Assembly (NCBI GenBank): GCA_905182015.1
Contig: CAJIZT010000006.1
Location: forward strand, 248,001-312,000
DNA length: 64,000 nucleotides
Origin: an alpha proteobacterium MED-G09
GTDB lineage: Bacteria > Pseudomonadota > Alphaproteobacteria > MED-G09
Reading direction: 5' to 3'
A program made the position numbers and the translations under genes. Every line of letters starts with the position of its first letter. The stretch's first letter is position 1. Shown in pieces: positions 1-64,000 of this stretch. The notes beneath the pieces are model-generated. The model did no database searches, was not told the DNA's origin, and saw nothing but the letters and a program-made list of their open reading frames with translations.

Positions 1-49
1 TACCTAACAGAAAGTCTCTTCTACCAAATTTTTTAGTTTTATTTTTCAT
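1..49 (-). CDS. Start of a Tat-exported protein (partial)
   Basis: Only the first 16 codons are in the window, and the gene continues past base 1. The reading frame from the ATG at 49 gives MKNKTKKFGRRDFLLG, a positively charged start followed by a twin-arginine motif (RRDFLL) where the hydrophobic stretch of a Tat signal peptide should begin. A good ribosome-binding site (AGGAAG) lies 6 nt upstream, and the gene starts 17 bp after the stop of bpt on the same strand. The mature protein and its function cannot be seen. The Tat translocase itself is encoded at 17887-19162. Confidence 0.6.
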   Translation of the reverse strand, partial: MKNKTKKFGRRDFLLG

Positions 50-65
50 AATATCTTCCTGACTA

Positions 66-773
66 TTAAATATTTTTCCATTGATTATTAATTAGCACTT
101 CAGACGAATTGAATTTACTTTTATAATCCATCTTTTCTGATCCTTCCACCCAATACCCAAGATATACAAATTTTTTTCTTAATTCTTTAGCTAAATTAAA
201 ATGATCTAAAATCAAAAATTTTCCAATAGAATTTTTTAAGTAATCATTACTGTAAAATGAATAAACCATAGAAATAGAATCATTTAAAAGATCTGATATC
301 ACACAAGCCACCAATTTGTCCTGATGGTAATATTCATAAACTTTTGTATTAACCCCTGGAGCCTCGAGCATTTTTTTATAATCAGTATAATTCATTTTAT
401 TCATATCACTTTCCTCATGCTTAAACTTTAGGTATTTCTTAAATAAGTTGAATTGTGCAAGAGATGCTTTATTTTTTTGTGTTCTTTGAAAAAGATTATA
501 GTTTTTTTTAAGAATTCTTTTTTGACTTTTAGTTGAGGTGTGTGTTTTTGAATTTATCCTTATTGATTTACATGAGTCACATCCATCACAAATTTGATTG
601 TAGAGGATATTATTACTTCTTCTAAATCCGAATTGTATCAGTGATTCATAATCATCTAGCTTTATGGGGCTGTCGATAACTGTAAAAATTTTTCTTTCTT
701 CGTTATTCTCAATATAAGAGCATGCCTCAGTATTCGATAAATAAAAATTATAATCATTTATTAGCTTGTTCAT
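66..773 (-). CDS. bpt: Aspartate/glutamate leucyltransferase (N-end rule)
   Basis: This protein of about 235 residues matches the bacterial Ate1/Bpt family, which moves leucine from Leu-tRNA onto proteins with N-terminal Asp or Glu and so marks them for ClpS/ClpAP degradation. The cysteine-rich N-terminal signature is visible (CDGCDSCKSIRI, residues near 65). So is the C-terminal acetyltransferase-like core, with the YLGYWVEGSEKMDYKSKF block typical of the family. I chose the ATG at 773; a TTG five codons upstream would overlap the preceding gene. It follows the SLC13 permease by 4 nt, so the two are probably co-transcribed. No ClpS or ClpA lies in the window. Confidence 0.92.
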   Translation of the reverse strand: MNKLINDYNFYLSNTEACSYIENNEERKIFTVIDSPIKLDDYESLIQFGFRRSNNILYNQICDGCDSCKSIRINSKTHTSTKSQKRILKKNYNLFQRTQKNKASLAQFNLFKKYLKFKHEESDMNKMNYTDYKKMLEAPGVNTKVYEYYHQDKLVACVISDLLNDSISMVYSFYSNDYLKNSIGKFLILDHFNLAKELRKKFVYLGYWVEGSEKMDYKSKFNSSEVLINNQWKNI

Positions 774-777
774 CAAT

Positions 778-2598
778 CTAAATACCAAAATAATTAATCA
801 TAAAACTATAGGATACCCAAATTATTAAAATCAGAGGTATTCCTGAAATTAGAAAGTCTTTAAATTTATAATTACCAGGACCCATGACCATTAGGTTTGT
901 TTGATATCCAATTGGGGTTGCAAACGAACAATTAGCTGCAAATAATACACAATAAATAAATGGTTCAGGCTGCATATTTAGATCCAAGGACATGCTTATT
1001 GCAATCGGTGTAAATAATACTGCTGTAGCGTTATTGCTTATAAAGTTTGTTATTATTGCTACAGTTAGAAACAAAATTGATAGGATTGAGGTAATTCCTA
1101 GGCCTGATGTAGTTTTAATAATGGTGTCGGATATAAGCATTGCCCCTCCAGTTTCTTGCAATGCAATTGACAGCATGATGGTCGATGCAACAAGCAGGTA
1201 TATCCTAAGGTCTAGTGCAGATATAGCATCCCTTACGCTAATAACTTTAAAAATAAGCATTAAGGTTGCGCCCATTACGGCTGCGGCAGCTATATTAAAT
1301 AGTCCGGTTGAGGCTAAGAAAATCGTTAAAAGGAATATTAGCCTTGCCCTAACAGCCAGATGCTTTGATGGTAGATATATTGCAGACCACTCTATTGGAA
1401 ATATATCCTTAATGCCCCTAAGTGATCTAAGTGATTCTTCCGATCCCCTTAAAAGAAAATTATCACCAGCGTTAAGCTTTAAGTTCTGTAACGATTCTCG
1501 GTCAGCATTTCTGTTTCTCTGTATACCAATAACACTGCAATTTGAATCATTTTCGAAATTTGTTTGACTTAATGTCCTCCCAATTAAAAATGATCCAGGA
1601 GTTATTGATGCTTCAAGCATCATCTCAGTCTTTGACGACAGCTCTACTGTATTTAAAGTTTGAAAAATAGGATCATTTCTTTTTAAAGAATCCGTTAAGT
1701 TCCCTTTGGTAATTGTGATTGTCAATTGATCGTTATTCTTGATCGTTAGGTCATCAAAAGGAGGTATTAGTTTTACGTTATCTCTAGTAATTAATCTAAT
1801 AGTACAAGATTCTAACCCTGGAAGTAGCCCTGATATAAATGTTTTCCCTAGAAGTGGATTATCTTTAGCTATCTCTACCTGAACTAGGTATTGCTTTCCG
1901 TCATCGTTGATGTTGTCGGTCTCTTCATTTTCCCCACTATTAAAAAATTTTAATATTAAGGGCAGTATAAACGTGGCATAAAAAAAACCTATCAATGCTA
2001 AAAATATACCCTGTTTTGCAAAATCAAAAAAACCTATTTCTTTGCCTAAGATTGAAAAAACTGAGCCTGACACAAGTAAATTGGTAGATGACCCGATAAG
2101 GGTTGTCATCCCTCCGAGAATACAGACATATGACAGCGGTATAAGAATTAATCTTTCTGACCTCTTGAGCTGTTTACACAAGGAAAGTATTATTGGGATA
2201 AACATAATAATTATAGGCGTATTGTTTAATAGGGCACTTAAGATAAACACTAAGAACATTACCGATAAAAACTTAATTTGCGTATTCTTCGACTTATCGC
2301 CAGATACCCAAACCGCTATATTCTCTAACGCTCCCGTAATAAGTAAACCATGACCAATCACTAGTAAGCTCATTAATGCAAGAAGTGCTGGATTTGCAAA
2401 ACCCTTGAGTACCACATCCAAAGAAAGCGGGATACCTGAGTTTACACCTAAAAAAGGGCTATTTTGAAATATTATGACGAGTAATGTTATTATCCCAATA
2501 GAAGTTATCTCTATCGGTATTCTTTCAATAGAAAAGAATATAACACTTATAAATATAAGGCTAAAAATAAACCACATATATAAATCGATTAAAGCCAT
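778..2598 (-). CDS. SLC13-family permease with two RCK_C domains
   Basis: The 606-residue membrane protein has hydrophobic helices at residues 1-210 and 400-606. Between them is a soluble stretch of about 190 residues holding two TrkA-C (RCK_C) regulatory modules, around 225-300 and 315-395. The order TM bundle, two RCK_C, TM bundle is that of DASS/SLC13 transporters for sulfate or dicarboxylates in marine and other bacteria. The Asn-Thr-Pro and Ser-Asn-Asn-Ala-Thr-Ala re-entrant motifs (residues near 126 and 520) are the expected substrate and sodium-site elements. The substrate cannot be read from sequence. It probably heads a unit with bpt, and an RDD gene lies 8 nt upstream on the same strand. 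Confidence 0.85.
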   Translation of the reverse strand: MALIDLYMWFIFSLIFISVIFFSIERIPIEITSIGIITLLVIIFQNSPFLGVNSGIPLSLDVVLKGFANPALLALMSLLVIGHGLLITGALENIAVWVSGDKSKNTQIKFLSVMFLVFILSALLNNTPIIIMFIPIILSLCKQLKRSERLILIPLSYVCILGGMTTLIGSSTNLLVSGSVFSILGKEIGFFDFAKQGIFLALIGFFYATFILPLILKFFNSGENEETDNINDDGKQYLVQVEIAKDNPLLGKTFISGLLPGLESCTIRLITRDNVKLIPPFDDLTIKNNDQLTITITKGNLTDSLKRNDPIFQTLNTVELSSKTEMMLEASITPGSFLIGRTLSQTNFENDSNCSVIGIQRNRNADRESLQNLKLNAGDNFLLRGSEESLRSLRGIKDIFPIEWSAIYLPSKHLAVRARLIFLLTIFLASTGLFNIAAAAVMGATLMLIFKVISVRDAISALDLRIYLLVASTIMLSIALQETGGAMLISDTIIKTTSGLGITSILSILFLTVAIITNFISNNATAVLFTPIAISMSLDLNMQPEPFIYCVLFAANCSFATPIGYQTNLMVMGPGNYKFKDFLISGIPLILIIWVSYSFMINYFGI

Positions 2599-2606
2599 AT
2601 AAATTC

Positions 2607-3041
2607 CTAATCTATTAAAATAAATTTAGTGTTAAGGACGTAATCTTGTAGGCACCTTCTTTTCTTATTTGCTAATGGAAAAATTATAGAAATTAGCAAT
2701 ATTATACCAATTGGCATTACCAAAAAGAATAATAAATTATAAATTAGTAATTGTTTTATATTTAACTTCTGGTTTTTACTATCTAATAAATTAACTTTAA
2801 ATAGGCTCATTCCTAATGTAATGCCTTTTTGACTTCCCAGGGAAAATAAATAGTAGCTTATTAAAGTAATCGGAACTATGAATGGTGCGCCTTTTCCAAC
2901 AATACCAAACGTAAAAAAATCAACAATAGTTATCGTAAGCCAGGTAATAAGAATTAAAAAAAGGCAGATTAAAAAATCACAAATCGATGCCAAAACTCTT
3001 CGAATAATTATTTTATCAAAGTATGTTAGTTTATAATTAAT
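2607..3041 (-). CDS. RDD-family membrane protein, probable ATT start
   Basis: This small membrane protein (about 144 residues) has the RDD-family pattern. A first helix follows a basic stretch, a second helix is near the middle, a conserved G-x-T-x-G-M-x-x-F-x-V block (seen as ITLGMSLFKVNL) and a third hydrophobic stretch come next, and it ends in a polar tail with the final D (LQDYVLNT). The nearest conventional start is a TTG at 2993, but the frame stays open upstream and encodes the conserved YFDKIIIRRVLASICDF segment, which includes the family's two arginines. A GGAG at 3053-3050 sits 8 nt before an in-frame ATT (3041-3039). I therefore place the start at that rare codon. RDD function is unknown in general. 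Confidence 0.7.
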   Translation of the reverse strand: MNYKLTYFDKIIIRRVLASICDFLICLFLILITWLTITIVDFFTFGIVGKGAPFIVPITLISYYLFSLGSQKGITLGMSLFKVNLLDSKNQKLNIKQLLIYNLLFFLVMPIGIILLISIIFPLANKKRRCLQDYVLNTKFILID

Positions 3042-3169
3042 TAAGTTATCTCCTAATTTATTAATATTCTATCAGAAGAATAAAAGAATCTGTATATATT
3101 AAAAAAAATTTTTATTAAACTCAATATACTTTTTTTTAATTAGTATATCTTTATAAATAGTTGAATATA

Positions 3170-3919
3170 ATGAATAATAATTTATTTTTAAAAGAAAATT
3201 TTTTAGCTTTTGCTCACAGGGGCGGAAATGAATTTGCTCCAGAAAATTCCTACAAATCTTTTAAAAATGCTGTTGATATGGGTTATAGGTACCTAGAGAC
3301 AGATGTTCATTTAACAAAGGACGGCTACTTGATCGCCTTTCATGATAATTCATTGGATCGCGTAACCAATAAAACTGGTTTAATTAAGGACCTTAACTTA
3401 CGTGAGGTTAAGGAGGCTAAAATCGATGGCAGTGAAGAAATTCCTTTACTTTCGGAGCTTTTGGATTCATTTTCAAATTGCTTTTTTAATATTGATTGCA
3501 AGGTTGATGAAACAGTTAAACCTTTGATTAGTTTAATTAAGAGCAGATCAATAGTTGAAAGAGTTTGCGTTGGCTCCTTCTCTCAAAAAAGAATAGATTT
3601 TATTCGTAACAATCTAGGAAAATCTGTAAACACTTCTATGGGACCTAAGGAGATTTTATTAGCTAAAGCATTATCTTTTGTTTCGTCTAATCATTACTAT
3701 AAGTCCACCTATGCATCGCTTCCAATTAAAAGATATGGGATAAGGCTATTGAATAAAAGCTATATTGATTATTTAAAGACTAATAATCAGAGAGTAATTG
3801 CTTGGACTATAAATAATGAAGATGAAATGAGAATATTAATTAAAAGAGGTGTTGATGGCATTATGACTGATAAAATATCTCTTTTAAAGAAAGTTCTTAT
3901 TGAAGAGAATTTATGGTAA
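3170..3919 (+). CDS. Glycerophosphodiester phosphodiesterase
   Basis: The protein has about 249 residues and the GDPD (UgpQ/GlpQ) TIM-barrel fold. It hydrolyses glycerophosphodiesters released from phospholipids to sn-glycerol-3-phosphate and an alcohol. The catalytic and metal residues are clear: HRGG with PENS near the N-terminus, then E-x-D (LETDVHLTKDG) and the HD of AFHDNSLDRVTNKTG. The C-terminal W-T-I-N and DGIMTDK blocks close the barrel. No signal peptide is seen, so it is likely cytoplasmic. The ATG at 3170 is preferred to the TTG at 3161. It stands alone and starts divergently from the RDD gene. In phosphate-poor ocean water such enzymes usually serve phosphorus or glycerol recovery, which is inference here. 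Confidence 0.88.
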   Translation: MNNNLFLKENFLAFAHRGGNEFAPENSYKSFKNAVDMGYRYLETDVHLTKDGYLIAFHDNSLDRVTNKTGLIKDLNLREVKEAKIDGSEEIPLLSELLDSFSNCFFNIDCKVDETVKPLISLIKSRSIVERVCVGSFSQKRIDFIRNNLGKSVNTSMGPKEILLAKALSFVSSNHYYKSTYASLPIKRYGIRLLNKSYIDYLKTNNQRVIAWTINNEDEMRILIKRGVDGIMTDKISLLKKVLIEENLW

Positions 3920-3989
3920 AAGTCATATCACTTGTGTTAATTTAAAAATACTTATACAAAATGTAGTATAAACAGATCGAAAGTTTCAA

Positions 3990-5294
3990 ATGAATCAAAA
4001 TATAGAAAATATTAAATCAGCTGGTTTCTTTAGTGACAGTTTAAGTGTTTCTGACCAGGATATTCATAATGCTATGTCTATGGAATTAAACCGCCAACAG
4101 AAACAAATTGAACTTATTGCTTCAGAAAATATTGTCTCTAAATCAGTTTTAGAGGCTCAAGGCTCAATAATGACCAACAAGTATGCTGAGGGTTATCCAG
4201 GAAGAAGGTATTATGGTGGGTGTGAGTATGTTGATATTGCTGAAAATATCGCCATCGATAGGGCTTGTAAGTTGTTTGGAGTAAATTTTGCAAATGTTCA
4301 GCCTCATTCTGGCTCTCAAGCAAATCAAGCTGTTTATACAGCACTCCTATCTCCTGGCGATACTATTCTTGGCATGAGTTTGGCAGCTGGCGGTCATTTA
4401 ACTCATGGAGCAAAGCCAAACCAATCTGGAAAGTGGTTCAATGCAATTCATTATGGGGTTAAGAAATCTGATAGCCTCATAGACATTGAGGAGGTAAGGG
4501 ATTTAGCTATAAAAAATAAGCCAAAGCTAATTATTGCAGGTGGTTCTGCCTACCCAAGGCATATCAACTTTTCTGATTTTAGGGAAATAGCTGATTTGGT
4601 TGGTGCTTATTTATTAGTCGATATGGCTCATTTTTCTGGGCTTGTTGCTGGAAAATCACACCCAAGTCCGTTTCCGTACGCTGATATTGCAACAACAACA
4701 ACGCATAAGGTTATGAGGGGTCCAAGAGGGGGTTTGATTCTTACTAATAATGAGTCGTTATCAAAAAAGATTAATTCAGCTATATTTCCGGGCATTCAAG
4801 GCGGACCTTTGATGCATACAATTGCTGCAAAAGCAGTAGCTTTTGGTGAAAACTTACGTCCTGATTTTAGTGCTTATACAAATAATGTTATTTTGAATGC
4901 TAAGGCCCTATCATCAACTTTAAAAAATGATGGTTTCGATATAGTTTCAGGAGGTACGGACACCCACATTGTCTTGGTTGATTTAAGACCCAAGGGTATT
5001 AAGGGAAATACAGCAGAAGAGTCTTTGGGGAGAGCTGGTATAACTTGTAATAAAAATGGTGTTCCTTTTGATCCAGAGAAGCCAATGATAACCTCTGGTA
5101 TTAGGCTGGGCTCTCCAGCTTGCACAACAAGAGGTTTTAAGGCGGCTGAATTTGAAATTGTAGGTAAGCTTATTTGCGAGGTTTTAAATGCAATCTCTTT
5201 AAATGGCAATAATCCTGTCGAGGAAGTTGAGTTAAGAGTGAAAAATAAAGTTGAAAAACTATGTGATAAATTTCCTATTTATGAGGCTAGTTGA
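3990..5294 (+). CDS. glyA: Serine hydroxymethyltransferase
   Basis: This full-length SHMT of 434 residues interconverts serine and glycine with tetrahydrofolate and supplies one-carbon units. The PLP lysine lies in [14 protein letters not shown] and the phosphate-binding [11 protein letters not shown] is present. The substrate motifs [13 protein letters not shown] and [14 protein letters not shown] are intact, as is the C-terminal [16 protein letters not shown] 20-residue N-terminal extension precedes the usual start of homology, within the family's range. It is the first gene of the alphaproteobacterial glyA-nrdR-ribD cluster, and its TGA overlaps the ATG of nrdR by one base (TGATG), which suggests translational coupling. 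Confidence 0.98.
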
Positions 5295-5767
5295 TGCAGT
5301 GTCCTTTTTGTAATAATCAAGAAACTCAAGTAAGAGACTCCCGACCAACAGAAGAAAATTCCGCAATAAGGAGAAGAAGGCAATGCCTAGCTTGCGGTGG
5401 TCGGTTTACTACATTTGAAAGAATTCAAATGAGAGATCTTACTGTATTAAAAAGGTCTGGAAAAAGAGCTCCCTTTGATAGGGATAAGCTAATGAGGTCT
5501 GTTGAAATATCTGTTAGAAAACGTTCAATTGACCCAGACGTTCTCGAAAAAATGGTTAGCGGTATTGTTCGCCAACTTGAAAGTACTGGGGAAACCGATA
5601 TACCTTCTAATTTAATTGGGAGTTTAATTATGGCTGCCTTGAGAGAGGTTGACATGGTTTCATATGTAAGATTTGCCTCTGTGTATAAAAATTTTCGAGA
5701 AGTCAAAGATTTTGAAGATTTCGTTGGTGAACTTGGGAACCCCTCTAGTATTATTCACGACGATTAA
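5294..5767 (+). CDS. nrdR: Transcriptional repressor of ribonucleotide reductase genes
   Basis: NrdR, 157 residues, binds NrdR boxes upstream of ribonucleotide reductase operons and senses dATP/ATP through its ATP-cone. The N-terminal zinc ribbon has both cysteine pairs (CPFC at residues 3-6 and CLAC further on, followed by GGRFTTFER). The ATP-cone ([16 protein letters not shown] onward) fills the rest. The ATG overlapping the glyA stop is used, and the TTG codon just before it is unlikely. Its place between glyA and ribD is the usual alphaproteobacterial one. No NrdR box was searched for systematically, and no nrd gene lies in the window. Confidence 0.97.
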
Positions 5768-5791
5768 CTAATTAAGTTTAGGCTATAAGAA

Positions 5792-6898
5792 ATGATTCTT
5801 TCTTGTCATGACGATAATTTTTTTATGAATTATGCCCTTAGGTTGGCTGCACGTAATATAGGGCTGACAGGTAAAAACCCTTCTGTTGCTTGTGTTTTAG
5901 TTTCAAATAGTAAAATCGTTAGCTATGGTGTGACTGGTAGAGGGGGATCACCCCACGCAGAATTTGTTGCATTAAATAAAATTAAAAAATTACCCCCTAA
6001 TACAGTTGCATATATAACTTTAGAGCCATGCTCTCATGTAGGAAATAACCCCTCATGCACAGCCATGCTCATTAAAAGGCAAATATCTAAGGTTGTTATT
6101 GCAACAAATGATCCAAATCCTTTGGTAAACGGCAGTGGAATTAAAATCCTTAAAGACAATGGGGTGGTTGTTGAGGAGGGAGTAAATGAACCTATAGCTA
6201 ATAATATTGTACTAGGATTTACTCAAACAATCAAAGGTTTAAACCCTGAAGTAAATGTGAAAGTTGCCTCTTATCAAAATGGAGATACCGTTTCGGTGGA
6301 TAAAAAAAGCTGGATTACAAACTCGTTATCTCGATCTTATGGCCATATGTTACGTTCAAATCACGATGCAATTGTTGTAGGTGTTAATACGGTAAAGTTA
6401 GATAACCCCAGTCTTGATTGTAGGTTGCCAGGTTTAATGGATCGTTCTCCGGTAAAGGTTGTTATTGACTCAAACTTAACCACGCCTATGGACTCGGTGT
6501 TAGTTAAGAACGCAGATCAAACCGGTCTTATCATTATATCTAAATTAAAAAATAATAAAGATAAGGTCTTACAGTATGAGGGTGAGGGTGTTGAGGTCAT
6601 TTGCGTTGATGCAATGGAAAATGGTTTTGTTAATCTAAATTCTGCTTTGAAGGTTCTTAGGATAAAAGGCCTTAATCGTATTCTTATTGAGGGTGGCTCA
6701 ATGTTATCTTCTTCATTTTTAGACAAGGGCCTTGTTAACTTAGTGTATTGGTTTATTGCAAATGAAGAGAGTGGCAATAATAAATTACTCTCATACGGAG
6801 ACCGGTACCTACATAAACTCAAAAAAGAATCTAAACTTAAAATAAAAGATAGTATAAATCTTAAGAATAATAAGTTAGAAATTTTTAAAGTAATTTAG
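5792..6898 (+). CDS. ribD: Bifunctional riboflavin deaminase/reductase
   Basis: This 368-residue RibD carries two domains. The N-terminal cytidine-deaminase-like domain (about 1-145) has the zinc site HAEF plus PCSHVGNNPSC. The C-terminal RibD_C reductase domain (about 150-365) has the NADPH and substrate motifs around SLDGKxA-like sequence, here reading VASYQNGDTVS, and later LIEGGSMLSSSFL. It performs the second and third steps of riboflavin synthesis, deaminating and then reducing the pyrimidine from GTP cyclohydrolase II. The reductase entry motif departs from the usual S-x-D-G-x-x-A (Y-Q-N-G in place of L-D-G), but the glycine-rich and EGG motifs are kept. Next gene ribE begins 10 nt downstream. 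Confidence 0.95.
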   Translation: MILSCHDDNFFMNYALRLAARNIGLTGKNPSVACVLVSNSKIVSYGVTGRGGSPHAEFVALNKIKKLPPNTVAYITLEPCSHVGNNPSCTAMLIKRQISKVVIATNDPNPLVNGSGIKILKDNGVVVEEGVNEPIANNIVLGFTQTIKGLNPEVNVKVASYQNGDTVSVDKKSWITNSLSRSYGHMLRSNHDAIVVGVNTVKLDNPSLDCRLPGLMDRSPVKVVIDSNLTTPMDSVLVKNADQTGLIIISKLKNNKDKVLQYEGEGVEVICVDAMENGFVNLNSALKVLRIKGLNRILIEGGSMLSSSFLDKGLVNLVYWFIANEESGNNKLLSYGDRYLHKLKKESKLKIKDSINLKNNKLEIFKVI

Positions 6899-6908
6899 GA
6901 TATATCAT

Positions 6909-7505
6909 ATGTTTACTGGAATCATTAAAGATGTTGGAGAAATTTTATCTATAAAGTCAGGCAATAAAACAATGAAAGTAGTAACCTCCTTTGATTATAA
7001 AAGGATCGATATAGGCTCTTCTATTTGTTGCTCAGGTATTTGCTTGACTGTTACTCAAAAGGGCAAGAATGATGATAATTCATATTTTTGTGTTGATATC
7101 TCTGATGAGACTTTATCTAAAACATCAGCTGAGTATTGGATAAAAGGTGAATTAATTAATCTAGAAAAAAGCTTAAGGTTTGGAGACGAGGTGGGTGGTC
7201 ATCTTGTTACAGGGCATATTGATTTTATATCAAAAATTGTTTCAATACAGAAAGATAAAAACAGTAACGTAATCACAATTCAATATCCAAATGAATATAA
7301 AAAGTTTATAGCAAACAAGGGATCAATTTGCTTAGATGGAATCTCTTTAACTGTTAATGAAGTTTTTGAGAATAAATTTTCTGTTAATATTATCCCTCAT
7401 ACAGAAAACAACACAACATGGAAGAATATGAAGGTGGGTAATAAAATTAATACCGAAGTTGATATTTTTTCTAGATATGTATCAAGACAGCTTGAGGAGA
7501 GCTAA
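6909..7505 (+). CDS. ribE: Riboflavin synthase alpha chain
   Basis: The 198-residue protein starts with the family signature MFTGIIKDVGEI and shows two tandem lumazine-binding repeats. The first ends with the SICCSGICLTV block and the second carries GSICLDGISLTVNEV. The enzyme dismutates two molecules of 6,7-dimethyl-8-ribityllumazine to riboflavin. The motif GDEVGGHLVTGHID between the repeats is the expected active-site segment. It lies between ribD and ribB(X) with spacers of 10 and 3 nt, so the rib genes are almost certainly one operon. No FMN riboswitch-like leader is visible before ribD or here; there is no room for one. Confidence 0.97.
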   Translation: MFTGIIKDVGEILSIKSGNKTMKVVTSFDYKRIDIGSSICCSGICLTVTQKGKNDDNSYFCVDISDETLSKTSAEYWIKGELINLEKSLRFGDEVGGHLVTGHIDFISKIVSIQKDKNSNVITIQYPNEYKKFIANKGSICLDGISLTVNEVFENKFSVNIIPHTENNTTWKNMKVGNKINTEVDIFSRYVSRQLEES

Positions 7506-7508
7506 ATA

Positions 7509-8627
7509 ATGGAAGAGTATATTTCTCCGATCAAAGAGATTATTAAGGAAGCTTCTCTTGGGAAAATGTTCATACTAGTGGACGCTGAAGATAGAGAGAA
7601 TGAGGGTGATTTAGTAATACCAGCAGAAAACGCTGATTTTGAAGTTATTAATTTTATGGCCAAGAATGGGCGTGGATTAATTTGCCTTACATTGACCGAA
7701 GAAAGAGTTGAGGAGCTTGGGCTAAAACTAATGTCTTCTAACAATAAATCACGTCATGAGACTGCTTTTACAGTTTCTATAGAAGCTAAGGAGGGTGTGA
7801 CAACTGGAATATCAGCAAAAGATAGAGCCTTAACAATAGCGCAGGCCATTTCAAAGGATAGTAAAGATTCAGACTTAGTGTCACCCGGGCATGTTTTTCC
7901 TATTAAGGCGAGGGCAGGGGGCGTCCTTGTTAGAGCAGGTCATACAGAAGCGGCTGTTGACATTGCCAAACTTGCTGGAAAAGATCCTTCTGGGGTTATT
8001 TGTGAAATCATGAATGATGATGGTACTATGGCTAGATTACCAGAGTTAATAACCTTTGCAAAGAAATTTGATTTGAAAATTGGAACAATTGCTGATCTAA
8101 TTTCTTATAGAATTAATAATGATCATATCATTTCAAAGATTTATGAAGAAAAAATAGAAACTGAATTTGGAGATGACTGGAAGTGTATTATTTATCAAAA
8201 TGATTTAGATAATGTTGAACATGTTGCCTTAGTTAAAGGAAAAATTAATAATAAGCTTGAGGTACCTGTTAGAGTGCATTCAATAAATTTATTTGAAGAT
8301 TTAATAAGCGTTAATCCATTAAGAAAAAATTTAATACCAAGGTCAATGAATGAGATCAATAAGATGGGTTCGGGTGTTCTTATAATGGTGCGAGATACAA
8401 ATGAGGGTGCAATTTCAAATCTTCTTAAGAAGTATTCAAAACTAGAAAACAAAAGTGAAAGTAAGTTAAGGGAGTATGGCGTTGGAGCTCAGATTCTTAT
8501 TGATCTTGGTATTAAGAAAATGAAATTAATATCAGATTCCAATACTATTCCATTAAATTTGGAAGGCTATGATTTAAGGATATCCAGCAGGCATCCGCTA
8601 GGAGAGGGGGTTGAAGGGGATGATTAA
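7509..8627 (+). CDS. ribB: DHBP synthase with degenerate GTP cyclohydrolase II domain (RibBX type)
   Basis: The N-terminal domain (about 1-205) is an intact 3,4-dihydroxy-2-butanone-4-phosphate synthase. It has the acidic DAEDRENEGDLVIPAE loop, the SPGHVFPI segment and the HTEAAVDIAKLAG / EIMNDDGTMARLP motifs, and makes the four-carbon unit for lumazine. The C-terminal part (about 210-372) aligns with GTP cyclohydrolase II through VPVRVHS and YGVGAQILIDLGI. It lacks the three zinc cysteines of that enzyme (the C-x10-C-x-C block after VRVHSE), so it probably has no cyclohydrolase activity. Such proteins are known in alphaproteobacteria and epsilonproteobacteria as RibBX. A separate GTP cyclohydrolase II must be encoded elsewhere. 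The stop overlaps the start of ribH. Confidence 0.9.
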   Translation: MEEYISPIKEIIKEASLGKMFILVDAEDRENEGDLVIPAENADFEVINFMAKNGRGLICLTLTEERVEELGLKLMSSNNKSRHETAFTVSIEAKEGVTTGISAKDRALTIAQAISKDSKDSDLVSPGHVFPIKARAGGVLVRAGHTEAAVDIAKLAGKDPSGVICEIMNDDGTMARLPELITFAKKFDLKIGTIADLISYRINNDHIISKIYEEKIETEFGDDWKCIIYQNDLDNVEHVALVKGKINNKLEVPVRVHSINLFEDLISVNPLRKNLIPRSMNEINKMGSGVLIMVRDTNEGAISNLLKKYSKLENKSESKLREYGVGAQILIDLGIKKMKLISDSNTIPLNLEGYDLRISSRHPLGEGVEGDD

Positions 8628-9054
8628 AGATAGCTTGGCAATAATAGTTTCTGATTATTATAAGAAAATATCCAATGGCCTCTTTTTAGGTGCAATTAAA
8701 TATTGTGAAGAAAACAATATTGGATATGAGAAATTTATTGTCCCTGGTGCATTAGAAGTTTCAAGCGCTATTAAAATTATTTCCAATAAAAAAAATAATA
8801 CTCTATTCGATGGATACGTAGCATTGGGTTGTGTAATTAGAGGGGAGACAAGTCATTTTGAAATAGTCATCAATGAGTCTTCAAGGGGTCTCACAGACCT
8901 TTCCTTAAATTACTCACTTATTATAGGTAATGGTATTTTAACAGTTGAAAATGAAAGTCAAGCAATTGAAAGGTCTTCAAAAGGTGAGGAAAATAAAGGA
9001 TACCAAGCTGCACTTGCTTGCCACAGCCTTGTAAGACTCAAAGGAAATTCTTAG
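8620..9054 (+). CDS. ribH: 6,7-dimethyl-8-ribityllumazine synthase
   Basis: Lumazine synthase of 144 residues condenses the RibD product with DHBP. It has the VPGALEVSSAIK phosphate-binding region, the GCVIRGETSHFEIVINES active-site segment with the catalytic histidine, and the C-terminal GNGILTVENESQA. I use the ATG at 8620, which overlaps the end of ribB(X) by 8 nt and follows a purine-rich GGAGAGGGGG. A TTG three codons earlier is less likely. It completes the rib cluster, and nusB follows directly as in most alphaproteobacteria. Confidence 0.96.
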   Translation: MIKDSLAIIVSDYYKKISNGLFLGAIKYCEENNIGYEKFIVPGALEVSSAIKIISNKKNNTLFDGYVALGCVIRGETSHFEIVINESSRGLTDLSLNYSLIIGNGILTVENESQAIERSSKGEENKGYQAALACHSLVRLKGNS

Positions 9055-9056
9055 TT

Positions 9057-9512
9057 TTGTCTAAAGAATCTCATAAAAAAAAATCTGCATCGAGACTCTT
9101 AAGTGTTCAAATTCTATTTGAAATGGAAGCTAGTGGTAAAAACACTAAGACGGTTATTAAAAGACTAACAGGTGAATATTTAAAGGAAATATCGCGTTTA
9201 AATAAAAATGAAGTTTCTGATAAGGACTATTTAATTAAGATTTTAAACGGCGTCTCCTTTCATCAGAAAGAAATTGATAAGGATATTGAGGATAATCTTA
9301 ATAACTGGGCTCTATCTAGAATAGATTCTGTTTCTCGCGCTATACTAAGATCTGCATGTTATGAGATTAGAGAGTGTCTTGATGTTCCCCCCAAAGTGAC
9401 TATTAACGAGTATGTTAATATATCCAAGTCCTTTTTTAGTAGCAAAGAGCCAAATTTTATTAATGCAATTTTGGATTCCATTGCTAGAATAAATAGAAAG
9501 AACGAAATTTAA
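9057..9512 (+). CDS. nusB: Transcription antitermination factor NusB
   Basis: The 151-residue protein matches NusB, the all-helical partner of NusE (ribosomal protein S10) in rRNA antitermination. The conserved SRLLSVQILFEMEASG start, the long central helix region ending ILNGVSFHQKEID, and the C-terminal LRSACYEIRECLDVPPKVTINEYVNISKSF block are all present. The only sensible start after the ribH stop is a TTG at 9057, preceded by AAGGAAA at 9041-9047. The 36-nt longer version starting at 9018 would lie inside ribH. Position directly after ribH is the standard alphaproteobacterial arrangement. Confidence 0.93.
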   Translation: MSKESHKKKSASRLLSVQILFEMEASGKNTKTVIKRLTGEYLKEISRLNKNEVSDKDYLIKILNGVSFHQKEIDKDIEDNLNNWALSRIDSVSRAILRSACYEIRECLDVPPKVTINEYVNISKSFFSSKEPNFINAILDSIARINRKNEI

Positions 9513-9517
9513 ATATT

Positions 9518-10438
9518 ATGAATGAATTTGAATTCATAGAAAAATACCTTTCTTCAAAAAAGAAAGGTAAAAAATTCTCTTTAAGCTTTAGGGATGATGT
9601 TGGTTACGCAAATAACTCAATATTCTCAACTGACACAATTTGTGAGGGGGTGCATTTTCTTTCTGATGACAGCCCATCCTTAGTTGCAAAAAAGTTAATT
9701 AGAGTAAATGTTTCTGATATAATATCAAAGGGTATAAATCCAAAATATTGTTTATTAAATTTATCCATAGGAAAGAATGTTGACGAAATATGGATAAAAA
9801 AATTTATGAAGGGCTTTGACTCAGACTTAGAGTTTTACAATTTAAATCTTATTGGAGGCGACACATCAAAGACTCTTCAGACCACTGTTTTGTCTTTAAC
9901 AATTTTCGGTAATTTAAATAATAAGAAATTTATTAAGAGGTCCTCTAGTAAAATAAACGATAATATATATGTAACTGGAACTATTGGCGATTCATCCTTA
10001 GGACTTTTTTGTAAAAAAAATAAGATTGATGTTCCTAAAAAGCACATTAATTATTTGATAGATCGATTTTCAGTGCCCATTCCAAGAATAGAATTGGTAA
10101 GCTTTATAAATAAAAATGCCTCAGCCTCAACTGATATATCTGATGGTCTGTATAGTGACCTTAATAATATTTGTAAATCTTCTGGGGTAGGCGCTAAGGT
10201 AGAGTTCTCAAAATTACCATTATCTGAAGCCGCTTTAAGGGTTTTGAAAAAAAAACCTAATCTAAAAAAATTAATTCTTACTGGCGGTGATGATTATGAG
10301 ATATTGTTCACAGGCCCTAATGGTCTTGATAAAAAAAAGAACATTACTAAAATTGGAAAAATTACTAAAGAGAAGAAAATAAATATAGTTGATTTTGATG
10401 ACAGAATTAATTTAGACGGCTATAAGCATGAAATCTAA
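9518..10438 (+). CDS. thiL: Thiamine-monophosphate kinase
   Basis: ThiL phosphorylates thiamine phosphate to the active cofactor thiamine diphosphate. The 306-residue protein shows the PurM/AIR-synthase-like fold. There is an N-terminal acidic metal segment (FRDDVGYAN, with FSTDTICEGVHF), the VNVSDIISKGINPKYCL block, GGDTSKT, and the C-terminal STDISDGLYSDL and LTGGDDYEILF motifs. Lengths around 310-330 are usual. It follows nusB by 5 nt, as in many alphaproteobacteria. No other thiamine gene is present in the window. Confidence 0.95.
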   Translation: MNEFEFIEKYLSSKKKGKKFSLSFRDDVGYANNSIFSTDTICEGVHFLSDDSPSLVAKKLIRVNVSDIISKGINPKYCLLNLSIGKNVDEIWIKKFMKGFDSDLEFYNLNLIGGDTSKTLQTTVLSLTIFGNLNNKKFIKRSSSKINDNIYVTGTIGDSSLGLFCKKNKIDVPKKHINYLIDRFSVPIPRIELVSFINKNASASTDISDGLYSDLNNICKSSGVGAKVEFSKLPLSEAALRVLKKKPNLKKLILTGGDDYEILFTGPNGLDKKKNITKIGKITKEKKINIVDFDDRINLDGYKHEI

Positions 10439-10523
10439 AAGCTTTACTTGATATTTTAATAACTTTTTGGCATGTTTCGCGAAATATTATTAAGATTTGA
10501 ATTTTATTTTTGAGGAGATTATT

Positions 10524-12641
10524 ATGGACATTATGCATCATCTGCTACTTCAGCAGCTAATTATTGGATCCGGAGTTCTGGCTGTTCTTTATGGAATATT
10601 TACAGCTATATCAGTTTTATCTGCAGATACTGGAAATAAAAAAATGCAAGAGATTGCAAAAGCAATTCAAGAAGGTGCAAGTGCTTATTTATCAAGACAG
10701 TACTCAACGATTGCAGTCGTGGGTATTGTTATTTTAATAATTTCATACTTTCTTTTGGGTATACAGGTATCTATTGGATTTCTTATAGGATCAGTAATGT
10801 CAGGTCTTGCTGGATACATTGGTATGTTAGTTTCCGTTAGAGCAAATGTTCGTACTACCCAAGCTTCATCAGTTAGCCTGGCTAGCGGCTTAAGTATTGC
10901 TTTTAAATCTGGAGCTGTGACAGGAATGTTAGTTGCTGGCTTAGCTTTACTTGCCGTATCTGTTTATTATTACGTTTTAACAAATATTTGGGGTTTTGAG
11001 GGTAGGGCTGTTATAGATCCTTTAGTTGCTCTTGGCTTTGGATCTTCTTTGATATCAATTTTTGCAAGACTTGGTGGGGGAATATTCACTAAAGGCGCTG
11101 ACGTCGGTGGTGATCTTGTTGGTAAGGTCGAGGCGGGTATTCCTGAGGATGATCCAAGAAATCCAGCTACTATTGCAGATAATGTCGGTGATAATGTAGG
11201 AGACTGCGCTGGTATGGCAGCAGATTTGTTTGAAACTTATGCGGTGACTGTTGTTGCTACAATGGTTCTAGCTTCAATTTTCTTTGTTGGTGACCCTATT
11301 ATGATGCTTTATCCAATGGCTATATGTGGTTCTTGCGTAATAACCTCTATTATTGGCACTTACTTTGTTAAATTAGGTAAAAATAATTCCATTATGGGCG
11401 CTTTATACAAGGGGTTTATTGCGACATCAATTTTATCTTTAATAATTCTTTACTTTGTAACGGATTATGTTGTTGGTTTTGATAAGGTTTTATTAGTTGA
11501 TGGAAAATCATTTAACGGTTTTGATTTGTATATATGTGGCGTTATTGGCTTGATTATAACTGGTTTAATTATCTGGATTACAGAATATTACACCGGTGTT
11601 GACTATAAACCAGTTCAGTCAATTGCTAAAGCATCTGAAAGCGGCCATGGGACAAACGTAATTCAAGGTTTAGCCGTTTCTATGGAGGCTACAGCACTTC
11701 CGGCTCTAGTTATCGTTTTTGGTATTATTGCTACATATAGTTTTGCTGGTATATTTGGGATAGCTATCGCTGTTACAACTATGCTTGCTTTAGCTGGAAT
11801 GGTTGTTGCCCTTGATGCATTTGGTCCAGTTACCGACAATGCAGGTGGCATTGCTGAAATGGCAAAATTACCAGAAAAAGTTAGAAAAACTACTGATGCA
11901 TTAGATGCCGTCGGTAATACAACAAAAGCCGTTACAAAAGGTTACGCTATTGGGTCTGCCGGGCTAGGTGCTTTAGTTCTTTTCGGCGCCTATACTGCTG
12001 ATTTGGAGTATTTTATATCTAATGCTTCTGAAGGTAGCTATTTTTTTGGTGTTGAAACTAACTTTGATCTTTCAAACCCTTATGTTGTTGTTGGCCTTTT
12101 GGTTGGAGGAATGCTTCCTTATTTATTTGCATCAATGGGAATGACTGCTGTTGGAAGAGCTGCTGCATCTATTGTTGATGAGGTAAGGCGTCAATTTAAA
12201 GAAAAGCCAGGTATTATGACGGGTAAGGACAAGCCTGATTATTCTGCGGCAGTTGACCTATTAACTAAGTCCGCAATAAAGGAAATGATTGTACCATCTC
12301 TCCTGCCTTTGCTTTCTCCTGTTGTATTATTTTATTTTATTAATTTTATCGCAACCAAAGGCGATGCGTTTTCAGCTTTAGGTGCAATGCTTCTCGGTGT
12401 AATTGTCACAGGTCTTTTTGTTGCACTATCGATGACTGCAGGCGGAGGGGCTTGGGATAATGCTAAAAAATATATTGAAGACGGTAATCATGGCGGTAAG
12501 GGCTCTGAGGCTCATAAGGCCGCTATAACTGGTGATACAGTTGGTGATCCGTACAAAGATACTGCTGGACCAGCCATTAATCCAATGATTAAAATTACTA
12601 ATATTGTTGCATTGTTGCTATTAGCAATTTTAGCTCATTAA
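10524..12641 (+). CDS. hppA: Membrane-bound proton-pumping pyrophosphatase, K+-independent type
   Basis: This 705-residue integral membrane protein (about 16 helices) couples pyrophosphate hydrolysis to proton pumping across the inner membrane. The substrate-binding acidic motifs are intact: [36 protein letters not shown], and near the C-terminus [18 protein letters not shown]. The [10 protein letters not shown] segment (about 11911-11940) has Lys and Thr at the two positions that separate K+-independent pumps from K+-dependent ones (Ala and Gly/Ala). The ATG at 10524 has GAGGAG 6 nt upstream. Together with proteorhodopsin at 37650 it gives the cell two respiration-independent ways to build proton motive force, which is inference. 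Confidence 0.97.
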
Positions 12642-12670
12642 TTTTTATAATATAAGAATTTTAAATATAT

Positions 12671-12707
12671 GGGATTCCTGTTACTTTTACTAAGGTACAG
12701 GAATCCC
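12671..12707 (+). promoter_or_regulatory. Hairpin covering the dgt ribosome-binding site
   Basis: GGGATTCCTGT (12671-12681) and ACAGGAATCCC (12697-12707) form a perfect 11-bp inverted repeat around a 15-nt loop, and a few inner pairs (TAC/GTA) can extend it with one bulged base. The right arm ends 2 nt before the ATG at 12710, so the only Shine-Dalgarno-like bases (AAGG and AGGAA) lie in or beside the stem. No run of T follows. It may be the 3' stabiliser or terminator of hppA, or a translational control element for the hydrolase. The sequence does not decide between these. Confidence 0.6.
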
Positions 12708-12709
12708 GT

Positions 12710-13873
12710 ATGATTAAAAGAGCGATATATTCAACTTCTTATAAAAAGACCAAAGGTAGGCTTTACCTAGAAGAGGAAAGTGTAAACAGAAATCCTTTTC
12801 AAAGAGATAGAGACCGAGTTATTCACTCGGATTCATTTAGGTTGTTAAAGCATAAAACTCAAGTTTTTGTTGCACATACAGGTGATTATTACAGAACAAG
12901 ATTAACGCATTCGCTTGAAGTCAGTCAAATAGCTAGAACAGTTGCAAGGATGCTAAATATTGATGAGGATCTTTCAGAGGTCTTGGCTTTAGCGCACGAC
13001 CTTGGTCACCCTCCGTTTGCTCACTCAGGTGAGGATGTTTTAGATAAATGTATGAAAAATTATGATGGATTTGATCATAATGCTCAAACACTAAGAATAT
13101 TAACAACACTTGAGGAAAGATACCCATTGTTTGATGGCTTAAATTTGACATGGGAAACACTTGAGGGAATCGTTAAGCATAACGGACCATTGAAAAATCC
13201 CCACCTGGTTATCGGTGAGTTTAATAACAAATTTGATTTAGATTTACTGACTTATCCAGGTCTTGAGGCGCAAATCTCATCTTTGTCTGATGATATTGCT
13301 TATAACAATCATGATATTGATGATGGCTTTAGGGCTGGGTTTATTACATTAAGTGACCTTAAGGGTATAAACTTTCTTTCTGAAATCATTAATCAGATTA
13401 ATTCTGAGTTTAAAGATATAGACGATCATATGATCGTTAAAGAGCTCATCAGAAGGCTAATAGGGCTTATGATCGATGATTTGATTAAAGAAACTAGAAA
13501 AAATATTAATTCTTTTTCACCAAAAAGCGCTGAAGATATTAGAGGTCATTTGTTCCCAGTTGCCTCTTTTTCTGATTTTTTTATAAAGCAAGATGAAGAA
13601 ATAAGAACATTTCTTAAGTCCAGGGTTTACGAGCATAACTCAATAAAGTCGGAAAGACTTAATTCAATGAAAATAATCGAAGGACTATTTACGAAATTAA
13701 TAAATAATATCGATCTTTTACCTAAGGATTTAAGGAAAAAATGTGATACACCAAAATCTAAGATTTCTGCAAGAGTTGTTTGTGATTATATCGCCTCAAT
13801 GACAGATAGATCTGCTGTTGAAAATTACGCAAAAATTTACGGAAAGGATACAAGGGAACAACCTGGTTACTAA
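12710..13873 (+). CDS. dgt: dGTP triphosphohydrolase-like HD-domain protein
   Basis: The 387-residue protein belongs to the type-2 dGTPase family (deoxyguanosinetriphosphate triphosphohydrolase-like), which cleaves dNTPs to nucleoside and triphosphate. The HD metal site is visible as RLTHSLEVSQIAR, then ALAHDLGHPPFAHSGE, and the later LSDDIAYNNHDIDDG. The N-terminal FQRDRDRVIHSDSFRLLKHKTQVF block is typical. The length matches the alphaproteobacterial family (about 385-405). The start codon lies 2 nt after a strong hairpin. argS follows 1 nt after the stop codon, so the pair is probably co-transcribed, a common alphaproteobacterial arrangement. Confidence 0.92.
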   Translation: MIKRAIYSTSYKKTKGRLYLEEESVNRNPFQRDRDRVIHSDSFRLLKHKTQVFVAHTGDYYRTRLTHSLEVSQIARTVARMLNIDEDLSEVLALAHDLGHPPFAHSGEDVLDKCMKNYDGFDHNAQTLRILTTLEERYPLFDGLNLTWETLEGIVKHNGPLKNPHLVIGEFNNKFDLDLLTYPGLEAQISSLSDDIAYNNHDIDDGFRAGFITLSDLKGINFLSEIINQINSEFKDIDDHMIVKELIRRLIGLMIDDLIKETRKNINSFSPKSAEDIRGHLFPVASFSDFFIKQDEEIRTFLKSRVYEHNSIKSERLNSMKIIEGLFTKLINNIDLLPKDLRKKCDTPKSKISARVVCDYIASMTDRSAVENYAKIYGKDTREQPGY

Positions 13874-13874
13874 T

Positions 13875-15620
13875 ATGAACATTGTTAATTACTATAAAGA
13901 AATTCTTAATAAAATTCTTATAAAAGAATTTTCACTTGAATACGATGATATTAAAAATATTTCATTTGAATTTCCAAAAGATTCTTCATTGGGGGATTTC
14001 TCTACTAATGCGGCAATGTTGTTGGCCGGAAGGTTAAAAATTTCACCAAATGAAGTAGCTAAAAAAATTATTGATATAATTCTTAATACTAATGATATTA
14101 ATATTGAGAGTGCTGAATTAGCTGGAAAAGGCTTTATTAACATAAGGGTAAAGAATGAATCCTGGCAAAAATTGATATTAAAAATTATTAAAGCAAACTC
14201 ATCATATGGGAGCGCCTCCCTTGGGAATGGTGAGAAAATAAATATTGAATATGTATCTGCTAATCCAACCGGTCCGCTCCATGTAGGACATACTCGGGGA
14301 GCTGTTTTTGGTGATACTTTGGCCAATATATTAACTAAAGTTGGTTTCGATGTTTGTAGGGAGTATTACGTAAATGATGCTGGTGAGCAAGTTGACAAAC
14401 TAGCGAGATCTGTCTTTCATCGTTACAAAGAGAGCTGTGGTGTAAAATTGGATTTAATTCCCGAAGGCTTATATCCTGGAGAGTATTTAAGACCAATTGG
14501 AGAGAGTATAAAAGAAAAGTATGGAGAAGATCTTCTGAAAAAAGATGATGATTTTTGGCTTCCACTAATAAAAAAGACTGCAATTGATTCAATGTTAAGT
14601 CTTATTAAGGGTGACTTAATGTCACTCGGTATTACTCACAATGTTTTCACGTCTGAATTTGAGTTATTGAGTAGTGGGTTTGTCAAAGATGTTTACGATG
14701 AGCTAGATGCCAAAGAATTACTTTATGAAGGGGAGACGCTTCCTCCTAAGGGGGCCAGTCAAGTAGGGTGGTCTAAAAAAAAACATGTATTATTTAAATC
14801 TAAAATTTTTGGTGATGATGAGGATCGTGTGGTTAAAAAACATGACGGTTCTTGGACTTATTTTATGCCTGATATTGCATACCATAAAAATAAGTCAGAC
14901 AGGGGCTTTAAAAAGATGATTAATGTATGGGGAGCAGATCATTCTGGATACATATCTAGAGTTACATCTGCTGTTAACGCTGTTACGGATAGTAAATCTA
15001 ATCTAGAGGTTAAGATTTGTCAGCTTGTGAGGTTAACAAGAGGTGATAAGGTTGTTAAAATGTCTAAAAGGTCGGGTATCTTTATAACCCTCAAAGAGAT
15101 GGTTGATGAGGTCGGAAGGGATGCTGTTAGATTTATGATGGTTACAAGAAAAAACGATGCACCTTTGGATTTTGACTATGAGGCCGTTAAGGAGCAGACC
15201 AAGGATAATCCAATTTTCTACATTCAGTATGCTCATGCAAGAATTTCCTCTGTTCTTCGAAAGGTTGATGAGGGTGATTTATTTAAAGCGGATGATAAAT
15301 CTCTTCTTGATGCAGACATAAGCCTATTAAATCAAAGCAATGACATAGAATTAATTAAAGTTATTTCTAATTTTCCAAGAATTATTGAGCAATCTGCTTT
15401 TTTTAAAGAGCCTCATAGGTTAGCGTTTTATTTAAAGGATCTTGCATCATCACTTCATTCTTACTGGAATCTTGGGAATGAAAATAATAATCAAAAAGTT
15501 ATAAATCCTAATAATATTGAAGTTTCAAAAGCTAGAGTTGCTTTACTGAGGTCAGTAGGTATTACAATTTCGGAAGGGTTAAACCTCTTGGGTATTGAGG
15601 CATTAAAAGAGCTTAGGTAA
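13875..15620 (+). CDS. argS: Arginyl-tRNA synthetase
   Basis: This class I synthetase of 581 residues charges tRNA-Arg. An N-terminal Add-1 domain for tRNA recognition comes first, then the HIGH motif as ANPTGPLHVGHTRGAVFGD, the KMSKS equivalent KVVKMSKRSGIFITL, and a helical DALR anticodon-binding domain at the end. I start at the ATG at 13875, 1 nt after the dgt stop. A longer frame from 13818 lies inside dgt. The SPOR protein gene follows 2 nt downstream. Confidence 0.97.
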   Translation: MNIVNYYKEILNKILIKEFSLEYDDIKNISFEFPKDSSLGDFSTNAAMLLAGRLKISPNEVAKKIIDIILNTNDINIESAELAGKGFINIRVKNESWQKLILKIIKANSSYGSASLGNGEKINIEYVSANPTGPLHVGHTRGAVFGDTLANILTKVGFDVCREYYVNDAGEQVDKLARSVFHRYKESCGVKLDLIPEGLYPGEYLRPIGESIKEKYGEDLLKKDDDFWLPLIKKTAIDSMLSLIKGDLMSLGITHNVFTSEFELLSSGFVKDVYDELDAKELLYEGETLPPKGASQVGWSKKKHVLFKSKIFGDDEDRVVKKHDGSWTYFMPDIAYHKNKSDRGFKKMINVWGADHSGYISRVTSAVNAVTDSKSNLEVKICQLVRLTRGDKVVKMSKRSGIFITLKEMVDEVGRDAVRFMMVTRKNDAPLDFDYEAVKEQTKDNPIFYIQYAHARISSVLRKVDEGDLFKADDKSLLDADISLLNQSNDIELIKVISNFPRIIEQSAFFKEPHRLAFYLKDLASSLHSYWNLGNENNNQKVINPNNIEVSKARVALLRSVGITISEGLNLLGIEALKELR

Positions 15621-15622
15621 TA

Positions 15623-16261
15623 ATGAATAAAAGTTATTTTATAATTATCGCCACAACCACTTTAGTTATAGTTGTTGGATTTTTTTTATACTTAAGTACA
15701 GAAAATAAAATACCAACTATTTATCCACCTGATGGGCCTTTAAGAGAGATTCCTGCTAATGTTCCAGAATTGGTTAGGCCATCAAGCATTCCGTGCATTT
15801 ATTCGTTATGGAAGAATAGTAATGAATCCTGCGGGTCATCTGAAAATATTTTTGAAGAAAAAAAGCTAAATAATAAATATTTTTCATTGCTATTTGGTAC
15901 TTTTTCAAGTGAAGGGGATGCTAAAATTCACCTCAAGAAGCTAAAAAAATTAAAGTTTCTAAGTAGCTATATTGTAAAAATAGACGAAATACCGGCCACA
16001 AATAAAAGTATTATAATTGAAAGGGGGGACACTCTGTCGAGAATTGCTGAAAGACACTCCCTAAAGGTTAAGAAAATAACTGATGATAACAATATAACGA
16101 ATCCAAATAATATTCGTATTGGTCAAAATTTAATAATTCCAGGAGATTCTTTAAAGTATAGAATCATCAGTACGAACATCAAGTTAAAGAAAACCGCTGA
16201 AGACCTTTGTGATAAACTTTTAAATTTAAATTTTCGTTGCCAAACTCAGATTCAAAGATAA
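15623..16261 (+). CDS. Membrane-anchored SPOR protein with a LysM domain nested inside
   Basis: The 212-residue protein has one N-terminal membrane helix (residues 4-24), a proline-rich linker, then the first half of a SPOR fold (about 86-121, YFSLLFGTFSSEGDA...). Next comes a complete LysM domain (about 130-173, RGDTLSRIAERHS ... NPNNIRIGQNLIIP) and finally what looks like the second half of SPOR (about 179-210, YRIIST ... AEDLCDKLLNLNFRC). SPOR binds denuded glycan strands at the septum and LysM binds GlcNAc in peptidoglycan, so a cell-wall role is likely. In alphaproteobacteria a SPOR protein normally sits here after argS, followed by nagZ; nagZ is missing. The order of SPOR halves is my reading and needs a structure prediction. 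Confidence 0.75.
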   Translation: MNKSYFIIIATTTLVIVVGFFLYLSTENKIPTIYPPDGPLREIPANVPELVRPSSIPCIYSLWKNSNESCGSSENIFEEKKLNNKYFSLLFGTFSSEGDAKIHLKKLKKLKFLSSYIVKIDEIPATNKSIIIERGDTLSRIAERHSLKVKKITDDNNITNPNNIRIGQNLIIPGDSLKYRIISTNIKLKKTAEDLCDKLLNLNFRCQTQIQR

Positions 16262-16392
16262 TAACTATGTTTATTAAATAAACTATTGTTATAAAAGTAT
16301 TAATTGTAATTTTAATTATAATATAATATTTTTTTTAATAAATATTGTACTTATATGGTGTAAGTTTAACCAATAAACGCTATATATAGTGC
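16262..16392. other. Intergenic region where nagZ is usually found
   Basis: These 131 bp between the SPOR-LysM gene and scpA are almost pure A/T. They contain a short palindrome (GTTTATTAAATAAAC, 16269-16283) and a TATAAT-like stretch near 16316-16324 that could be the promoter for scpA. No coding sequence or gene remnant is visible. In many alphaproteobacteria nagZ (beta-N-acetylhexosaminidase) lies at this place. Confidence 0.4.
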
Positions 16393-17199
16393 ATGGAATT
16401 AAGTGAATTAAACGAAAGTGACGAACAATTAGATTTATTTCTTGTTGATGTTGATGGTTTCGAAGGTCCCTTAGACCTGCTCCTTTCATTGGCCAAGGAG
16501 CAGAAGGTCGATTTACTAGAAATCTCCATTCTTGAGTTAGCCTCGCAGTATTTAGTATTTATTGATCAAATGAAGAGAATCAATATTGATTTAGCCGCTG
16601 ACTACCTTGTTATGGCAGCCTGGCTTGCTTACCTGAAATCAAAGTTACTTCTTCCTGATGAAGGTGATGATGCTGCATCTTTAGAAGAGTTATCAGCAAT
16701 TCTTGCCTTTAGGTTAAGAAGGCTTGAGGCTATGAGGGAAGTTAGCATTAAGTTGATGACAAGGAATCGAATAGGAGTTCATTTATTCCGGAGAGGCATG
16801 CCTGAAGAAACGTTTTTAATTAAAAACTTCCATCATCGCGACAATCTCTTTGATTTAATGACTGCGTATTCGGGGTTAAGGAATAGAAACTTTAATAACG
16901 ACTGGAAACCAAAGAGATTTCTAATTTTTTCAATTGAGGATGCAAGGAAACGTCTTGAATCAATGCTAGGAAAAATTATTGATTGGACTAAACTTGAGGA
17001 TTTCCTTCCGCCAAACACGGATAACTCTCCTGAGGCATTGGTATTTAGAAAAAGTTCTCTTGCTTCAATCTTCTCAGCCTCTTTAGAGCTATCAAAGGAA
17101 GGTCTTCTTGAGATAAGTCAAAATAAATCTTTTGGAGTAATTAAATTTAAATACAGGAAAAAATCTGAAAAAAATATAAATGAAATGATGAGCGCGTAA
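16393..17199 (+). CDS. scpA: Segregation and condensation protein A
   Basis: ScpA is the kleisin that links the heads of the SMC dimer. The 268-residue protein has the N-terminal FEGPLDLLLSLAKEQKVDLLEISILELASQYL signature (helical domain binding SMC), the YLVMAAWLAYLKSKLLLP segment, a less conserved middle, and a C-terminal winged-helix part (about 190-255). It overlaps scpB by one base (TAATG), as expected for partners made in fixed ratio. No smc gene is in the window. Confidence 0.96.
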   Translation: MELSELNESDEQLDLFLVDVDGFEGPLDLLLSLAKEQKVDLLEISILELASQYLVFIDQMKRINIDLAADYLVMAAWLAYLKSKLLLPDEGDDAASLEELSAILAFRLRRLEAMREVSIKLMTRNRIGVHLFRRGMPEETFLIKNFHHRDNLFDLMTAYSGLRNRNFNNDWKPKRFLIFSIEDARKRLESMLGKIIDWTKLEDFLPPNTDNSPEALVFRKSSLASIFSASLELSKEGLLEISQNKSFGVIKFKYRKKSEKNINEMMSA

Positions 17200-17822
17200 T
17201 GATTGAGGGGGACTCATTTAGGGATGGCGGGATATTAACTGATCTTTGGGATCAGGTTCGAGCTGTCGAGGCACTTCTTTTTGCCTCTTCAGACCCATTA
17301 GATGAGAAAACTTTATGTGAAATCTTGCCTGAAAAAGCTGATATTGATGAAATTCTAAACAAAATTAAAGAACTTTATCAGGGTAGGGGTGTTGAATTAA
17401 AAAAAATAAACAATAAATGGATGTTTAAGACTGCTTCGGACCTATCTTTTATAATGCAAAAAGAGGCTAAAGTTCAAAAAAAACTCTCAAAAGCAGCACT
17501 TGAGACTCTTGCTATTGTTTCATATCACCAGCCTGTTTCACGTGCTGAGATTGAAGAAGTAAGGGGAGTTAGTGTATCCCCAGGTACAATTGATTCACTC
17601 CTAGAGGTTAATTGGATTAAAATCAAAGGAAGGCGAAAAGCCCCAGGAAATCCGATTACCTATGGAACAACTGAGGAATTTTTAGTCCACTTTGACCTTG
17701 AGGATATTAAAGACCTGCCAGGTATTGACGAACTTAAGTCAACAGGGCTTCTGGATAGTAATTTACCACCTGATATGTTTCCAATTGACGATGATATTGA
17801 GCCTGTCGAAGAAAATAATTAA
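17199..17822 (+). CDS. scpB: Segregation and condensation protein B
   Basis: The 207-residue protein has the two winged-helix domains of ScpB. The motif VRAVEALLFASSDPLDEKTL opens the first. The second contains LSKAALETLAIVSYHQPVSRAEIEEVRGVSV, the most conserved part of the family, followed by RKAPGNPITYGTTEEFL. An acidic C-terminal tail follows. It works with ScpA and SMC in chromosome compaction. Start at the ATG overlapping the scpA stop. Confidence 0.96.
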   Translation: MIEGDSFRDGGILTDLWDQVRAVEALLFASSDPLDEKTLCEILPEKADIDEILNKIKELYQGRGVELKKINNKWMFKTASDLSFIMQKEAKVQKKLSKAALETLAIVSYHQPVSRAEIEEVRGVSVSPGTIDSLLEVNWIKIKGRRKAPGNPITYGTTEEFLVHFDLEDIKDLPGIDELKSTGLLDSNLPPDMFPIDDDIEPVEENN

Positions 17823-17886
17823 GATAGTTATTTATGATAGACCTTATTTAGTGGTATTAATTAAGTATTGAAAAAGGATTTATATT

Positions 17887-18060
17887 ATGTCTCCAAGCTT
17901 AATGCAGATTTTAGTAGTAGTTTTTCTTGTTTTAATATTTTTTGGCCGAGGAAAAATTTCAAATTTTATGGGCGACTTAGCCAGTGGTATCAAAAGTTTT
18001 CGAAAGGGCCTTGAGGATGAAACACCTGAATCTAAGCTAGAAGATAAAGATCATGATTAA
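17887..18060 (+). CDS. tatA: Twin-arginine translocase subunit TatA
   Basis: This 57-residue protein begins [20 protein letters not shown], a single membrane helix. The TatA hallmark [20 protein letters not shown] follows, with the conserved FG hinge and amphipathic helix, and a charged tail ends the protein. TatA polymers form the passage for folded substrates. It is shorter than the usual 70-90 residues because the acidic tail is reduced. It lies 9 bp before tatB. Confidence 0.9.
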
Positions 18061-18069
18061 TTAATAAGT

Positions 18070-18363
18070 ATGTTTGATTTTGGATATAGTGAAATATTTC
18101 TTGTTGCGGTTGTGCTTCTAATATTTGTTGGACCAAAGGAATTACCTCTTTTGTTAAGATCAATTTTTGATTTTGTTTCTAAAATTAAGGTGTATTCGTC
18201 TGAGTTAAGAACTGGAATTCAAAGTATAGCTAATGATATTGAGATAGAAAAAGTTTCTAAAAAAAGCAAAAATGCTGAGAAAACGATTTTGCCCGACGAT
18301 CCCGAAGATAAAGTCTCATCTCAAGTAGATAAAGAAAATAAAGAATTGAAAAAAGAGAAATAA
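18070..18363 (+). CDS. tatB: Twin-arginine translocase subunit TatB
   Basis: The 97-residue protein starts MFDFGYSEIFLVAVVLLIFVGPKE. The glutamate in the membrane helix (residue 8) and the GP hinge are diagnostic of TatB rather than TatA. An amphipathic stretch and a lysine/glutamate-rich tail follow. TatB with TatC forms the receptor for twin-arginine signal peptides. It lies between tatA and tatC with gaps of 9 and 13 bp, so the three are one operon. Confidence 0.94.
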   Translation: MFDFGYSEIFLVAVVLLIFVGPKELPLLLRSIFDFVSKIKVYSSELRTGIQSIANDIEIEKVSKKSKNAEKTILPDDPEDKVSSQVDKENKELKKEK

Positions 18364-18376
18364 AGTTAGTTATTAG

Positions 18377-19162
18377 ATGTCTGAACCAATCAATAAGCAT
18401 AAAAATCAAAAAGACTTGTCTCAGGCGCCACTATTCGATCATCTTTTGGAGTTGAGAGCTAGATTAATTCGATCTTCAATAGTATTTTTCTTGGGTTTTT
18501 GCGTTTCATTTTATTTTTCATCGAGTATTTATTCATTTTTAGTTGAACCTTTCTTTGAGGCAACAGGCTCTTCTGGAGAAATGATTTTTACAGCCCCTCA
18601 AGAGTTTTTAATTACAAAATTGAAAGTTGCTATTTTTGGATCCTCAATGATCGGGCTACCTTATTTTGCAATTGAGATCTATTCTTTTCTTGCCCCAGGT
18701 CTATATAAAAATGAAAAAAGTGCATTAATCCCATATTTTATAGCAACACCATTTTTGTTTTTCTTAAGCAGTCTTCTTGTTTATTACCTTATAATCCCAC
18801 TGGCTCTAGCATTCTTTTTGTCTATGCAGGTTGTCTCGCCTATAGATGATTTTTCTATCAAATTGCTTCCGAAAGTAAGTGAGTATTTACAACTTATTTT
18901 GTCTCTGATAATTGCCTTTGGAATTTGTTTTCAGTTACCTGTTGTTTTAACCCTTCTTGCAAGAGTCGGTATAGTTGGAAGCGAGCAATTAAAAAAGGGA
19001 AGAAAATATGCAATAGTCTTAACATTTTTAATTGCTGCTTTTTTAACTCCTCCAGACCTTATTAGTCAAATAGGTTTAGCAATTCCTACAATATTACTGT
19101 ATGAATTTTCTATACTTTTGGTTTCGATTATTGAAAAGAATAACAACGCTAATAAGAAATAA
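18377..19162 (+). CDS. tatC: Twin-arginine translocase subunit TatC
   Basis: The 261-residue, six-helix membrane protein matches TatC. The N-terminal APLFDHLLELRARLIRS block (signal-peptide contact), the FTAPQEFLITKLKVAIFGS segment, and the F-A-x-E-I-Y/F-x-F-L-A-P-G-L-Y motif (FAIEIYSFLAPGLYKNEK) are present. So are the C-terminal RKYAIVLTFLIAAFLTPPD and the following helix. It is the core signal-peptide receptor of the pathway. A candidate Tat substrate begins at the left edge of the window (49 to 1). Confidence 0.97.
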   Translation: MSEPINKHKNQKDLSQAPLFDHLLELRARLIRSSIVFFLGFCVSFYFSSSIYSFLVEPFFEATGSSGEMIFTAPQEFLITKLKVAIFGSSMIGLPYFAIEIYSFLAPGLYKNEKSALIPYFIATPFLFFLSSLLVYYLIIPLALAFFLSMQVVSPIDDFSIKLLPKVSEYLQLILSLIIAFGICFQLPVVLTLLARVGIVGSEQLKKGRKYAIVLTFLIAAFLTPPDLISQIGLAIPTILLYEFSILLVSIIEKNNNANKK

Positions 19163-19176
19163 ATTATGGTTAAACA

Positions 19177-20451
19177 ATGCATGACATAAATAAAATAAGA
19201 ACAGATAAGATTTTTTTTCTAAATGGCTGGAAGAAAAGAGGTTTGGAAATTAATTTAGATAATATTCTTAATCTCGATGAGGATTTAAGGTCAGCGATAA
19301 CTAACCTTCAGAACCTTCAGACGCAACGCAACGAGGCCTCAAAATTAATAGGAATAGCAAAACAAGACGGTGATGAAAGTAGGGCTAGCGAATTAACGTC
19401 TAATGTTCAGGGTCTTAAGGATTCAATGCATGAATTAGAAGTAACTAAAGTTAACTTATCAAGGAAGTTAAAAACCGAATTATCCTCACTTCCCAACATA
19501 CCTAATGAAGATGTCCCTATCGGAAAAGACGACAACTCAAATGTTTTGGTTAGAGAGTGGGGTACAAAAAAAGGTCCTTCGTTGAATCATTATGATATTG
19601 GCGAGGAAATGGGCTTGCTTGATTTTGATACTGCAATAAAACTATCTGGGTCAAGGTTTTCTATTTTAAAAAAAGATTTAGCTTTCATGGAAAGATCTTT
19701 AGCAAATTTTATGATCGATCAACATGTTAATAAAAATGGTTATGAAGAGGTTAGTGTTCCTTATCTTGTCAAAGATGATGTTATGTTTGGAACTGGGCAA
19801 TTGCCAAAATTTTCAGATGATCAATTTAGAACAGAAGATGGGTTTTGGCTTATTCCAACAGCCGAAGTGCCCCTTACCAATATGGTTAGTAACTCTAGCT
19901 TAAAGGAATCTGACCTTCCTTTAAGATATGTTGCATATACTCAGTGCTTTAGGAAGGAGGCGGGGGCAGCAGGTAAGGATACGCGAGGGTTAATCAGGTT
20001 GCATCAATTTCCTAAAGTTGAATTAGTAAGTATAGTTAGTGAAGAATCATCTATTGACGAACTGGATAGGCTTTTGTTGTGTGCGGAAGGTATCCTGAAA
20101 TCCCTTGATCTTCCATATCGAGTAATGACTTTGTCTTCTGGTGATATGGGTTTTTCAGCTAATAAAACCTACGACCTAGAAGTTTGGCTTCCAGGTCAAA
20201 ATCTTTATAGGGAAATTTCCTCATGCTCCTCATGTTCTGACTTTCAATCAAGAAGAATGAACACAAAATACAAAAGCAATGAAACAGGGGAAAATATATA
20301 TCCTCACACGCTAAATGGATCTGGATTGGCTGTGGGAAGAACCCTTGTTGCTGTTTTAGAAAATTATTATGAAGGCTCTGGTGTTGTTCGTGTTCCGGAA
20401 GCTCTCCAACCATACATGGGTGGTTTAAAAAAAATTGGTTTAACAAGTTAG
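19177..20451 (+). CDS. serS: Seryl-tRNA synthetase
   Basis: The 424-residue class II synthetase has the N-terminal coiled-coil arm (about 30-105) that grips the long variable arm of tRNA-Ser. The catalytic core follows, with motif 2 in FRKEAGAAGKDTRGLIRLHQFPKVE and motif 3 in NGSGLAVGRTLVAVLENY. The segment CSSCSDFQSRRMNTKY, a conserved serine-binding region, is intact. The gene follows tatC by 14 bp. In many alphaproteobacteria surE and pcm come next, but here yajC follows directly after 84 bp. Confidence 0.97.
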   Translation: MHDINKIRTDKIFFLNGWKKRGLEINLDNILNLDEDLRSAITNLQNLQTQRNEASKLIGIAKQDGDESRASELTSNVQGLKDSMHELEVTKVNLSRKLKTELSSLPNIPNEDVPIGKDDNSNVLVREWGTKKGPSLNHYDIGEEMGLLDFDTAIKLSGSRFSILKKDLAFMERSLANFMIDQHVNKNGYEEVSVPYLVKDDVMFGTGQLPKFSDDQFRTEDGFWLIPTAEVPLTNMVSNSSLKESDLPLRYVAYTQCFRKEAGAAGKDTRGLIRLHQFPKVELVSIVSEESSIDELDRLLLCAEGILKSLDLPYRVMTLSSGDMGFSANKTYDLEVWLPGQNLYREISSCSSCSDFQSRRMNTKYKSNETGENIYPHTLNGSGLAVGRTLVAVLENYYEGSGVVRVPEALQPYMGGLKKIGLTS

Positions 20452-20535
20452 TTTTTTATAATTAATTATGTTGATTGGGTTTGATATTATTAAATTTTTT
20501 CCCTATTAATCATTTATCAAAATTAAGGAAAAGTT

Positions 20536-20799
20536 ATGCAAGATATTCTATTTCAAATAATGCCTTTAGTTCTAATTTTTTTAGTATTTTATTTTTTAAT
20601 TATACGTCCACAACAAAACAAGATTAAAGATCATAGCGCTATGGTTAATTCAGTAAAAAAGGGTGATGAAGTCATTACTCAGGGTGGATTAATTGGAAAG
20701 GTCTCAAAAGTCTCAGGCGATGAGGTTATGATAGATTTTGGTAATGATGTTTCAATTAAGGCGATAAAATCTACATTAGCTAGTGTAAAACCAAAATAA
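20536..20799 (+). CDS. yajC: Preprotein translocase subunit YajC
   Basis: The 87-residue protein has one N-terminal membrane helix ending FYFLIIRPQQNKIKDH, the YajC signature, then the short cytoplasmic domain KKGDEVITQGGLIGKVSKVSGDEV. It associates with SecD and SecF as an accessory complex of SecYEG. It lies 3 bp before secD. The ATG has AAGGAAA about 6 nt upstream. Confidence 0.96.
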   Translation: MQDILFQIMPLVLIFLVFYFLIIRPQQNKIKDHSAMVNSVKKGDEVITQGGLIGKVSKVSGDEVMIDFGNDVSIKAIKSTLASVKPK

Positions 20800-20802
20800 A
20801 TT

Positions 20803-22386
20803 ATGCTTTATTTCTCTAACTCTAAAATATTATTTTTGCTAATTATTTGTGTTTTCGGTTTTTTTCTAGCCTTACCAAATTTCTCAAAAATAAACATCCC
20901 ATTTCTCCCAAGTCAAACAATCAACCTAGGCTTGGATCTAAGAGGTGGTTCATATTTACTTCTTGAGGTGGATACTGATTCAATAAATAAGGATCGAAGC
21001 CAGTCTTTAGTGGAGGATATTAGGGTATCATTAAGAGAAAATAAGATTAAGTATATTGGCTTAAGATCTTTAGAATCTGGTGCAGAAGTTAGAATTCAGG
21101 ATAGTCTTAAAATAAAAGATGCTGAAGAATTAATTCGTGATCTAAACAACGGAACCTCTGGTAATATATTTAATACACAAAAAGCTGATGAATTTTCTAT
21201 AACTGCATCAGATAACCTACTTCAGGTTATTTTAAATGATAGCTCACTAAAAGAAAAATATCGACTAGCTGTTCTGCAGTCAATTGAGATAATTAGAAGA
21301 AGGATTGATGGTCTTGGTGTCACCGAACCTTCGATTCAAAGGCAGGGTAATAACAGGATATTACTCGAGGTCCCGGGACTTGATGATCCTCAGCGCTTAA
21401 AAGATTTGCTAGGTCAAACAGCAAAATTAAATTTTCGTATGGTTGATGTTAGTGTTTCGGCTGGAGAGGCAAAAAGAACAAAAGTACCAAGTCGTTCAGA
21501 AATTATTTCCGATACGGACGGAATACAATATTTGGTTATGAAGAAAATCTTAGTATCGGGCGAACGTTTAGTTGATGCTCAGGCAAGTTTTGATGGAACA
21601 ACTAATTCACCTATTGTTAACTTTAGGTTCGATACCGTTGGAGGTAAATATTTTGCAAAAGCAACCTCTGGAAACGTCGGCAAGCCCTTTGCTATAGTGT
21701 TAGATAATCAGGTTATTTCTGCCCCAATTATAAGAAGCCCAATATTAGGTGGTTCTGGTCAGATTGAGGGTGGTTTTAGTGTAGAGGAAGCTAATAATCT
21801 TGCTATATTACTTAGGGCAGGGGCCCTTCCTGCGCCTCTAGAGATACTTGAAGAAAAAACAATTGGTCCAGGCCTTGGCCAGGACTCAATAGAATCTGGA
21901 AAATTAGCAACTATTGTCGGATTAATAGGAGTATTGTTATTTATTTCGATTAGCTATGGGCGTTTTGGTATTTATGCTAATTTTGCTCTAATACTGAATG
22001 TAATCATGATTGTTGGCCTTCTGTCACTTCTTCAGGCAACTTTAACTCTGCCTGGTATTGCAGGCATTGTTCTTACTATTGGGATGGCAGTCGATTCTAA
22101 TGTTATAATTTTTGAAAGAATAAGGGATGAGTATGCGAACGGTAAAAGCCCTTTTTCTGCTGTAGAATCTGGTTACTCAAAGTCTCTTGGTACAATACTT
22201 GATGCAAATGTAACAACATTAATAGCATCACTTGTATTGTTTTTCTTAGGGACTGGACCCGTGAAAGGTTTTGCCGTTACTCTTTCTGTAGGAATTATTA
22301 CATCTGTCTTTACTGCTTTTGTTATCACAAGGCTTATTATTTCTATTTGGTTATTAAAAAATAAACCTACTGAATTATCATTTTGA
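20803..22386 (+). CDS. secD: Protein translocase subunit SecD
   Basis: SecD (527 residues) uses the proton gradient to pull proteins through SecYEG on the periplasmic side. An N-terminal helix is followed by the LGLDLRGGSYLLLEVD motif. The periplasmic P1 domain includes IEIIRRRIDGLGVTEPSIQRQG and NRILLEVPG. The RND-type six-helix domain has LPGIAGIVLTIGMAVDSNVIIFERIRDE and FLGTGPVKGFAVTLSVGI. Length is normal for alphaproteobacteria. It is followed after 7 bp by secF. Confidence 0.97.
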   Translation: MLYFSNSKILFLLIICVFGFFLALPNFSKINIPFLPSQTINLGLDLRGGSYLLLEVDTDSINKDRSQSLVEDIRVSLRENKIKYIGLRSLESGAEVRIQDSLKIKDAEELIRDLNNGTSGNIFNTQKADEFSITASDNLLQVILNDSSLKEKYRLAVLQSIEIIRRRIDGLGVTEPSIQRQGNNRILLEVPGLDDPQRLKDLLGQTAKLNFRMVDVSVSAGEAKRTKVPSRSEIISDTDGIQYLVMKKILVSGERLVDAQASFDGTTNSPIVNFRFDTVGGKYFAKATSGNVGKPFAIVLDNQVISAPIIRSPILGGSGQIEGGFSVEEANNLAILLRAGALPAPLEILEEKTIGPGLGQDSIESGKLATIVGLIGVLLFISISYGRFGIYANFALILNVIMIVGLLSLLQATLTLPGIAGIVLTIGMAVDSNVIIFERIRDEYANGKSPFSAVESGYSKSLGTILDANVTTLIASLVLFFLGTGPVKGFAVTLSVGIITSVFTAFVITRLIISIWLLKNKPTELSF

Positions 22387-22393
22387 GAAAATT

Positions 22394-23293
22394 ATGAAAA
22401 CTTTAAAATTAGTCAAACAAAATACAAAAATTGAATTTTTAAAAATAAGAAAATTTACAACGATACTTTCAGTTTTCCTTTGTGCTTCTGCCTTTATATC
22501 GTTTTTATTTTTTAATTTAAATTTTGGAATAGACTTTAAGGGAGGAACACTTATCGAGGTTAAGTCCTCATCAATCATTGAGATAGCAAAGGTAAGGTCA
22601 TCCTTATCTGTCTTAGATCTTGGTGACCTCCAAATACAAAACTTTGGATCTGAAAAAAATATCCTTGTTAGGGTCGAAAACCAAATATCAAGTAGTAAGT
22701 CTTCGAGCACTCTGGATGAATTACGGTCCTTTGGAGAGATTCAAAGGGTGGAGGTTGTTGGTCCAAAAATTAGTTCAGAACTGATTCAGAAAGGAATAAC
22801 AGCTATTATAATGGCTGTAAGCTTAATGTTATTTTATATATGGATTAGGTTTGAGTGGCAGTTTTCTCTTGGAGCAATTATTGCTCTTATTCATGATGTA
22901 CTAATAACAATAGGAATTTTTTCATTTTTTCAAATAGAGTTTAACTTATCAATTATTGCAGCATTACTGACAATTATTGGTTACTCTATGAACGACACAG
23001 TTGTAGTATATGATAGAATTAGAGAGAATTTAAGAAAGTATAAAAAACTAGACCTCTATAGCTTGATTAATTCATCGATAAATCAAACTTTATCAAGAAC
23101 GGTATTAACGTCATTAACAACATTAATAGCTTTATTTTCTTTATACTTGTTAGGTGGTGAAGTTATAAAAGGCTTCACACTGGCAATGATTATTGGTGTT
23201 TTTATAGGAACATATTCATCAACGTTTATAGCATCGCAATTATTGCTTTATCTTGGGGTAAAAAGAGATTGGACAAAAAATAACAACATCTAG
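22394..23293 (+). CDS. secF: Protein translocase subunit SecF
   Basis: The 299-residue partner of SecD shows the short periplasmic loop beginning FGIDFKGGTLIEV, followed by helices with the conserved FSLGAIIALIHDVLITIGIF and LLTIIGYSMNDTVVVYDRIREN motifs. TLSRTVLTSLTTLIAL and a final helix close the protein. The D-x-V-V-x-x-D-R-I-R-E segment carries the residues thought to conduct protons. Start ATG at 22394 follows the secD stop closely. No in-frame fusion with secD is present. Confidence 0.97.
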   Translation: MKTLKLVKQNTKIEFLKIRKFTTILSVFLCASAFISFLFFNLNFGIDFKGGTLIEVKSSSIIEIAKVRSSLSVLDLGDLQIQNFGSEKNILVRVENQISSSKSSSTLDELRSFGEIQRVEVVGPKISSELIQKGITAIIMAVSLMLFYIWIRFEWQFSLGAIIALIHDVLITIGIFSFFQIEFNLSIIAALLTIIGYSMNDTVVVYDRIRENLRKYKKLDLYSLINSSINQTLSRTVLTSLTTLIALFSLYLLGGEVIKGFTLAMIIGVFIGTYSSTFIASQLLLYLGVKRDWTKNNNI

Positions 23294-23349
23294 TCTTTCT
23301 TAATTATTAAATAACTACTATTATCGATTCTATAGGACAGGGGTTTAAA

Positions 23350-23964
23350 ATGAGTACAATATTATCTTCGTTAAAAAATACAGTGATTGCAGGAATTTTT
23401 TTGTCATTACTGCTACTTATTACTTTTTCTTCTTGGGGCGTTATTGATGCTTCAAGTTTTTCAGACCAAGCTTTTTATTCTTTTATTTTTAGGTGGCTAC
23501 ATGTTTTATCAGCAATCATGTGGATAGGTCTTTTATGGTATTTCAATTTTGTTCAAATACCTAATATGCCAAATATTCCCAGTGATCAAAAGCCTGCTAT
23601 TTCAAAAGTAATAGCCCCGGCTGCTCTTTGGTGGTTTAGGTGGGGAGCAATGGCAACAGTTGCAACGGGTCTTGTTCTTGGGTACTTAAATGGTTATCTA
23701 GAGTCGGCGATGACTTTAGGCTTTAGAGGCGATGGAGCTCCTCAGCATATTGCGATTGGTATTGGGATGTGGCTAGGAATAATTATGTTTTTTAATGTTT
23801 GGTTTGTTATTTGGCCTAATCAAAAAAGAGCCTTAGGAATTGTTTCTGCTGAAGATAGCGTTAAAGCGGCTTCTGCAAGAACCGCTATGTTGTTTTCTAG
23901 GACAAATACATTACTAAGTATACCAATGCTGCTTTCAATGGTGGCTGCACAAAATATTTTTTAA
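23350..23964 (+). CDS. PuuD-like integral membrane protein (urate oxidase N-terminal domain)
   Basis: The 204-residue protein has about five membrane helices and resembles the membrane domain of bacterial PuuD urate hydroxylase (Urate_ox_N). Visible blocks are FIFRWLHVLSAIMWIGLLWYFNF, APAALWWFRWGAMATVATG, IAIGIGMWLGIIMFFNVWFVIWP, and ASARTAMLFSRTNTLLSIPMLLSMV. The C-terminal cytochrome c domain of full-length PuuD is absent. Histidines in helices 2 and 4 might bind haem. Short versions like this are common in marine alphaproteobacteria and their activity is not established, so the family name should not be read as a proven urate reaction. It ends at a rho-independent terminator. Confidence 0.65.
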   Translation: MSTILSSLKNTVIAGIFLSLLLLITFSSWGVIDASSFSDQAFYSFIFRWLHVLSAIMWIGLLWYFNFVQIPNMPNIPSDQKPAISKVIAPAALWWFRWGAMATVATGLVLGYLNGYLESAMTLGFRGDGAPQHIAIGIGMWLGIIMFFNVWFVIWPNQKRALGIVSAEDSVKAASARTAMLFSRTNTLLSIPMLLSMVAAQNIF

Positions 23965-23985
23965 TTATTAAATTTATATAATATT

Positions 23986-24007
23986 AAAGGGGCTTCTGCC
24001 CCTTTTT
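23986..24007 (+). terminator. Rho-independent terminator
   Basis: AAAGGGGC (23986-23993), a TTCT loop and GCCCCTTT (23998-24005), with the T run reaching 24007, form an 8-bp stem and T tract directly after the PuuD-like gene. The A run on the other side makes it usable in both directions, which suits its place between the converging PuuD-like gene and uvrA. Confidence 0.9.
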
Positions 24008-24013
24008 ATTTAT

Positions 24014-26875
24014 TCATATAATCTTTTTAAGATAATGACCTGTATAACTCTTTTTTGTTTTCAAAATTCCTTCGATCTTACCCTCATAGACTATTTCCCC
24101 ACCTTTATCTCCTCCATCAGGTCCTATATCTAGAATCCAATCAGCTGTCTTTATTACATCAAGGTTATGCTCTATAACAACTACTGTATTACCATTATCA
24201 ACAAGCTCATGAAGAACCTCTAGAAGCTTTTTAACGTCATCAAAATGTAACCCCGTTGTAGGCTCATCAAGAACGTAAAAAGTCCTTCCTGTAGCCTTTT
24301 TTGCTAATTCTTTTGCTAATTTTATTCTCTGCGCTTCTCCTCCGGAAAGAGTATTTGCTTGCTGGCCTACTTTTACGTAACCAAGGCCGACTTTTTTTAA
24401 TGTTTCCATCTTATCTCTTATCATTGGAACTGCCTTAAATAAGTCAGAGCATTCAGCCACTGTCATGTTTAAAACATCAGAAATTGACTTATCTTTATAC
24501 CTAACCTCTAAAGTTTCACGATTATAGCGCTTTCCTCTGCATTGATCACACTGAACATAAACATCAGGAAGAAAGTGCATTTCAATTTTAATAACTCCAT
24601 CACCCTGACATGTCTCACACCTTCCACCCTTAACGTTAAATGAAAAACGTCCTGGCTTATAGCCACGAGCCTTTGATTCCGGCAATTGACAGAACCAATC
24701 TCTTATTGGTGTAAATGCACCAGTATACGTAGCCGGATTTGACCTTGGAGTTCTTCCAATTGGAGCTTGATTTATATCAATAATTTTATCAATAAAGTGA
24801 ATACCATTAATACTTTTGTACTCCATTGGACTCTTTTGTGAATTATTTAGCTTTCTGTTTAACGCTGCATAAAGAGTGTGAAGCAATAGGGTTGATTTAC
24901 CCGAACCAGATACACCTGTAACACATATAAATGTACTTACTGGAAAATTAGCCGATACATTTTTTAAATTATTTCCATTTGCCTTATTAATGGAAATCAT
25001 TCTTTCTTTATTTATTGTTCTTTTTTTCGGTATATCTATTTTCTTCTTTTTCGATAAATACTGACCAGTGATACTTTTTGGATTATTGGCAATTTCATCA
25101 AATGAGCCTTCTGCCACTAGGTGTCCACCATGTATACCAGCTCCTGGTCCAATATCAATAACATGATCCGCAGACCTCATCGTTTCTTCATCATGCTCAA
25201 CGACAATAACTGTATTACCTAAATCCTTTAATCTAGATAAAGTTCCTAATAACTTATCGTTATCTCTTTGATGGAGACCTATTGATGGCTCATCCAACAC
25301 ATATAGAACACCTGTTAATCCAGACCCTATCTGAGAAGCTAGTCTTATCCGTTGCGATTCACCTCCAGAAAGAGTGCCTGATTCCCTTGAAAGGGTAAGA
25401 TAGTTTAAGCCTACATTTTTAAGAAAATTTAAACGTTCTCGAATTTCCTTAATAACATTTTTTGATATTTCAGTATCTTTCTTAGAAAGCTTTGACGGTA
25501 AATCTTCAAACCATTTAAGGGCCTCATCGATTGTTAATGTTGATATATAACCAATATTTGATTTATTGATTTTTACACATAAGGCCTCTTCTTTTAGTCT
25601 ATAACCTTTACACTTTGAGCAATTTGATTTTGATTGATACTTCTCTATTTCCTCGCGCATCCAATTACTATCTGTCTCAATATAGCGTCTTTTTAAATTA
25701 TTTATTATTCCTTCAAATGGTTTGTTCGTTTTAAATGTTCTTGAACCATCGTCATAATTAATTATAATTTTTTCATCATCAGACCCATCAAGAATAATAT
25801 TTTGATATTTTTTTGGAAGATCAGACCACTTACAGTCGATTGAAAAGTCATATTTTTCTGCTATAGCCATTAGTGTTTGAAGGTAATAGGGGGAAGGGGA
25901 GGATGTTCGTGACCAAGGGGCAATTGCTCCTTGTCTAATGCTAATATCTTGATTTGGTATAACTAGATCTCTATCAATAAAGTATTCTGTTCCTAGGCCA
26001 TCACAGTGAGGACATGCGCCAACTGGATTATTAAAAGAAAATAATCTAGGTTCAATTTCTTCTATGGTAAAGCCAGATTCTGGACATGAATAATTTGCAG
26101 AATAAATAATTCTTTTATCCTTATCTTTACCACTAGCTATTTCAATAGCAGCCAAACCATCAGCTAATTGAAGCGCTGTTTCAAAACTATCAGCTAATCT
26201 GTTTCCCAGTTTTTTGTCTATTACTATTCTATCAACAACAACATCAATGTTATGTTTGATATTTTTTTCTAAATTTGGAATATTATCTAATTCATAAAAT
26301 TCTCCATCAATTTTTACTCTTTGAAATCCCTTTTTCAATAAATTTAAAAATTCTTTCTTATATTCTCCTTTTCTGCCCCTAACTATTGGAGCAAGAAGGT
26401 AGGCCTTTGTTCCATTTTTATTTTCATTAACCTGGTCCACCATCTGTGTAACTGTTTGACTTGCAATTGGTAATCCTGTTGATGGAGAATGGGGTACACC
26501 AATTCTTGCAAATAATAACCTCAAGTAGTCATATATTTCAGTTACTGTTCCAACAGTTGATCTTGGGTTTTTTGATGTTGTTTTTTGTTCAATTGCTATG
26601 GCAGGCGATAATCCATCAATTTGATCTAAATCAGGCTTTTGCATCATTTCTAAGAACTGGCGCGCATATGCAGATAGGCTTTCTACATATCTTCTTTGGC
26701 CTTCAGCATAAATAGTATCGAATGCTAAAGATGACTTACCAGATCCTGAAAGACCAGTTATTACAGTAATGCTATCCTTGGGAATTTTTACATCAATATT
26801 CTTTAAATTATGTTCACGAGCACCTATAATGTTTATATATTTTTTATTCGCATTTTCTTCTTTTTTAGATGACAT
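24014..26875 (-). CDS. uvrA: Excinuclease ABC subunit A
   Basis: UvrA (953 residues) is the damage-sensing ATPase of nucleotide excision repair. Two ABC modules are visible: Walker [16 protein letters not shown] with signature [12 protein letters not shown], and Walker [16 protein letters not shown] with [15 protein letters not shown]. Zinc motifs are C-P-H-C-D-G-L-G (about residue 285), CSKCKGY, and the pair CETCQGDG / CDQCRGKRY. The [11 protein letters not shown]-type UvrB-contact block ([20 protein letters not shown]) is intact. Divergent from ssb, as usual in alphaproteobacteria. I found no alphaproteobacterial SOS box (GTTC-N7-GTTC) in the 109-bp gap. Confidence 0.98.
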
Positions 26876-26984
26876 TGTGAATCCTAGATTTTTTTGTATT
26901 AAGTATAATTATGAAAGGTTATATCATAGTGCTTTAACGTAGGAAGAGTTTTTGTTATATAAATAATAAATATTGGAGTTTTTT

Positions 26985-27428
26985 ATGTCAGGAAGTTTAA
27001 ATAAAGTCTTACTTATCGGTAATCTAGGGAATGATCCAGAGGTTAGAAATACACAGGACGGAAGGTCTTTGTGTACATTTTCAATCGCCACCAGCGAAAG
27101 CTGGAAAGATAAAAATTCTGGTGAAAAAAGAGATAAAACAGAATGGCATCGTGTTGTAATTTTTAACGAAGGTTTAGTAAGAATTGCTGAACAATACCTC
27201 AAAAAAGGTTCAAAGGTTTATTTAGAGGGTCAGTTACAGACTAGAAAATGGCAGGATAAAGATGGGGTAGAGAAATATACAACTGAGGTTGTTTTACAAA
27301 ACTATAACGGTAATCTTACTATGTTAGGTGGTCGATCTGATAATGCTGGTAGTGATTTTTCTTCAAATGATCCTCAGGATAGCATTGCTTCCATTGGCAC
27401 AGATATGGATGATGATATTCCTTTCTAA
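26985..27428 (+). CDS. ssb: Single-stranded DNA-binding protein
   Basis: The 147-residue protein has the OB-fold of SSB ([18 protein letters not shown], then ATSESWKDK...EWHRVVIFN and [17 protein letters not shown]), a short glycine/serine/aspartate-rich linker, and the acidic tip MDDDIPF that recruits repair and replication proteins. I start at the ATG at 26985, 6 nt after GGAG. The frame also opens four codons earlier without a binding site. It lies between divergent uvrA and gyrA. Confidence 0.97.
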
Positions 27429-27563
27429 ATCATTGATTTATATATAAATTTTTTATTTTCTAATACTTAATAGCTATTGCTGTAAAAACTATCAGATGTT
27501 ATTATAAAAAAAAGTAGCTTTTAAGTTTGATTCGTTTTTTTTGTTCTTAATGCAAAGGTATTT

Positions 27564-30281
27564 ATGTCAGATATTGTTGATGATAATCCAAACATCTCTA
27601 GTATTAATCTAGATAAAGAAATGCGACAATCATACCTTGATTACGCTATGAGTGTTATTGTTTCAAGAGCACTACCAGATGCAAGGGATGGCCTCAAACC
27701 TGTGCACAGAAGAATTCTTTATGCAATGTACGAAAGTAACTATGAGTGGAATAAGCCCTACAGAAAATCAGCTCGTGTTGTAGGAGAGGTTATTGGTAAA
27801 TATCATCCTCATGGAGATCAAAGCATATATGATGCGCTGGTAAGGATGGCGCAGCCATTTTCAATGCACTTGCCTCTTGTTCAAGGGCAAGGTAATTTTG
27901 GGTCTGTTGATGGGGATCCCCCTGCCGCAATGCGATATACTGAAGTCCGAATGGAGAAGGTAAGTAAGCATTTGTTAGATGACCTTGATAAGGGAACGGT
28001 TGATTTTCAAGAAAATTACGATAACTCTGAATCCGAACCTATCGTCTTGCCTGCTGAATACCCTAATCTTTTAGTTAATGGTGCGGGTGGTATTGCTGTT
28101 GGAATGGCTACAAATATTCCCCCTCATAATTTGAGCGAGGTAACTGACGCATGTCTTTTACTTTTAGAGAATCCTGCCGCCTCAATCGATGAAATTATAA
28201 ATATTATCCCTGGCCCAGATTTTCCTACTGGCGGATTGATTCTTGGATACGCTGGTGCTAGAAGCGCGTACACGACAGGAAAAGGCTCTATTATTATGAG
28301 GGGGAAGGTATCCATTGAGGATCTCCCAAAGGATAAACAGGCAATAATTATAACTGAAATACCCTATCAATTAAATAAAGTCTCCTTGATTGAAAAAATT
28401 GCAGAACTTGTTCGTGATAAAGCTATAGATGGCATAACCGATTTAAGGGATGAGAGTGATAGAAATGGAATGAGGATTTATGTAGAGCTTAGAAGGGATG
28501 CAGTAGCTGAAGTAATACTGAATCAACTTTATAGATTTACTCAACTACAAACTTCCTTTGGAGCAAATACTGTTGCCCTCGACAGGGGTCACCCAAAGAC
28601 ACTAAATTTGAAAGAATTGTTAGAATGTTTTCTTGATTTTCGAGAAGAAATCGTAACACGTAGAATTAAATTTCTTTTAAACAAGGCAAGGGATCGTGCT
28701 CATATTCTTGTCGGTCTTGCTATTGCTGTTTCAAATATAGATGAAATCATTAAAATGATAAGATCCTCAAAAAGTCCAGCTGAGGCAAAAGAAGGGTTAA
28801 TGAATAAAGAGTGGCCCGCTAAAGATGTGCGTTCTTTAATTGAGCTTATCGACGACCCAAGACACGGAATATCAGAAAAAGGTTTCTGTTCTTTTTCCGA
28901 GGAGCAGGCTAAGGCAATCTTAGAGTTAAGACTCCAAAGACTTACTGCTATTGGAAAAGAAGACATTGAAGCAGAGCTTGATGGCTTGAAAAAAGATATC
29001 GAGGACTATTTGCTGATACTAAAAAGTAAAGATAGAGTAATTGAGATTATTAAAAATGAACTTATCGATATAAAAAATAATTTTGCAATTCCAAGACGAA
29101 CAGAAATTATTGAATATGTCGACAATGTTCAAGATGAGGATCTTATAAAAAAAGAAGAAATGGCTGTAACTGTTAGTCATACAGGTTATATAAAACGAGT
29201 TCCTCTATCTACATATAGATCGCAAAATAGGGGTGGAAAAGGACGTTCTGGAATGCAGACAAAAGATGAGGACTTTGTTACTAATATATTTGTAGCGAAC
29301 ACTCATCAGCCAATATTATTCTTCTCCTCAACAGGCATGGTGTATCGTTTAAAAACATACCTTTTGCCTATTTCCAGCCCTCAAGCTAAGGGTAAGGCTT
29401 TAGTTAATCTACTCCCATTAGCAGAAAATGAGGTAATAACTACAATAATGCCGCTACCAGCTGATGAGTCTGAGTGGAGTAATCTTTTTGTTATTTTTGT
29501 AACTTCCTCTGGAGGTATAAGAAGAAACGACCTATCTGATTTTTCTAGAATTAATAAAAATGGAAAAATTGCCATGAAACCTGCTGAAGGTGAAACAATA
29601 ATTTCTGTTCAAACATGTGCTGATGATAATGATATATTATTAGCCACACAAAAAGGACAATGTATAAGGTTTTCAGTTGATAAGGTCAGAGTTTTTGCTT
29701 CGAGATCGTCAACTGGAGTGAGAGGAATAAAGCTTGATAAAGGTGATAGTGTTATAGGAATGACTATATTAAATCATGTTGATGGAAGTAACGATGAATT
29801 TAGATCTTATTTAAAGGCCTCATCAATAATGAGAAGAGCAAAAGATGGTCCAGACGATCATGTTGATGACGATGAGAGTGAAAATAGTGCTGAGCTGTCC
29901 ACTGAACGTTATGCTGAATTAGCGGCTAAAGAAGAGGTGATATTAACAGTTGCCTCGAATGGTCAAGGAAAAAGAACATCCTCCTATGAGTACAGATTAA
30001 CAAATCGAGGTGGAAAGGGCGTTATTAGCATGATGTTGGCCAAATCCAATGCGGATGTAGTTTCGACATTCCCTGTTGATCAGAACGATCAAATTATGCT
30101 TATTGACGATAACGGTCAATTAATTCGCTGTCCTGTTTTAGGTATAAGAATAATGGGAAGAAATACTCAAGGTGTTAAAATATTTAATATTGATGAAAAA
30201 TCTTCTGTTGTTAGTGTCGAAAGAGTTGCAGAACAAGATACTAATATTGATTTAGATTCTGACGAGGAGCAAGATCTATGA
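27564..30281 (+). CDS. gyrA: DNA gyrase subunit A
   Basis: GyrA has 905 residues with the winged-helix/tower domain, catalytic tyrosine at residue 125 ([10 protein letters not shown]), a coiled coil and the C-terminal beta-pinwheel with the GyrA box (QNRGGKG, about residue 555). The pinwheel contains an acidic insertion ([14 protein letters not shown]) and an acidic tail, both common in alphaproteobacteria. In the quinolone-contact segment [10 protein letters not shown] the residue matching E. coli Ser83 is Gln86 here. The stop overlaps the start of coaD (ATGA). gyrB is not in the window. Confidence 0.98.
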
Positions 30282-30766
30282 CCTTAGCCGTTTACCCAGG
30301 ATCTTTTGATCCATTTACGTTGGGGCATAGTGATATATTATCAAGAAGCCTCAAAATCTTTGATGAAGTTGTTATCGCTGTTGGAGTAAATCAAAATAAA
30401 AAAACTCTTTTCACTGCAGATGAGCGCGTCGCTATGATTGAAAAAGAGGTTAGTGAAATTAAGCTTGGAAAGAATAATAAGGTTACCGTTGAGTGCTTTG
30501 AAGGTTTGATTGTTGATCTAGCCTCTAAGCATAATGCTAAATCCCTTATAAAGGGAGTTAGAGGACCCGTTGACTATGATTATGAAGCTCAAATGGCTGG
30601 CATGAATACTGTTATGTGCCCAGATCTTGAAACCATCTTTCTTATGTCAAAGCCTGAATTTAGCTTTATTCACTCTTCTCTTGTGAAGCAAATATCATTA
30701 ATGGGCGGTGATGTTACAGGTTTTGTTAGTGAAAAAATTAAAACTATATTAAAAACAAAGTCTTAA
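30278..30766 (+). CDS. coaD: Phosphopantetheine adenylyltransferase
   Basis: CoaD (162 residues) transfers AMP from ATP to 4'-phosphopantetheine in coenzyme A synthesis. The nucleotidyltransferase signature [18 protein letters not shown] (T-x-G-H) is at the N-terminus. [19 protein letters not shown] and the [22 protein letters not shown]-binding segment are intact. It overlaps gyrA by 4 nt and is followed after 2 nt by a peptidyl-prolyl isomerase gene, the usual alphaproteobacterial order. Confidence 0.97.
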
Positions 30767-30768
30767 AG

Positions 30769-31338
30769 ATGAAAGTTAATAAAATATTTTATATAATTTT
30801 AGGTTTATTTATTGCTACAGGAGGTCTTATGGCAGATTCAAATAATGAAAATATAATTACTATGGTTATTACCCAAAATGAAAAGGTAACCGACCCTGTT
30901 GAGGTATCACCAGTTCAAACTGTTATTATTGAACTTTTTCCAGATATTGCCCCTAATCATGTTGAGCAGATTAAAACCTTAGTTAATGAGGGGTTCTATG
31001 ATGGCATTGTGTTTCATAGGGTAATAGAGGGTTTTATGGCTCAGACTGGAGACCCTACAGGAACCGGAACTGGTGGATCGGATCTTCCTGATATTCGAGC
31101 TGAATTCACTCAAACTTCATTTGAGCGTGGAACGTTAGGAATGGCTAGATCAGGACACCCAGATAGCGCCAACTCTCAATTCTTTATTTGTTTCCAAGAG
31201 GCTTCATTTTTAAATAATCAATATACGGTTTTTGGAAGAGTTATTGAAGGAATGGAATTCATTGATGCCCTTGTAAAAGGCGAACCACCTGAATTCCCAG
31301 ATAAGATTATTTCCATGAATCTTTCCTCCAATAAATAA
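30769..31338 (+). CDS. Periplasmic cyclophilin-type peptidyl-prolyl isomerase
   Basis: The 189-residue cyclophilin begins with a signal peptide (residues 1-22, ending LMADS), so it acts outside the cytoplasm. The isomerase core has DGIVFHRVIEGFMAQTGDP with the catalytic arginine, GTGTGGSDLPDIRAEF, and SANSQFFICFQEASFLNNQYTVFGRVIEGM. This matches single-domain bacterial cyclophilins (PpiA/PpiB). It speeds folding at proline bonds of exported proteins. It sits in the conserved coaD-ppi-queA-tgt run. Confidence 0.93.
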   Translation: MKVNKIFYIILGLFIATGGLMADSNNENIITMVITQNEKVTDPVEVSPVQTVIIELFPDIAPNHVEQIKTLVNEGFYDGIVFHRVIEGFMAQTGDPTGTGTGGSDLPDIRAEFTQTSFERGTLGMARSGHPDSANSQFFICFQEASFLNNQYTVFGRVIEGMEFIDALVKGEPPEFPDKIISMNLSSNK

Positions 31339-31346
31339 AACATTTA

Positions 31347-32408
31347 ATGAATCTATCGGATTTTGATTTTGAATTGCCGCCAGAACTTATTGCGTTAAAC
31401 CCGGCTAGGCCAAGGGATGGATCCAAACTATTAAAAGTTGCGTCCAACGGTCAATTTGAAGACAGTATTTTCAGCAAGCTTCCTGATTACCTTATGGATG
31501 GAGATATTCTTGTGGTTAATGACACCAAGGTCATGCCCTCAAATATTGAGGGGTATAAAATGAACTCTGAAAAGAAGTTAACTAAAATCTCGTTTACTTT
31601 TTTTGAAAACTTACAAAATGGTCTGTGGAAGGCCCTTGCTAAACCTGCAAGGAAGATATTCATCAATGATTTAATATTCTTCAAGGATAAAAATGGAAAT
31701 ATACATAATATTTTTTCTCAAATTGTTAACAAAAATAATGGCGAGGTGACATTTGACTTTGCAAATGACAATGATAAATTTATTCAAATTTTATCAAACG
31801 ATGCAAAGGTTATGTTACCTCCTTATATAACCTCTAAAAGAGATATTAAAAAAAGCGATAAAGAAGACTATCAAACAATTTTTAGTGATAAGGAGGGCTC
31901 AATAGCAGCCCCGACAGCAGGGTTACACTTCACAGAATCTCTAAATAAAAAACTATCAGAAAAAGGTGTTAGCTTTGAAACTTTAACTTTAAATATTGGT
32001 CTAGGAACCTTCTCCCCATTAAGAAACGAGGTAGTAGAAGAGAATAATCTTCATTCTGAGTATTGCCATGTTTCCGATAAAATTGTTGAAAAATTAAATA
32101 CTGCAAAAAAAAATAAAAATCAAAGAATTGTTTGTGTTGGTACAACTGCTTTAAGGTCTCTAGAAACATCCTTTAATGGAAATGAATTTACTCCAGTAAA
32201 CACTAATACAAATAAATTTATCTATCCTGGGATAGAGATTAATTCCGTTGATGCATTGATTACTAACTTTCATCTTCCTAAATCCTCTTTGTTTATTCTT
32301 GTTTGTGCTTTAATGGGAACAAAAACGATGCTGGACACCTACAATTACGCTGTTAAGAATAAATATAGGTTTTTTTCTTATGGTGATGCCTGCTTTTTAG
32401 AGAAATAA
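31347..32408 (+). CDS. queA: S-adenosylmethionine:tRNA ribosyltransferase-isomerase
   Basis: QueA (353 residues) makes epoxyqueuosine from preQ1-modified tRNA, using SAM as ribosyl donor. The start NLSDFDFELPPELIALNP, the VVNDTKVMP motif, AAPTAGLHFTESL, and NIGLGTFSPLRNE are characteristic. So are GTTALRSLETS and the ITNFHLPKSSLFILVCALMG ending. It lies 2 nt before tgt, so both act in the same tRNA modification (wobble base 34 of GUN anticodons). Confidence 0.96.
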   Translation: MNLSDFDFELPPELIALNPARPRDGSKLLKVASNGQFEDSIFSKLPDYLMDGDILVVNDTKVMPSNIEGYKMNSEKKLTKISFTFFENLQNGLWKALAKPARKIFINDLIFFKDKNGNIHNIFSQIVNKNNGEVTFDFANDNDKFIQILSNDAKVMLPPYITSKRDIKKSDKEDYQTIFSDKEGSIAAPTAGLHFTESLNKKLSEKGVSFETLTLNIGLGTFSPLRNEVVEENNLHSEYCHVSDKIVEKLNTAKKNKNQRIVCVGTTALRSLETSFNGNEFTPVNTNTNKFIYPGIEINSVDALITNFHLPKSSLFILVCALMGTKTMLDTYNYAVKNKYRFFSYGDACFLEK

Positions 32409-32410
32409 GT

Positions 32411-33535
32411 ATGAGTAAATTTAAATTTTTATTAAAAAAAAGTGATAATAATGCTAGGGCGGGCGTATTACAAACATCTCTGGGTGAAATAAAAACTCCT
32501 GCATTTATGCCGGTTGCTACACAGGGAGCGATAAAATCGACACCTATAAATATCATAGAGGAAATAGGCTATGAAATGATTTTAAGCAATACCTACCATA
32601 TTCTTTTAAGACCAGGGTTGGAAGTTATTGAAAAATTTGGAAGCCTATCTAAATTTATGAACTGGAATAAACCAATTTTAACAGATTCAGGTGGATTTCA
32701 AGTAATGTCATTATCAAAATTAAGAAAAATAAACAAAAATGGTGTAACATTTCAATCTCATATTGACGGATCATCTCACCTATTAACTCCAGAAAATGTT
32801 GTTGAAACTCAGAATATAATTGGATCTAATATACAAATGGTGCTTGATGAATGTACGCCATACCCCTCAACACACGAAAGCGCAGAAAAGTCGATGAACC
32901 TATCAATTGATTGGGCGGAAAGAGCCAGAAAAAAATTTCTTAGTACAAAGCTAAGGTCAGATGCGCAGTTTGGAATAGTTCAAGGAAGTATTTATGAAGA
33001 TCTGAGGATTAAATCAGCATTAGAAACAATTAACATCGATTTTGATGGCTATGCAGTTGGTGGACTAGCTGTCGGAGAGGGGCATGATGAGATGGTTAAG
33101 GTATTAAAGTACACCCTTCCTATCCTTCCTGATAACAAGGTGAGGTATTTAATGGGTGTAGGGCGTCCTGAAAATATAATCGAATCTGTAGCAGAGGGTA
33201 TAGATATTTTTGATTGTGTTATTCCGACACGAGAAGGTAGACACGGTCATGCCTACTGCAAGACAGGTAATCTCAAATTAAAGAATCAAAAGTATGCTGA
33301 CGATCACTCACCACTTGACGAGGAATCAAATTTTAGTTTTTCGAAGAGGTTTTCGAAAAGCTACATTCATCATTTAATTAAAAGTAATGAGCCCTTAGGA
33401 GGTATGATTATTTGCTGGCATAATCTTAATTACTATAAAGAATTGATGGCGGGTATAAGGGCTTCTATTTTAGAGGAGAGGTTTGATAATTTTAGGAAAG
33501 ATTTCTATTTTAAGAGAAGTGGATCTAAATCTTGA
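32411..33535 (+). CDS. tgt: Queuine/preQ1 tRNA-ribosyltransferase lacking zinc cysteines
   Basis: The 374-residue protein is a TIM-barrel tRNA-guanine transglycosylase, which swaps guanine 34 for preQ1. Active-site aspartates are kept: D92 in ILTDSGGFQVMS and the nucleophile D268 in IFDCVIPTREGRHGHAY. MVLDECTPYPS and the GGLAVGE loop are also normal. The zinc site is not: where E. coli has PECDCYTCRNYSRAYLHHL, this protein reads EESNFSFSKRFSKSYIHHL. The three cysteines are replaced by S306, F308 and S311, while the histidine ligand equivalent (H337) remains. It overlaps the 3' end of a converging lipoprotein gene by 31 nt. Confidence 0.93.
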   Translation: MSKFKFLLKKSDNNARAGVLQTSLGEIKTPAFMPVATQGAIKSTPINIIEEIGYEMILSNTYHILLRPGLEVIEKFGSLSKFMNWNKPILTDSGGFQVMSLSKLRKINKNGVTFQSHIDGSSHLLTPENVVETQNIIGSNIQMVLDECTPYPSTHESAEKSMNLSIDWAERARKKFLSTKLRSDAQFGIVQGSIYEDLRIKSALETINIDFDGYAVGGLAVGEGHDEMVKVLKYTLPILPDNKVRYLMGVGRPENIIESVAEGIDIFDCVIPTREGRHGHAYCKTGNLKLKNQKYADDHSPLDEESNFSFSKRFSKSYIHHLIKSNEPLGGMIICWHNLNYYKELMAGIRASILEERFDNFRKDFYFKRSGSKS

Positions 33536-33774
33536 TTTAAACTTTCCATATTATCATTTGTATTATTATTTTCTTCACCATTAACTTTATCAGTTTTCAC
33601 TGCCTCAATACAATCGTCAGATTCAATGCCAGCAGCAGCACAGACTAGCTTTCCTGCAACATCAGGAGTTTCTTTAGTTTTTAAAATATTAATTCTTTCA
33701 CCGATTTTTTCAACAGTTGAACAAGAATTCAAAAGTAAAAGTGTAAAAAGAAAAATGATAGTTTTAAACTTCAA
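33505..33774 (-). CDS. Small predicted lipoprotein
   Basis: The 89-residue protein has a signal peptide ending in a lipobox (LLLNSC, cysteine at residue 18), so it is probably lipid-anchored. The remainder is acidic and asparagine-rich, with two further cysteines (LVCAAAGIESDDC) that could form a disulfide. The start is a TTG at 33774 with GAGG 7 nt upstream, and no in-frame ATG is available. The end runs 31 nt into tgt on the other strand. I do not recognise a family. Confidence 0.6.
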   Translation of the reverse strand: MKFKTIIFLFTLLLLNSCSTVEKIGERINILKTKETPDVAGKLVCAAAGIESDDCIEAVKTDKVNGEENNNTNDNMESLNQDLDPLLLK

Positions 33775-33921
33775 TGCATACCTCGTTAATTAAGCCTAGC
33801 ATAAAAATACAATAACGCTATGAATATAAAATCGGTATATAGTTTAATTTTAATATAATATATTTTTGATTTGATTTGAAACAATGAATTGAGTAAAAGG
33901 ACAAATGTACCTTGGAGATAT

Positions 33922-33997
33922 GGGCCCTTAGCTCAGTTGGTAGAGCAGCTGACTTTTAATCAGCTTGTCGCAGGTTCGAACCCCGCAGGGCTCACCA
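33922..33997 (+). tRNA. tRNA-Lys (anticodon UUU)
   Basis: All parts of a 76-nt tRNA are visible. The acceptor GGGCCCT pairs with AGGGCTC, D-stem GCTC pairs with GAGC, and anticodon stem GCTGA/TCAGC encloses CTTTTAA with TTT as anticodon. The 5-nt variable loop TTGTC, T-arm and encoded ACCA end follow. The T-stem (GCAGG/CCCGC) has one A-C mismatch at positions 51-63, where E. coli tRNA-Lys has A-U. An 8-bp inverted repeat (TACCTTGG at 33908-33915, CCAAGGTA at 33995-34002) brackets the gene and may help processing. Its 3' half is duplicated at 35052. Confidence 0.97.
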
Positions 33998-34030
33998 AGG
34001 TATTTAAGGCTAAATTCAGCCATTATAAGT
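33952..34030 (+). repeat. Direct repeat, copy 1 (tRNA-Lys 3' half plus flank; att-like)
   Basis: The segment from tRNA nucleotide 31 (anticodon stem) to 33 bp past the tRNA end recurs exactly 1,100 bp downstream. Bases 33952-34015 (64 bp) are identical to 35052-35115. Including two mismatches, the match reaches 34030 (79 bp). Tyrosine integrases often recombine in the anticodon loop and leave the 3' part of the tRNA at the far end of the element, which fits this picture. Confidence 0.93.
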
Positions 34031-34174
34031 CTTTACCAACTTCCAAATATTTCTTAAAAAACCTCCAAAATATAAATGTTGGACAAAAAACTTTGACTTA
34101 GCTTTTTCTAGCAATGATTTGCATTCTTATTTAAGTGAGGTAATCTAATTTTAACGAAATGGGGTTGGGGGAAA

Positions 34175-34231
34175 ATCAATAAAATACTTATAGCGTTAGT
34201 CTTAGCAGTTGTGATGAGTGGGAATAAATGA
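34175..34231 (+). pseudogene. Decayed signal-peptide gene start
   Basis: The frame reads INKILIALVLAVVMSGNK and then TGA. It closely resembles the start of the secreted protein at 36259 (MNKLLIALVLVIAMG), and the upstream DNA is similar too. The start codon position now reads ATC instead of ATG, and the frame closes after 18 codons. It looks like a broken relative of that gene. Confidence 0.5.
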
Positions 34232-34270
34232 TTGCGAAAGAACTGTATATTTTCATAATTGGAGTAAAAA

Positions 34271-34897
34271 ATGAAGAATAATTATAGAATTATGTGTGCT
34301 CTCATTGCATGGGTGGTGCTATCTCTTAGATTTGTCGATATGTTGATAATCGGTGAGTACAGTAGTATTGCTGAAACACTGTTTGTCTATTTTGGGTATT
34401 TCACAGTTTGGGCTAATATCCTTATTGCGATTGCGTTTACAGCGCCATTACTTAATCCAGATAGAAAGTTATCTAATTTTTTCATGCGTCCTGCCGTTCG
34501 TGCAGCCCTTGCATCCTATATTCTTATGGTGTCGGTTGTTTATCATATACTGATCGTGCCTTATTGGGATCCTCAAGGTTTCACTTGGTTGACCGCTACA
34601 GGCTTGAATACAGTCATGCCCATTCTCTATATTATCGATTGGCTATTCTTTGCTGAAAAGCGACCGATTTTCTATAAAAATCTTCCTTATTGGCTCATAT
34701 TTCCTGCCGTTTATGGAGTGACTTCAATCATCCGAGGGTTATTAACTAATGTTTACCCTTACCCATTTTTGAACGTAACTGAGCTAGGTATTGGAAATGT
34801 ATTATTCAATATGATCGGATTAGTTGCGGTTTTTGCTGTGGTTGGCCCTATTTTTATCGTGGTAGCACATCTGATTTCTGATAGAATCGAAACCTAG
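34271..34897 (+). CDS. Pr6Pr-like membrane protein
   Basis: The 208-residue protein has six hydrophobic helices and resembles the bacterial Pr6Pr family (related to eukaryotic FAR-17a/AIG1 membrane hydrolases). Visible are the first-helix region with FVDMLIIGEYSS, the YFGYFTVWANILIAIAF second helix, SVVYHILIVPYWDP with a conserved histidine, TGLNTVMPILYIIDWLFF, and LIFPAVYGVTSIIRG. The His-N-x-x-x-P pattern typical of the family is partly kept (LNTVMP follows a Thr/Leu). The substrate is unknown. It is the only intact gene between the tRNA-Lys repeats. Confidence 0.65.
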   Translation: MKNNYRIMCALIAWVVLSLRFVDMLIIGEYSSIAETLFVYFGYFTVWANILIAIAFTAPLLNPDRKLSNFFMRPAVRAALASYILMVSVVYHILIVPYWDPQGFTWLTATGLNTVMPILYIIDWLFFAEKRPIFYKNLPYWLIFPAVYGVTSIIRGLLTNVYPYPFLNVTELGIGNVLFNMIGLVAVFAVVGPIFIVVAHLISDRIET

Positions 34898-35049
34898 AAA
34901 ACTTTAGCTATCTTTACTTCGGTGATTTTAATAATGCACCTGGGCATGAGGGAAATGCTTTACTTGATAGAAATTCATGGCTAAAAATTTTAGCTGAAGT
35001 TAAAGATTATGCTGTTTCCTCTTGGCCTGTTCAACCAAGTCGTTACTAA
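34885..35049 (+). pseudogene. C-terminal fragment of an unidentified gene
   Basis: Right after the Pr6Pr-like gene an open frame without a start codon reads protein-like sequence to a stop at 35047-35049. It includes YLYFGDFNNAPGHEGN and NSWLKILAEVKDYAVSSWPV and ends PSRY. Residue composition (Trp, Pro, Gly, acidic) is that of a real protein end rather than random A/T-rich frame. It stops 2 bp before the right-hand direct repeat. I do not recognise the family. It may be the tail of a gene truncated when the element lost DNA. Confidence 0.45.
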
Positions 35050-35051
35050 TA

Positions 35052-35130
35052 ACTTTTAATCAGCTTGTCGCAGGTTCGAACCCCGCAGGGCTCACCAAGG
35101 TATTTAAGGCTAAATACAGCCATTACAAGT
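35052..35130 (+). repeat. Direct repeat, copy 2 (tRNA-Lys 3' fragment; att-like)
   Basis: A partial tRNA-Lys (nucleotides 31-76, including the encoded CCA) with 33 bp of flank, repeating 33952-34030. It has no acceptor 5' strand or D-arm, so it cannot be a functional tRNA. It marks the right border of the putative element. Confidence 0.93.
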
Positions 35131-35141
35131 CGATTTTGACT

Positions 35142-35276
35142 TTATTTCGACTTTAGGGCTTGCCGTTCTTCATAACTTGCCTTCTTTTTCTCATAGTCCT
35201 CTTCACTAAGTGCGTGCCAGCCTATGCAATTTTCAACTGGCGAGCGTCCACATCCACATTTTTGAGTATCAGTCAT
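35142..35276 (-). CDS. 44-residue cysteine-containing small protein
   Basis: The frame from the ATG at 35276 to TAA at 35144-35142 encodes MTDTQKCGCGRSPVENC, then IGWHALSEEDYEKKKASY and a lysine-rich end. A good ribosome-binding site (AGGGGAA) lies 8 nt upstream. The KCGCGRSP...C...WH arrangement, three cysteines and one histidine, could bind a metal ion. The balanced composition and charged helix at the end look like a genuine gene. I believe similar short proteins occur in other marine bacteria, but no function is known to me. Confidence 0.6.
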   Translation of the reverse strand: MTDTQKCGCGRSPVENCIGWHALSEEDYEKKKASYEERQALKSK

Positions 35277-35500
35277 TATAAATTCCCCTGAATTCTGATT
35301 ATTTTGATAATTACCACGATTCTATTAAGGTTAATTTTTATAAAATAAATAGACTAAGCTTATTATTGCTAACAAGATGAATATGAGGATGCTTCAATAT
35401 TTTGGTTTCGAATCCCTAGACTTTTTAAGACTGAAAGCTCATCATATGGCAAATATTAAACACAATATGATTATACGTTTCCAAAAAAGGATATTAACTT

Positions 35501-35722
35501 ATGCCAAAACAAAAATTTAATGATTTAGATGAGATTGTAACGATTATCTGTCAAGAGCATGGGGGGTATAAGATAAAGGCTCGCGATCATATAGGTGAGA
35601 ACGAAAAAGAGATTGCCTATGGTTGTTCTGAGTGTTGTGGTTTCGTAAAAGGCGTTCATTTAAGCCCAGAAAAAATGATAGCTTCAAATGTTAAAGACGG
35701 AAAAACTCCATCTGATGGATAA
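35501..35722 (+). CDS. Small cysteine-rich protein of unknown function
   Basis: A 73-residue protein beginning MPKQKFNDLDEIVTIICQEH. It has one cysteine at residue 17, then the CSECCG cluster (residues 42-47) and several histidines, suggesting a zinc or iron site. No membrane helix or signal peptide. AAAAAGG lies about 10 nt before the ATG. It stands alone in the accessory region, with 224 bp of featureless A/T-rich DNA on the left and 114 bp on the right. I do not recognise the family. Confidence 0.55.
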   Translation: MPKQKFNDLDEIVTIICQEHGGYKIKARDHIGENEKEIAYGCSECCGFVKGVHLSPEKMIASNVKDGKTPSDG

Positions 35723-35836
35723 CTCTTCGGTTTTTAACTAGTCATTTAGCTATTCTCGGTGTTTATTAGCTTTCAAAAAATCAAAAGTGTCGAAAAAAAA
35801 GTTTATTTAGCTTTTTTATTAGTGATTTGAAATCCT

Positions 35837-36091
35837 TTAGAAAGTATTAAAAACCAACATCAGGTCTCTGACAAAAAATCTTAAAATCCAATAACCAATG
35901 AGACATAAGGCTAAGAGATACAGAACTGAACCAAATCCAAGAATCCTATACTTAATCCAACTCTCTTTATTCTTTTCAACTAAGCCAGAAAAGATTTTAT
36001 TTCTGTTCCATCCGTAAATAAATAAAATTGAGGAAATGATAAAACCTAAAAACGGAGTCTTAATGTATAATGACCAAAGTGTATCGAACAT
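35837..36091 (-). CDS. Small two-helix membrane protein
   Basis: The 84-residue protein has two hydrophobic helices (about 13-27 and 51-70) separated by a charged loop rich in lysine and asparagine (NRNKIFSGLVEKNKESWIKY). Start ATG at 36091. Nothing identifies a family. It is flanked by genes on the other strand and lies between two copies of a repeated 40-bp motif (35797-35833 and near 36176-36215). Confidence 0.45.
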   Translation of the reverse strand: MFDTLWSLYIKTPFLGFIISSILFIYGWNRNKIFSGLVEKNKESWIKYRILGFGSVLYLLALCLIGYWILRFFVRDLMLVFNTF

Positions 36092-36177
36092 TGTAAGATA
36101 CTAACCGTTAATTACCCAAGAACCAATAGAGGAGTTCTTTTGGTTGGATTGCGGATAAGGTTTGCTCTTAAAATTTT

Positions 36178-36310
36178 GACGTAGCTTTTTTTGAGAGTTA
36201 TTTGTATTATTATTAAATCAAATAATCTAATTTTAAACAAACTAACAGAGTAGGGTAGATGAATAAATTATTGATAGCTCTAGTTTTGGTAATTGCAATG
36301 GGTGCTGGTG
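36178..36310 (+). repeat. Diverged repeat of the segment at 34094-34222
   Basis: About 125 bp spanning the leader and signal-peptide codons of the gene at 36259 resemble 34094-34222. Shared blocks are GAC-x-TAGCTTTTT, AATCTAATTTTAA, and the NK-x-LIALVL coding stretch. A shorter third match, leader only, lies at 35797-35833 (TTTAGCTTTTTTATTAGTGA). The copies are imperfect, so this is a decayed duplication rather than a fresh one. Confidence 0.5.
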
Positions 36311-36636
36311 CTAAAGCTAAAAATGAAAGCATTGAAAGTCAGTGTAACTACTCAGGTACAGATATCAATATATCTCTTAAAATTGATTTAAATAATAAAA
36401 AAATATCTTTATCTGGTTTAACGAATTGTGAAATTAGCTCTATAGACGAAGTTAAGGTGCTGGGAAGATGCTCTCCACCAACATACAGTTCTTTGGATTT
36501 TATTCCAGAATATATAAATAAAACAGGCGTTGGGAGGTGGTCAATGAAGGTTTCTGATAAGTATGTTGTCGATGCAAAAGGTAATATTATCTATTTTGAG
36601 TACCTTTGTAAGAAAGGTCTGTTAGCTAATGAGTAA
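36259..36636 (+). CDS. Secreted protein of unknown function
   Basis: The 125-residue protein begins with a clear signal peptide (MNKLLIALVLVIAMGAGAKA, cleavage likely after residue 20). The mature part of about 105 residues contains four cysteines (at QCNYSG, NCEISS, RCSPPT and LCKKG) that could form two disulfides, and many beta-favouring residues. No family is recognised. Its stop overlaps the start of the next gene by 8 nt, so both are translated together. A decayed copy of its start lies at 34175. Confidence 0.6.
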   Translation: MNKLLIALVLVIAMGAGAKAKNESIESQCNYSGTDINISLKIDLNNKKISLSGLTNCEISSIDEVKVLGRCSPPTYSSLDFIPEYINKTGVGRWSMKVSDKYVVDAKGNIIYFEYLCKKGLLANE

Positions 36637-37504
36637 ATTAATCTTATCCTTACTGCTGGCTGTTATAACGTTTGGTGATGTTTTCTCAGAATCAAATTTA
36701 CCGCTACCATTTGGTTTGATTGAGGGTCACCTTAATTTAGTTTATTCTGCATCAAATGGGCCTGAAACAGAGAATCTATATGGAAAAATTCTTGATCTTA
36801 AAAGGATACCCAATGTCATTCTTCCTGGCGAACGTCTCATGATCCGCTATTTAGCAGGTGATACAGAATTAAAATTTATTATAAAAAAGAAAGAAAACTC
36901 ACAAATTAAAGGTGGAAGATTTAATGCGCGTGGGATCAGACAGCTAACTATATTATTACCAAAGGAAAAGCGAGCAGGGATTATTACGCGCATGAGAGAA
37001 AATGGAATGGAATTACCTGAGTTTTCCGATGAAAATATTGGTCTTATTGGCTCGAGTCGATTTGAGATAAGGGATTCTGATGATAACCAGATAGAGCTTA
37101 TATTTTTAGACGAAGAGTCACCTGGTGTTAGCTTTAAGCAGGCTCAGATTGGTCTTGGTGTATCAAATATGGATAAAATGGGTGCATTTTTAAACAATAT
37201 TCTTGGCTTAGAGCCTATTGAAACAAAAGGTAGTGTGCATCGCTACGTTATGGGCCTTACTCAAATTAAATTCTGGGATGTTCCTATCTCTAGGCCTACC
37301 TGGGTAGGAAAACCAAATGATATTGTTGGTATGACAATGGTCCAATTTGTGGTTGACGATGTTAGGGCTGCTCGCGATATAATTGTGGCTCGTGGAGGCA
37401 AGATTCATACTGAGCCATATGTAATTGGAAACCTTGCTATCGTTATGTTTGTTGAGGGTCCTGATGGAATTTTATTTGAATTTGGAGAATCTCTAGTTAA
37501 ATAA
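36629..37504 (+). CDS. Exported VOC (glyoxalase-like) protein with two modules
   Basis: The 291-residue protein starts with a signal peptide (about 1-20, ending DVFSES). Two vicinal-oxygen-chelate repeats follow. One (about 30-155) contains GHLNLVYSASNGPETENLYGK and IEIRDSDDNQIELIF-like sequence. The other (about 165-290) contains QIGLGVSNMDKMGAFLNNILGL, VQFVVDDVRAARDIIVARGG and VEGPDGILFEF. VOC proteins include glyoxalases, dioxygenases and resistance proteins, and the reaction here cannot be deduced. The export signal is unusual for the fold. It lies 145 bp upstream of proteorhodopsin. Confidence 0.75.
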   Translation: MSKLILSLLLAVITFGDVFSESNLPLPFGLIEGHLNLVYSASNGPETENLYGKILDLKRIPNVILPGERLMIRYLAGDTELKFIIKKKENSQIKGGRFNARGIRQLTILLPKEKRAGIITRMRENGMELPEFSDENIGLIGSSRFEIRDSDDNQIELIFLDEESPGVSFKQAQIGLGVSNMDKMGAFLNNILGLEPIETKGSVHRYVMGLTQIKFWDVPISRPTWVGKPNDIVGMTMVQFVVDDVRAARDIIVARGGKIHTEPYVIGNLAIVMFVEGPDGILFEFGESLVK

Positions 37505-37572
37505 AATATCAAAGCTATCTAAATATTATTTTATCTTTATATTTAAATTTATTAAATTTGTGATAATTAAAA

Positions 37573-37640
37573 TTGACAGTGGTTTAGTTGCTACATAAGG
37601 TCAATTCTAATTCGAATCAAAACATTATTAATCAAAGGAG
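37573..37640 (+). promoter_or_regulatory. Leader and likely promoter of proteorhodopsin
   Basis: The gap before the opsin gene contains a consensus -35 hexamer TTGACA (37573-37578). No good -10 sits at ideal spacing (TACATA at 37592 is too near, TAAGGT at 37596 is weak), so the exact promoter is uncertain. An 8-bp palindrome ATTCGAAT lies at 37610-37617. The ribosome-binding site AAGGAG at 37635-37640, 9 nt before the ATG, is strong. Confidence 0.35.
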
Positions 37641-37649
37641 ATTAAAATT

Positions 37650-38345
37650 ATGCATACTGTTTTAGCACAAACCGATTATGTCGGTATTTCTTTCTGGTTT
37701 GTCTCTGCAGCATTACTTGCTGCTACAGCATTTTTCTTTTTAGAAAGAGGATCTGTAAATGACAAATGGAAAACATCTTTAACTGTTGCTGGCTTGGTAA
37801 CAGGAATAGCCTTTTGGCACTACCTCTATATGAGAGGAATGTGGATAGAAACTGGCGAATCACCAACTGTATACAGATATATTGATTGGCTACTAACTGT
37901 TCCACTTTTAGTTATTGAATTTTATTTAATTCTAAAAGCTGTAACAACTGTTAGAGCTGCAATATTTTATAAATTGCTTATAGGTTCTTTAGTAATGTTA
38001 ATATCCGGGTATCTTGGCGAAGCAGGATTAGTTCCTGCACTTCCAGCATTTGTTGTTGGAATTGCGGCTTGGTTATTCATTATTTATGAAATCTTTGCTG
38101 GTGAAACTGCAAAAGCAAACTCTGAAAGTGGAAATGCAACTGCGCAAACTGCTTATTCCGCAATGAAATGGATTATAACACTCGGTTGGGCTATTTATCC
38201 TGCTGGTTACTTCCTTGGGTATCTAACGGTTGGGGGTGTAGACGCATCAAGTCTAAACCTAATTTACAACCTTGCAGATTTTGTTAACAAAATCTTATTT
38301 GGCCTTGTGATCTACGCAGCAGCAGTAAAAGACTCAAACGCTTAA
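37650..38345 (+). CDS. Proteorhodopsin (green-absorbing type proton pump)
   Basis: This 231-residue, seven-helix microbial rhodopsin has the proteorhodopsin signature. His57 (WHYLYMRG) is the partner of the counter-ion. RYIDWLLTVPLLVIEFYLIL has the proton acceptor Asp79 and the donor Glu90, and Lys214 in NLADFVNKILFG binds retinal. These match H75, D97, E108 and K231 of the first-described protein. The spectral-tuning residue (105 there) is Leu87, as in green-absorbing variants. It should pump protons outward in light. It is monocistronic between its own leader and a terminator. No carotenoid or retinal synthesis gene is in the window. Confidence 0.97.
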   Translation: MHTVLAQTDYVGISFWFVSAALLAATAFFFLERGSVNDKWKTSLTVAGLVTGIAFWHYLYMRGMWIETGESPTVYRYIDWLLTVPLLVIEFYLILKAVTTVRAAIFYKLLIGSLVMLISGYLGEAGLVPALPAFVVGIAAWLFIIYEIFAGETAKANSESGNATAQTAYSAMKWIITLGWAIYPAGYFLGYLTVGGVDASSLNLIYNLADFVNKILFGLVIYAAAVKDSNA

Positions 38346-38364
38346 ATAACTTTAGTTTAGAATT

Positions 38365-38402
38365 AAAGGGGGCTTAATTAATTTTTTAAGTCCCCTTTTT
38401 TT
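38365..38402 (+). terminator. Rho-independent terminator of proteorhodopsin
   Basis: AAAGGGGGCTTAA (38365-38377) pairs with TTAAGTCCCCTTT (38386-38398), a 13-bp stem with one G-T pair and an 8-nt A/T loop, followed by a T run to 38402. The strong structure right after the stop codon suggests the opsin message ends here and is insulated from the rhodanese gene. Confidence 0.9.
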
Positions 38403-38501
38403 GATTAAAAAATATCTTAATTAAACAGTTAAAATCTTAAAAAAAATTATTTTTTGTAGTACCACTTAAATATTCTTAAAAAAGGCTAGGGAGGATAAAT
38501 T

Positions 38502-38843
38502 ATGAAGAAATTAATCTTATCTTTAGTCTTGGCAGCTTTAGTAAGCGTTAATGCCTTCGCTAGTGACGCCACCCTAATTGACGTTAGAACTCTCAAAGAA
38601 TGGAATGCTAGTCATCTTAATGGTGCCATTCACGTCCCATTACAGAATATTAAAAGTAAAATCACTAGTGTAATTAAGGACAGGAATACAAAAATATTTT
38701 TATACTGTCGAAGTGGTCGACGATCGGAAGAGGCTAAAGAAATTATGAGATCTCTTGGCTATACTGATATTGTAAATGCTGGTGGTATTAATGAAGTAGC
38801 CAATATACTAAAAATTAAAATAATAAAAAAAAATAAAGATTAA
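38502..38843 (+). CDS. Exported single-domain rhodanese
   Basis: The 113-residue protein has a signal peptide (about 1-20, ending NAFAS) and one rhodanese domain of the PspE type. It shows LIDVRTLKEWNASHLNGAIHVPL, the active-site loop LYCRSGRRSEEAK with the catalytic cysteine, and ALGY-like SLGYTDIVNAGGI. It would transfer sulfur or handle thiols in the periplasm; the natural substrate is unknown. GGGAGG lies 8 nt before the ATG. The basic tail (KIKIIKKNKD) is slightly unusual. Confidence 0.88.
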   Translation: MKKLILSLVLAALVSVNAFASDATLIDVRTLKEWNASHLNGAIHVPLQNIKSKITSVIKDRNTKIFLYCRSGRRSEEAKEIMRSLGYTDIVNAGGINEVANILKIKIIKKNKD

Positions 38844-38881
38844 TTATTTATAATTTCTTTTAAATATATTATTATTATCGA

Positions 38882-39181
38882 ATGTTTCCATTTCACTTAA
38901 AAGAAAACCCAAAAAACTCTTATGAAGTATTCAGGAATGCTTTATTTATGTCTGTTACAGCTCAAGATCAAGATAATGCTGGAGAGTATTTAGAGGTAGC
39001 AAAACTAGTGGCCTCAGAATTACCTAGTTCTGAGCTAGACAAGGCTGAAAAAGAAGTTAAATCTCTAGTTGAATGCCTTGAAGATGAAATTGCATGTATC
39101 AACTGTAATCATAAAAGTCTAGTTAAGGAGTTAACCCAAGAATCCTGCATCAAATGTAATTACCCCTTGGATACAAGCTAA
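38882..39181 (+). CDS. Small protein with a C-terminal zinc-ribbon-like motif
   Basis: The 99-residue protein has an acidic helical N-terminal part and two cysteine pairs near the end (CINC at about 72-75 and CIKC at about 91-94), a typical four-cysteine zinc site. No family is recognised. The sequence GEYLEVAKLVASELPSSELDKAEKEV suggests a helical domain that may bind another protein. It is 15 bp upstream of the MazG-like gene on the same strand. Confidence 0.6.
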   Translation: MFPFHLKENPKNSYEVFRNALFMSVTAQDQDNAGEYLEVAKLVASELPSSELDKAEKEVKSLVECLEDEIACINCNHKSLVKELTQESCIKCNYPLDTS

Positions 39182-39196
39182 AAAAGGAAGATAAAA

Positions 39197-39493
39197 ATGG
39201 AAGAACTATCAAAGCTAATAATACAGTGGCATCAGGATAGAAACCTAATAAATGGAAGTACAGATAAAGATCAGGTTCTTAAATTAATGCAGGAGCTAGG
39301 AGAGCTAAGCGATAGTGTTTGCAAGGGTAAGGATGTGAAGGATGATCTTGGCGATATGATGGTTGTTATGTTGAATATTATGGAACGTCAGGGAGTTACC
39401 ATGGAGGAATGCCTTTTAACGGCATATAATGATATTAAGGATAGAAAGGGTAGAATGGTGGATGGTATCTTTGTTAAAGAGGGAGATAATTAA
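39197..39493 (+). CDS. MazG-like nucleotide pyrophosphohydrolase
   Basis: The 98-residue protein matches the single MazG-like/all-alpha NTP-PPase fold. The metal-binding pattern is visible as LKLMQELGELSDSV (E-x-x-E/D) and later DDLGDMMVVMLNIMERQG (D-x-x-D). Such enzymes remove unwanted or damaged nucleotides such as dUTP or oxidised forms. Similar short versions are frequent in marine bacteria and their phages, so the gene could have come from a virus. AAAGGAAG lies 6 nt before the start. Confidence 0.85.
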   Translation: MEELSKLIIQWHQDRNLINGSTDKDQVLKLMQELGELSDSVCKGKDVKDDLGDMMVVMLNIMERQGVTMEECLLTAYNDIKDRKGRMVDGIFVKEGDN

Positions 39494-39499
39494 TTTTTA

Positions 39500-39658
39500 A
39501 TGAGAAAATCTAACTATATAGCTTACAAATCAGCGCTTTTGTTAGGGAAAGAGGGCTCTTTATTGGTAAATAAACTGTCGAATGATGAAATAAAAAAAGC
39601 CAAAGAAGAAGTTGAGACTGAACTAAGAAACAAGAACTTTAAAATTAAAAGCTTTTAA
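39500..39658 (+). CDS. Small helical protein, paralogue of the next gene
   Basis: The 52-residue frame from the ATG at 39500 begins MRKSNYIAYKSALLLGKEG. Its part LSNDEIKKAKEEVETEL resembles LTEKEIQDAKKEVDGYI of the following gene, so the two probably come from a duplication. It lies 6 bp after the MazG-like gene, and its TAA overlaps the next ATG (TAATG). No known family. Confidence 0.5.
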   Translation: MRKSNYIAYKSALLLGKEGSLLVNKLSNDEIKKAKEEVETELRNKNFKIKSF

Positions 39659-39962
39659 TGACTAAAAAAAAGAAAAGAAAATAGAAAATTCTTATAAATC
39701 CTTTAAAGATGTTCTTGTCATACACATAACAGCGCCGACTAGAGAGCAATCAAACGAGGCCCTTTACTTGGCAGAGTATTTTTCAGATAACCTTACAGAG
39801 AAAGAGATACAAGACGCAAAAAAAGAAGTAGATGGTTATATTGACGATTTAACCAGAGATGATCCGAGCATCAAAAAGTCTATAAAAATTGACGACTACT
39901 TAAGTCTAGGTTGGAACGAAGAACTGGATAATTTAGATATTTTTGATCTTGGAGATCAATAA
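39658..39962 (+). CDS. Small acidic protein, apparently joined by a -1 frameshift
   Basis: The ATG at 39658 overlaps the previous stop but reads only MTKKKKRK before TAG at 39682-39684. The -1 frame then continues ENSYKSFKDVLVIHITAPTR and runs to TAA at 39960-39962 without another ATG. The frames meet in a run of eight A (39664-39671). This contains A AAA AAG (39666-39672) in the correct phase for -1 slippage, as in E. coli dnaX. The joined product would be about 100 residues, acidic and helical, and related to the preceding gene. Alternatives are a lost A (mutation or sequencing error), or a non-ATG start such as the TTG at 39768. Confidence 0.5.
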
Positions 39963-39974
39963 GAAGCTCATAAC

Positions 39975-40088
39975 TTAAAACCCATAAAAAAATAAAAGAA
40001 TTTTATTAATCATAATAAGAAATAAAATTATAAAAATAAGTATTCCTATGGCAATTGCTAGCAAGTAAAGATATTTTTTATTATTCAT
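39975..40088 (-). CDS. Possible 37-residue single-helix membrane protein
   Basis: The frame from the ATG at 40088 encodes MNNKKYLYLLAIAIGILIFI, a short basic start and a long hydrophobic helix, and ends LFFYGF. It lies 27 nt after the stop of the gene at 40116-40448 on the same strand. Hydrophobic frames arise easily in A/T-rich DNA and no strong ribosome-binding site is seen, so it may be chance. Confidence 0.35.
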   Translation of the reverse strand: MNNKKYLYLLAIAIGILIFIILFLIMINKILLFFYGF

Positions 40089-40115
40089 TTAAGATAACTT
40101 TTCAAAGTAACTAAA

Positions 40116-40448
40116 TTAATTTTCTTTTTTTTCTTCAAGCAAAATGATCTCATCAACAAAACATGAGTATTCTTTCAATTTTAGCACATCATTAGAGCAA
40201 ATTTTATAGCCCATTTTTTGTGGATCGATAATCAACGGGCTTTGAAATGTTAGGTGTCTTTTACCCTTACAGGTTAAGGAATAATTAACATCTCTTCTAT
40301 TTTTAAATAATAAATAATCTTTTTTAAATATAATGCTGTCTATATCCTTTGTGTCAAAACAGACTCTTTCGTCGGAAAGGGCGTAATTAGAAGGTAAAAT
40401 TAAAATTATTAATAATATAAAAATAGTAGTTGTTTTCATTTCTTTCAT
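40116..40448 (-). CDS. Secreted protein of unknown function
   Basis: The 110-residue protein has a signal peptide (about residues 4-24, TTTIFILLIILILPSNYALS). The mature part of about 85 residues contains four cysteines (VCFDTK, LTCKGK, KICSND, YSCFVD) that could form two disulfides. The second ATG at 40439 is equally possible as start. The cysteine pattern loosely recalls the secreted protein at 36259, but I cannot show homology. It is divergent from the MFS transporter gene. Confidence 0.55.
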   Translation of the reverse strand: MKEMKTTTIFILLIILILPSNYALSDERVCFDTKDIDSIIFKKDYLLFKNRRDVNYSLTCKGKRHLTFQSPLIIDPQKMGYKICSNDVLKLKEYSCFVDEIILLEEKKEN

Positions 40449-40505
40449 CTTGTTTAATTAATAATAAAAAAATATTCTATAACTATATATATCACATAAT
40501 TCATA

Positions 40506-41783
40506 ATGACAGATAATAAACAAAAAGAAAAAATAGAATCTAGCCATTACTTATTTTTAGTTTTTTTAATCATACTAAATGTAATGAATTTTGTTGATAG
40601 ACAATTACTGGCTAGTTTTGCAAATTTTATTATTCCCGACCTTTCTTTAACAAATACTCAGTTTGGTATTTTAACAGGATTTGGATTTTTATTCTTTTAC
40701 TCCATAATGGGACTTTTTATGGGAATTATGGCTGATAAATTTCATCGACCTAAGTTAATTGCTGTAGGTGTTGCATTATGGAGTTGTTTAACTGTCCTAT
40801 CTGGAGCCGCCAGAGGGTTTTCTGGACTATTACTGCCTAGAATGTTCATCGGTGTTGGTGAATCAATTTTAACCCCAACATCTATTTCTATTCTTAGTGA
40901 TAGATTTCCTCAAAATAAAATGGGTTTTGTAACTGGTGCTTATTATATGGGCATACCAATTGGGGCAGGCCTTAGTCTTATAATAGCCGGTTATCTAGGA
41001 CCAGTAATTGGTTGGAGAATGTGCTTTTATTTATTAGGAACAATAGGCGTATTCCTTGCTTTAATAATGTTTTTTATTAAGGAGACTCCAAGATTAATAA
41101 ATAATGAAGATATTAGAAATAAAAAAATAGATCTTCGGGCCATTAGGGATGATTTAATAAAAGTATTAAAAAACTCAAGGCCATTAACGCTTTGTATTTA
41201 TGGCAGTGTTGTTTATCATTTTGTACTTGGCGCAGCTGTTTATGATCAGGTATGGTATGTGCAGGAAAGGGGCTTTGATAGAGCCGAAATAGCTCAATAT
41301 GTAGGACTAATTGTTATAGTATTTGGTATACTGGGGAATTTATTTGGAGGATTAGGCTCTGATTGGTTCCTGAAAAATTTTAATCTTAAAAGACCGATGT
41401 TTTTATTCTGGGTTATGCTTTTTCTTCTCCCTTTAAATATAGTGGGGAGAATTATCTCACCAGAATCATATATATTTTGGATTGCCATGATGGCTGGCGC
41501 TTTTCAGCTTGGGGCGGTTTATGGGCCAGCGTTTGCTACAGTTCAAGAGCTTGCGCCGCCTCACATGAAGGCCACTGTGATTGCATTTTTTATACTAAAC
41601 TTAAATATGATTGGAATGTTTTTAGGAACAACAGGAGCGGGTATAATTTTAGACTCACTAATTCTCTATAACGAAACAGCTATAAATCCAATTGAAGAAC
41701 CCTATACAAAAACTTTATTATTTTTTACTATTATTTCATCCTTTTCTATCCCGATGTTTTGGTTAGCAGGAAGAAAGGAGTAG
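40506..41783 (+). CDS. MFS transporter, spinster-like
   Basis: This 425-residue carrier has 12 membrane helices. Family marks are NFVDRQLLASFANFIIPDL in helix 1, the loop 2-3 motif GIMADKFHRPKLIAVGVALW, RMFIGVGESILTPTSISILSD in helix 4, and GAYYMGIPIGAGLSLIIAGYLG. This layout is that of the spinster-like branch of the major facilitator superfamily, often found beside catabolic genes and thought to move organic anions or lipids. The substrate cannot be read. It converges on the bicupin gene, which ends 15 bp away. Confidence 0.85.
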   Translation: MTDNKQKEKIESSHYLFLVFLIILNVMNFVDRQLLASFANFIIPDLSLTNTQFGILTGFGFLFFYSIMGLFMGIMADKFHRPKLIAVGVALWSCLTVLSGAARGFSGLLLPRMFIGVGESILTPTSISILSDRFPQNKMGFVTGAYYMGIPIGAGLSLIIAGYLGPVIGWRMCFYLLGTIGVFLALIMFFIKETPRLINNEDIRNKKIDLRAIRDDLIKVLKNSRPLTLCIYGSVVYHFVLGAAVYDQVWYVQERGFDRAEIAQYVGLIVIVFGILGNLFGGLGSDWFLKNFNLKRPMFLFWVMLFLLPLNIVGRIISPESYIFWIAMMAGAFQLGAVYGPAFATVQELAPPHMKATVIAFFILNLNMIGMFLGTTGAGIILDSLILYNETAINPIEEPYTKTLLFFTIISSFSIPMFWLAGRKE

Positions 41784-41798
41784 GGAATAAAATAATAA

Positions 41799-42566
41799 CT
41801 AATTAACTAAAGGTGGTTTTTTAATATCAGACCAGTTTAAATCAATAGGTCCTCCGTTTGATATTAAGATAAACGTTACCCCTTCTTTTCCAGGTTTCTC
41901 TGGGCCATATGAATAACCCCCTTTAACGACTCTTACATCACCTTTTTTATAAATAGGTTCGTCATCACTAAAAGACATTTCACCGTCCATAATAAAATAC
42001 ATTGTATCGTGTTTGTGCCAATGATCCGATGCGGTATAGGTAGGGTCAAAAGTTGTTCTCACAATGTGAGGAGATTCATTGCAAATTACCTGTACTGGCT
42101 GGGTAGGGCGTCCATATTCATCTTCAAAAGGAATAAACGGTAATTTATTAATATTGGCTTTCCCAACTCCGCTCCCTCTGCCTTGCAGTGTCTTTTTTAG
42201 GTCTTCAGGAACTTCATATAAATCATCCCACATCAATGGAATATTGCCGCCTAGGGCTATCAGATAAAACCTAGAACCCTCACTGCCGCCACTTTCAATT
42301 GTTGATTGACCGGCTTTAACCCATCTGATATCTCCAGGATAAAAAGATCCTTCACCTTCAGATTTAAATTCTCCTTCCAGGAATATTTGAATAATATCAT
42401 AAGGATGCCAATGTGATTCAGCTTTATAATTTGCTTTTAAGGACACCTCCCAAATATACTGATTTCCTTCATAAAGAGTTCTTACTTGATTTGTTTCTCT
42501 TCCGTTCTTATCCTCAAAAAGATTCCAGCCAAAGTCTTTTGTTGATATATGCTCCCAATTACTCAT
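41799..42566 (-). CDS. Bicupin protein
   Basis: The 255-residue protein contains two cupin beta-barrels. The first (about 40-115) has the metal motif H-x-H (SHWHPYDIIQIFLEGEF) and a PGDIRWVKAG strand. The second (about 165-245) has DHWHKHDTMYFIMDGEM and KKGDVRVVKGG. Histidines and an acidic/glutamine position for a metal are present in both. Cupins of this type include dioxygenases and small-molecule binding proteins. The gene follows the alcohol dehydrogenase by 42 bp on the same strand, so a role with it in catabolism of a small compound is possible but unproven. Confidence 0.8.
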   Translation of the reverse strand: MSNWEHISTKDFGWNLFEDKNGRETNQVRTLYEGNQYIWEVSLKANYKAESHWHPYDIIQIFLEGEFKSEGEGSFYPGDIRWVKAGQSTIESGGSEGSRFYLIALGGNIPLMWDDLYEVPEDLKKTLQGRGSGVGKANINKLPFIPFEDEYGRPTQPVQVICNESPHIVRTTFDPTYTASDHWHKHDTMYFIMDGEMSFSDDEPIYKKGDVRVVKGGYSYGPEKPGKEGVTFILISNGGPIDLNWSDIKKPPLVN

Positions 42567-42608
42567 AATTATCCCCCAATAATCTATTTTTAATAATACT
42601 TAACTACT

Positions 42609-43658
42609 TTATGGCTGAAGAACAACCCTTCCAGTAATTGCGCCATCTCTTAAATCATCAAGTGTCTTGGTGGCTTCTTTCATACCTCGACTTGATACAG
42701 GAATTGGATCAACCTTACCTGTTTTAACCAAATTAAGCATTTCTCTTGTTTCATCTAAGCTTCCAACGAAGCTACCGCCAATACTTTTGGCAGATAACGG
42801 AAACATAGGGATAGGCATTTGAAATGCTCCCCCAAAAAGACCAACTACAATAATTTGACCGCCTTTTTTTGTTGAATCTAATGAATATTTGAGAGTTTTT
42901 TCAGCTCCAACAAAATCAACAACCGCTTTTACACCGCCCTTAGTATCGTCTAGTAACTTCATAAGGGAAAGCTCATCCGATGTATTGTATACTTCATGGG
43001 CTCCAGCACCTCTCGCCGCTTGTAACTTATTTGGGTCAATATCCGCTGCTAAAATCTTACAACTAAACAGTGATCTAGCAAATTGCAGGCCCATCATTCC
43101 AACACCGCCTAACCCCATTACAAGAATATGATCGTCATCACTTATATTAACGAGCTTTTTTAACGCTCCAAAAGCAGTTAAACCAGAGCACATATAAGTG
43201 GCGGCTAAACCAGGCCTTATGCCCGTATAGTCCAAAGCATACTTTGAATCAGGTATGAGGCAGTAATCAGAAAAACCTCCCGGTAACTGAATTCCTAGCT
43301 GTTGAGGAGCATTGCAGTAGTGTTCATCACCCGATAAACATGTGGGACAATCCCCACAGCCTATCCATGGGTAAACAACAACATCCGATCCAATCTCTAA
43401 ATCTTTGACATCAGGTCCAATACTAACAACTTCACCCTCTATTTCATGACCTAAAACATGCGGTAAACTAAGCGCCGCCCCAACAGGTAGCTGGTTTCCT
43501 CCACCTAAATCAAAATACCCATCATGCAAATGAACATCTGAATGACAAACTCCACTATTAGTTATCTTTAATAAAACTTCCTTTTCTTTTGGAACAGGGT
43601 TTTCACTTTCTATAGTTTGAAGAGGCTTTCCAAATTCAACAATCGCTTCGCTTTTCAT
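42609..43658 (-). CDS. Zinc-dependent alcohol dehydrogenase
   Basis: The 349-residue medium-chain dehydrogenase has the catalytic zinc ligands (GVCHSDVHLHDG, then GHEIEGEVVSIG). The structural zinc loop has four cysteines (GCGDCPTCLSGDEHYC), and the Rossmann nucleotide site is VMGLGGVGMMGLQFA with an acidic residue (AADIDPNK) indicating NAD. It oxidises an alcohol or reduces an aldehyde; the substrate is not known. It lies between the symporter (18 bp upstream) and the bicupin (42 bp downstream) on the same strand, likely one operon. Confidence 0.92.
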   Translation of the reverse strand: MKSEAIVEFGKPLQTIESENPVPKEKEVLLKITNSGVCHSDVHLHDGYFDLGGGNQLPVGAALSLPHVLGHEIEGEVVSIGPDVKDLEIGSDVVVYPWIGCGDCPTCLSGDEHYCNAPQQLGIQLPGGFSDYCLIPDSKYALDYTGIRPGLAATYMCSGLTAFGALKKLVNISDDDHILVMGLGGVGMMGLQFARSLFSCKILAADIDPNKLQAARGAGAHEVYNTSDELSLMKLLDDTKGGVKAVVDFVGAEKTLKYSLDSTKKGGQIIVVGLFGGAFQMPIPMFPLSAKSIGGSFVGSLDETREMLNLVKTGKVDPIPVSSRGMKEATKTLDDLRDGAITGRVVLQP

Positions 43659-43676
43659 TATAAATCTCCATAAAAT

Positions 43677-44912
43677 TTACTTACTCTTTTTAATATCTAA
43701 AGCATCCTCAGAATATGCAACTATAGCTGAAACAGTACTATCACCAGTCACATTCACTACGGTTCTAACCATATCAAGAAGTCTATCAACTCCTAGTATA
43801 AGCGCAATACCCTCTGTGGGAAGACCCACTTGAGCTAGGACCATTGCAAGCATGATTAATCCCACCCCCGGAACACCAGCAGTACCAATTGATGCCATAG
43901 TTGCAGTTAATATAACCATTAAATAATCGATACTAGATAAATCAATATTATATGCATTAGCAATGAAAACAGTTGCCACGCCTTGCATAATAGCTGTTCC
44001 GTCCATATTTACAGTTGCCCCTAAGGGTATTGTAAAAGAAGCAATTTTTGGACTTACTCCCAAGTCTTGAGTAACTGTCTTTAGTGTAACGGGCATTGTT
44101 GCATTTGAGGATGAAGTGGAAAAAGCAAAGAGCATGACTGGGCGTAATTTTTTATAAAAACCTAAAGGTTTTATTCCTGTAAATATATAAAGCAATGAAG
44201 GGTAAACAACTAAACCGTGAAGCAACAAAACAAATATTACTAATAAAAAATATTGAAATAAATTTCCAATAACACCCACACCTTGGGTTGAAAATAAAGC
44301 TGCCATTAAACAAAAGACACCAAAAGGTGCAAAATTAATTAAAATGAAAACCATTTTCATCACTACATTTGTGATGCTTTCCATTATCTTAATCAAATCT
44401 GAGTTAGTATCCTTAATGGATCTTAATGCAGCACCAAAGAAAATAGAAAAGATGATTATCTGCAACATCTTTCCTTCAGCCATAGCACTGATTGGGTTTG
44501 TAGGAAACATATCAATAATAACTGATTTAATACTAGGGGATGCTGGTGTTATATAATCAACAGTTGTTGTTAAGTTTAAGCCAGATCCTGGAGAAACGAT
44601 AATTGCTACTAATAGGCCGATTGTTATAGCGAGTGCTGTTGTAAATAAATAAAGGGCAACCGTTTTAGTGGCAACTAAGGATAATTTTTTATTTTTATCA
44701 AAGGATGCGATACCGGTTGATAATGAAAAAAATACCAATGGCACCACCATAAGCTTTAATGATGCAATAAAAATTGAACCAACCGTGTCAAACAATCCAT
44801 CAACAAAATATAAATTGATTACTTGGTTATCATTTAACGAAAAAATATTTATCGCTAATCCAGTTAAGAAACCTAAGACCATACCTATAATAATTTTTAA
44901 AGTTAAAGACAT
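43677..44912 (-). CDS. Dicarboxylate/amino acid:cation symporter (DAACS family)
   Basis: The 411-residue protein resembles GltP/DctA/GltPh transporters. The serine-rich hairpin is present as AFSTSSSNATMPVTL, the sodium and substrate motif of helix 7 as PLGATVNMDGTAIMQGVATVFIAN, and hairpin 2 plus helix 8 as GTAGVPGVGLIMLAMVLAQVGLP and DRLLDMVRTVVNVTGDS. The conserved Asp-Arg-x-x-D in helix 8 and final asparagine are kept. The arginine position (RTVVNVTGD) suggests an amino acid or dicarboxylate substrate, but this is not decided. It is first in the group with the alcohol dehydrogenase and bicupin. Confidence 0.92.
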   Translation of the reverse strand: MSLTLKIIIGMVLGFLTGLAINIFSLNDNQVINLYFVDGLFDTVGSIFIASLKLMVVPLVFFSLSTGIASFDKNKKLSLVATKTVALYLFTTALAITIGLLVAIIVSPGSGLNLTTTVDYITPASPSIKSVIIDMFPTNPISAMAEGKMLQIIIFSIFFGAALRSIKDTNSDLIKIMESITNVVMKMVFILINFAPFGVFCLMAALFSTQGVGVIGNLFQYFLLVIFVLLLHGLVVYPSLLYIFTGIKPLGFYKKLRPVMLFAFSTSSSNATMPVTLKTVTQDLGVSPKIASFTIPLGATVNMDGTAIMQGVATVFIANAYNIDLSSIDYLMVILTATMASIGTAGVPGVGLIMLAMVLAQVGLPTEGIALILGVDRLLDMVRTVVNVTGDSTVSAIVAYSEDALDIKKSK

Positions 44913-45016
44913 AATGCACGGTATAACAAAATTATATAATTACAAATAAGATCTTAGATATTGTCGTTTTTAATCGAATCATAGAGTAATAATATTTATA
45001 AATTTATAGGTACAAA

Positions 45017-45400
45017 ATGGATGATTTAAACGGATCGGCTTTATATGCTGGAATTTTAACAATAATGGCTGTTGCTTTAGCATTAAATACAGCTTTCCGA
45101 AGGATGGAGTTAAAAAAAGAGCTTGGAGGTGACGATCTAACGTTAATTAAACGATCAAGAGCACATGGTAATTTAATTGAACACGCCCCTCTAATGATAA
45201 TCCTTTTAATGTTAATGGAGTATAGAGGTAGTGAGTTCTTTGTTCATATTTTTGGCATCGGCTTTATTTTATCTAGAATCTCTCATGCGTACGGTCTTAT
45301 TGCAGAAGAAGGTATGGGGCCAGATAATCTTCCAAGAATGATTGGAGCACTTGGTAGCTGGGGGTTAATGATTTTAGCTGCATTAATGTGTATTTTTTAA
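45017..45400 (+). CDS. MAPEG-family membrane protein
   Basis: The 127-residue protein with four helices matches the MAPEG family (microsomal glutathione S-transferase-like). RSRAHGNLIEHAPLMIILLMLMEYRG carries the conserved arginine/asparagine/glutamate residues. FGIGFILSRISHAYGL follows, and LRAMIGA-like PRMIGALGSWG leads to the last helix. Bacterial members may conjugate glutathione to lipid peroxides or other hydrophobic electrophiles. Start ATG with TAGGTAC upstream. Transcribed away from the symporter gene. Confidence 0.9.
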   Translation: MDDLNGSALYAGILTIMAVALALNTAFRRMELKKELGGDDLTLIKRSRAHGNLIEHAPLMIILLMLMEYRGSEFFVHIFGIGFILSRISHAYGLIAEEGMGPDNLPRMIGALGSWGLMILAALMCIF

Positions 45401-45466
45401 GCAATTATTTGACCGACTCAATTTTTAAGGGTTAATTGTTACTATTATTTGTTTAGGAGGGAACTA

Positions 45467-45919
45467 ATGTCTTTATTTCGAAATTTTTTACTCAGCATTT
45501 CACTAATATTTTTGGCTTCTTGCTCTCAATTGCAATCGATAACAAGTCCGGGTGGAGCAACCGTAAATAATAACGATATAATGATTGATGAAGAACCAAC
45601 TCAACAAGATGTCTTAAATCAGTTTAGTGATGTAGCTTTTCCTCCTGAGACTTACCTTGATTTAACAAAATCTGTTGTTGTTGGAAGTGATGAAAATTGG
45701 TTTGGACAGATTTACTTTAACTCTGGATTGGATGCTAATGATGTATTTAATTATTTTAAAGAACACATGCCTGACACTGGCTGGTTTCTAATCATGGAAC
45801 AGCAGGGTAATCACGTATTCTTGGTTTACGAAAAAGATCTAAGGACTGCTATTATAAGTATAACAAGAAAAAGGTCTGGAGCAGAAACTATATTAGCTGT
45901 CGCCCCTAGAGCACAGTAG
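45467..45919 (+). CDS. Predicted outer-membrane lipoprotein
   Basis: The 150-residue protein has a signal peptide with lipobox (LIFLASC, cysteine near residue 19), then a linker and a folded domain. This domain includes DLTKSVVVGSDENWFGQIYF, DANDVFNYFKEHMPDTGW and AIISITRKRSGAETILAV. The arrangement of strands and one helix recalls small alphaproteobacterial lipoproteins of unknown role. The ATG at 45467 is chosen because AGGAGGG lies 6 nt upstream. Function unknown. Confidence 0.75.
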   Translation: MSLFRNFLLSISLIFLASCSQLQSITSPGGATVNNNDIMIDEEPTQQDVLNQFSDVAFPPETYLDLTKSVVVGSDENWFGQIYFNSGLDANDVFNYFKEHMPDTGWFLIMEQQGNHVFLVYEKDLRTAIISITRKRSGAETILAVAPRAQ

Positions 45920-45990
45920 GAATTATATTCTCAAATAAAACTGCATACATCTTTTATAATACCTTCATTAGGAATTAAATTCCCCACACC

Positions 45991-46791
45991 TTACCTTGCT
46001 GGAATTGGAGAGGGGACCGATGATATTAATTTTTTTGTATATGGATCTTTTGGGTTTTTAAATAAGTCAGACGTTATTCCATTTTCGATAATTTTACCTG
46101 ATTTTAAAACAATAACATTATCACAAATTGCCTTAACAACAGAAAGGTCATGACTAACAAAAATTAATGTTAGGTTGTACTTATGTTTTAATACATCAAG
46201 AAGATCTAGTATTTGAGCCTGTATGGAGAGATCTAAGGCGGAAACAGGCTCATCACATACTAATACAGAAGGTTTATTAATCAATGCTCTAGCTATACCG
46301 ACTCTTTGACACTGTCCTCCTGATATCTCGTGCGGGTAACGATTGTATAAGTCACTAGAAAGACCAACATCAGACATTAAAGCAATTACTCTTTCTGTAC
46401 TCTCGTTCTTTGATAAATTTTTATTAAAGATACCAAGCGGTTCTTTTATGATGCTTCCAATAGTCATTCTGGGATCAAGGCTACCATAAGGGTCTTGGAA
46501 AATTATTTGTACTTTTTTTCTAAAGCTCTTAATTTCTTTTTTTTTATATAAATTAAAATCTTTACCAAACCACTTAATATTTCCAGAGGTTTTAGGGATA
46601 AGACTTAGAATTAATCTACATATACTCGACTTTCCAGAACCTGACTCGCCAACTATTCCTAAGGTTTCTCCTACAAAAAGACTAAAGGACACACCATCAA
46701 CTGCCTTTATAAAATTTCTTTTTACAAAAAATCCTCTTGAGATAGGGTAGTGTAATTTTAAATTTTGAACATTAAGAATTTCTTTTTTCAT
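45991..46791 (-). CDS. Oligopeptide-type ABC transporter ATP-binding protein (OppF/DppF)
   Basis: The 266-residue ATPase has Walker A GESGSGKSSICRLIL, the Q-loop FQDPYGSLDPRMTIG typical of the OppF branch, ABC signature SGGQCQRVGIARAL, Walker B VLVCDEPVSALD, and H-loop FVSHDLSVVKAICDNV. It works as one half of the ATPase pair with the next gene. The C-terminal iron-sulfur/cysteine motif of some OppF proteins is absent. It is the last gene of the four-gene transport operon. Confidence 0.92.
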   Translation of the reverse strand: MKKEILNVQNLKLHYPISRGFFVKRNFIKAVDGVSFSLFVGETLGIVGESGSGKSSICRLILSLIPKTSGNIKWFGKDFNLYKKKEIKSFRKKVQIIFQDPYGSLDPRMTIGSIIKEPLGIFNKNLSKNESTERVIALMSDVGLSSDLYNRYPHEISGGQCQRVGIARALINKPSVLVCDEPVSALDLSIQAQILDLLDVLKHKYNLTLIFVSHDLSVVKAICDNVIVLKSGKIIENGITSDLFKNPKDPYTKKLISSVPSPIPAR

Positions 46792-46795
46792 AGGG

Positions 46796-47617
46796 TCACT
46801 TCTCTAGCCATGGAGGAATACAAGAAAGAAGATGCTTAGTGTATTCATCTTTTGGGTTAGTCAAAACATTAAATGTTGATCCATTTTCAACTATCAAACC
46901 ATTTTTCATTACCGCAACATTGTCTGAGGTTTCAGCAATAACCCCTATATTATGAGAAATTAAAATAATTCCAATATTCATATTAGACTTTAAGTCATTA
47001 AAAATACTTAATATTTCTGATTGAGTAGTCACATCCAGGGCTGTGGTAGGCTCATCAGCTATAATTAGCTCGGGCCTACACATCAATGATATTGCAATCA
47101 TAATTCTTTGTTTCATTCCACCGGAAAGCTCATGGGGGTAGGAATTAATTAAATCTCTAGATTTTGGCATTTTCACTATGTCTAAAACCTCTAAAGACCT
47201 TTCCATAGCTAACTTTGAGCTTAATTTTTCATGAAAAATAGCAATTTCTGACAATTGTTTACCAATTTTCATATGGGGTGTTAAGCTTGTCATTGGGTCT
47301 TGGAAAATAAATCCAATAGATTTTCCTAAATATCTTCTTTTTTCTTCCTCAGAAGATGTAATGAGATCAAAACCTTTGAATATAGCTGAACCCTTGCAGT
47401 AACCATTGCTTGAGAGGAGGCCAGTTATTGAAAAAAATGTTTGAGTCTTTCCAGACCCTGATTCACCAACAACACCTAAACATTCACCCTTATTCAAAGA
47501 AAAGTTAGCATCTTTAACAACCTGAATATTACCTTCAGGTGTATTAAAAAATACACTTAAATTGTTAACTTTTAATAATAAATTACTGTTATTAATATTC
47601 TTTTGGGTCAATTGCAT
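46796..47617 (-). CDS. Oligopeptide-type ABC transporter ATP-binding protein (OppD/DppD)
   Basis: The 273-residue ATPase has Walker A GESGSGKTQTFFSITGLL, Q-loop FIFQDPMTSLTPHMKIGKQL, signature LSGGMKQRIMIAISL, and Walker B LIIADEPTTALDVTTQ. It also has the H-loop LISHNIGVIAETSDNVAVM. Its start overlaps the end of the oppC-like gene by 26 nt and the oppF-like gene follows after 4 nt, so all are co-translated. Confidence 0.92.
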   Translation of the reverse strand: MQLTQKNINNSNLLLKVNNLSVFFNTPEGNIQVVKDANFSLNKGECLGVVGESGSGKTQTFFSITGLLSSNGYCKGSAIFKGFDLITSSEEEKRRYLGKSIGFIFQDPMTSLTPHMKIGKQLSEIAIFHEKLSSKLAMERSLEVLDIVKMPKSRDLINSYPHELSGGMKQRIMIAISLMCRPELIIADEPTTALDVTTQSEILSIFNDLKSNMNIGIILISHNIGVIAETSDNVAVMKNGLIVENGSTFNVLTNPKDEYTKHLLSCIPPWLEK

Positions 47618-48497
47618 CTCTAAGACCGTCCCCTATAAAGTTTAAAGAAGCCAAAGTGATAACCATGAATAATCCAGGAAATATTAATAGCCACCATGCC
47701 GCCTCCATTTCCCTGGATCCTTCTGAAATAAGAACTCCCCAAGAGGTTAGAGGTTCTTGCACCCCAAGGCCAAGAAAAGATAAAAAACTTTCTAAAATAA
47801 TAACAGATGGCACCATAAGCGTTATATACACAACAATAGGACCCGCTAAATTAGGAATAATATGTTTAATAATGATTAGTAAATCCGATTGACCCAGGGC
47901 TTTGCTGGTCTCTATGAATTCTTTTTCTTTCAGTGATATAGTTTGCCCCCTTACTATCCTTGCCATTGTTAGCCATTCAACAGCTCCAATAGCTAGAAAG
48001 AGAAAATAAATATTTCTTCCAAAAACAACCATCAGGATGATCACAAAAATCAAATAGGGCATTGCGTACAAAATTTCCACAACTCTCATCATAAAAATAT
48101 CTAATTTACCTCCAAAATATCCTGCAATTGTTCCATAAATAACTCCTATAAAAACACTCACTAGCGTTGCTATTAAGCCAATCGAGAGACTCAGTCTGCC
48201 TCCATACAGGATTCTAACTAGCAAATCCCTTCCATTGCCATCCGTTCCTAGGTAATGACCAGTTTGGAGGTTTGGTGATTGATATATTGATCCCCAGTCA
48301 GTATCACTAAAGTTATGCTGCAAGAAAAAAGGACCAAAAATTGAAAGTAATGATATAACTATCAATAAAAACAATGCAGTAACTGCAGCCTTATTTTGAA
48401 AAAGTCTTCTTCTTGCATCAATCCATAAAGATCTTCCCTTAACAATGGAGGCACCTTTGTTCACCATTTTATTATCATATTTTCTTATACCAAACAT
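47592..48497 (-). CDS. ABC transporter permease (OppC-like)
   Basis: The 301-residue permease has the N-terminal OppC_N segment (ARRRLFQNKAAVTALFLLIV), a periplasmic stretch with YLGTDGNGRDLLVRILYGGRLSLSIGL, and six helices. The EAA loop EFIETSKALGQSDLLIIIKHIIPNLAGP contacts the ATPases. The LGLGVQEPLTSWGVLI motif near the end is characteristic of peptide/nickel transporters. Its ATG overlaps the oppB-like stop (TAATG). Confidence 0.92.
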   Translation of the reverse strand: MFGIRKYDNKMVNKGASIVKGRSLWIDARRRLFQNKAAVTALFLLIVISLLSIFGPFFLQHNFSDTDWGSIYQSPNLQTGHYLGTDGNGRDLLVRILYGGRLSLSIGLIATLVSVFIGVIYGTIAGYFGGKLDIFMMRVVEILYAMPYLIFVIILMVVFGRNIYFLFLAIGAVEWLTMARIVRGQTISLKEKEFIETSKALGQSDLLIIIKHIIPNLAGPIVVYITLMVPSVIILESFLSFLGLGVQEPLTSWGVLISEGSREMEAAWWLLIFPGLFMVITLASLNFIGDGLRDAIDPKEY

Positions 48498-49429
48498 TAA
48501 AGTTTAACTCGCGGATCTAGCAGTGCTCTTAAAATATCAGTCACAAGAATAAGAGCAATCAAGAGGGATGCGTACAAAATCATTACACCGCTTACTAATG
48601 TATAATCGCGCTGTAGTGCACCAACAACAAAATACCTACCAATACCTGGTAATCCAAAAATTTGCTCTACAATAATGGAGCCCGTCATAAGCCCTGCTGA
48701 AGCGGGTGCTAAATATTCAATTATAGGTAATATAGAGGCTCTAATAACATGTTTTCTTACTATATAAGACGGACTAAGACCCTTAGATCTAGCTGTGCGA
48801 ATAAAATTTGAATTCAGCACCTCGATTGTACTTGCCCTCATCATTCTGGATATTACAGCGATTTGAGGTAAAGATAATGCTGTTATTGGAAGAATTAAAT
48901 TCAATACATTGCCTCCATTCCAACCAGATGTTGGGAGTAGTCCTAGATAAAGTCCAAAAAATAAAGAAAGGAGGGGGGCCATAACAAAGCTTGGAATACA
49001 AATTCCAATCAAAGAGATACTCATAACTGAGTAATCAAAATAAGTATTTCTTTTAATCGCAGCAACAATACCTAGAAAACAACCAATAAATAAAGAGATA
49101 ATTATAGATGATAACCCCAATGTAACACTGACTGGTAAACCGCTTAGTATTAATTCGTTAACAGTAAAATCTTTATATTTAAAAGAAGGGCCAAAATCAC
49201 CAACTGATAGATTCTTAATATAAATATAGAATTGCTCCCATATAGGCTTATTTAAGTTATAGGCTTCTTGAATATTTCTTTCAATTTCAGGAGGTAAGGC
49301 TCTTTCACTAGTAAAAGGTCCGCCAGGAGCAACTCTCATCATTATAAAGCCAAATGCAATTATTACCAGGAGAGTGGGGATTGCAATAAGCAACCTTTTG
49401 ACAATGAATTTTATCATATTTGTGCGCAT
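48497..49429 (-). CDS. ABC transporter permease (OppB-like)
   Basis: The 310-residue permease starts MRTNMIKFIVKRLLIAIPTL, with a second ATG at 49417 that fits the family start better. The MMRVAPGGPF motif, LGLSSIIISLFIGCFLG helix, EAA loop NFIRTARSKGLSPSYIVRKHVIRASI and the GLPGIGRYFVVGALQRDYTLV ending are typical of OppB/DppB. No substrate-binding protein gene adjoins this operon; the upstream gene is a PhnP-like hydrolase. Peptide uptake is the likely role, but nickel or glutathione transporters look similar. Confidence 0.92.
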   Translation of the reverse strand: MRTNMIKFIVKRLLIAIPTLLVIIAFGFIMMRVAPGGPFTSERALPPEIERNIQEAYNLNKPIWEQFYIYIKNLSVGDFGPSFKYKDFTVNELILSGLPVSVTLGLSSIIISLFIGCFLGIVAAIKRNTYFDYSVMSISLIGICIPSFVMAPLLSLFFGLYLGLLPTSGWNGGNVLNLILPITALSLPQIAVISRMMRASTIEVLNSNFIRTARSKGLSPSYIVRKHVIRASILPIIEYLAPASAGLMTGSIIVEQIFGLPGIGRYFVVGALQRDYTLVSGVMILYASLLIALILVTDILRALLDPRVKL

Positions 49430-49463
49430 AATATATATTATGTATAAGTAATTAAAAGAAACC

Positions 49464-50273
49464 TTATAACAATACCTCGAAATTTAAATTATCGTAAGCA
49501 GGTTCAACATTGCTTGGTAGAGATTCCTTTAGTTTAGTATAATCAAGATCGATATGAAGATTGGTCAGGATACCTTTCCTTGTATTAAGGTCCTTAATCC
49601 AACTTAAAGATAAATCTAAATGTGCATGCGTAGGGTGAGGATTGTAGCGTAAGGCATCAACAATCCAATAGTCTAAGTTCTTTAATAACTCAAAACCATC
49701 TTCATAAAAATCTACGACATCGCTTGAATAAGCAATATTATTGAACTTAAAACCAAGTGAATCAATTTTTCCATGCTTTTGAAGAAAAGGTAAAAATTCT
49801 ATTTTTCCACCCTTGCCGTTAATTTCAAAGCTCTCATAAGGGTTTATAATATTTTTTTCTAAAATTGCAGGATATACCTTGTCGTCAAATGTACTGAAGC
49901 AGTAGCTAAAGCGAGGAATTAATCTACTTGCAGTTTTTTTATCAAGATAAACTTGGACTTTTTTTCTTTTACGGAGAGCAAAAACTCTTAAATCGTCTAT
50001 ACCGCCACACTGATCAGCGTGATCGTGAGTATATAGAACAGCATCAATATCTTTAATGCCCGCCCTTAACAACTGATTCCTTATATCTGGTGATGTATCT
50101 ATGAGAACAGTTGTAGATTCTTGATTTTCATTAAATTTTTGAACTAGTAGAGAGCATCGAGATCGTAAATTCTTAACCTCTTTTGGGTCACAATCACCCC
50201 AATCTCCGTCTATTCTTGGAACACCGCCAGACGAACCGCACCCCAGAATAGTAACTGAAATTCTTTCTCTCAT
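49464..50273 (-). CDS. PhnP-like metallo-beta-lactamase-fold hydrolase
   Basis: The 269-residue protein has the metal motif H-x-H-x-D as TFFYTHDHADQCGG-like sequence (YTHDHADQCGGID). The N-terminal ILGCGSSGGVPRIDGDWG is typical of PhnP/Elac-type phosphodiesterases, AYSSDVVDF supplies a metal aspartate, and a late histidine lies in PTHAHLDLS. PhnP itself cleaves cyclic ribose phosphate; the alphaproteobacterial homologue beside tatD has no settled function. It follows tatD by 4 nt, a pair conserved in the class. The usual neighbours metG and holB are absent. Confidence 0.88.
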   Translation of the reverse strand: MRERISVTILGCGSSGGVPRIDGDWGDCDPKEVKNLRSRCSLLVQKFNENQESTTVLIDTSPDIRNQLLRAGIKDIDAVLYTHDHADQCGGIDDLRVFALRKRKKVQVYLDKKTASRLIPRFSYCFSTFDDKVYPAILEKNIINPYESFEINGKGGKIEFLPFLQKHGKIDSLGFKFNNIAYSSDVVDFYEDGFELLKNLDYWIVDALRYNPHPTHAHLDLSLSWIKDLNTRKGILTNLHIDLDYTKLKESLPSNVEPAYDNLNFEVLL

Positions 50274-50277
50274 AAAG

Positions 50278-51075
50278 CTATATCCTTTTTGCTTTTTTGA
50301 AAATTTGAAAAAAATTATCAGTAGTCATAGAAAAAAATTCTTTTTCATCTTTTTCATAAAAGTTAGCTAAAAATTTTGCAGTATGCACTACATGTGAAGG
50401 TTCGTTTCTTTTACCCCTTAAGGGTTCGGGAGATAGATAAGGTGAATCTGTTTCAACAATTATTCTTTCTAAAGGTATTTTTTTAATTGTATCTCTTAAT
50501 TGTGATGCATTTTTAAATGTCACTATTCCCGATAAAGAAATATAAAATCCAAGATCAAGAACTCGACTGGCCAAATTCTCTCCAGCAGTAAAGCAGTGAA
50601 TTATTCCTGAAAAAGGACCTTTTTTGTACTCATCCTCAAGTATAGAACAAGTTTCTTCATCTGCATCCCTTGTGTGAATAATTAGCGGTAATTTAGTCTC
50701 TCTTGATACATTGATGTGCTTAATAAAACTTTCTATTTGATCGCTTCTATTAGATTTTTCATAATAAAAATCTAAGCCGGTCTCCCCTATTCCTATAACA
50801 CTTTCATTAGAGGATTTTTCTATAAGATAATCCTCCCTTAGTTTATCGTTTATATTCGATGAATGAGGGTGCACTCCTACAGTACAGTATATATTCTCGT
50901 ATTTTTCTGCAATACTAATCACTTCATCTATTTCATCTATTTCTGTTGAAATTGACACCATGATACCAATGTTAGATTCTTTTGCACGCTTCAAGACGTC
51001 ATCAAAATCTTCATTAAAATCCTTAAAGTTCAAATGACAATGGCTGTCTACTAAATATGAAGATTTAATTTCCAT
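50278..51075 (-). CDS. tatD: TatD-family DNase
   Basis: The 265-residue TIM-barrel hydrolase has the metal site DSHCHL near the N-terminus. GIGETGLDFYYE, LPLIIHTRDADEET, IIHCFTAGENLA and the final VETDSPYLSPEPLRGKRNEPSHV are also present. TatD proteins are metal-dependent 3'-5' exonucleases involved in repair and DNA breakdown. It heads the minus-strand run tatD, PhnP-like, opp-type transporter. Not related to the Tat translocase despite its name. Confidence 0.95.
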   Translation of the reverse strand: MEIKSSYLVDSHCHLNFKDFNEDFDDVLKRAKESNIGIMVSISTEIDEIDEVISIAEKYENIYCTVGVHPHSSNINDKLREDYLIEKSSNESVIGIGETGLDFYYEKSNRSDQIESFIKHINVSRETKLPLIIHTRDADEETCSILEDEYKKGPFSGIIHCFTAGENLASRVLDLGFYISLSGIVTFKNASQLRDTIKKIPLERIIVETDSPYLSPEPLRGKRNEPSHVVHTAKFLANFYEKDEKEFFSMTTDNFFQIFKKAKRI

Positions 51076-51145
51076 TATAGACAGTTATGCCTATAGATTT
51101 TAGAATAAGCAAGATTAAGATTTAATAATAAAGGGATAAATAACT

Positions 51146-51772
51146 ATGATCAAAATTGAAGTCGTATCAGATACAATATGCCCATGGTGTTATATTGGAA
51201 AAAGAAACTTTGACTTAGCCCTAAAAGAGTTACCAGAAATGAATATTTCCTTTAAATACACAACATTTCAGTTAGACCCCAATACGCCGTCAGAGGGTGT
51301 TAATAGAAAGAATTATGTTGAAAAAAAATTTAATAAGGATCGCTACACTGAAATAAAGAAGAATATAAGTAATGAGGCATTAAAATCAGGAATACCAAAT
51401 ATAACTAATACTTTAGATATAATACCCAATACTTTTGATAGTCATCGATTAATATATTGGGCAATTGAATATGGGTGCCAATTAGAGGCCGTTGAAATGA
51501 TTTTTAAAGCTTATTTTGAAGAATCGAAAGATATTGGAAATATTACTGTGTTGTTAAAGATAGCTGAAAGACTGGGTATGGACAGTGAGGTAATTATGGA
51601 TAGGTTTAAAAATGATGAAGACAGAAAGGTAGTTGAAGATGAGGAGAGAAAAGCCAGAGAAAATGGAGTAATGGGCGTTCCCTCATATATTATAAACGAT
51701 GGGATGACACTAACGGGATCGCAGCCAGTCAACTCAATTGTTAAATTGCTACAACACTTAAATAAAAATTAG
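51146..51772 (+). CDS. DsbA-family oxidoreductase, FrnE-like
   Basis: The 208-residue protein has a thioredoxin fold with the C-P-W-C active site near the start (DTICPWCYIGKRNF), the FrnE-type helical insertion, and the cis-proline loop GVMGVPSYIIND. No signal peptide, so it is cytoplasmic. FrnE-like proteins act as disulfide isomerases in stress resistance, though the name came from polyketide synthesis. Its 3' end overlaps the end of mfd by 4 nt. Confidence 0.92.
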   Translation: MIKIEVVSDTICPWCYIGKRNFDLALKELPEMNISFKYTTFQLDPNTPSEGVNRKNYVEKKFNKDRYTEIKKNISNEALKSGIPNITNTLDIIPNTFDSHRLIYWAIEYGCQLEAVEMIFKAYFEESKDIGNITVLLKIAERLGMDSEVIMDRFKNDEDRKVVEDEERKARENGVMGVPSYIINDGMTLTGSQPVNSIVKLLQHLNKN

Positions 51773-54700
51773 TTTTCGAGCATAGCTATATCCCTTAGCT
51801 CTTTTACAGTGGCTTTAATGCTGTCGATTATTGATACATCTTTTTTAGTAAATTTTACTGATATCCTTTGATCTGGTCGGATACTAAAATTATTACTATG
51901 ATACGTAATATATGAAATTAAATCCTTTGGGTTCGCAAATTCATTATTCTTAAATTTTATTAAATATCCGTTTTTACCACAATCTACCCTTTCAATATTC
52001 GTTGATTTACAAATATTTCTTAAATCTATTGTGTCAATTAATGTTTCAACCTCATCAGGAAGCTTTCCAAACCGATCAATTAACTCTGCAGCTATTTCGT
52101 TTGTTTCATTTTCATCAGAAATTATGGATAGTCTTTTGTATATCTCCATACGTGTCGTTAAATCAGAAATATAATCATCTGGAATTAGGACGGCTAAGGG
52201 CAAAGAAATCTTAGGAGACCATTGATTTTCAACAACACTATCAGTTTTATTTTTAAGGTCATCGATTGTCTCTTCCAACATGCTTTGATAAAGCTCAATT
52301 CCTACCTCTTTAATTTGGCCTGATTGCTCTTCGCCGAGGAGATTACCGGACCCTCTTATCTCTAAGTCATAGCTAGCTAAATTAAACCCGGCCCCCAATG
52401 AATCTAGCGACTGAAGAACCTCAAGCCTTTTTAATGCTTTTTTACCTAGAATCCTTTGATCTTTATAAGTTAAATAAGCGTAAGCTTTTATCTTTGAGCG
52501 CCCTACTCGACCTCTTATTTGATAAAGCTGTGATAAGCCAAACATATCAGCCCTATGAACGATTAAAGTATTGGCATTAGGAATATCTAACCCAGATTCT
52601 ATAATAGTTGTAGAAACTAAAACATCATAAGATCCAGAATAAAAGTCATTAATTCTGTCTTCGATTTGCCTTGAAGGCATTTGACCATGAACAGTTATAA
52701 AGTTAATCTCAGGAATACTTTCTCTTAAAAATACCTCTATATCATCAATATCTGCTATTCTTGGCGCTACATAAAAGGTCTGGCCCCCTCTATGTCTTTC
52801 TCGTAAAATCGACTCCCTTATAACTAAGGGATCATTTGGAAAAACATACGTTTCAATTGTACGCCTGTCAACGGGCGGTGATGCAATTATCGATAAGTCT
52901 CTTACACCAGTCATTGCCAGCTGAAGTGTTCTAGGTATGGGGGTTGCGGTAAGGGTTAAGATATGAATATTGCTTTTTAGTTTTTTAATTTTTTCTTTAT
53001 GCTTAACACCAAAATGTTGTTCCTCGTCAATGATCAATAATCCAAGGTCATTAAATTCAACTCTATCGCCTAGCAATGAATGTGTTCCAATTATAATATC
53101 AAGGGATCCTGAGTTAATACCTCGAATAACCTCCTCTTTGTTGGAGGATAGCCTTGATAGCTCAGCAATATTTATTGGAAAACCTTTAAATCTTGCCTTA
53201 AAAGTTTCAAAATGTTGTCTGGCAAGGAGCGTTGTTGGGGTAAGAATAGCAACTTGCTTACCGCTCATTGCAGATAAAAAAGATGCCCTTAATGCAACTT
53301 CAGTTTTACCAAACCCAACATCACCACAAATTAATCGATCCATAGGTTGGCCTTTTTCTAAATCCTTTACGACATCCTGTATGGCATTAAATTGATCATC
53401 AGTTTCTTCAAACGGAAATCTTGAACAGAACTCCTCATAAAAATCATCAGGAACATTGACTATATCAGCTGAAGCCATCTGTCTTTTAGCCGCAACAGCC
53501 ATTAACTCTTCAGCTAAAAATTTAATTCTTTTTTCAAGTTTTTCTTTTCTTGAACCCCAGGATAATCCACCTAGCTTATCAAGAGATTCATCGGCTATCT
53601 CTGATCCGTATCTAGATAATACATCAATGTTTTCAACAGGAAGATACAATTTATCATCATTTGCATACTTTAGAAAAAGACATTCATGCTTTGCATCATT
53701 GATCTCGAGGGTAATTAAATTTTCAAATCGTCCAATTCCATGTTCAATATGAACAACTGCATCACCAGGCATAATACTAGATACTTCCCTTAAGAAGTTT
53801 TCAGCCTTCCTAATTACTCTTGTCCTATAAAACTTTTCACCAAAAATATCTTGTTCGGAAATAAAAGCATAATCGTCAATAATAAAACCAGAATTTAAAT
53901 TTAGTATTGTAGTATAAAGTATTGATTTTAAATTATTTTCTTTAAATTTTTGTGAATTTATTGGAGTACTTTGAATATTTTTATTTTTTAATATTTTTGA
54001 AATTCTATCTGCCGAGCCAATGCTTGAACAAGCAATAATTACAGATTTATTTTCACTAAGGTATTTTTCAATGTCACCTTTTAATTGATCATATATCTCC
54101 TGATCTTTACTTTTAGCATCCCTACCAGAGTAATTCTTAGATAATTTTCCACTAAAATTAATACCTGTAGGTTTTTTAAAAGTACTAATTTCAACGGTAT
54201 TTGTTTTTGATAAATTCTCTAAAAATAATTTTTTATCTTGATATAGTTGCGATGGTTTTAATGAGAAATATTTATTTTCATCTTTTGATAGCTCATTATC
54301 ATCATATTCCTTTCTTGAAATATAGTGATCATCAATAGTCTCAATAAAGCTATCCAAAGAATCTTCATACAAAGAATCTAATAGAATTAATGGGTTATTA
54401 AGGTAATCAAAAATTGTATCAGTTGTATTGTAAAAGAAAGGAAGCCAGTGCTCCATTCCAGGGTATGTAATACCTTCTGTAATACTTTCATAAATTTTTA
54501 TTTTTTTTCTTTGGCTTCCAAAGGTTTGATTAAAATTTTTTCTAAACATTTCTATGGTAAGGTCATTTAAAGATACCTCTGAAGAAGGGAAAACTTGTAC
54601 AACTTTAACTAACTCAATAGATCGCTGAGAAATTAAATCAAAACTTTTAATTGAATCAATTGTACTTCCAAATAAATCCACCCTAATGGGCGGGTTTAAA

Positions 54701-55236
54701 GGTGAATAAAAATCAATTATCCCACCCCTGACAGAAAACTCTCCATATTCCCTAACAGTCCCAGTCTTTGAATAACCATTGTTTACAAAAAATAACAAAA
54801 GGTCGTCTAGATTTAGAATTTGACCTGGCTTAAGTTCAATAGATTTACTTTTAATTTCTTTGGAAGCCAAGGTTCTTTGATAGGAAGATTGGACTGTAGA
54901 GAGCACAACTTTATTCTCTCTATTTTCATTTGCTAGACTTGATAGAGTTTCTAAACGTTTTGATACAATGGATTTATTGGGCGATATTCTATCGTAAGGT
55001 ATACAGTCCCATTGAGGGAAAAAAAGAATATCTTGATCTAAAAAAAACTCCATAGAATCTTTTAATTGCTGATATCTTTTTAGATCCCTTGATATAATCA
55101 GGATATCTCTGTTTACAGAAGGAAATAGTTCTTTAAAAATTAATGATTCTGATCCTTCCGGTATCTCGTTAAATTCTTTTATCTCTTCGATATCATTTAA
55201 ATACTCTTTTTTAATTATTTCTTTTAGATTCGCCAT
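51769..55236 (-). CDS. mfd: Transcription-repair coupling factor
   Basis: Mfd (1155 residues) displaces stalled RNA polymerase and brings UvrA to the lesion. Modules in order are the UvrB-like N-terminal part (about 1-450) with FFPQWDCIPYDRISPNKSIV, the RNA-polymerase interaction domain (GDAVVHIEHGIGRFENL...KYANDDKLYLPVENIDVLSRY), and the RecG-like motor with Walker A CGDVGFGKTEVALRA and DEEQHFGVKHKEK. TRG motif and the C-terminal UvrA-blocking domain (from about 1010) follow. Lengths match the family. It lies before sdhE on the minus strand, with recG divergent: the conserved alphaproteobacterial arrangement. Confidence 0.97.
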   Translation of the reverse strand: MANLKEIIKKEYLNDIEEIKEFNEIPEGSESLIFKELFPSVNRDILIISRDLKRYQQLKDSMEFFLDQDILFFPQWDCIPYDRISPNKSIVSKRLETLSSLANENRENKVVLSTVQSSYQRTLASKEIKSKSIELKPGQILNLDDLLLFFVNNGYSKTGTVREYGEFSVRGGIIDFYSPLNPPIRVDLFGSTIDSIKSFDLISQRSIELVKVVQVFPSSEVSLNDLTIEMFRKNFNQTFGSQRKKIKIYESITEGITYPGMEHWLPFFYNTTDTIFDYLNNPLILLDSLYEDSLDSFIETIDDHYISRKEYDDNELSKDENKYFSLKPSQLYQDKKLFLENLSKTNTVEISTFKKPTGINFSGKLSKNYSGRDAKSKDQEIYDQLKGDIEKYLSENKSVIIACSSIGSADRISKILKNKNIQSTPINSQKFKENNLKSILYTTILNLNSGFIIDDYAFISEQDIFGEKFYRTRVIRKAENFLREVSSIMPGDAVVHIEHGIGRFENLITLEINDAKHECLFLKYANDDKLYLPVENIDVLSRYGSEIADESLDKLGGLSWGSRKEKLEKRIKFLAEELMAVAAKRQMASADIVNVPDDFYEEFCSRFPFEETDDQFNAIQDVVKDLEKGQPMDRLICGDVGFGKTEVALRASFLSAMSGKQVAILTPTTLLARQHFETFKARFKGFPINIAELSRLSSNKEEVIRGINSGSLDIIIGTHSLLGDRVEFNDLGLLIIDEEQHFGVKHKEKIKKLKSNIHILTLTATPIPRTLQLAMTGVRDLSIIASPPVDRRTIETYVFPNDPLVIRESILRERHRGGQTFYVAPRIADIDDIEVFLRESIPEINFITVHGQMPSRQIEDRINDFYSGSYDVLVSTTIIESGLDIPNANTLIVHRADMFGLSQLYQIRGRVGRSKIKAYAYLTYKDQRILGKKALKRLEVLQSLDSLGAGFNLASYDLEIRGSGNLLGEEQSGQIKEVGIELYQSMLEETIDDLKNKTDSVVENQWSPKISLPLAVLIPDDYISDLTTRMEIYKRLSIISDENETNEIAAELIDRFGKLPDEVETLIDTIDLRNICKSTNIERVDCGKNGYLIKFKNNEFANPKDLISYITYHSNNFSIRPDQRISVKFTKKDVSIIDSIKATVKELRDIAMLEN

Positions 55237-55247
55237 TAAATGTATCT

Positions 55248-55508
55248 CTAGGAACTCTTACTTAAGATTACATCTTTTATAATATCTTTATACTCTTCAG
55301 GGTAAGACTTATCTCCAGAGATAATCCATTTATACAAGTCAGGGTCAGATAAATTAAGAAAATCTTGAAACTTTAGTAATTCCTTAAAATTCATGTTGTG
55401 TAAATTTTCTTTGGAATATGGACCCAGTATTAAGTCCATCTCCTTAGTGCCTCTGTGCCAAGCTCTAAATAATAATTTTTTTCTAATAATTTCTGTTTCT
55501 TTTATCAT
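55248..55508 (-). CDS. sdhE: FAD assembly factor for succinate dehydrogenase
   Basis: SdhE (86 residues) helps attach FAD covalently to SdhA. The RGxxEMD signature is clear (RAWHRGTKEMDLILG, residues about 15-29), followed by the helical FKELLKFQDFLNLSDPDLYKWI. Length is normal. It starts 21 bp from the recG start on the other strand, as in most alphaproteobacteria. The sdh operon itself is not in the window. Confidence 0.93.
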   Translation of the reverse strand: MIKETEIIRKKLLFRAWHRGTKEMDLILGPYSKENLHNMNFKELLKFQDFLNLSDPDLYKWIISGDKSYPEEYKDIIKDVILSKSS

Positions 55509-55529
55509 AATTTGTACTTTAATAGAGTA

Positions 55530-57617
55530 ATGCGACCAAAGATTCTAGATGAATTATTTAAACCTATTGAAACGGCCAGAGGTATTGGCCCTAGGCTAAA
55601 AATACGGCTAAAATATCTAATAGGTGAAAGTATTGTAGACCTTCTTTGGCATCTACCTAATAACATCATAGATAGGAGCTATAATCCGACAATATCAAAG
55701 GCTGAGGAAGATAGGGTTGTTACGATGGATGTTACAGTTCTTAAGCATAATCCTTCTAAAAGAAGAGGTCTGCCCTATAAAGTAACATGTATAGATCAGA
55801 CTGGAGAAGTGGATCTCGTTTGGTTCAATGGAAGAAAGCAGTACCTTGAAGAGCTTTTGCCAATTGGGCAAGATTTTATTATAAGCGGAAAGCTAGAGTT
55901 TTATAAAAATAAAAAACAAATTATACATCCTCAGCATATTGCTCTATCAAGCAAAAATATTAATTTGCCAAACATAGAGTCAGTTTACAGTCTAACTCAA
56001 GGTCTTACAAACAAGGTTATATCGAATCACATTAAACGAGCAGTTGATATCGTCCCAAATTTCAATGAATGGCAGGATAAAGAATTTTTTAAAAGCATGA
56101 AATGGCCAACTTTTTCTGAAGCTATCAAAATTGTTCACAACCCAGAAAATGAAAATGATCTTGATCATAAAAACCCTGCAAAACAAAGGCTCGCATATGA
56201 TGAACTACTTGCTAATCAACTGTCTTTAGCTCTGCTTGCGAAAAATTTTGAAGCACCAGCCGGTCAAAGTATTGTAAAAGATAATAACTTATTGGATTCA
56301 TTGTATAAAAATATACCCTTCGAATTAACTAATTCACAAAAAATTGCAATTGAGGAGATTTCAAAGGGTCTTGAAAAACCAAATAGAATGATAAGACTTC
56401 TACAGGGTGACGTTGGTTCAGGAAAAACAATCGTAGCTCTTGCGGGCCTATTTCAAGCAAGTGGAAACTCAAAGCAAGCAGCAATGATGGCTCCAACCGA
56501 GCTACTTGCAAGACAACACTTTGAAGGCATTAAAGACTTATGTGCAAAATCTAATATTAATGTACAGATATTAACTGGGAAAACTAAGAAATCTGAGAGG
56601 GAGAGTATAATTTACGACCTTTCTAATGGAAAAATTGATATAATTTTGGGAACCCATTCTCTTTTTCAAGAAAAAATATCCTTCCATAATCTTGGGCTTG
56701 TAATTATTGATGAACAGCATAAATTTGGAGTTCATCAACGGTTGTCGCTAACATCTAAAAATTCTAAAAACCCTCCAGATATAATTATAATGAGCGCAAC
56801 TCCAATACCTAGGACCTTGGAGCTGACTGCTTACGGCTCAATGCAAGTATCAAGACTTTTAGAAAAACCAATGGGTAGAAAGCCTATCAAGACAATAGCT
56901 AAACCCCTCAGTAAGGTTAACGAGGCAATGGAATCGCTTCAAAGGTTAATAAAAAATGGTGAAAAGGCATATTGGGTATGCCCATTGATAGAGGAATCAG
57001 AAAAAATAGATTTAGCTGCTGCGGAGGATAGATATGCTTCGTTAAAATATATTTATGGTGATCAGGTTGGTTTAGTCCACGGAAGAATGCCAATCGATGA
57101 AAGAGAGGAAACCATGAGGGATTTTAAATATGGTGGAAAAAATATACTCGTTGCCACTACCGTAATTGAAGTTGGAATTGATGTTCCTGATGCCACATTT
57201 ATAATAATTGAGCATTCTGAAAGATTTGGACTATCTCAGTTGCATCAGTTAAGGGGTAGAGTTGGACGAAGTGATAAATTATCAAGTTGTTTATTATTAT
57301 ATAGATCACCCCTTGGGGAAAAAGCAAAGAAGAGAATTGAGACATTAAGACAAACTGATGATGGATTTGTTATAGCTGAGGAAGATTTAATTCTAAGGGG
57401 TGCTGGAGAGGTCCTTGGTACGAAACAATCTGGCCTTCCATACTTTAAAATTGCCAATTTAACCATAGATAGAGAGTTACTAGAAACAGCAAGAAATGAC
57501 TCAAATTATATAATAGCAAACAACTTGCTTAGTAATTCGGAAAGAGGTAAAAATTTACAGATTCTTTTACACCTCTTTAATAAAAAAGAGGCTTTAAAAT
57601 ACTTAGAGGCCGGTTAA
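55530..57617 (+). CDS. recG: ATP-dependent DNA helicase RecG
   Basis: RecG (695 residues) regresses stalled forks and processes branched DNA. The wedge/OB domain (about 1-230) begins PIETARGIGPRLKIRLKYL and includes RRGLPYKVTC. The helicase core has Walker A GDVGSGKTIVALAGL, DEQHKFGVHQR, MSATPIPRTLELTAYG, and TTVIEVGIDVPDATF, plus QLHQLRGRVGRS and the C-terminal GTKQSGLP motif. Start at the ATG at 55530; the TTG at 55512 lies in the divergent promoter region. Confidence 0.97.
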   Translation: MRPKILDELFKPIETARGIGPRLKIRLKYLIGESIVDLLWHLPNNIIDRSYNPTISKAEEDRVVTMDVTVLKHNPSKRRGLPYKVTCIDQTGEVDLVWFNGRKQYLEELLPIGQDFIISGKLEFYKNKKQIIHPQHIALSSKNINLPNIESVYSLTQGLTNKVISNHIKRAVDIVPNFNEWQDKEFFKSMKWPTFSEAIKIVHNPENENDLDHKNPAKQRLAYDELLANQLSLALLAKNFEAPAGQSIVKDNNLLDSLYKNIPFELTNSQKIAIEEISKGLEKPNRMIRLLQGDVGSGKTIVALAGLFQASGNSKQAAMMAPTELLARQHFEGIKDLCAKSNINVQILTGKTKKSERESIIYDLSNGKIDIILGTHSLFQEKISFHNLGLVIIDEQHKFGVHQRLSLTSKNSKNPPDIIIMSATPIPRTLELTAYGSMQVSRLLEKPMGRKPIKTIAKPLSKVNEAMESLQRLIKNGEKAYWVCPLIEESEKIDLAAAEDRYASLKYIYGDQVGLVHGRMPIDEREETMRDFKYGGKNILVATTVIEVGIDVPDATFIIIEHSERFGLSQLHQLRGRVGRSDKLSSCLLLYRSPLGEKAKKRIETLRQTDDGFVIAEEDLILRGAGEVLGTKQSGLPYFKIANLTIDRELLETARNDSNYIIANNLLSNSERGKNLQILLHLFNKKEALKYLEAG

Positions 57618-58258
57618 CTATTATTTTCAGGCATGACGAGTCCAGCAGATATAATTAGCTTAGCGGCACTCTCTACAGTCATATCCAACTCAATCACATC
57701 ATCTTTGGAGATAAATAAAAGAAATCCCGATGTGGGATTAGGTGTTGTCGGTAAAAACACACACAGCAATTCCTTTTTATGTTTGGCGGCTATTTCTCCC
57801 TTTGACTCTGTTGTTACAAATGCAATTGCCCAACAGTCTTTCCTTGGATACTCAAGCATTACAACTCGTTGAAAATTATTTTCATTTTTTGATGCAATTG
57901 TCTGAAAAATTTGTTTCAGGGCACCATAAATATTTCTAATAACAGGGAGCCTATCAACCTGACGCTCACCATAGCCTATTATAGCTTTACCAAAAAAATT
58001 AGTTGTCAGGGCGCCAAGTAAGGTGAGAATAACAAGAGCAGAAATAATTCCTAACCCTGGAATGCTTAATGGAAGACCTTCAAATCTATTTGGTGCAAAA
58101 GGAGAAAACCATCCATCAATCGCTTGAATAAACCATAGAACAACCCAACCAGTGACAGTGATTGGTGCAGCAACAACAATTCCTGTTAAGAAATAGGTTC
58201 TTAACTTACTAAAGAGTTTTGGCTTGAGATTTATTTTAGAATCTTTATTCTTTGTCAT
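57614..58258 (-). CDS. DUF502-family membrane protein
   Basis: The 214-residue protein has two membrane helices (about 20-45 and 70-95). The first sits in LRTYFLTGIVVAAPITVTGWVVLWFIQAIDGW, and then come ALTTNFFGKAIIGYGERQVDRLPVIRNIYGALKQIFQTI and a soluble C-terminal region with VVMLEYPRKDCWAIAFVT and CVFLPTTPNPTSGFLL. These are the marks of DUF502, whose function is unknown. It converges on recG with a 4-nt overlap, which is typical of alphaproteobacteria. Confidence 0.92.
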   Translation of the reverse strand: MTKNKDSKINLKPKLFSKLRTYFLTGIVVAAPITVTGWVVLWFIQAIDGWFSPFAPNRFEGLPLSIPGLGIISALVILTLLGALTTNFFGKAIIGYGERQVDRLPVIRNIYGALKQIFQTIASKNENNFQRVVMLEYPRKDCWAIAFVTTESKGEIAAKHKKELLCVFLPTTPNPTSGFLLFISKDDVIELDMTVESAAKLIISAGLVMPENNS

Positions 58259-58314
58259 AACTAGTTTGTATCATAAAATGGTTATATTAAAAACTATTAC
58301 AAAATTGATACAAT

Positions 58315-59322
58315 ATGAATGATACTAAATCCCAAATAAAAGAATATTTAATCAATAAAGATAATAAATTTAAATCAATACTTAGGATTGAAAAACTCCC
58401 TGGTGGATCAAGCAATGAAACATGGGTTATTGAGTATTCTGAAAAAAAAATACAAAAAAAAATTATTTTAAGGCGTCATTATTTGGGAATAACAAACAAA
58501 CAAAACTCATACCCCCCCCTTCCTCTATTGATAGAATGCGATGTTATGAAGCTAGCACAAAAATACGAAGTTCCAGTTCCTAAAATAATTTATAAATTAA
58601 AAAATGATTCACCCTTAGGTGAAGGGTTTTTTATGGAATTTGTTGAAGGAATTGCCCTTGGAAATAAAATAGTTGAAAATAATTCACTTAAAGAGCTAAG
58701 GCCAAACCTGGCATCACAATGTGGAAGTATACTAGCGAAAATCCATTCCATTCCCACCTCCGATACCAAAAAATTAACCATATCTTTAGCGCCTGATGAA
58801 CTTAAAAAATACCAAAGTATTTATAGGGATTTTTTTTTGGATATCCCTGTTTTTAATCTGAGTTTTAAATGGCTGGAAAAAAATTTAACTCAGAATAAAG
58901 AGCTTTGTCTTCTCCATGGTGATTATAGAAATGGGAATATATTAATATCTCCAGCAAAGGGTATTATGTCTGTTCTTGATTGGGAGCTATTACATTTAGG
59001 TGATCCCCACGAGGATTTGGCTTGGATTTGCGTTAATAGCTGGAGATTTGGTAAAATAGATTTACCTGTAGGTGGGTTTGGTAAGAGAATTGATTTTTAC
59101 AATGCATATGAAAAATTATCTGGAAGAAAATTAAATAAAAAGTCACTAAAGTTTTGGGAAGTTATGGGTAGCTTAAAGTGGGGAATAATGTGCTTAAAGA
59201 TGTATGATGCGTATAGATCTGGTTATGATACAAGTGTTGATAGGGCTGCAATTGGTAGAAGAGTATCAGAAACTGAGATAGACCTTTTAAGATTAATTAC
59301 TAATGAGGAAGATAATGAATAA
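58315..59322 (+). CDS. Phosphotransferase of the aminoglycoside-kinase-like fold
   Basis: The 335-residue protein has a protein-kinase-like fold of the APH/ACAD10 group. The N-terminal lobe carries the glycine-rich PGGSSNETWVIEY and the lysine strand. Its catalytic loop is LLHGDYRNGNILIS and its metal site VLDWELLHLGDPHEDLAW. Relatives sit beside acyl-CoA dehydrogenases and are thought to phosphorylate 4-hydroxy acids before beta-oxidation. The neighbouring DUF6285 and thiolase genes fit an acyl-CoA role, but the substrate here is unknown. Confidence 0.85.
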   Translation: MNDTKSQIKEYLINKDNKFKSILRIEKLPGGSSNETWVIEYSEKKIQKKIILRRHYLGITNKQNSYPPLPLLIECDVMKLAQKYEVPVPKIIYKLKNDSPLGEGFFMEFVEGIALGNKIVENNSLKELRPNLASQCGSILAKIHSIPTSDTKKLTISLAPDELKKYQSIYRDFFLDIPVFNLSFKWLEKNLTQNKELCLLHGDYRNGNILISPAKGIMSVLDWELLHLGDPHEDLAWICVNSWRFGKIDLPVGGFGKRIDFYNAYEKLSGRKLNKKSLKFWEVMGSLKWGIMCLKMYDAYRSGYDTSVDRAAIGRRVSETEIDLLRLITNEEDNE

Positions 59323-59686
59323 TCCACCTTCAAAAGAAGAACTTATAACGTCAATAATTAAATTTTTAGAGGATGATGTAATTCATGAGCTTAAGGGGCA
59401 GAAAAGATTTCATGCACATGTTGCCAAAAATTCTTTAAGTGTGATTCTAAGGGAGATTCAGCTTGAGGAAAGCAACAATAAATCAGAAAAAGAAAGATTA
59501 GAAAAGATTCTTAGAACTAACGATTCAATAAAGAAAATGAATAAACTTCTTTGTCAGAATATTGATAACGAACAGATAGATATAAGCGATAACCATTTAA
59601 TCGATCACTTATTTAAGACAACTATGGAAAAACTCAGTATTGATCAACCATCCTATTCCAGCTTTTTAGCTGAAAAAGAGAAATAG
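59315..59686 (+). CDS. DUF6285-like protein
   Basis: The 123-residue helical protein has the pattern of DUF6285, found next to APH-like phosphotransferases and acyl-CoA dehydrogenases: NNPPSKEELITSIIKFLEDDV, then RFHAHVAKNSLSVILREIQLEE. I prefer the ATG at 59315, which overlaps the kinase stop by 8 nt and has GAGGAAG just upstream, over the ATG at 59303. It is co-translated with the kinase gene; its role is unknown but presumably linked. Confidence 0.75.
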   Translation: MNNPPSKEELITSIIKFLEDDVIHELKGQKRFHAHVAKNSLSVILREIQLEESNNKSEKERLEKILRTNDSIKKMNKLLCQNIDNEQIDISDNHLIDHLFKTTMEKLSIDQPSYSSFLAEKEK

Positions 59687-59687
59687 C

Positions 59688-60890
59688 TTAAGCATCAAGA
59701 GCTCCAATTATTGCAATAGAACAAACATTATTAGCGGGCTGACCGCCTAGATTATGAGTCAGACCAATTGAAGGATTGTTCAATTGTCTAGCTCCAGCCT
59801 TTCCTTGAAGCTGAAGATACATTTCGTAAAGCATTCTAAGGCCGGAAGCACCTATTGGATGACCAAAGCACTTTAACCCACCATCAATTTGACAGGGAAT
59901 TTTACCATCTGCATCATAAAATCCATCCATAACGTCCTTAACAGCGTTACCTTCGTCGGAAATAAATAAATCTTCCATAGTAACCAATTCTGTCACAGAA
60001 AAGCAATCATGGACTTCCATCATGGATATTTGTTCGCGAGGTTTAGTTATCCCTGCTTCAGCATATGCTTTTTTAGCAGCTATCCTAACAGTATGAAAAT
60101 ATGACCCATCCCAACTGTTGTGTTGATTTTCAAGACCATTCGATACGGAAAGCTGAAGAGCTTTAACCGAAATAAGGTTATCTTTCCCTAAACTTCTAGC
60201 AATCTCTGGTGTTGTCACAATTGCTGCTGCAGCACCATCAGAAACACCACAACAATCAAATAATCCAAGTGGTTCAGCAATCATTGGTGCGTTTAAAACC
60301 TGTTCTTCTGTAACTATTTTTTGTAAATGAGCTTTTGGATTTTTTGCTCCATTAGCATGACTTTTGACCGAAACATGAGCAATTGCTCTTTTTAGATCCT
60401 CGGCAGACACACCATGTTTTGCACGGTAAGCAGAGGCAAGTTGAGCAAAATTACCTGGTGCTGAACCCGATGGGCCTATTTGCGGTGTTAATGTTCCGTA
60501 ATTGGTTGGAGATAAACCACCAAAGCCAGTATCTTTAAGTTTTTCCATTCCTACGGCAATAGCAATATCGGCTGCTCCAGCAGCTACGGCATAAACAGCA
60601 CCCCTAAAGGCCTCAGAACCGGAGGCGCAATAATTCTCAACCCTTGTAACAGCAATATTTGGTAATCTTAGGGCTATTGACATAGGCGTACCGCCCTTAC
60701 CTGCCCCTATATCGTCAATGTGATGAGAGAACCAAGCAGCATCAAGTTGATTAGGTTCAATTCCAGCATCTTCCATTGCCTCAACATAAGATTCTACCAT
60801 TAAATCCTCAGGACTTGCATCCCAGCGTTCTCCAAACTTAGAACAACCCATTCCAAGTATCGCAACTTTATCTCTAATTCCAGTAGCCAT
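59688..60890 (-). CDS. Thiolase-family (SCP2-type) acyl-CoA acyltransferase
   Basis: The 400-residue protein has the SCP2-type thiolase fold: AILGMGCSKFGERWD at the start, the nucleophile Cys88 in VENYCASGSEAFRG, and the catalytic HPIGASGLRM near the end (KCFGHPIGASG). The NLGGQPANNVCS segment follows. All catalytic elements are present. It likely cleaves or forms 3-ketoacyl-CoA. The ATG at 60890 is preceded by GGAGAG. Directly upstream on the same strand is an HMG-CoA-synthase-like protein fused to DUF35. In archaea the corresponding three activities form one complex, so physical association here is plausible. Confidence 0.88.
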   Translation of the reverse strand: MATGIRDKVAILGMGCSKFGERWDASPEDLMVESYVEAMEDAGIEPNQLDAAWFSHHIDDIGAGKGGTPMSIALRLPNIAVTRVENYCASGSEAFRGAVYAVAAGAADIAIAVGMEKLKDTGFGGLSPTNYGTLTPQIGPSGSAPGNFAQLASAYRAKHGVSAEDLKRAIAHVSVKSHANGAKNPKAHLQKIVTEEQVLNAPMIAEPLGLFDCCGVSDGAAAAIVTTPEIARSLGKDNLISVKALQLSVSNGLENQHNSWDGSYFHTVRIAAKKAYAEAGITKPREQISMMEVHDCFSVTELVTMEDLFISDEGNAVKDVMDGFYDADGKIPCQIDGGLKCFGHPIGASGLRMLYEMYLQLQGKAGARQLNNPSIGLTHNLGGQPANNVCSIAIIGALDA

Positions 60891-60940
60891 GAAACTCTCC
60901 ATATATGTTTAATAAGACTATATTATAAAAACTCAAAAAA

Positions 60941-62395
60941 TTAAACTGGAATTGCTTTCCAGAAATATCTTGTAAAACCTCTTAATTCATCAACTATCTT
61001 AACCCTAAAGACCATCTTAACTTCCATACCGGAATCAATCTCGCCTTTCTCAACATCAGTAAAGTCTATCATAATTCTTCCGCCCTCTTCAAAATCAACA
61101 ACCCCGTAATGATTGGGTGGATTAATTGAAAAAGAAAGGTAATCTGCAGACCAAGAAAGAATCTTAGCTCTCTTTTCTGCAAATTTATAAGGCTCTTGGG
61201 TATTTAAGTCAGGACTGTTTGGACTTACAGATATTGGTGAAGCAGGGTATTGAATTGTACCAGTTTTTGAACACTTACCGCCTATAAGTCCCATAATAGC
61301 ATCATTGTGACGATAAAGAGTGGTTAGAGCTGTTTTACGATCTTGCTCACCCCTCATTCCTCTCTCCCACTTTATTAAATCATTAAAAGTTAAATATTTC
61401 ATATAGTTATTTTCTTCAGTGCCTGATTCTATAAGATTTTCGATTGTTTGTTCAGGCTTAAAGTTTGTTATATTTTCTGTTGTCTCGAATAACAAAACAT
61501 CTGAACCACCACCGAAGCTACAAACTAATATTTTTTCACCAGGCTTTGCTTTCTCTAAAACCGAAGCTAACATCAGTAGTGAATGTGCGGAACCAGTATC
61601 ACCAACTGACAACCCCATATTGTTAACTACCTTATCTGGGTCAATACCACATTTCTTAGCGATCTTTTGGTCTAGCTTAGGGAATACGCTAGGAAGAATA
61701 AAATGATCGATACTTGATCCGTCTATTTGAGACTTACGAAATAAGTCATTAATAGCTTTTGGTACAATTTTTAAATACCCTTCATCCCTAATCCATCTTT
61801 CTTCCCAATTATAGTCAAATTCTTCACCAGGCTGTCTAAAGTGATCAATAAAATCAATACTTAATGAAGAACTATTAATGTATTTTGCTATTAAATTTTC
61901 TGTAGCAACAGATATAGCTACCGAGCCATCCCCAAAGTTTAGTTCCTGAGGACTTGCCGCTCTAGCCTTTCTTTTATCAGCCGCAGAAACAATAGAGTGA
62001 GAGCTTTTACCACTTTTAACTTTGTCTAAAGCTTGAATTAGAGCGGATGTACCTGATTTTAATGTTGAAGTAATATCAATACATTGTGTTTCTTCTTCTA
62101 AAGTTAAGGCGGCTCTAATTATTCCAGAGTTCAATCTGTCGGCAAATGGCATTGTAGTCGAAGCAAAGAATAAGGTATCAACATGTGACCTATCGTCATC
62201 ACGGCCTAAGATACGACGAATTGCCTCTACAGACATAGTTACGCTATCTTCGTCCCAGTTTGCCATAGTTCTTGTACCCTTACCCTTTCCTGCTAAGTTA
62301 GGGGCTAGCCAAGCATTAGCTTGTGTAACAGTTTTTTTTGATAATCTTAGACGCGGTAGATATCCGGCAATTGATGAAATTCCTACATCAGACAT
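60941..62395 (-). CDS. HMG-CoA-synthase-like protein fused to DUF35, catalytic residues replaced
   Basis: The 484-residue protein has an N-terminal thiolase-fold domain (about 1-325) similar to archaeal HMG-CoA synthase/KAS III (GISSIAGYLPRLRLSK; VGDTGSAHSLLMLASVL; CSFGGGSDVLLFE) and a C-terminal DUF35 OB-fold domain (about 340-484). In the nucleophile segment, archaeal enzymes have A-C-K-A-G-T, and this protein has T-L-K-S-G-T, so Leu112 replaces the cysteine. The catalytic histidine position is Pro235. The zinc-ribbon part keeps one cysteine (Cys375); the others read Thr, Ser and Pro. It is therefore unlikely to be a condensing enzyme and may support the adjacent thiolase. Confidence 0.8.
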   Translation of the reverse strand: MSDVGISSIAGYLPRLRLSKKTVTQANAWLAPNLAGKGKGTRTMANWDEDSVTMSVEAIRRILGRDDDRSHVDTLFFASTTMPFADRLNSGIIRAALTLEEETQCIDITSTLKSGTSALIQALDKVKSGKSSHSIVSAADKRKARAASPQELNFGDGSVAISVATENLIAKYINSSSLSIDFIDHFRQPGEEFDYNWEERWIRDEGYLKIVPKAINDLFRKSQIDGSSIDHFILPSVFPKLDQKIAKKCGIDPDKVVNNMGLSVGDTGSAHSLLMLASVLEKAKPGEKILVCSFGGGSDVLLFETTENITNFKPEQTIENLIESGTEENNYMKYLTFNDLIKWERGMRGEQDRKTALTTLYRHNDAIMGLIGGKCSKTGTIQYPASPISVSPNSPDLNTQEPYKFAEKRAKILSWSADYLSFSINPPNHYGVVDFEEGGRIMIDFTDVEKGEIDSGMEVKMVFRVKIVDELRGFTRYFWKAIPV

Positions 62396-62472
62396 TAAAA
62401 CACCTCATTTTTTATAAACATATACAGCAAATTATTAACATTAATGAAAGCCTTTTTTGATTTTATCTAAAC

Positions 62473-63438
62473 TTATTTATCTAATAATCTCTCAGTTCGA
62501 AGAAACTTAAAGAAACATAAGGTAGCAAAGGCAGTTAATAGGTGCCAAATACCATGAGGTTGAATTATTGAGTCTGGATTACAAAATTTTGTACCAGGGT
62601 AGCCCTGAAGCCAGATAGAAAAAGCTATGATATATGAAGCCGTTCCAAGAAAAAACCAGGGATTATAATCTCGAATATTTGTTGGTGGGTGGGTAGATAA
62701 AATAGCGGGAAGCCAAAAAAGGATAATCCACCAATACTCAAATACGTTATTAAATATCTCAGATGGCATAATACCAAAAATTGCGGCAACCAGAAAGCCA
62801 ATAAATCCAGAAGACCACCTTAATAGAGGTGACCAAAAACGGAATAAAATTTCTGAAATAAACCAAAGGGCAATTGATAGTCCGAATAAATCAAGATTTA
62901 TTCCCATATTCGTTCCAAAAAACCAACTCAGTAAAGAAAAAGATATAACTATTGAAATATAGGACACAAAAAATTTCTTATCTGACCAGCGAGCTAAATG
63001 CTTAATATTTAATAGCCATGGTATAATTATGTACATAACCATGCTGACATTATCAATCCACTGACCCCAATAAGAATGAGTTCCATGCATTAATAAAGAT
63101 CCTGGGCCTAAAAAAATTGATACCCCAGCATATAAAATAGATATTTTTGTTAAACCGATAAATTGATTAGAATTATCGTCACTTAACTTATCTTTTGATA
63201 ATATCCAAAACATAAGCAAGCCAAGAAACATAAATCCTAGGTTACTTAGTGCATTTACTGGTTCACGAAATAGCCCCGGACTAACTCTTTCACACCATTT
63301 TGATATATCACCAACAGTCTCGCCTGGCTCAAGTGATAAAATTAGTCCAGATTTTCCTAAGACAAGGTATCCAAGAAGAAAAACTATTGAAGATATCAAA
63401 GCTATTATGAAGGAATTATTTTTTTTAAAAAAAGACAT
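62473..63438 (-). CDS. Ceramidase-family integral membrane hydrolase
   Basis: The 321-residue protein has about eight membrane helices and the CREST/ceramidase motifs. These are EPVNALSNLGFMFLGLL (E-x-x-N-x-x-S-N), FLGPGSLLMHGTHSYWGQWIDNVSM (Ser-x3-His with Asp), and near the end DSIIQPHGIWHLLTAFATL (H-x3-H). These residues bind the zinc of alkaline ceramidases, so an amide hydrolase acting on a membrane lipid is the best guess. Whether the cell has sphingolipids is unknown; ornithine lipids or related amides are alternatives. It lies 13 bp after the Rieske oxygenase gene. Confidence 0.85.
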   Translation of the reverse strand: MSFFKKNNSFIIALISSIVFLLGYLVLGKSGLILSLEPGETVGDISKWCERVSPGLFREPVNALSNLGFMFLGLLMFWILSKDKLSDDNSNQFIGLTKISILYAGVSIFLGPGSLLMHGTHSYWGQWIDNVSMVMYIIIPWLLNIKHLARWSDKKFFVSYISIVISFSLLSWFFGTNMGINLDLFGLSIALWFISEILFRFWSPLLRWSSGFIGFLVAAIFGIMPSEIFNNVFEYWWIILFWLPAILSTHPPTNIRDYNPWFFLGTASYIIAFSIWLQGYPGTKFCNPDSIIQPHGIWHLLTAFATLCFFKFLRTERLLDK

Positions 63439-63451
63439 TTTTTAGGATAAT

Positions 63452-64000
63452 TTAATCTTTATATAGATCCGGCAAATCTTCATCGGAAGTATTAATTATT
63501 TTATCAACCCAACCGTGGAAACTTTGTCCAGCCCCTTCGTTTTTTCCAAAAAGTACATCTTTAATCATACCTGTTTTTAGACCCTTTTGAAGCCTAATTC
63601 CTGTCTTGTAGTCCTCAACCTCAACAACATATTCAAGAAAATCGAATTGTTTTCTTGCTTCCTCTTCTTGTTTTTTCGTTGGTTTATTTTCCATTAAATA
63701 GTATTGCGTTGTATAAGATTCATCCGGACTTTCTCCGGGCATTAGTTGTGATAAAAGAATGGATCTTCCTCCGCCCATGAATGATGCAATTGAAACATTG
63801 GGGAAAATTGTCCAAACACCGCCCATAAGATGCTCAAGTGGCCAATCATTAATGGTATTATAGTCAGGAATGAGATCCTCTCCCTCTGACGAGGATATAA
63901 CCATAGATGGAGAGCTCACCCTTTGGTGGGGACCCCATTCGTATGGGTTTGCTTGATTGGAAAAGTCTTTACCAAAAGTTTCACTGTGCAAGACGGGTAA
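63452..64000 (-). CDS. Rieske oxygenase alpha subunit, C-terminal part
   Basis: The frame runs off the right edge of the window and about 182 codons of the C-terminal catalytic domain are visible. It shows the late ring-hydroxylase pattern: LEHLMGGVWTIFPNVSIASFM, ESYTTQYYLME, then FDFLEYVVEVEDYKTGIRLQ, FGKNEGAGQSFHGWVDKI. The Rieske [2Fe-2S] domain and iron-ligand histidines lie outside the window. Relatives oxygenate aromatic or quaternary amine compounds; the substrate is unknown. Confidence 0.8.
   Translation of the reverse strand, partial: LPVLHSETFGKDFSNQANPYEWGPHQRVSSPSMVISSSEGEDLIPDYNTINDWPLEHLMGGVWTIFPNVSIASFMGGGRSILLSQLMPGESPDESYTTQYYLMENKPTKKQEEEARKQFDFLEYVVEVEDYKTGIRLQKGLKTGMIKDVLFGKNEGAGQSFHGWVDKIINTSDEDLPDLYKD

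Follow-up and report, generated by a model that had tools for sequence, protein, structure and literature searches.

Phage satellites usually carry an integrase of their own, and integrases of the lambda type bind their arm sites through the N-terminus. Additive flexible genomic islands at tRNA genes have been described in Alteromonas, in Ca. Actinomarinales and in Ca. Methylopumilus (PMC7771536, PMC10872708, PMC4119200). Cis-mobilizable elements (CIMEs) and the integrase-less ssrA islands of Dehalococcoides are flanked by att sites, form tandem arrays at one RNA gene and are thought to move by accretion (PMC3146451), and tycheposons are elements of 4-200 kb that carry a tyrosine recombinase (PMC10872708). 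Among close relatives in the cluster K mycobacteriophages, arm sites of 11 bp covary with the N-terminus of the integrase (PMC3203893). Additive tRNA islands, tRNA-fragment repeats, integrase-less att-flanked elements and the covariation of arms with the integrase N-terminus are each already described. In the open-access literature searched, neither the combination of arm-matched cassettes and identified phages nor any work on phages of the PS1/OCS116 clade turned up.

The locus considered here lies in a 64,000-nucleotide stretch of DNA (the window), in which the 3' half of a tRNA-Lys gene recurs downstream. With a probability of roughly three in four, positions 33922-35131 are an eroded member of a family of gene cassettes that carry phage att sites, sit at tRNA-Lys(ttt) and would have been moved by phage integrase. 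In a group of temperate siphoviruses, the tRNA-Lys 3' half serves as the attP core and lies between tandem 11-nt arms, beside the integrase; other cassettes share this core, together with arm sites and a promoter-like site, and have one or two cargo genes in the integrase's place.

The direct repeat and the 1.1-kb insert

The two copies of the repeat (Table 1) are 80 nt long and agree at 78 positions, the first 65 nt being perfect; the repeat of the original prediction is thus real, and its length needs only a small correction from 79 bp with 64 perfect. The copied part begins at nt 31 of tRNA-Lys and recurs with a start-to-start spacing of 1,100 bp, as had been stated. The 7-nt anticodon loop, CTTTTAA, starts one nucleotide later (nt 32), and the A just before it matches too. 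This loop sequence is the starting point of every partial tRNA copy in the family, and in genus g1 the preceding A is matched as well. The proposal of an att site in the anticodon loop is supported.

Table 1. Features of the tRNA-Lys locus in the window.
Position	Strand	Feature	Basis or remark
33922..33997	+	tRNA-Lys (ttt), intact, attB gene	ARAGORN; 3' of tgt and a small lipoprotein gene
33952..34031	+	Left repeat copy (tRNA 3' half and 34 nt of flank)	
33953..33959	+	CTTTTAA anticodon loop, tRNA-Lys nt 32-38; putative 7-bp crossover segment	
34032..34110	+	P'-arm-like phage flank	blastn against phages L053 and L052
about 34076-34088	+	Single degenerate arm site, ATGTTGGACAAAA	Within the P'-arm-like flank
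34093-34098	+	Promoter-like TTGACT	Within the P'-arm-like flank
34175..34231	+	Leader stub with signal-peptide start, (I)NKILIALVLAVVMSGNK and stop	Read from sequence
34271..34897	+	Cargo gene, 208-aa membrane protein of the Pr6Pr family, intact	NF038065
34897..35049	+	C-terminal gene fragment, ending WPVQPSRY and stop	Ends 2 nt before the right repeat
35052..35131	+	Right repeat copy; first 73 nt (35052-35124) identical to attP of phage contig L052	blastn
36155..36636	+	Putative older cassette fossil: second promoter/leader block before a 125-aa secreted-protein gene	Without tRNA fragment

There is no integrase between the repeat copies, and the gene content is as originally described, namely one intact membrane-protein gene plus two fragments, the C-terminal fragment and the leader stub. 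The stub is start-less, with ATC where relatives have ATG. It resembles intact leaders in the genomes G006 (locus L040) and G007 (L043), and a signal-peptide start is common to other cassette genes. The Pr6Pr gene scores 139 bits against NF038065 (cut-off 30). Its DNA is 90% identical to a copy located elsewhere in G007 (contig C13), compared with 77% for the adjacent core region, a difference that is consistent with lateral gain. The C-terminal fragment occupies the place expected for a P arm, and no full-length source or relative of it was found among the fetched loci. The right end of the insert was considered as a P arm and rejected, being unlike any phage or cassette P region (z about 0).

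With the tRNA excluded, the left flank aligns with the phages at 79-80% over 120-124 nt (E 1e-25 to 1e-27), and it matches the P' arm and promoter region of L053 over 160 nt while being 11 nt shorter, i.e. one arm unit is missing; a left flank short by one unit is also present in G006. The status of the window copy as a cassette rests on this left side, on the repeat and on its relatives, the P arm being missing. The copy is probably an immobile, fixed cassette, eroded by the loss of one left arm site and of the whole right arm region. That this copy is mobile, as the original prediction had left possible, is not supported: no right arm sites are present, and of the two left ones only one is kept. 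The two options offered at the outset, a decayed island or a small satellite moved by an outside integrase, merge into one: the relatives are integrase-less cassettes with a phage-type attP, and the window copy is a decayed one.

A block of promoter and signal-peptide leader recurs before different genes across the tRNA-Lys region (window 34085-34231 and 36155-36304; loci L117, L119 and L120). The block at 36155-36304 gave a match at G000:C6:284170-284304 (70%, E 1.2e-7), and this second, fossil promoter and leader suggests an older cassette.

Phages with the tRNA half and their probable arm sites

Five siphovirus contigs of IMG/VR carry the same tRNA-Lys half beside a tyrosine integrase, in the form of genus g1 in L052 and L053 and in the form of g2 in L122, L123 and L131. 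All five have tail genes and a 99-aa gene ahead of the core; on its other side comes a tyrosine integrase (449-477 aa), either directly or past one small gene. Pfam or PHROG matches confirmed the integrases of L052, L053 and L131 and the tail genes in L052 and L122; the integrases of L122 and L123 align with those of the other three. No complete tRNA was detected by ARAGORN in the five contigs, as expected of attP. Going by the tRNA match only, the hosts of these phages would belong to this clade.

In the 18 family genomes, integrase A1 (that of L052 and L053) had no match and integrase A3 had only weak, partial ones (E 2e-6 to 4e-4). The latter were rejected as phage integrase, several of them coinciding with Phage_integrase matches that are resident Xer-type recombinases. 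Among named phages, the phage integrase found a single match, at 29.5%. The viral contigs yielded no Pr6Pr gene and no helper phage with the arms of G005 or of G014 cassette 1.

The arm scan, a search for 11-nt tandem units around the core in the five phages and in the cassettes, located such units at -149 to -164 and +106 to +122 of the core in 5/5 phages, in G005 and in cassette 1 of G014. The unit is identical on both sides of each element and differs between most elements. Across the 18 genomes the pattern GTTNNNNCAAAGTTNNNNCAAAA has six matches, all in tRNA-Lys cassettes, and its reversed control has none. The arm GTTTCCGC was not found in the viral contigs; there, the wider GTTTYYGC pattern occurs in L131 and in L130, the second of which, a tail-gene contig without the tRNA core, was dismissed as a chance match and not as a phage with this attP. 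The left arms on the cassette side in G015 are identical to the arms of L131.

L122 (8250-10264) and L131 (3250-5560) are near-identical around attP apart from the arm copies. In the two integrases, 393 of the 399 residues from position 51 onwards are the same, against 33 of the 50 before it. Since these phages differ mainly in their arm copies and in the first ~50 residues of the integrase, the 11-nt motifs are very probably integrase arm sites.

Cassettes in related genomes and alternative origins

The relatives that have the same tRNA half are marine alphaproteobacteria of the PS1 clade and OCS116 cluster, several of them single-cell genomes. The order tgt - tRNA-Lys(ttt) is kept in 11 family genomes of three genera, and the sequence 3' of the tRNA varies. 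A small lipoprotein gene, convergent with tgt (window 33505-33774), is retained between tgt and tRNA-Lys in relatives. The variable stretch 3' of the tRNA in the window includes a rhodopsin gene (PF01036; 37650-38345); in other genomes where it shares a contig with tRNA-Lys, the rhodopsin gene lies far from the tRNA (for example, about 93 kb in G005 and about 82 kb in G013).

At the same left edge, the single-cell genome G005 has an independent cassette of 2.2 kb (repeat 53 nt, spacing 2,182) that is without integrase and contains one TPR-TonB gene, unrelated to the content of the window's insert. G014 has three tandem copies of the tRNA half, i.e. two cassettes: the first encodes a GIY-YIG protein (PDC-S57, PADLOC) and an MrcB_N/HNH protein, and the second has a TauE-type transporter gene. 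The GIY-YIG and MrcB_N/HNH pair (L117 1023-2968) is a candidate anti-phage unit on a phage-att cassette. With different contents at one tRNA-Lys edge in G005 and in the G014 array, the suspicion of a recurrent insertion spot is supported.

In G012, the TauE cassette of G014 lies directly at tRNA-Lys, as opposed to second in line. From CTTTTAA on, copy 2 of G014 matches the tRNA, flank and TauE gene of G012 over 1 kb with an identity of about 96%; the main indel coincides with the arm site. On this alignment G014 and G012 form a filled and empty pair for cassette 1 of G014. The 96% identity is only mild evidence of transfer, because the core regions of the two genomes are already 93% identical. 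Sites with one repeat and no insert, as the original prediction had anticipated, exist in G004, G006, G007 and G008, although with other genes in the flanks; none of the relatives compared offers a precise empty site for the insert of the window, and the clean pair is G014/G012.

Two complete cassettes (P arm, core and P' arm) were found, in the draft genomes G005 and G014 (cassette 1), and most tRNA-Lys loci have one arm site only and no right copy. In this small sample, an intact right arm is absent wherever a locus has a single left arm site, and a cassette may become fixed when it loses one tandem arm unit. At its right end, G014 cassette 1 is 92-93% identical to L122 and L131 over 169 nt, from the last phage-gene codons up to the core; given this match to the phage P region, the cassettes look like phage att regions in which cargo has replaced the integrase. 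At another tRNA gene, tRNA-Arg(tct) of G007, there is a satellite-like element (L043 3922-12034; G007:C24) with a 714-aa integrase, a capsid-protease fusion and an AlpA-like protein; its cargo gene has its promoter and leader in common with window 34114-34225.

Other origins have to be weighed against this. A segmental duplication or assembly artefact of the tRNA end deserves hardly any credence: nothing favours it except the repeat itself, and it would explain neither the occurrence of the same edge with other contents in G005 and G014 nor a right copy whose first 73 nt are identical to a phage attP. An artefact of assembly is unlikely since the window's contig measures 341 kb, its two copies differ at two positions and two other genomes have the same structure. 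It is rather doubtful that the loci are grounded prophage remnants, whereby a phage decays to its att ends at tRNA-Lys, unrelated host genes drift in and cassettes never move as units. The composite and decayed insert of the window would suit such a history, as would the last phage-gene codons retained before the P arm of G014 cassette 1 and the one arm site, without right copy, at most tRNA-Lys loci. Grounding sits badly, however, with G005 and G014 cassette 1, where intact, matching arm pairs enclose only non-phage genes, with the tandem array of two cassettes in G014 and with a TauE cassette that adjoins the tRNA in G012 and is second in G014.

An ordinary additive island, brought in by an unrelated integrase or by homologous recombination across tRNA repeats and with no specific phage helper, has precedents in the tRNA-anchored cassette islands with tRNA-fragment repeats of other streamlined plankton (PMC7771536, PMC10872708). 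It is nevertheless quite improbable in view of paired arms at phage spacing, an arm pattern that occurs nowhere else in 18 genomes and cassette att flanks that are homologous to phage attP.

Under the preferred reading, that of phage-att cassettes moved by phage integrase, the integrase would recombine attP with tRNA-Lys at the anticodon loop and so restore the tRNA. From the sequences we infer that phage integrases mobilise the cassettes in trans: an integrase of matching arm specificity would move them in this way, or in cis after side-by-side insertion. Each newcomer would enter at tRNA-Lys and displace the older cassette downstream, and the att-borne promoter of a cassette would drive its cargo. 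The window copy, with one left arm site and the right arm region lost, is probably fixed and now only carries the Pr6Pr gene. A wider and more tentative proposal, which we hold to be possible but would not presume, is that the cassettes are minimal mobile elements, made up of an att site, a promoter and one or two cargo genes, which parasitise the integrases of co-occurring temperate phages, with arm specificities diversifying in both, like a phage-powered integron at a single tRNA.

If the reading of cassettes moved by phage integrase is true, it would provide a concrete mechanism for the gain and loss of single genes at tRNA islands in streamlined, mostly uncultured ocean bacteria; the att sites of tRNA islands would be phage att sites, and the arm sequence would predict which phage moves which cassette. 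L122 and L131 also offer a natural swap of domain and site, on which arm recognition by tyrosine integrases can be tested directly. With a candidate anti-phage gene pair on one cassette (G014 cassette 1), phages may even be spreading defence genes.

Comparison with known systems

As in additive flexible islands, cassettes here lie beside a tRNA, carry a tRNA-fragment repeat and vary in content between genomes; in those islands, too, a repeated tRNA fragment at the distal end identifies recent cassettes (PMC7771536, PMC10872708, PMC4119200). In contrast, the cassettes described here have a phage-type attP and paired arms, and can be set beside identified phages that have this attP along with an integrase. 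With CIMEs and ssrA islands they share att flanks, the lack of an integrase and a tandem arrangement at one RNA gene. Both attL and attR, with no integrase inside, are present in G005 and G014 cassette 1, and the window's insert has the repeat and the left arm only. The tandem array of G014 is consistent with movement by accretion with an autonomous relative. For the ssrA islands, kinship with integrative mobilizable islands that have a serine recombinase has been discussed (PMC3146451), whereas here the source would be a temperate phage with a tyrosine integrase, and each cassette carries one or two cargo genes.

Phage satellites (PICI, PICMI, P4-like) and tycheposons resemble the cassettes in their specific integration sites and in their dependence on phages or recombinases (PMC11389934, PMC10803314). 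Unlike them, the cassettes have no integrase and no recognised packaging or replication gene: their genes are Pr6Pr, TonB/TPR, GIY-YIG with MrcB_N/HNH, and TauE, with none of the integrase, replication or packaging-hijack genes of a satellite. In size (1.1-2.3 kb) and in the absence of a recombinase from the cassettes of G000, G005 and G014 they also depart from tycheposons. Integrons and CALINs likewise have single-gene cassettes, an array at one site, a promoter at the entry point and an integrase that is possibly elsewhere (PMC11389934); on the other hand, the site here is a tRNA anticodon loop with arms instead of attC/attI, and the promoter arrives with the cassette. The attP organisation of a temperate phage, with paired arms at a fixed distance, a tRNA core and a tyrosine integrase, is seen in the five phage contigs, and the window's insert has a left-arm remnant only. 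In cluster K mycobacteriophages, 11-bp arms vary with the integrase N-terminus in phages only (PMC3203893), whereas at tRNA-Lys such arms are carried by integrase-less cassettes too.
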